A DNA stretch of 17,987 bases from Anaerolineae bacterium (GTDB lineage: Bacteria; Chloroflexota; Anaerolineae; JAAYZQ01): the NCBI GenBank assembly GCA_016926595.1, contig JAFGOG010000463.1, positions 1 to 17,987 on the forward strand, given 5' to 3'. The position numbers and the translations under genes are program-made. A model generated the notes under the pieces. It did not search any database. It had not been told where the DNA came from and saw only the letters and a list, made by a program, of their open reading frames with translations. Below, piece after piece: positions 1-17,987 of the stretch (position 1 is its first letter; every line of letters starts with the position of its first letter).

Positions 1-842
1 AGGAAAAAGCCCAGGTACGAATTGTAGTAGAATGGGTTGCGTAATCCGAGGAGTGTGGTCGGCCCCTGTAGGTCGAGGATCAGCCGGCGCAATGCGCCAA
101 AAGCATAGGCGCCGCCCGCCGCTCGAACGGGATCCCATTGGGCAAAGATCACCAGCCCTATTGCGATCCAGCCCTGTCCGGATGTGGTCATCTCGCTAAA
201 CCAGCCGGGGGAAATTGCGAGGCTGATCGTCGCCCCCGCCAGCCCGGCCAGAAGCCCGCCTACGAACACATACAGGTAGCGAGTTCGGACGACATTGACG
301 CCGAGGGCATCGGCAGCGGCCGGGAACTCGCCCACGGCGCGGAGGTGCAGGCCAGGCCGGGTACGGTTTGTGAAATACCAGGTCGTCGGAACGAGCAGGT
401 AGCCGACATAAACAAGCACGCTTTGATCTGCGAACAGGATGGGCCCCAGGATCGGGATGCTGCTCAGCACTGGGATGGTCAATTTGGGCAGAAGCGAGAT
501 GGCGCCTGCCTTGCTCAGCCCTTCGCCAAACACCAGCGCCAATCCTGTGCCGAGGAAGGTGAGGGTCAAACCGCTCACTACCTGGTCTGCCTGGAAATGG
601 ATCGTCACCAGGCCATGCAGCAAGGCCAGTAGTCCGGCCACGGCCATGGCTATAAGCAACCCCAGCCACGGGTTGCCTGTCTTGGCGGCCATGCCAAAGG
701 CCGCCATGGCGCCCATGAGCATCATCCCCTCGACGCCTAGGTTCATAACCCCCGATCGCTCGGCCAAGATCTCGCCGATGGTGGCAAACAGCAGCGCCGT
801 GCCGGTGGCCACGCCTGCCTGCAAGATCACAATCCAGTCCAT
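1..842 (-). CDS. BMP-type nucleoside/sugar ABC transporter, second permease (partial, C-terminus off the left edge)
   Basis: The minus frame is open from an ATG at 842 to base 1 (280 codons) with no stop, so the C-terminus is missing. It should be the second inner-membrane channel subunit of an importer of the BPD_transp_2 (RbsC/YufQ/NupQ) type. The start MDWIVILQAGVATGTALL leads straight into the family's typical N-terminus, with the conserved segments EILAERSGVMNLGVEGMM (about residues 24-41), a GLxxGLAGA-like segment (GGLLAGLAGATISL, near residue 200) and several hydrophobic spans. It starts 3 bases after the stop of the upstream permease gene, so the two are almost certainly co-translated. 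The canonical order lipoprotein-ATPase-permease-permease supports the role. The family imports purine or other nucleosides in characterised cases; the substrate here is inference. Confidence 0.9.
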   Translation of the reverse strand, partial: MDWIVILQAGVATGTALLFATIGEILAERSGVMNLGVEGMMLMGAMAAFGMAAKTGNPWLGLLIAMAVAGLLALLHGLVTIHFQADQVVSGLTLTFLGTGLALVFGEGLSKAGAISLLPKLTIPVLSSIPILGPILFADQSVLVYVGYLLVPTTWYFTNRTRPGLHLRAVGEFPAAADALGVNVVRTRYLYVFVGGLLAGLAGATISLAISPGWFSEMTTSGQGWIAIGLVIFAQWDPVRAAGGAYAFGALRRLILDLQGPTTLLGLRNPFYYNSYLGFF

Positions 843-845
843 GGC

Positions 846-1979
846 TCAGCCCCGCTTCACCCGCACTACCCGGACCCGGTAGCGCAGCAGCACCTCGCTG
901 CTGATGAGGCAGAAAAGGATAATGCCCTGCAACAGCTTGGCGACTCCGGAAGGTTGGATTTCCCGGCCAGCCAGGATCAGCGCGCCAAACAAGATTGACA
1001 CTGGCACGACTACCAGGGGATTGAGCTTTGATAGCCAGGCTACGATAATGCCGGTGAATCCATACCCCGGCGAGATGGCCCCCTGCAGGCGGTGGACAAC
1101 TCCGCTGATCTCCGACATGCCGGCAAGTCCGGCCAGTCCACCCGACAGCATCATCACCAGGATCGTGTTGCGGGCGATATTGACGCCGGCATAGCGAGCT
1201 GCTCTTGGATTGTCGCCTGTCAGTTCGATCTCGAACCCCCATTTGCTGCGGTACAGGACCCACCACAGGATGCCGGCCGCGACCAGACCTATCACCAGCC
1301 CTAGGTGGGTGGTAAGCCCGGCGAAAGCGGGTACCTGCTTGGCATAGTCGCCCAGGCGGGGCAGCCATGCCGAAGTGGGGAACTTGCGGCTCATCTGGAA
1401 TCCCAGTTCGCTCCACTTTGCAAAGATCCAATAGTTGTTCCACGAGATGGCGATATAGTTCATCATCAGCGTGGTCAGTACTTCGTTCACATTCAGCTTG
1501 GCTTTGAGCACGCCCGGCACAAAGCCCCACAGCGCGCCGCCGAGGGAGCCGGCAAGGGCCATAACCAGCAGCATCACGACCTTGGCTGTAGTGCCGGGCA
1601 GCACAGGCCAAAGGACGATCGCACTCGCGGCCCAGGCACCCAGGAAGAACTGGCCTTCGGCGCCGATATTCCACAGCTTGGCACGAAAGGCTAGACTACA
1701 GGCCAGTCCGCATAGGAGGATCGGAGTGGCCTTGGTCAGCGTATCTGACAGGACGCCGACGTCGCCGAAAGCTGCCTTGACCATGTGCCCGTACGTTTGG
1801 AACGGGTTCCCGCCCACCACAACTAGGACGATCCCGCCCAGCACTAAGGCCAGCACCAGTGCCCCCAGTGACACCAAGGAAGGCAGCCAGGGCGGTACAT
1901 CCGTAATGCGCGGTTCGGCCTGCACACGCCATGAGAAGGTCACCCTTCGCTTGTTTGTCGCTGCCTTACGCGCCGCCAC
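846..1979 (-). CDS. BMP-type nucleoside/sugar ABC transporter, first permease
   Basis: First channel subunit of the importer (BPD_transp_2 superfamily, YufP/NupP-like). After a basic cytoplasmic N-terminus there are about eight to ten hydrophobic spans, with the family hallmarks GLACSLAFRAKLWNIGAEGQ, the segment GALWGFVPGVLKAKLNVNEV and, later, SGGLAGLAGMSEISG. It is a little longer than many homologues. I prefer the GTG at 1979 (377 residues) because GGAGGT (1987-1992) lies 7 bases upstream. An in-frame ATG at 1994 gives 382 residues, but its own ribosome site is poor and it would overlap the ATPase gene by 29 rather than 14 bases. The overlap with the ATPase gene indicates translational coupling. 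Substrate is not readable from the sequence; nucleosides are the likeliest by family. Confidence 0.9.
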   Translation of the reverse strand: MAARKAATNKRRVTFSWRVQAEPRITDVPPWLPSLVSLGALVLALVLGGIVLVVVGGNPFQTYGHMVKAAFGDVGVLSDTLTKATPILLCGLACSLAFRAKLWNIGAEGQFFLGAWAASAIVLWPVLPGTTAKVVMLLVMALAGSLGGALWGFVPGVLKAKLNVNEVLTTLMMNYIAISWNNYWIFAKWSELGFQMSRKFPTSAWLPRLGDYAKQVPAFAGLTTHLGLVIGLVAAGILWWVLYRSKWGFEIELTGDNPRAARYAGVNIARNTILVMMLSGGLAGLAGMSEISGVVHRLQGAISPGYGFTGIIVAWLSKLNPLVVVPVSILFGALILAGREIQPSGVAKLLQGIILFCLISSEVLLRYRVRVVRVKRG

Positions 1980-3546
1980 GCTGCCTACCTCCATTCTCTT
2001 GCTGCCCCGGCTGGGCCGCCCCGTCTCTGTATTGCCCTGTCATCATCAGCCCAATCCGGTCGCGCTGGGCGTTGCACGCATCACCCGGGATCTCGCCCAC
2101 GATCTGACCTTCGTATATGACAGCCACCCGATCGCTCAAGCTCACGATCTCATCCAGTTCCTCGGAGACAAGTAGAACTGCCGTGCCTGCACGGCGGAGC
2201 TCAAGCAGCATATGTTGCACACCCTCGATAGCGCCCACGTCCAGGCCGCGGGTAGGCTGCATGGCGATCATTAAGCCGGGCCCTTCCGAGATCTCCCGCG
2301 CCAGGATCACCCTCTGCAGGTTGCCGCCCGATAGAAATCGGACTGGGGTGTCGACGGATGGGGCAATAATCTCATACTGCGCCTTCAGGTCCGTGGTGTG
2401 CTTCTTGGCCTTGGCCCGGTCGATGGACAGCCCTTTGGCGATAGGCGGCTTGCGATAGGCCTTGAGGATCAGGTTGTCCGTTATGCTCAGGTTGGGCGCT
2501 GTGCCCACCTCGCGCCGATCTTCTGGGACGTGGCCCACCCCTCTTTCGATGGCAATGCGCGCCGGCTGGTTGCTGATCGCCTGGCCCCGCAGCAGTACGC
2601 GCCCGGTGGTGCATTTGCGCAGCCCGGTAATCACCTCGGCCAGTTCTCGCTGGCCGTTCCCAGCTACTCCGGCGATGCCCAGGATCTCGCCAGCATGAAC
2701 CTGGAAGGAAATGCGCCGCAGGGCAGGCAGCCCCTTGTCGTTAAGAGCCGACACATCCTCTACCGCAAGGACCACGTCGCCTGGCGGTTGAGGTTCCTTC
2801 TCGACACAAAACAGCACTGTTCGGCCTACCATGAGCTGGGCCATCTCCACCGGGCTGGTGTCGTTGGGTCTCAGCCCGGCAGCAGTCACGCGGCCCTTGC
2901 GCAGCACGGTGATCCGGTCGGCGATTTGCATTACCTCGCCCAGCTTGTGGGAGATGAAAACGATCGACTTACCCTCGGCCGCCATACCGCGCAGGGTACA
3001 GAACAGGTCTGCGATTTCCTGTGGAGCCAGCACCGCGGTGGGCTCGTCCATGATCAGGATGTCTGCACCGCGGTACAGCATCTTTAGGATTTCCACTCGC
3101 TGCTGCTCGCCGACTGAAAGCTGCCAAATCTTGCTACAGGGATCGACGTGGAGGCCGAAATCCTGGGCCAATTTCGCCATGCGCTCTTCATAGTGCGACA
3201 GGCGCATGCGAAAGCGCGGCTTGTCCAGCCCAAGCAGGATGTTTTCGGTGACGGTTTGTGAAGGGACCAGCATAAAGTGCTGGTGTACCATGCCGATGCC
3301 GCGTGCGATGGCATCCCGGGGCGAGCGCAGCTCGACAGGCAGACCGTGTACCCGGATCGTTCCCAACTCGGGTCGGTACATCCCTGCCAGCACGTTCATC
3401 AACGTGCTCTTGCCAGCGCCGTTTTCACCGAGCAGGGCATGGATTTCGCCTGCACGCAGGTCGAAATCGACGTGATCGTTCGCCAAGACGCCGGGGAAAC
3501 GCATAACGATGCCCCGCATCTCGACGGCATGGGCGGCTTCTGACAT
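1966..3546 (-). CDS. BMP-type nucleoside/sugar ABC transporter, double-domain ATP-binding protein
   Basis: 526-residue cytoplasmic ATPase with two fused ABC domains (MglA/RbsA/YufO/NupO type) that powers the two adjacent permeases. Domain 1: Walker A GENGAGKS at 40-47, Q-loop near Q89 (MVHQHFM), signature LSVGEQQR at 143-150, Walker B ILIMDEP at 163-169. Domain 2: a degenerate Walker A (GVAGNGQRE, 293-301, no GKS/T), an intact signature LSGGNLQR at 405-412 and AMQPTRGLDVG at 428-438, where Q replaces the usual catalytic acid. A degenerate second site is normal for this family, so one hydrolytic site is expected. Its 3' end overlaps the first permease gene. It is separated from the lipoprotein gene by 94 bases that hold a strong hairpin, so it may be expressed at a lower level than the lipoprotein. 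The ribosome site in front of the ATG is weak. Confidence 0.95.
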   Translation of the reverse strand: MSEAAHAVEMRGIVMRFPGVLANDHVDFDLRAGEIHALLGENGAGKSTLMNVLAGMYRPELGTIRVHGLPVELRSPRDAIARGIGMVHQHFMLVPSQTVTENILLGLDKPRFRMRLSHYEERMAKLAQDFGLHVDPCSKIWQLSVGEQQRVEILKMLYRGADILIMDEPTAVLAPQEIADLFCTLRGMAAEGKSIVFISHKLGEVMQIADRITVLRKGRVTAAGLRPNDTSPVEMAQLMVGRTVLFCVEKEPQPPGDVVLAVEDVSALNDKGLPALRRISFQVHAGEILGIAGVAGNGQRELAEVITGLRKCTTGRVLLRGQAISNQPARIAIERGVGHVPEDRREVGTAPNLSITDNLILKAYRKPPIAKGLSIDRAKAKKHTTDLKAQYEIIAPSVDTPVRFLSGGNLQRVILAREISEGPGLMIAMQPTRGLDVGAIEGVQHMLLELRRAGTAVLLVSEELDEIVSLSDRVAVIYEGQIVGEIPGDACNAQRDRIGLMMTGQYRDGAAQPGQQENGGRQRGGA

Positions 3547-3595
3547 GGAGCTGAGTTGCCTTGCTCTGAGGAGAGCGCGCCGGTGCAGCTTGAAT

Positions 3596-3631
3596 TCGGG
3601 GCCAGGGAAGGGGATTCCTCCCTGGCCCCGA
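3596..3631 (-). other. Stem-loop between lipoprotein and ATPase genes
   Basis: A 13-bp perfect inverted repeat (3596-3608 with 3619-3631, core GGGGCCAGGG/CCCTGGCCCC) around a 10-base loop lies just after the lipoprotein stop on the transcribed strand. No run of T follows it on the minus strand, so it is not a classical rho-independent terminator. By analogy with other binding-protein operons, it may protect the 3' end of the lipoprotein message or partly attenuate read-through, giving more binding protein than membrane complex. That role is inference. Confidence 0.7.
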
Positions 3632-3640
3632 CTCGACAGG

Positions 3641-4855
3641 CTATTGGCTCAATTCCGGCAGCTCAGCGGTGATGCCGTCGGCCCACCAGTACATGCAGTA
3701 CTTGCACTCCAGGCCTGGGGCACCAGGCGGAAACTGGTCGATGTCCGCCTGTTCGATCTTTTCCCCAGCCGGCACGATGATATTGCCTTTGTTGTCCTTG
3801 ATTTCCCCTGCAAATACGTCAAAGCGGTTGAATTTGCCGGCCAGCATCTGCGCCAGCGTGTCCCTTACCAATTGCAGGTCCGCCGCTGGCAGTTCGGCTG
3901 CACCAGGCTGTAGTGTCTGGCCTTCCATGAAACCGAACAGCCCCAGGCTGCCGGTTTCGGCATCAAAGTAGTCCCACCCTGGTGTATACGTGCCGGCCTT
4001 GACGCCCTCGGCGATCTTTAGGTATATCGGTCCCCAGTTCCAGTAGGGGGCTGTCAGGCAGCGATCCACTTTGCACGAACCAGCCCAGTCATAGGTAACA
4101 CCCCACTTGCCTTTTTCTTGGGCTACGTCTGCGACCGCGGGCGTATCGGCGCCGGTGAACACCACCTGAGCGCCGCTGTCAAACAACGAGGCAGCAGCGT
4201 CTCTCTCAACTACCGGATCGTGCCAAGTACTGATCCAGCGCACATCCATGGTGCACTCTGGGCAGGTTTTCTTCATTCCCAGCGCGATGGCATTGCCCAG
4301 CCGGATCTCCTCGGGGATGGGGAAGGTAGCCATGTACCCGATCTTGGGGTTCCCGTCTAGCTTGGCGCGCGAGCCAGCCAGCATCCCCGCCAGGTACTTC
4401 ATGTCCTCCATGGCGCCGAACAGGTTGCCAAAGTTTGTCGAGTTCGATTTATAGCCACTGATATGGATGTAGGTGGTATCGGGAAATTCACCGGCCACCG
4501 TCTCCATCGGATCCATGAAGCCAAACGAGGTGCCAAAGATCAGGTCAAAACCCTTTCGTGATAGGCTGCGGAAGACCTGCTCCGAGTCTGCACCTTCAGG
4601 CACGTTCTCGACGTAGGCGGTATGCACATCCTGCATCTTTTCCTGGATATATTCCAGTCCCTCATAGTGAGCCTGGCTCCAGCCTCCGTCGTTGTGGGGG
4701 CCGATGAGAACCATGGCAACATTGAACTTGCCTTTCTCGATGGCCGGGATCTCAAATCCGCCTACTACCTCTGGCTTCTCTTGACCGCAGGCGCCCAGAA
4801 CCAGCGCCACGATCAGTGCAACTACTGCCACCCCACTCCATTTCTTTGGCCGCAT
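3641..4855 (-). CDS. BMP-family substrate-binding lipoprotein (BmpA/Med/NupN-like)
   Basis: 404 residues. Basic N-terminus, hydrophobic h-region and lipobox L20-G21-A22-C23, so it is predicted to be a membrane-anchored lipoprotein outside the cytoplasmic membrane. The mature part fits the Bmp/PnrA fold (periplasmic-binding class I): NVAMVLIGPHNDGGWSQAHY (45-64), FDLIFGTSFGFMDP (103-116), KIGYMATFPIPEE (171-183), VVFTGADTPAV (231-241). Characterised members bind purine nucleosides; the ligand here is inferred. It carries three cysteine pairs (198/201, 261/266, 384/387) that could form disulfides or a metal site. GGAGGAG (4861-4867) lies upstream of the ATG at a good distance, predicting high translation. 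It is the first gene of the operon, behind a consensus promoter at 4948-4976. Confidence 0.93.
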   Translation of the reverse strand: MRPKKWSGVAVVALIVALVLGACGQEKPEVVGGFEIPAIEKGKFNVAMVLIGPHNDGGWSQAHYEGLEYIQEKMQDVHTAYVENVPEGADSEQVFRSLSRKGFDLIFGTSFGFMDPMETVAGEFPDTTYIHISGYKSNSTNFGNLFGAMEDMKYLAGMLAGSRAKLDGNPKIGYMATFPIPEEIRLGNAIALGMKKTCPECTMDVRWISTWHDPVVERDAAASLFDSGAQVVFTGADTPAVADVAQEKGKWGVTYDWAGSCKVDRCLTAPYWNWGPIYLKIAEGVKAGTYTPGWDYFDAETGSLGLFGFMEGQTLQPGAAELPAADLQLVRDTLAQMLAGKFNRFDVFAGEIKDNKGNIIVPAGEKIEQADIDQFPPGAPGLECKYCMYWWADGITAELPELSQ

Positions 4856-4891
4856 TGTCTCCTCCTCATCTTGATTTGTGTGTAGTTTGGC

Positions 4892-4924
4892 AGAGCATGT
4901 TCCAACTATCCGAGACCATGCTCT
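4892..4924. repeat. Inverted repeats in the importer leader
   Basis: The transcribed leader of the importer operon contains AGAGCATG (4892-4899) and its perfect complement CATGCTCT (4917-4924), separated by 17 bases. The second arm is also part of a 16-base near-palindrome CGAGACCATGCTCTCG (4911-4926), so two alternative hairpins compete for it. A further short palindrome TATGC-GACA-GCATA (4931-4944) sits at the predicted transcription start. These could be an operator or an RNA switch; no known riboswitch consensus was recognised. Confidence 0.5.
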
Positions 4925-4947
4925 CGCCTGTATGCGACAGCATATGT

Positions 4948-4976
4948 ACTATAGCACGAAAGGGGCGTATTGTCAA
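4948..4976 (-). promoter_or_regulatory. Sigma-70-type promoter of the importer operon
   Basis: On the minus strand TTGACA (4971-4976) and TATAGT (4948-4953) are separated by exactly 17 bases: a full -35 match and a 5-of-6 -10 match. Transcription would start near 4941, leaving a leader of about 85 bases before the lipoprotein ATG. The -35 box begins only 33 bases after the stop of the upstream unknown gene, so the importer can be controlled independently of it. Confidence 0.85.
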
Positions 4977-5009
4977 AGGGAAGCTAAAAGGCTGTTGTTC
5001 GTATTACGA

Positions 5010-6233
5010 TTACGATCTGGCCTGTGCCGATCGGAGCAACTGCTCAAGGATGGTCATCAGCTCCGGGTTGTCGGTGAGATCTGTCGTTCGTTGATTGTAT
5101 GCCTTGGTCAACAGGCTCAGGCTTTGGGATAGGTTTTCCCCAGGCATCTGTACTTGTGAAGCCACCAACAATCCGCCCAGCAACAAGGGCAGGTAAAGGA
5201 ACTCGGCAGGCAAGTTGCCTCCTTGTTCAACTTGATTGACGACCAAATCGGTGATCGCCAGTTGTTCTTCAAGTGTCCAGGGGATATGCCCCAGACTTTG
5301 CCGCAAGAGGCCAAAGCTGACCGATTCCGCCAGGCGGATCATTCGTCCATAATCGGCACGGGCGATGAGAGGAATGGGATCGCTGACCGGCAAGTCATAC
5401 CGAAACGCCAGGGTGTAAGCTGGAACCAATATCGCATCCTGGCGGCTAGTCTGGTTCAGAAAGTATTCGGCGGTATGGGTCAGGATCTTTGCCAGAAAGA
5501 TCGCCTCACCGATCTGGAGAGGCAGGGCAGCATTCCGGAATCGCGTTTGACTCTCTTCCATAAAGGCCAAATACAAAGGCTGCCGGATCAGTTTGGGCAG
5601 GAGATATAGACGCTGATCGTTGACGTATTGTTGGGCTTTGCCCTGGACGGGTAGATCGGCCACGGTCCAGTGGGAGACAAATGTCGGGGTCAAGTCTGTA
5701 GGTGGGCCGGAATGGGGTGGGCCCTCCATATGCAGTCGCAACTGCTGCTGGGGGCAAGTGCGGGCAACAAAACCCAGGCCGAGCACCGCTGCAAGGCTCA
5801 TGCCAGTGGTAAAGGCCAGCAGTGTATCACCGAATTGCCCACTGGCTTTCTGGCTGCGGATATAGAGTCCGCGCTCTTTGTACCTAACGCCGATCGTTAC
5901 TGCAATTGGGTATTCTCCCGGTGCGCCCTGGCTGCTGGCGACTATTGGAATAATCACTTCGCCAACTTCAGCCGCCTCTAGCAGCACATCGGTCTGTGCC
6001 TGAATGGCGCTCAGGACGGGGGGCGGATGGGCTGGCATGTGTAGGGTGATCTCTACTTCGACGGGCACATCCCAGCAGTTTTGTAGCCAGATGTGAAGGT
6101 TGGCTATCTGACCCGGCGCGATGGTGACCGGCAGGGCCATGACATAGTGCACGCCATTCACCTCAAATCGCTGCCGAGCGTCAACGAGATCGCCTAGTAT
6201 GTCGGGATATTCGTTGCTCATGGCTGCTTGCAT
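5010..6233 (-). CDS. Conserved-looking protein of unknown function with an N-terminal beta-rich domain
   Basis: 407 residues that I do not recognise. Residues about 15-140 look like a beta-sandwich (Ig/CARDB-like): alternating hydrophobic stretches such as VTIAPGQIANLHIWLQNCW, VPVEVEITLHMP and GEYPIAVTIGVRYKERGLYI. A hydrophobic stretch (LLAFTTGMSLAAVLGLGFVA, about 149-168) follows, then a proline-rich linker and a mainly helical C-terminal half with a second hydrophobic patch (LYLPLLLGGLLVASQV). There is no signal peptide, so the beta domain is probably cytoplasmic or the hydrophobic parts are buried rather than membrane-spanning. It has its own strong promoter (6251-6279). Start choice: ATG at 6233 is reported; the ATG four codons later (6221) is equally possible because AAGGA lies directly next to the first ATG and 12 bases from the second. 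Expression as a single gene is likely. No function is assigned. Confidence 0.8.
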   Translation of the reverse strand: MQAAMSNEYPDILGDLVDARQRFEVNGVHYVMALPVTIAPGQIANLHIWLQNCWDVPVEVEITLHMPAHPPPVLSAIQAQTDVLLEAAEVGEVIIPIVASSQGAPGEYPIAVTIGVRYKERGLYIRSQKASGQFGDTLLAFTTGMSLAAVLGLGFVARTCPQQQLRLHMEGPPHSGPPTDLTPTFVSHWTVADLPVQGKAQQYVNDQRLYLLPKLIRQPLYLAFMEESQTRFRNAALPLQIGEAIFLAKILTHTAEYFLNQTSRQDAILVPAYTLAFRYDLPVSDPIPLIARADYGRMIRLAESVSFGLLRQSLGHIPWTLEEQLAITDLVVNQVEQGGNLPAEFLYLPLLLGGLLVASQVQMPGENLSQSLSLLTKAYNQRTTDLTDNPELMTILEQLLRSAQARS

Positions 6234-6250
6234 TCCTTGTGACGGAGAAA

Positions 6251-6279
6251 AGTATACCCGGAGGCGCCTTCGTTGTCAA
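6251..6279 (-). promoter_or_regulatory. Sigma-70-type promoter of the unknown 407-residue gene
   Basis: Minus strand: TTGACA (6274-6279), a 17-base spacer and TATACT (6251-6256), close to perfect consensus. The start of transcription would be near 6244, only about 11 to 23 bases before the candidate ATGs, so the leader is very short. The spacer holds an 8-base palindrome AGGCGCCT (6262-6269) that could bind a regulator. Confidence 0.8.
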
Positions 6280-6342
6280 GCGGCAGTATTGCGTTTTGCG
6301 TTGTTGATCAAGTTCTGTGTTCTGTGCAGGCGTGCCGTGCGC

Positions 6343-6372
6343 TTGACTTGTCGTGCAATTTAGTGGTAAACT
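6343..6372 (+). promoter_or_regulatory. Promoter of the ferredoxin gene
   Basis: Plus strand: TTGACT (6343-6348), an 18-base spacer and TAAACT (6367-6372). The -35 box is strong and the -10 box moderate. It diverges from the promoter at 6251-6279, with about 64 bases between the two -35 boxes. The gene start follows about 50 bases downstream with a very strong ribosome site AGGAGGTGA (6411-6419). Confidence 0.65.
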
Positions 6373-6424
6373 AGGGATGTGGTCTGTTCTACAAACTTTT
6401 CGTAATAGAGAGGAGGTGAAGTTG

Positions 6425-6697
6425 ATGGCTCACGTTATCACCGAGTTGTGCATTCGCGATGGGGCATGTGCGGCTGTTTGCCCGGTCGAGTGCATCGTGA
6501 TGGGTCCGGAGGGCGATCCGCAGTGGGGAATGGCCTATTTCATTGACCCGGACACTTGCATTGATTGTGGCGCTTGTGCAGCAGAGTGCCCGTCGGATGC
6601 GATCTTTCCGGAGGATGAGGTTCCGGAGCAATACCAGGAGTGGATCGCCAAGAACAGGGCATTTTACACGGAGGGGCCGGGCTACAGCGCGCAGTGA
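6425..6697 (+). CDS. Ferredoxin with two iron-sulfur clusters, one site-differentiated
   Basis: 90-residue cytoplasmic electron carrier. Cysteines: C9, C15, C19-P, C23 in the first half and the complete motif C45-x2-C48-x2-C51-x3-C55-P in the second. By the usual crossed pattern of bacterial dicluster ferredoxins, cluster II would use C19, C45, C48 and C51. Cluster I would use C9, C15, C55 and the residue at position 12, which is aspartate instead of cysteine. That predicts a [3Fe-4S] or Asp-ligated [4Fe-4S] cluster, as known from Pyrococcus furiosus ferredoxin. The spacing between the motifs, the phrase YFIDPDTCIDCGAC and the acidic C-terminal tail resemble the seven-iron ferredoxins of Actinobacteria and Chloroflexota. 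The start at 6425 is fixed by AGGAGGTGA just upstream; an earlier in-frame ATG at 6353 lies upstream of the -10 box and is not the start. Single-gene unit with its own promoter and terminator; the redox partner is not evident here. Confidence 0.93.
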   Translation: MAHVITELCIRDGACAAVCPVECIVMGPEGDPQWGMAYFIDPDTCIDCGACAAECPSDAIFPEDEVPEQYQEWIAKNRAFYTEGPGYSAQ

Positions 6698-6715
6698 ACC
6701 GGTTCAATTCAAGCA

Positions 6716-6756
6716 GGGGGGGCAACTGGCTACAGCTAGCCCCCTCTGTCTTGTTC
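6716..6756 (+). terminator. Terminator after the ferredoxin gene
   Basis: GGGGGC (6718-6723) pairs with GCCCCC (6739-6744). An alternative inner hairpin GGCTA (6728-6732) with TAGCC (6737-6741) shares the second arm. A T-rich tract (TCTGTCTTGTT, 6745-6755) follows on the plus strand. It sits between the convergent ferredoxin and oxidoreductase genes. The tail is interrupted by G and C, so strength is uncertain. Confidence 0.6.
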
Positions 6757-6783
6757 GGCAGCGGCAACAGCTATCCCTCCTGG

Positions 6784-7566
6784 CTATTTGCCAGATTCAA
6801 TGCCGTCTGGGTAAATAATCTCGCCGCCTTGGATTTGGCGAGTTTCTCCCATGTCGAGTGGATAATCACGGCCTGGCTGGATAACCCCTTTTGGACTATA
6901 AGGCCCTACAGTCGGCCAATAACCACGTAGCTCCTCCTCGGCAAAAGCTAGGCGGGTAATGGCCTTGGGGCTCTTGTAGCCATATAGCGGAGGGATAATC
7001 AGCCGCAGTGGAGCGCCATAGGCATCAGGCAGGATCTGATCGTTCATGTGGTGCACAAAGATCACACGTTCATCCAGCAGGGCATCGATGGTAAGGGATT
7101 CATAATAGCCATCGGCGCAATGAAAGTGGACCCATTTTGCCGCAGGCAGGGGCTCGATCAGCTCTAGCAGGGAGCGCAGATGAAATCCTTCCCACTTGGC
7201 CGCTGCCGACCAGCATTCGACGCACTTCATCCGCGAGACTTGCGAGGTAAGTGGCAACGACTGGACATCGGACAACGACAACTTGATCGGGTTCTTGATC
7301 ATGCCTTCCAGCGAAAGGGTCCATTGAGTGGGATCCACGGCCTCGAAGGGTTTGTAGTAGCGGACGTAAAAGCCAGGCGGGTTGTCGTTCTGCAGGATGG
7401 GGCGTTGGGGAGCAATGGTTAAGGAGGTGACGCCGGGCTCTCTGGTTTCGGACGGCAGAGTTACGGAAGTGGAGGTCTGTTTGGGTGCGCAACCTTTGAG
7501 CATGGCCAAGGCCATGCCTCCAAGCGCTAGTCGAGCAAACTGGCGGCGGGTCACTCTGTTTGCCAC
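6784..7566 (-). CDS. Molybdopterin-dependent oxidoreductase, YedY/MsrP-like (sulfite-oxidase fold), Tat-exported
   Basis: 260 residues. Twin-arginine signal RRQFARLALGG (7-17) followed by a hydrophobic stretch and a possible lipobox L-K-G-C26, so the folded enzyme is probably exported with its cofactor and may be lipid-anchored. The catalytic domain fits Oxidored_molyb (PF00174): RMKCVECW (112-119), where C115 matches the Mo-ligating cysteine of YedY/MsrP; VHFHCADGYYESL (146-158); YGAPLRLIIPPLYGYKSPKA (183-202). Known relatives reduce methionine sulfoxides or oxidise sulfite; which applies here cannot be read off. No MsrQ-like haem membrane partner is adjacent. The start is GTG at 7566: the frame is closed by a stop shortly upstream and AAGG lies 7 bases before it. 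The gene follows the peroxiredoxin gene by 14 bases, so the two form an operon. Confidence 0.88.
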   Translation of the reverse strand: MANRVTRRQFARLALGGMALAMLKGCAPKQTSTSVTLPSETREPGVTSLTIAPQRPILQNDNPPGFYVRYYKPFEAVDPTQWTLSLEGMIKNPIKLSLSDVQSLPLTSQVSRMKCVECWSAAAKWEGFHLRSLLELIEPLPAAKWVHFHCADGYYESLTIDALLDERVIFVHHMNDQILPDAYGAPLRLIIPPLYGYKSPKAITRLAFAEEELRGYWPTVGPYSPKGVIQPGRDYPLDMGETRQIQGGEIIYPDGIESGK

Positions 7567-7580
7567 TAGATTGCCTTGTG

Positions 7581-8060
7581 CTAAGCCTGGGATGGTTGTT
7601 TGGGGTCCTTAAGAACAGCAAGGACCTCTTGGCTATGGTTCTGAACCTTCACATTTGGAAAGACTCGGATGATTGTGCCCACCTCGTCGATGATAAAGGT
7701 GGAACGTATGATGCCCATATATTCTTTGCCGTACATGCGTTTCTCGCCCCAGGCACCATACATCTCGGCTACCCGGTGATCGGGATCGCTGAGGAGAGCG
7801 AAAGGCAGACTGAACTTGGTTTTGAATTTGTCATGTGACTTGAGGTTGTCAGGGCTGATACCTAGTACGGCTGCACCCGCAGCGACGATCTCGGCATAGT
7901 CGTCGCGGAAGTTGCATGCCTCGGTCGTGCAGCCGGGAGTGTTGTCTTTGGGATAGAAGTAGAGCACAACTTTTCTGCCCTGATAGTCAGACAGGCTTAC
8001 CTCACGCCCGTCATCAGCCTGAAGCGTGAAATCTGGTGCAAATGTGTTTTCCTGCAGCAT
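7581..8060 (-). CDS. bcp: Thioredoxin-dependent peroxiredoxin, PrxQ/Bcp type
   Basis: 159 residues, the usual length of the family. Reduces hydrogen peroxide and organic hydroperoxides using thioredoxin; cytoplasmic, no signal. The active-site loop [16 protein letters not shown] shows the peroxidatic Cys44 and, five residues on, resolving Cys49, the defining spacing of the atypical two-cysteine PrxQ group. Further family marks are [11 protein letters not shown] near the start, [25 protein letters not shown], the active-site arginine in [10 protein letters not shown], and [17 protein letters not shown] (plus positions 8066-8071) lies 5 bases before the ATG, an excellent ribosome site. First gene of a two-gene unit with the YedY/MsrP-like oxidoreductase; together they suggest defence against oxidative damage (inference). 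Confidence 0.95.
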
Positions 8061-8333
8061 GTCTTACCTCCGTGTATACTATTTGTGCAATGCGCTTTAT
8101 GGCTTCTCCAGTTTGACTCATCACCGGCTGCACCGGGGCTACCAAAAAACTGTGACGGGGTCGACATAATAACCCTGAGTGCTGAAGCGAATAAGTTATT
8201 GGTCATAATTTCCTCGCAGTGAATCCTAGCCATGATACCACCGAGCCCGGGCCGGGTCTGTAATCAAGGTACCGTTATTAGCAAGAATTGGTTATGGAGC
8301 TGAGCAGTTCAGTGTATGTAGCGGCAGGTCCAA

Positions 8334-8404
8334 TTCGCATAGCCATATGATGTACGCCTGCAACGCGCGTTATGTTGCTAGAATCGTGCTTTATGCTATG
8401 CGAA
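8334..8404 (+). repeat. 71-bp element A with 10-bp inverted ends
   Basis: TTCGCATAGC (8334-8343) and its perfect complement GCTATGCGAA (8395-8404) enclose 51 bases. An element with the same ends and exactly the same 51-base interval lies at 10737-10807 in the opposite orientation. Orientation is set by the flanking bases: the match extends to TTCGCATAGCCA on one side and CTTCGCATAGCAT on the other when B is reverse-complemented. The interior carries a central palindrome AACGCGCGTT (8362-8371 region) and a -10-like TAGAAT (8379-8384). Confidence 0.85.
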
Positions 8405-8578
8405 GCACTGTGGGGGATGTGGATGGTATTTGGCAAGCTGCGAAGGTGAACACTGGTTGGCTACCAAAGCGCAGCTGAGCAGTACATCGACATCGACGCG
8501 CCTTGGTTTGCATTGTGACCAGGGGGTAGGGTGAAAGGGAGCAAGCCCAACTGGGCTGCATTTAGCTTACTGGGTAGT

Positions 8579-8608
8579 TGATTAGCACAATGTTGATTGT
8601 GCTAATCA
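8579..8608. repeat. Perfect 12-bp inverted repeat
   Basis: TGATTAGCACAA (8579-8590) pairs perfectly with TTGTGCTAATCA (8597-8608) around a 6-base loop. The outer halves TTAGCAC and GTGCTAA equal those of the HrcA operator CIRCE, but they are 10 rather than 13 bases apart and no heat-shock gene follows. It could be an operator for another repressor or a stable RNA hairpin. Confidence 0.7.
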
Positions 8609-8628
8609 TATACCGTTATCGTGCTACC

Positions 8629-8665
8629 ACCAGTGTGGCACACCCCTCCCTGCCACGCTGGTTTT
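8629..8665 (+). terminator. Terminator-like hairpin
   Basis: ACCAGTGTGGCA (8629-8640) and TGCCACGCTGGT (8651-8662) form a 12-bp stem with one G-T pair and a pyrimidine-rich 10-base loop, followed by TTT on the plus strand (8662-8665 reads TTTT). It would end a plus-strand transcript from the gene-poor region. The T tract is short, and on the minus strand none follows. Confidence 0.5.
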
Positions 8666-8804
8666 CAGAACCTCTGCCAACCGTTCCAAGATGGCAGCAG
8701 CAACGGGGAGCTGACACACACCCGGCCGGCGGTTGGTGCGCACAATCGCGTAGCGCGCCGAGTGTAGTAGTACTTCGAACCGATAGCTAGTTATGTCCAG
8801 TTGA

Positions 8805-9497
8805 TCATAGCCACTGGCCGTGGCGCGAGTCCCCGGTGAAAAGCGCTATTACCGCCCCTGCACTGGCCAACATCGCCAGTCCGAGAAAGCAAGCAGCGCA
8901 CCCCCACCCCACTGCCGGTGGGGCGCCATATGTCGCATTGATGGCTGGCTTGACGATCAACATCTGCCAGGCAGCCAAAGCGCCCGCTAAAATGGCCAAC
9001 CCGCAGCACGCCAGACCAGTCAGCCGGATTGGCAATCGCCCCAGGAGCCAGAATCCGCCCAACGCCAGCCAACAAAACCCCAGGGCAATCGGTTGCAAAC
9101 GGAACTCGGCTGTCATCAGGCTGCCCGGCGACCAGGCGGGTGGTAATAGCTGAAAGCTCATCACGGCGGAAGCTGAGAGAACACCCACACGCAGCAGCCA
9201 GGGAAAACCCAACGATCTATTACCCACCAACAGAGCGACAGTGAGCGACACTGCAACAGGCGGCAGGTAAAAGAACTGCCTTACTACTTGCAACGACCCA
9301 TCCAAAACACCAGGCAGGAACTTGACAAACTCACCCATATCGGATCCGGTCAAGGTCAGCGCTGCCGTTTTATGAGCGATCCACGGACCGTAGTAACCGA
9401 CAATGACAAGCACCCAGCCAAGAGGCAGCAACAATTGGGCTAGCCTCAATACAGGGTTACGAGCTCGATTGCCTGCCAACCTCGATACCGCGCTCAC
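8805..9497 (-). CDS. Six-segment integral membrane protein of unknown function, coupled to the AAA+ ATPase
   Basis: 230 residues from the GTG at 9497, whose GTGA overlaps the ATPase stop codon, a classic coupled start. An upstream in-frame ATG at 9575 would overlap the ATPase gene by 82 bases and add a basic, low-complexity N-terminus, so it is unlikely. About six hydrophobic segments are visible (roughly residues 18-38, 79-95, 99-118, 134-153, 158-179, 194-219). The first loop carries a distinctive polar stretch GYYGPWIAHKTAALTLTGSD and EFVKFLPGV that looks conserved-family-like. No catalytic motif is recognised. Its coupling to a BchI/ChlI-like ATPase suggests that the two products work together at the membrane; that is inference from arrangement only. 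Confidence 0.82.
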   Translation of the reverse strand: MSAVSRLAGNRARNPVLRLAQLLLPLGWVLVIVGYYGPWIAHKTAALTLTGSDMGEFVKFLPGVLDGSLQVVRQFFYLPPVAVSLTVALLVGNRSLGFPWLLRVGVLSASAVMSFQLLPPAWSPGSLMTAEFRLQPIALGFCWLALGGFWLLGRLPIRLTGLACCGLAILAGALAAWQMLIVKPAINATYGAPPAVGWGCAACFLGLAMLASAGAVIALFTGDSRHGQWL

Positions 9498-10648
9498 TTG
9501 TCGCTCACTTTTGTCTTTACCAGGTTGTGCCAAACAGCTCTGATTTCCTGCTCTTCTTTTCCAGCTACGTCGCAATACTTGTGGATGAACTCACTGCGGC
9601 GTTGGCGAAGGGCCATAGGCGCAACGGCAGCCACGTCGTCAGGCGTGGCTGATTGCCGCCCATCGGCCGCAGCATATGCTCGGGCTGCTTCCAAGGCAGT
9701 GATCTCTGCCCGATGACTTGGGATCTCGAGTTCTTGCACCAACCGCAAACCGAGGCGCTCCGCCTCGGGTAACAAATCCACTTTGGGCAACAGTTCACGA
9801 GCCTTGGTAATTTCCTGGCCAAAGGTGATGGTGTCTGCCAGAAATGCCGCAAGCAGCCGATGAGGATTCTCACGAAATGCTCGTACGCGACGGTAGATCT
9901 CGAGCCGCTCGTTCAGGTCGTAGAGCCCACCGACAATTATTCGCAAACCAAAGCGATCCTGGATCTGTGGTCGCAACTGCCCTTCCTCAGGGTTCATCGA
10001 TCCGACCAGGATCAGCTCGGCGGGATAGGTGGCGACGAGAGGGCCACGGCGCACAGTCACACGCCCTTGTGCCGCAGCGTCGAGGATAGCATCCGCTATT
10101 ACATCGTCTAGAAGATTGACCTCATCGATGTACAGCAGGTCCCGGTGAGCGTGAGCCAGGATACCGCGCTCAAGACGGAGTCTTTGCTGCTCCACAGCCA
10201 ACCGCTCGTTAACACCACCGATCACGTCTTCGAGACGGGCATGGAGCGGCAATTCCACAAGGCGCATCCGATCGAGACCGGTCAGCTCCTCGCCACGGGC
10301 CAGCTTGGCAGCGCAGCTCGGGCAGATGGCCTCTACACCCCATGCCTCAACAGCTTCAGCTTCACAGCCGTAAGGACAAAGGCTACGCCGCACAGGCGGC
10401 ATGAGATCGACGAGGCCACGAACGGCCGTTGTTTTGCCAGTCCCGCGTGGGCCGATCAGCAAGACGCCACCCACTGCTGGATTAATGACGTTTAGAACCA
10501 ATGCAGTCTTCATTTCCGCCTGACCGACAATGGCCAGAAATGGAAAAGCCACAACCTGCCCACTCACTACTTCTGGCGGAGTTGTTTCCCTAAGCAGTGC
10601 AGCTGCTGTCCGTTGCTCGAGAATTTCCAAGAGAAGAGACTTGGTCAT
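9494..10648 (-). CDS. BchI/ChlI-like AAA+ ATPase (magnesium-chelatase subunit I family)
   Basis: 384 residues, cytoplasmic. Motifs in order: FLAIVGQAEMKTAL (37-50), Walker A GPRGTGKT (66-73), a four-cysteine insert C91-x3-C95 ... C109-x2-C112 (possible zinc site), ELPLHARLEDVIGG (132-145), Walker B LLYIDEVNLL (171-180), sensor-1 GSMNPEEG (216-223) and the arginine-finger segment RPQIQDRFGL (226-235). This is the I-subunit fold that in photosynthetic organisms drives magnesium insertion with ChlD and ChlH. No D or H subunit, cobaltochelatase or other tetrapyrrole gene is in the window, so a chelatase role is unproven; many non-photosynthetic bacteria carry related ATPases. The only linked gene is a membrane protein coupled by a GTGA overlap. 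The ribosome site is weak (GGGGAAT). The upstream 160-base gap holds the 71-bp element B. Confidence 0.88.
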   Translation of the reverse strand: MTKSLLLEILEQRTAAALLRETTPPEVVSGQVVAFPFLAIVGQAEMKTALVLNVINPAVGGVLLIGPRGTGKTTAVRGLVDLMPPVRRSLCPYGCEAEAVEAWGVEAICPSCAAKLARGEELTGLDRMRLVELPLHARLEDVIGGVNERLAVEQQRLRLERGILAHAHRDLLYIDEVNLLDDVIADAILDAAAQGRVTVRRGPLVATYPAELILVGSMNPEEGQLRPQIQDRFGLRIIVGGLYDLNERLEIYRRVRAFRENPHRLLAAFLADTITFGQEITKARELLPKVDLLPEAERLGLRLVQELEIPSHRAEITALEAARAYAAADGRQSATPDDVAAVAPMALRQRRSEFIHKYCDVAGKEEQEIRAVWHNLVKTKVSDK

Positions 10649-10736
10649 TTTTACATTCCCCTACTCTGCCTACACAACCTACCCTATTACCCCACCAACG
10701 TATCAGCTCGCATGAATGAGTCGAGGGGCGCCAGCC

Positions 10737-10807
10737 TTCGCATAGCATTACCTCATAATAGAAACAAAATCCCGGGTGAAGCATGTCCGTGCCATTGGCT
10801 ATGCGAA
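10737..10807 (-). repeat. 71-bp element B with 10-bp inverted ends
   Basis: TTCGCATAGC (10737-10746) and GCTATGCGAA (10798-10807) enclose 51 bases, the same geometry as element A at 8334-8404 but reversed. It starts one base after the stop codon of the glycosyltransferase gene and ends 88 bases before the ATPase start, so it can serve as a 3' element of the polysaccharide operon, an upstream element of the ATPase gene, or both. A -10-like TATTAT (minus strand, 10755-10760) lies inside it, near the position of TAGAAT in element A. Confidence 0.85.
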
Positions 10808-10808
10808 C

Positions 10809-11951
10809 TCAGGAATTGTTGAAAGACTGGTAGATCCTGTACAATTGCTGGGCTCCTTTTTCCCAGGTGAACCCGTGTGCCTGCTGCTGACCTGCCACAG
10901 TCAATCGTTCCCTAAGAACTGGCTCGCGCAAGAGCGTGCTAATGGCATGAGCCAAAGCCGCTGGATCGCCAGTCGGCACCAATAGCCCAGCATCGTCGAC
11001 GGCCTCAGGGATCGAGGAGTTGTCGGCGGCCACAACTGGCGTTCCACAAGCCATGGCTTCCAGCACCGGCAGGCCAAAACCCTCATACCAAGTCGGAAAG
11101 GCGAAAACGAGCGCCAGGGTGTAAAGCGCCGGCAAATCCGCATCCTGCACAAACCCGACCAGGCGCACCCGCTCATCTAATCCCAAACGGGCTATTGTCG
11201 CCGGGACATCTTCCGCCATCCAGCCTTCTTCGCCAGCAATGACTAGGTGCAGGTGCTTGGCGGTATCCTGACTATGCGCAAGTAACGTCGCAAAGGCCTC
11301 AATCAGTCCAGCAAAATTCTTCCGGGGCTGAAGTGTCCCGAGGCCAAGAATAAACTGGTCTGGCAGCCTGTAGCAGGCGCGCACCCGATCCAAGACCTCT
11401 GTCTCACAAACAGGCCTGAAACGTGTCTCAACCCCCGGGTATAACACCGTAACCCGCTCTGGCGCGGCGCCGAGCAATTCGATCAGGTCGCGCCGTGTGC
11501 TCTCCGAGTCGGCCAGAATCCGCCTGGCGCGCCGCACCGCACGCGGGACCGCCTGCTCTAGGTAGCTGCAAAAGGCGGGCACATAGCATTGTGGCACCCG
11601 CATGAAGGACAAATCGTGCACCGTCAGGATCGCCGGGGTACGACCCAGAGGTGGCAATACGAAATCTGGCGAGTGGAAAAGGTCCAACGGCCCAGTGACT
11701 GCCTGAATAGGTACTGGCAATCGCAGCCTCTGCCACAGCAGATTGAGCCAGCGATCAGACAAGGGGATCGACCTGATCCGGAAATTGTCAGGCCACGATC
11801 CCAATCCGTCATCACCATGACCGCCGGCAACGAACAACGTATATTGGCGTTCGACGTCTATCTCGGCCAACGCACGAACCAGGTTCCGCGCATAGCGGCC
11901 AATCCCGCCGCGCTGGCGTACGGCGGCCGTATAATCGATTGCGATCCGCAT
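10809..11951 (-). CDS. Glycosyltransferase family 4
   Basis: 380 residues from the ATG at 11951 (AGGTGA upstream). Cytoplasmic, GT-B fold, retaining; transfers a nucleotide-activated sugar to a growing glycan. N-terminal acceptor domain: MRIAIDYTAAVRQRGGIGRY with the typical glycine-rich GGIGRYARN (15-23), and LTVHDLSF (109-116). C-terminal donor domain (Glycos_transf_1): LGTLQPRKN (204-212), where R210 and K211 bind the donor diphosphate, VIAGEEGW, and the E-x7-E pair E290/E298 in YEGFGLPVLEAMACGTPVVA. The frame stays open upstream to 12236, but that part overlaps the GtrA gene and lacks family similarity. Last gene of the polysaccharide operon, 32 bases after the GtrA gene. Donor and acceptor are unknown; mannosyl- or hexosyltransferases are the nearest relatives by motif. 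Confidence 0.93.
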   Translation of the reverse strand: MRIAIDYTAAVRQRGGIGRYARNLVRALAEIDVERQYTLFVAGGHGDDGLGSWPDNFRIRSIPLSDRWLNLLWQRLRLPVPIQAVTGPLDLFHSPDFVLPPLGRTPAILTVHDLSFMRVPQCYVPAFCSYLEQAVPRAVRRARRILADSESTRRDLIELLGAAPERVTVLYPGVETRFRPVCETEVLDRVRACYRLPDQFILGLGTLQPRKNFAGLIEAFATLLAHSQDTAKHLHLVIAGEEGWMAEDVPATIARLGLDERVRLVGFVQDADLPALYTLALVFAFPTWYEGFGLPVLEAMACGTPVVAADNSSIPEAVDDAGLLVPTGDPAALAHAISTLLREPVLRERLTVAGQQQAHGFTWEKGAQQLYRIYQSFNNS

Positions 11952-11983
11952 CCTACGCGTCACCTGATTCTCCGAGGCCTGGC

Positions 11984-12553
11984 TCACTTGATACCCTTGT
12001 AAGTCCAAATCCGGTTCACACCGAAATTCCAGAAAAGGACAACGCCAATAGCAAAGGCCTTGGCCAGGTTCATACTCAGCCGCACACTGAAAAAGTTCTG
12101 AAACACATAGCGATCCATCACCACGAGCAGCGCGGTGTTGATGCCCAAGCCCAGCACGTTGACAACGGCATAGCGCGCCAACTGGCCGCCGATAGGCCTT
12201 TCCCGTGACTCGGGAAAGGTCCACAACCGATTCCACGTGAAATTACTCACTACAGCAGCCGAAAAGGAAATGGTATTTGCGGCAATCGATTGAACCTGAT
12301 GCGGATTCAGCGGTCCACCCAGCCCCACCCCAAGACCTACCCGCTCAAAGATCAGCTTCATTATGTTAAGAATAGTAAAGTCAACGACCCCGCCGATAAT
12401 CCCGACAATGGCAAACTTGACGAACCGCTCCAACTCCTTGGGGTTGTCGACAAGTTTTTCCCAAACACCTCCCACCAATGGGAGACGCGCCAGCCAAGCG
12501 GAAATACGCCTCAAGCGGGGGTGGGTCTCAATCGCCGCGAATAGGCGGATCAC
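11984..12553 (-). CDS. GtrA-family membrane protein
   Basis: 189 residues with a soluble basic N-terminus (about 45 residues) and four hydrophobic segments of the GtrA domain (PF04138): FVKFAIVGIIGGVVDFTILN (44-63), SIAANTISFSAAVVSNFTWN, RYAVVNVLGLGINTALLVVM and AFAIGVVLFWNFGVNRIWTY near the C-terminus. The phrases VSNFTWNRLWTF and WNFGVNRIWTY are typical. The family is thought to move or flip lipid-linked sugars across the membrane during cell-surface glycan synthesis; direct proof is limited to few members. The ATG overlaps the stop of the ligase-like gene (ATGA), so translation is coupled. Confidence 0.9.
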   Translation of the reverse strand: MIRLFAAIETHPRLRRISAWLARLPLVGGVWEKLVDNPKELERFVKFAIVGIIGGVVDFTILNIMKLIFERVGLGVGLGGPLNPHQVQSIAANTISFSAAVVSNFTWNRLWTFPESRERPIGGQLARYAVVNVLGLGINTALLVVMDRYVFQNFFSVRLSMNLAKAFAIGVVLFWNFGVNRIWTYKGIK

Positions 12554-13977
12554 TGTGGTTGAGCCTCCTGGTTACTTCCAACACTCGCAACCAATCCCAA
12601 CAGGACTGCTAACTGCAAGTACATGCCATGCACGTAAAGGTTGTCGACAAAGCTGTGAACGCCGAGATGGATCATGACCCCGAGGACGCCCAGGGCCACG
12701 CCCAGCCCCCAGCCGGATCCACGGCGGACGGCGCGCCAGGCGTGAAACAATGCCGCGCCCCACAGCAAAAGATACGCCCCCAGGCCAAGAATGCCCGCTT
12801 CTGCAGCGACATTCAGGTAGTAATTGTGGGCATGCCCCAAAGGTAAGGGCCATTGCGGCAGCGCATAGCGCGGATAGACAGGCTCATAGTTGCCGATGCC
12901 TACACCCAGCCAGGGATGATCGGTCCACATCTGCCAGGCCGCCTGCCAGTGCGCCACCCGCTCAAGAACAGCAAAGTTGGCGTCGGTGATCTCGGCGCCG
13001 CGCACGTCCAACACTCCGAGGTAAGGGACGAAATCGCTAAAACGCTGAACCAACGCAGGCGGTACGCGCGCCAGGCCGCCAGCCAGCAGGGCATAGGCCA
13101 CAAGGGCCGCAAGGATGGCGCTCAGCACCGCCCCTCGCCCACTCTTTACCACTAATGCAACCGCCATGCCCGCCACAGCAGCGCCAAAGCCCAACCACGC
13201 CCCGCGCGACCACGACATGACGAGGGCCGCCAGCATCAGGACAGCAGAGATGCCGGCCACGACCAGCGCAACCCACCGCCAACTGCGCAACCAGCGCCCA
13301 AGGCCGAGCCCCGCTACAATAACCATTCCCAAGGCTAGCGGCAGGGTCAGCCCCAGGTATCCTCCGTAAGGGTTGGGCTGTTCAAACGTGCCGTATGCGC
13401 GCATAAAGCGATCAAAGAGGACAAACCCCTCAGGGCCTACGCGAAACAGGAATTGGTAAATCCCATGCAACGCAGCCAATGCCCCAGTGACCACAACTGC
13501 TATGGCCAGAACCCGAGCCCACCTGCCGTTCACTCCCCAAGCCACCAACAGGTACAAGAGAAGGACTTCAAACCACTTGATGAGCTCCTTAATACTGTGC
13601 TGGAGCGACCAGGTCACCAAAAGCGACAGGAGCAGAACTCCAATAAAGATGGTGAGCGGCCAGAGCAATGCAGGCCGGGGAGCGCGGCGCAGCACACCCT
13701 CCCGCCGGAGCGCCAGGCGCATCAACCAGGCGGCAGCCACCAACACAACCAGAGCCTCGGTCAGGCCAACGTTCATCACCCCCAGACGCACCTGGCGGAT
13801 GGCGCCAAAGGGAACCGCCACGACCACAAAAACCAGACCAAGCCGCGGCTCTACCAGAGTGACGAGCAGAACCACGCCGCCTAGAACAAGCAGCACCGTC
13901 CAAGTGAGCGGCAGCAGGGCGATGGCCAGGGCCAGTCCTACGGCTACAAACAAGCCCAGGACCAGATCCCAACCCAC
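12550..13977 (-). CDS. O-antigen ligase/polymerase-like membrane protein (WaaL/Wzy, PF04932)
   Basis: 475 residues from GTG at 13977, two bases past the UXS stop. An upstream ATG at 14136 would overlap the UXS gene by 158 bases and adds a non-hydrophobic stretch, so I reject it; the ribosome site before the GTG is weak, consistent with re-initiation. About eleven to twelve hydrophobic segments. Family motifs (numbering from the GTG): GTFEQPNPYGGYL at 196-208, SWSRGAW at 255-261, a large outward loop with DHPWLGVGIGNYEPVYPRY, the essential-type HAHNYYL at 382-388 and HSFVDN at 441-446. Relatives join or polymerise lipid-linked glycans outside the inner membrane. It is a diverged paralogue of the C-terminal half of the 1004-residue protein in the same operon. 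Confidence 0.88.
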   Translation of the reverse strand: MGWDLVLGLFVAVGLALAIALLPLTWTVLLVLGGVVLLVTLVEPRLGLVFVVVAVPFGAIRQVRLGVMNVGLTEALVVLVAAAWLMRLALRREGVLRRAPRPALLWPLTIFIGVLLLSLLVTWSLQHSIKELIKWFEVLLLYLLVAWGVNGRWARVLAIAVVVTGALAALHGIYQFLFRVGPEGFVLFDRFMRAYGTFEQPNPYGGYLGLTLPLALGMVIVAGLGLGRWLRSWRWVALVVAGISAVLMLAALVMSWSRGAWLGFGAAVAGMAVALVVKSGRGAVLSAILAALVAYALLAGGLARVPPALVQRFSDFVPYLGVLDVRGAEITDANFAVLERVAHWQAAWQMWTDHPWLGVGIGNYEPVYPRYALPQWPLPLGHAHNYYLNVAAEAGILGLGAYLLLWGAALFHAWRAVRRGSGWGLGVALGVLGVMIHLGVHSFVDNLYVHGMYLQLAVLLGLVASVGSNQEAQPQ

Positions 13978-13978
13978 T

Positions 13979-14926
13979 TTATCTACGCAGGCGATTGCGG
14001 AACCAATCAACGGTCTTGGCCAATCCTTCTTCCAGAGATACCACCGGCTCCCAGCCCAATAGCTGGCGAGCTCTGCTGATATCGGGCTGACGGACCATGG
14101 GGTCGTCTTTTGTCCGCTCGTCCTTTGGATGGACAAACACGATCTCGGAGGTGGAGCCTGTCACTTTTAGCACTGTGCGGGCGAATTCCAGGACTGTCAT
14201 CTCATGCGGATTGCCCAGGTTCACCGGATAGGCTTCATCCGACATCAGCAACCGGGCAATACCCTCCACCATATCCGACACGTAGCAGAAACTACGCGTT
14301 CGCCTGCCGTCATCGTAGACCGTCAACGGCTCGCCCAACAGCGCCTGCCGAATAAAGTTCGGCACTACCCGCCCATCGTCCAGCCGCATTCGTGGACCAA
14401 AACAATTAAAGATCCTGGCGATGCGCGTTTCAAGACCATGATGGCGATGGTACGCCATCGTCAATGCCTCAGCAAAGCGCTTTGATTCGTCATATACACC
14501 CCGGGGACCCACCGGGTTGACGTTGCCCCAATAGTCCTCGGGCTGCGGATGGACCAAAGGGTCGCCATACACCTCCGAGGTCGAAGCCAGCAGGAAACGT
14601 GCGCTCTTGGCCTTGGCCAAACCCAAAGCCTTGTGCGTGCCCAGCGCCCCCACCTTCAGGGTCTGGATCGGATAGTTCAGGTAATCGACCGGGCTGGGCA
14701 GCGAAGCCAGGTGCAGCACCGCGTCGAGCGGGCCGGCGGTGTAGATATAGTCGGTAACATTGTGCTTCACAAAATGGAATCGCTCGTGCCCCGCCAAGTG
14801 GGTGATATTGTCGGTGGAGCCGGTGCTCAGGTTATCCATCGCGATCACCTCGTGCCCTCGATCGAGCAGATAATCGCACAGATGTGAGCCAATAAACCCG
14901 GCTCCGCCGGTGATCAGGATCCGCAT
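13979..14926 (-). CDS. UDP-glucuronate decarboxylase (UDP-xylose synthase) or close NAD-dependent epimerase relative
   Basis: 315 residues, extended short-chain dehydrogenase, cytoplasmic. NAD-binding GGAGFIG at 7-13 with D31-N32 after strand 2; TSEVYGDP at 116-123; catalytic Y145 and K149 in YDESKR; S/T115-117 as the catalytic hydroxyls. The phrases [18 protein letters not shown] (126-143), [11 protein letters not shown] and [14 protein letters not shown] are characteristic of bacterial UXS, which converts UDP-glucuronate to UDP-xylose. A related epimerase specificity remains possible. The ribosome site AGGAGG (14938-14943) overlaps the stop codon of the fusion gene, 11 bases before the ATG, so the genes are coupled. 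The product would feed the glycan made by the neighbouring transferase and ligases. Confidence 0.88.
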
Positions 14927-14941
14927 CGTCTTTGAAACCTC

Positions 14942-17900
14942 CTATTTAGCCTCTGTAGCGCCGAACGGAAGCTGGATAAACGCCAGCATCAACATGAACA
15001 CAAAGCTCAGATCGACCAGAAAAAAAGCAGCATCGACCAACCCATGAGCCAAAAAGTTGACCATACCGGCCATCAAGCCCAGGATCAGTAACCAGTCAGT
15101 GCCTGACGCAAGGCGCGAGCGACTATAGAGATACCAGCCGCGGCGGAAAAACAGAACTATGACCCAGCCTAACCACAACACGCCCGGCAATCCCAACCTC
15201 AACCAGAAATCGAGCACCAGGTTGTGTGGATGAGACAGGTTGAACTCCTCCCAGGCCGTGGGCAGCACGTAGGCGGTCCGATACTCGTACAAGAAGCTGT
15301 CCAGTCCAACCCCCAAAACCGGGTGATCGCGAACCATCGACCAGCTTGACCGCCACAGTTGAAGCCGAAGAAAAGTAGTACCCTCCCCGGTTTCCAGAAC
15401 AGAGCCAAGCCGGCCGAACCCGGCGATCAGTATGACCACCACGGCGATCACAGCCAACACCCCAACTGCAACCCCAAAGGCCCGGCGACCGCGCATTACA
15501 GCCAGGAATAGCAACGCGGCCGGCACCCCCAGCACCCAGGCGCCGCGCGAATAGGTCAGGAAAAGCACCGCGGCCATGACGATGGCCGCCAGGCTATAGG
15601 CCACCCCACGCCATCGCCACGCAGTCGCCCGCGCCCGCGGGGAGAAGAAAAACCAGGCAGCCACAGCCACTACCAGGGGAAACACGCGCCCCAAGTACAA
15701 AGCCAGGTTGTTGGGCGAACCGTAGAAGGCCCTGACCCGCCACACGTCCTCTGCTTTGATGACACTCTGGCCAAAGACATACTGGCAGAGACCCACCAAC
15801 GCAGCCAGGCTCGCGCCCAAGACCCAGGCATCGACGATGCGCCACGCGTCGCGCTGCGCACGCACCATAACCCGCACAAGCCCGTAGAATACCCCCGCCT
15901 CGAGGATCACGATGCGGAACTCGCGCGCCGCCTCACGCGGATGGGAGGGCCACAACAAAGAAACCGCACCCCACAACACGAGGGCAACGACCGCCCAATC
16001 GAAAGGAGTGAAACGCAATTTGGCCAAGCTGATCCGTGCTGCGGCTCGTCTATCGCCCTCCAATGAACGCAGGAAATGGGACAGCAGCAGGCCGGCAGCC
16101 CACGCCAGAGCAGTGAGCGCGACCAGGATCTCGACCATCGAAAACAGCTTGCCCAGCAGGGGCTTGCCCGGCTGGTAGAAAGGCAAAGCCAGGGCGATCA
16201 GGGGTAGTCCCGCCTGGGGGCGCAGAAGAAGAGCCAGGGCCAGCAAGCCAAGGGCCAACAAGCTCGGCACAGTACCGACCGTGACATAGACAAGCAGAGC
16301 CAGGGCGGCAGTTATCGCCAGGGTCAGACGATCGTCGAGGGCGCGATAGCGGGTAATCGACCAACGCCAAGCAGCCAGGAGCGAGCGCCGCCCGGCCCAC
16401 AACAAGCACCCGGCTGCCGCCAGAGGGAAAAGGGCAGCCAACCCCAAGATAACGGCGACAGCGGCAGCCCAGCCCGGCGACTGGCGCGAAACAGTCCAGC
16501 CGGCGATGGCCCATTGGCCCCAGCCGCGCTCGGCGATAATCTCGACCATGTGCTCGCCCAGGGGGAGATCGCGGGCAATTGTGACCGACTCTTCTCGCCG
16601 CAATGGATCATAGAGAACAGCATAGGCCCGGCCGGTCTCGTCGCACGGCAAGGCGTTGGCTGGCTGGCCGTCGACCGTCACAAACAGAAAGGCGCGATAG
16701 TCGCCCCGGCGTACGGCCAGATCGAGGCGAGTCCCCCAGAACCTGATGGCCAATCGATCGCCGCTTTCGCCTATGTCGGCCCCCTGCCGGGTCACGCGCC
16801 AGGCGCCCTCATACAGCCCGCTGGGATCATCGGCGCGATGCACACCGGGCCAGGCGATCGGCGGCGCCGTCGCCACAGCACGCAGGGCGCCGTACTGTGT
16901 GGTAGCCTGACCAGCGGCGCCAAGCAGGGCATATTCGCCGTGCAGATCGGCGGCCGACCAGGCAGCCCACAACATAGGGCCCAGCCACGGCCAATCCTGC
17001 CGCGCCTGCCTGACCAATGGGCCGGGATCCGCCGCGATCGAGCCAAAGGAGACAGCCCACACGGCCGTTTCGCCATCCCCATGAGACTCGATCACCTGGC
17101 GCAAAAGAAACGCGCGCCGCCAATTTAGCCGATCCGGATCGGGCGGAGCATCCTGCGCATCGTCAAAGGGGTAGAGCTGAGCGGCCACAACGTCGAACCA
17201 CTCCCCTGCCCCACACTGATAGAGGGCATCAAGAAAAGAGAGCTCGCTCATGTTCGCCCCGCCTGGCTCCACGGTGGGCGCCAAAGCGGCAAGCAGGACG
17301 ATCGCCCCAGGATCGCCGCTGCGGACCTGGATCGCCCCTTCGCGCAGCAGGCTGGCGTAAGCAGCCGGGTCGATCTCCCGCGCCCCCCAATGCGGGGCGA
17401 TGTTCGGCTCGTCCCAGATCTGATAGTAGTCGATCTTTTCCCGGTAGCGGGCGACAAAGGCTGCGACAAAGGCTCCATAATCCCGGACCTGATGGGGAGG
17501 TGCCAGGGGACCGCCAGCGTCCGATTCCGCCCTTGCCCACTCGGGGGACCGGTCCAGGACCGCCACGATGGTTAAATTATGTCTATATACATCCTCGACA
17601 ACCGCGTCCCAGGCCGCCCAGTCGTAGACACCAGGCTGTGGCTCAATCGCATCCCAGGGGAAACGCTGCCTGAGCCAGTGAAAACCCGCTTCCTCCATCG
17701 CCGCCAGGGCCTCTTCTCGCGCGACCGCGTCGTAGCGGCTGAGGTCGGCATTTATGCCCAATGACTTTTCGGCAGTCAGGGGTATGGCGGGTGGGACGCC
17801 ATCCACGACAGCACGCTCCGGCCCAAAGCGGGCTCGGAACAGAGCAGAGCTGACGAGCAGCAGGCTAGCCAATGCGAAGCAGGCGGCAGTAGAAGCAGGA

Positions 17901-17956
17901 CGGCGCAGCTTTAGCCAAAGCGCCGACCGCGTTGCGCCGTTTTTCACCTGCCCCAC
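14942..17956 (-). CDS. Fusion of a glycosidase-like extracytoplasmic domain with an O-antigen ligase/polymerase
   Basis: 1004 residues. A basic N-terminus and hydrophobic segment (about 21-40) act as signal anchor. Residues about 65-365 form a clan-A (GH39/GH5-like) glycosidase barrel: SLGINADLSRYD, HWLRQRFPWDAIEPQPGVYD (93-112) and the acid/base motif YYQIWDEPN with E183. Where a nucleophile motif such as ITEFG is expected, the sequence reads AVSFGS with S303, so catalysis is doubtful. Residues about 371-490 are a beta-sandwich carbohydrate-binding-like module. From about 497 on, roughly a dozen membrane segments carry ligase motifs: YGSPNNLALYL (745-755), TYSRGAW (801-807), DHPVLGVGLDSFLYEYRTAY (877-896), SHPHNLVLDF (908-917) and AHGLVD (970-975). 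The GTG at 17956 is the first start after an upstream stop; a GTG at 17947, six bases after GAGGTG, is an equally good start. First visible gene of the five-gene operon; the promoter lies beyond the right edge. Confidence 0.88.
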   Translation of the reverse strand: MGQVKNGATRSALWLKLRRPASTAACFALASLLLVSSALFRARFGPERAVVDGVPPAIPLTAEKSLGINADLSRYDAVAREEALAAMEEAGFHWLRQRFPWDAIEPQPGVYDWAAWDAVVEDVYRHNLTIVAVLDRSPEWARAESDAGGPLAPPHQVRDYGAFVAAFVARYREKIDYYQIWDEPNIAPHWGAREIDPAAYASLLREGAIQVRSGDPGAIVLLAALAPTVEPGGANMSELSFLDALYQCGAGEWFDVVAAQLYPFDDAQDAPPDPDRLNWRRAFLLRQVIESHGDGETAVWAVSFGSIAADPGPLVRQARQDWPWLGPMLWAAWSAADLHGEYALLGAAGQATTQYGALRAVATAPPIAWPGVHRADDPSGLYEGAWRVTRQGADIGESGDRLAIRFWGTRLDLAVRRGDYRAFLFVTVDGQPANALPCDETGRAYAVLYDPLRREESVTIARDLPLGEHMVEIIAERGWGQWAIAGWTVSRQSPGWAAAVAVILGLAALFPLAAAGCLLWAGRRSLLAAWRWSITRYRALDDRLTLAITAALALLVYVTVGTVPSLLALGLLALALLLRPQAGLPLIALALPFYQPGKPLLGKLFSMVEILVALTALAWAAGLLLSHFLRSLEGDRRAAARISLAKLRFTPFDWAVVALVLWGAVSLLWPSHPREAAREFRIVILEAGVFYGLVRVMVRAQRDAWRIVDAWVLGASLAALVGLCQYVFGQSVIKAEDVWRVRAFYGSPNNLALYLGRVFPLVVAVAAWFFFSPRARATAWRWRGVAYSLAAIVMAAVLFLTYSRGAWVLGVPAALLFLAVMRGRRAFGVAVGVLAVIAVVVILIAGFGRLGSVLETGEGTTFLRLQLWRSSWSMVRDHPVLGVGLDSFLYEYRTAYVLPTAWEEFNLSHPHNLVLDFWLRLGLPGVLWLGWVIVLFFRRGWYLYSRSRLASGTDWLLILGLMAGMVNFLAHGLVDAAFFLVDLSFVFMLMLAFIQLPFGATEAK

Positions 17957-17987
17957 CTCGGATCTGAGCTCTGGCCATCACTCGTCA

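Follow-up and report, generated by a model that had tools for sequence, protein, structure and literature searches.

Inverted bipartite elements flank the replication terminus in Anaerolineae and may act as polar fork barriers

Described terminus systems and the two elements of the window

Among described systems, the fork traps Tus-Ter and RTP-Ter come closest to the elements reported here. In Tus-Ter the Ter site is about 23 bp long and is bound by a Tus monomer, whereas the present elements measure 68-83 bp and carry two inverted arms; bipartite elements of this length with variable spacing are unlike known Ter sites. The half-sites of RTP-Ter lie close together, whereas 40-65 bp separate the arms here (50-65 bp in the 46 training elements described below, counting 9-bp arms). 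RTP-Ter of Bacillus subtilis, whose Ter has A and B half-sites, likewise has two unequal half-sites and opposed sites at the terminus, according to the available text of PMC10331603. In its narrow form, the Tus-Ter trap of Edwardsiella tarda has, like the elements, few sites per chromosome, and its opposed Ter sites enclose both dif and the skew flip; on the available text of PMC8707476, this two-Ter trap is the nearest parallel to the element layout. The accessible part of PMC6549158 reports tus and rtp from only four bacterial clades. A dif site adjoining its gene is the layout of single-recombinase Xer modules, and the paper on XerS/difSL and XerH/difH describes the dif module with no mention of flanking sites in the text available (PMC5357621). 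In the open-licence PMC literature we found no paper on dif, terminus sites or the element motif in Anaerolineae.

The window, that is the whole stretch of 17,987 nucleotides analysed, contains two 71-bp elements, each formed by the decamers TTCGCATAGC and GCTATGCGAA enclosing 51 bases. Their positions in the initial annotation (8334-8343/8395-8404 and 10737-10746/10798-10807) were confirmed; all four decamers are exact, and the window holds no others at up to one mismatch, where 1.24 such matches would be expected by chance. Element 1 (8334..8404) has '-' direction and element 2 (10737..10807) '+' direction, so that the two are indeed inverted relative to each other, as had been proposed. With direction assigned by unsupervised consensus, the L end of element 1 faces right and that of element 2 faces left, both terminus-ward. 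The half-site TTCGCATAG is present in every arm: the outer (R) arm of element 1 (8334..8342, + strand), its inner (L) arm (8396..8404, - strand), the inner (L) arm of element 2 (10737..10745, + strand) and its outer (R) arm (10799..10807, - strand). Element 2 ends one base short of the stop codon of a glycosyltransferase ORF (10809-10811, - strand).

Inside the bracket, two ORFs lie on the - strand, one of 256 aa that is a membrane protein by appearance and has no Pfam family (8805..9575), the other encoding an AAA+ protein of the magnesium-chelatase-I type common in Anaerolineae (9494..10648). Between the elements there is also a perfect 11-6-11 palindrome, GATTAGCACAA TGTTGA TTGTGCTAATC (8580..8607), a putative dif site that was not terminator-like in our scan. 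The cumulative GC-skew maximum of the window (8601), a feature that usually marks the replication terminus, sits inside this palindrome, with a skew of only +0.006 to the left of element 1. Scans of the window gave no Rfam match at the gathering score and no tRNA, and phage and plasmid records held no DNA similar to it.

About 0.23 occurrences of the exact pattern TTCGCATAGC-N51-GCTATGCGAA are expected in 257 Gb (257e9/4^20); a search of 84,980 species genomes gave 2 with the pattern, each a Chloroflexota MAG. The earlier claim that the pattern is not accidental was right. In both genomes the element lies 3' of the same gene (275-281 aa) with an SmpB-type gene adjoining, a family assignment that Pfam confirmed on another member, and the interiors are unlike. 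Viral matches to a looser pattern (five IMG/VR contigs, all 81 bp) were taken as chance, because the sequences are near-identical and an open protein frame runs across the stretch in locus L003.

A family of directional elements around the terminus

The two genomes with the exact pattern led to a search set of 396 genomes sampled from a single class of Chloroflexota. Here TTCGCATAG-N43..73-CTATGCGAA yielded 49 elements in 34 genomes, whereas the backwards control gave a single element in a single genome. Of these, 46 were fetched with their flanks (one from G026 and two from G100 were left out) and, joined by the two of the window, gave 48 exact-arm elements that were oriented by unsupervised consensus. 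The oriented consensus, (ac)TTCGCATAG-YCTAwTTyc.cTTTC.gaaaa ... tTATGA-CTATGCGAA(gt), describes an asymmetric element of 68-83 bp with inverted 9-11-bp arms (TTCGYRTAG), in which the L end is the one carrying a TTTC.GAAA box (CTA..TTTC..GAAA type). Total lengths of 71 and 74 bp were jointly the commonest among the exact-arm elements (8 of 48 each), and interior similarity is weak. The fixed spacing originally claimed, 51 bases, is therefore true of both window elements and does not extend to the family, with its total lengths of 68-83 bp.

A covariance model was built from 46 of the 48 elements, leaving out L064 and L076. The former (G338) has unlike ends, the wrong skew sign and no model match; the latter (G010) is the longest element, at 83 bp. 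At E<=0.01 the model matched 33 of the 34 exact-arm genomes and 7 of 20 others. At E<=1e-4, under strict filters that lose weak matches, it placed the element in 87 of the 396 genomes and found no match in the other 309; further copies thus exist in relatives, as the search suggested in the initial annotation was meant to reveal. Genomes with the element have 1-5 distinct copies. We also assembled 23 held-out, model-found elements from 20 fetched stretches of 19 genomes, hand-chosen from the model matches and mostly on longer contigs. Their arms again read TTCGYRTAG, with one TTCGCATAA; at position 6 the L arm mostly has A, the R arm mostly G. Two unequal half-sites of this kind could confer direction, as half-sites A and B do in the Ter of B. 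subtilis.

Among the matches listed, the innermost pairs stood in the order (-,+) in 14 of 14 contigs, window included, and no (+,-) neighbour pair occurred. With the left element '-' and the right element '+', both L ends point inward. These contigs are the window, ten from training genomes (G002, G003, G020, G074, G093, G286 and G295, oriented by consensus; G008:C189, G042 and G089, oriented by the model) and at least three from outside the training set (G339, G361 and G325, among the matches listed). The cumulative GC-skew maximum fell between the pair members in all 14. The strong tests come from six contigs measuring 58-318 kb, where the pair takes up 2-35% of the length; for the other eight, skew was computed over up to 20 kb only. 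On the 318-kb contig of G074, for example, the maximum is at 115,277 and the elements at 114,969 and 121,139, with skew passing from +0.075 to -0.096 between adjacent 10-kb bins.

Single elements behaved in the same way. The sign of the skew on the outer side was as expected for 36 of 39 testable exact-arm elements (misses L064, L082 and L088) and for 18 of 21 held-out ones (misses L157, L160 and L166); the test dropped elements with less than 1.5 kb of outer DNA (9 of 48 and 2 of 23, respectively), and L064 and L076 were counted although they lie outside the model. Element direction predicts the replichore. Some genomes have further copies pointing the same way on one side, like known fork traps: G020 has a second '+' element further out, and the one-contig genome G253 has two '+' elements 107 kb apart, with no '-' element found by the model search. 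In G253 a local skew maximum at 2,354,258 lies to the left of both, as expected, and the sampled whole-genome skew is noisy, being positive again at 2.9-3.8 Mb.

The elements are therefore almost certainly directional markers of the chromosome terminus. Since the window pair flanks a replichore junction and similar one-way elements occur in many relatives, they have the look of a hitherto undescribed signal set marking, and perhaps also enforcing, where replication ends. Skew switches near dif also arise without fork traps, so that the skew marks the terminus and not arrest.

A candidate polar fork barrier

What the elements do at the terminus is a more finely balanced matter. We give about an even chance to their being polar, Ter-like replication-fork barriers around dif, with fork arrest and a binding protein as postulated parts of this reading. 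As in a fork trap, opposed directional sites flank the terminus, in 14 of 14 pairs among the matches listed. The initial annotation had envisaged a protein bound at two sites, and two protein-bound half-sites are probably the right reading. A candidate protein would bind the two inverted TTCGYRTAG half-sites together with the A/T-rich box at the L end, which faces inward. A fork on its own replichore would pass the near element in the permissive direction, and a fork that had run past the terminus would meet the far element L end first, the presumed blocking face, and be stopped. Because the far element would block any fork that crossed the terminus, fork fusion would be confined to a narrow trap containing dif, 2.4-25 kb wide in the observed pairs.

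Neither known terminator protein was detected over the cut-off. Tus (PF05472) was over the cut-off in 0 of 33 element-bearing genomes, with 2 weak matches at E<=0.1 and a positive E. coli control; RTP (PF02334) was likewise over the cut-off in 0 of 33, with weak matches in 4 of 33 and the B. subtilis control over the cut-off. The best weak RTP match (G371) is a PadR regulator by Pfam and was rejected as an RTP-like protein. Given the trap-like layout and no Tus or RTP over the cut-off, the element system may work as a fork trap while being neither Tus-Ter nor RTP-Ter. Somewhat more tentatively, we suggest an independently evolved third bacterial fork trap, in which long bipartite polar sites of many Anaerolineae and a terminator protein, perhaps Xer-related, would keep fork fusion within a few kb of dif.

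Across a class of Chloroflexota, directional sites linked to both dif and the switch in skew would add to tus and rtp a new case, unrelated in sequence. Element DNA would serve as bait for the terminator protein, and the elements would locate dif and the terminus in genomes of the class, which are mostly draft assemblies here. Should they stop no forks, they would still be an undescribed directional mark of the terminus.

Recombinase genes, neighbouring genes and alternative readings

In nine other genomes (training G295, G286, G077, G008 and G073; held-out G079, G139, G209 and G123) an 11-6-11 palindrome and a gene for a tyrosine recombinase (PF00589) stand on the inner side, about 0.3 kb or less apart, as for XerS/difSL and XerH/difH in the available text of PMC5357621. 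A 28-bp 11-6-11 palindrome beside a recombinase gene, the signature of dif/Xer, thus characterises the palindromes of these nine genomes and not the elements. A palindrome scan of 43 sequences gave 9 candidates, 7 of them lying inward of an element or pair; the two outer ones (L088, position 2237, in an ORF; L090, position 10767) have no recombinase adjoining. Two candidate dif palindromes occur in G008, each on its own contig, and this assembly is perhaps mixed. Where a locus held a relative of the recombinase, it was always on the inner side, both in the training loci (11 of 11, with L084 and L086 weak or partial) and in the held-out ones (7 of 7). In a wider search it was inner in 12 of 13 genomes with a match on the element contig; the exception, G253, has a generic recombinase match between its two '+' elements and another to the right of both. 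The window has the palindrome and the skew maximum and no recombinase: none of its ORFs matched the element-side recombinases, and arms of its dif type, at up to 2 mismatches, occur in 0 of the 396 class genomes, for which reasons its dif site is called putative.

The main rival to fork barriers arises because the element arms resemble Xer half-sites. The elements might be accessory or segregation sites of Xer/dif, at which the recombinase or a relative binds the arms and directs synapsis or translocation, and forks are not stopped; we regard this as doubtful, though worth serious consideration. In ten genomes the dif arms agree with TTCGCATAG at 5-8 of 9 positions (7-8 in G295, G286, G079 and G123), all features cluster around dif, and no DNA-binding protein other than the recombinase recurs near the elements: by Pfam, the recurrent neighbours comprise only housekeeping-type genes and the recombinase, with no candidate for the binding protein. 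However, dif arms differ between genomes whereas element arms stay TTCGYRTAG, in model-found elements too, a constancy that exact-arm selection explains for the training set and less so for the held-out set. Some elements also lie tens of kb off the terminus, with further copies on that side (G020, G253). An ordinary recombination core could not form from half-sites 40-65 bp apart, and the elements were rejected as the Xer core itself because their half-sites are 50-65 bp apart (46 training elements) where 6-8 bp are required.

KOPS and AIMS are polar 8-bp motifs in many copies whose direction changes at the terminus. The elements likewise switch direction there, whereas they are long and number 1-5 per genome (AIMS are named in the available text of PMC5993296).

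It is improbable that the elements are folded, Xer-like or attC-like sites, in which the paired arms would form a single-strand hairpin recognised in folded form. Integron attC sites have conserved complementary ends, a variable interior, end boxes of their own and an arrangement in cassette arrays. The elements share the complementary ends and an interior varying in sequence and length; attC identity was rejected, as the ends are TTCGYRTAG, copies number 1-5 per genome with no array, and direction is fixed around the terminus. Most held-out arm differences would be G-T wobbles on the bottom strand, and 22 of the 23 held-out bottom strands have their arms paired in the computed fold. However, any bound inverted arm pair would fold, the interiors of held-out elements show no advantage over shuffles in folding (z -0.05 and -0.31, p 0.85 and 0.3), those of the 46 training elements only a slight one (z -0.57 and -0.41), and folding leaves position on both sides of the terminus unexplained.

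The genes between paired elements differ among genomes, and the AAA+ gene of the window (9494..10648), absent among recurrent neighbours, is not part of the element system. The recurrent neighbours are an M28 peptidase (within 2.5 kb of an element in 16 loci), an HflX-like GTPase, an S41 peptidase, SmpB, a PNP/MTAP-type phosphorylase and MobB; that the same genes recur beside elements suggests that the neighbourhood of the terminus is itself conserved. The window pair does enclose two genes, yet what the elements bracket, in the window as in the family, is the terminus, a context that the initial annotation missed, and not a fixed two-gene unit. Variable genes between the pair and the non-recurrent AAA+ gene argue against a cassette. 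That the elements delimit a mobile or cassette-like unit, or are a MITE-like repeat, is suggested by the identical inverted ends around two genes and is highly improbable: there are 1-5 copies per genome with weak interior similarity, they are directional about the terminus, many keep their neighbours across genomes (as with the M28 peptidase), and the two window elements show, by eye, no target duplication.

Transcriptional operators with two looping half-sites, also raised in the initial annotation, fit the intergenic position and inverted half-sites, and some elements directly precede a gene, for instance that for the M28 peptidase; they are nonetheless very unlikely, as lengths spread over 15 bp, the flanking ORFs of 71 elements (mechanical calls) are convergent in 22, divergent in 4 and tandem in 39, with one neighbour missing in 6, orientations that speak against promoter operators in general, and element direction is tied to the terminus and to no gene.

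Gene neighbourhood of the elements

Genes for an M28 peptidase and for an HflX-like GTPase recur among the fetched element loci, no more than 2.5 kb from an element at 16 loci for the former and at 12 for the latter, and this recurrence suggests that the terminus has a conserved gene neighbourhood. In the window, the open reading frame at 5010-6233 on the reverse strand (407 aa) matched no Pfam family.

Xer-like arms and a second palindrome

The Xer-like arm TTATGTCAAGT occurs three times inside 80 bp, once in inverted orientation, between the two elements of the sampled genome G002 (fetched stretch L054, 4835-4915), and this cluster is possibly the dif region of that genome. In two genomes, a second 11-6-11 palindrome, of the type GGTCRAATGAC-N6-GTCATTTGACC, was found about 0.5 kb off the dif-like site (L067:7646-7673 and L068:10596-10623).

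A miniature element, a lone arm and other repeats

A 37-bp miniature element, with the usual element arms and a spacer of only 15 bases, is present in stretch L170 (genome G029, contig C1, 2176121-2176157); the sampled GC skew of this genome goes negative between 2.24 and 2.375 Mb. Upstream of an element arm in genome G001, at a distance of 33 bp, lies a third, lone arm with the sequence TTCGCATAGC (L001:3403-3412). Palindromes of 28 bp, of the GTAGGACAAAT and GTAGGGGCGAC types, are recurrent in loci L156, L161 and L162 and probably represent another dispersed repeat. Finally, the hairpin GTTCGCACCTRGGGGTGCGAAC occurs three times at L065:17038-17208, in near-identical copies spaced by approximately 70 bp.
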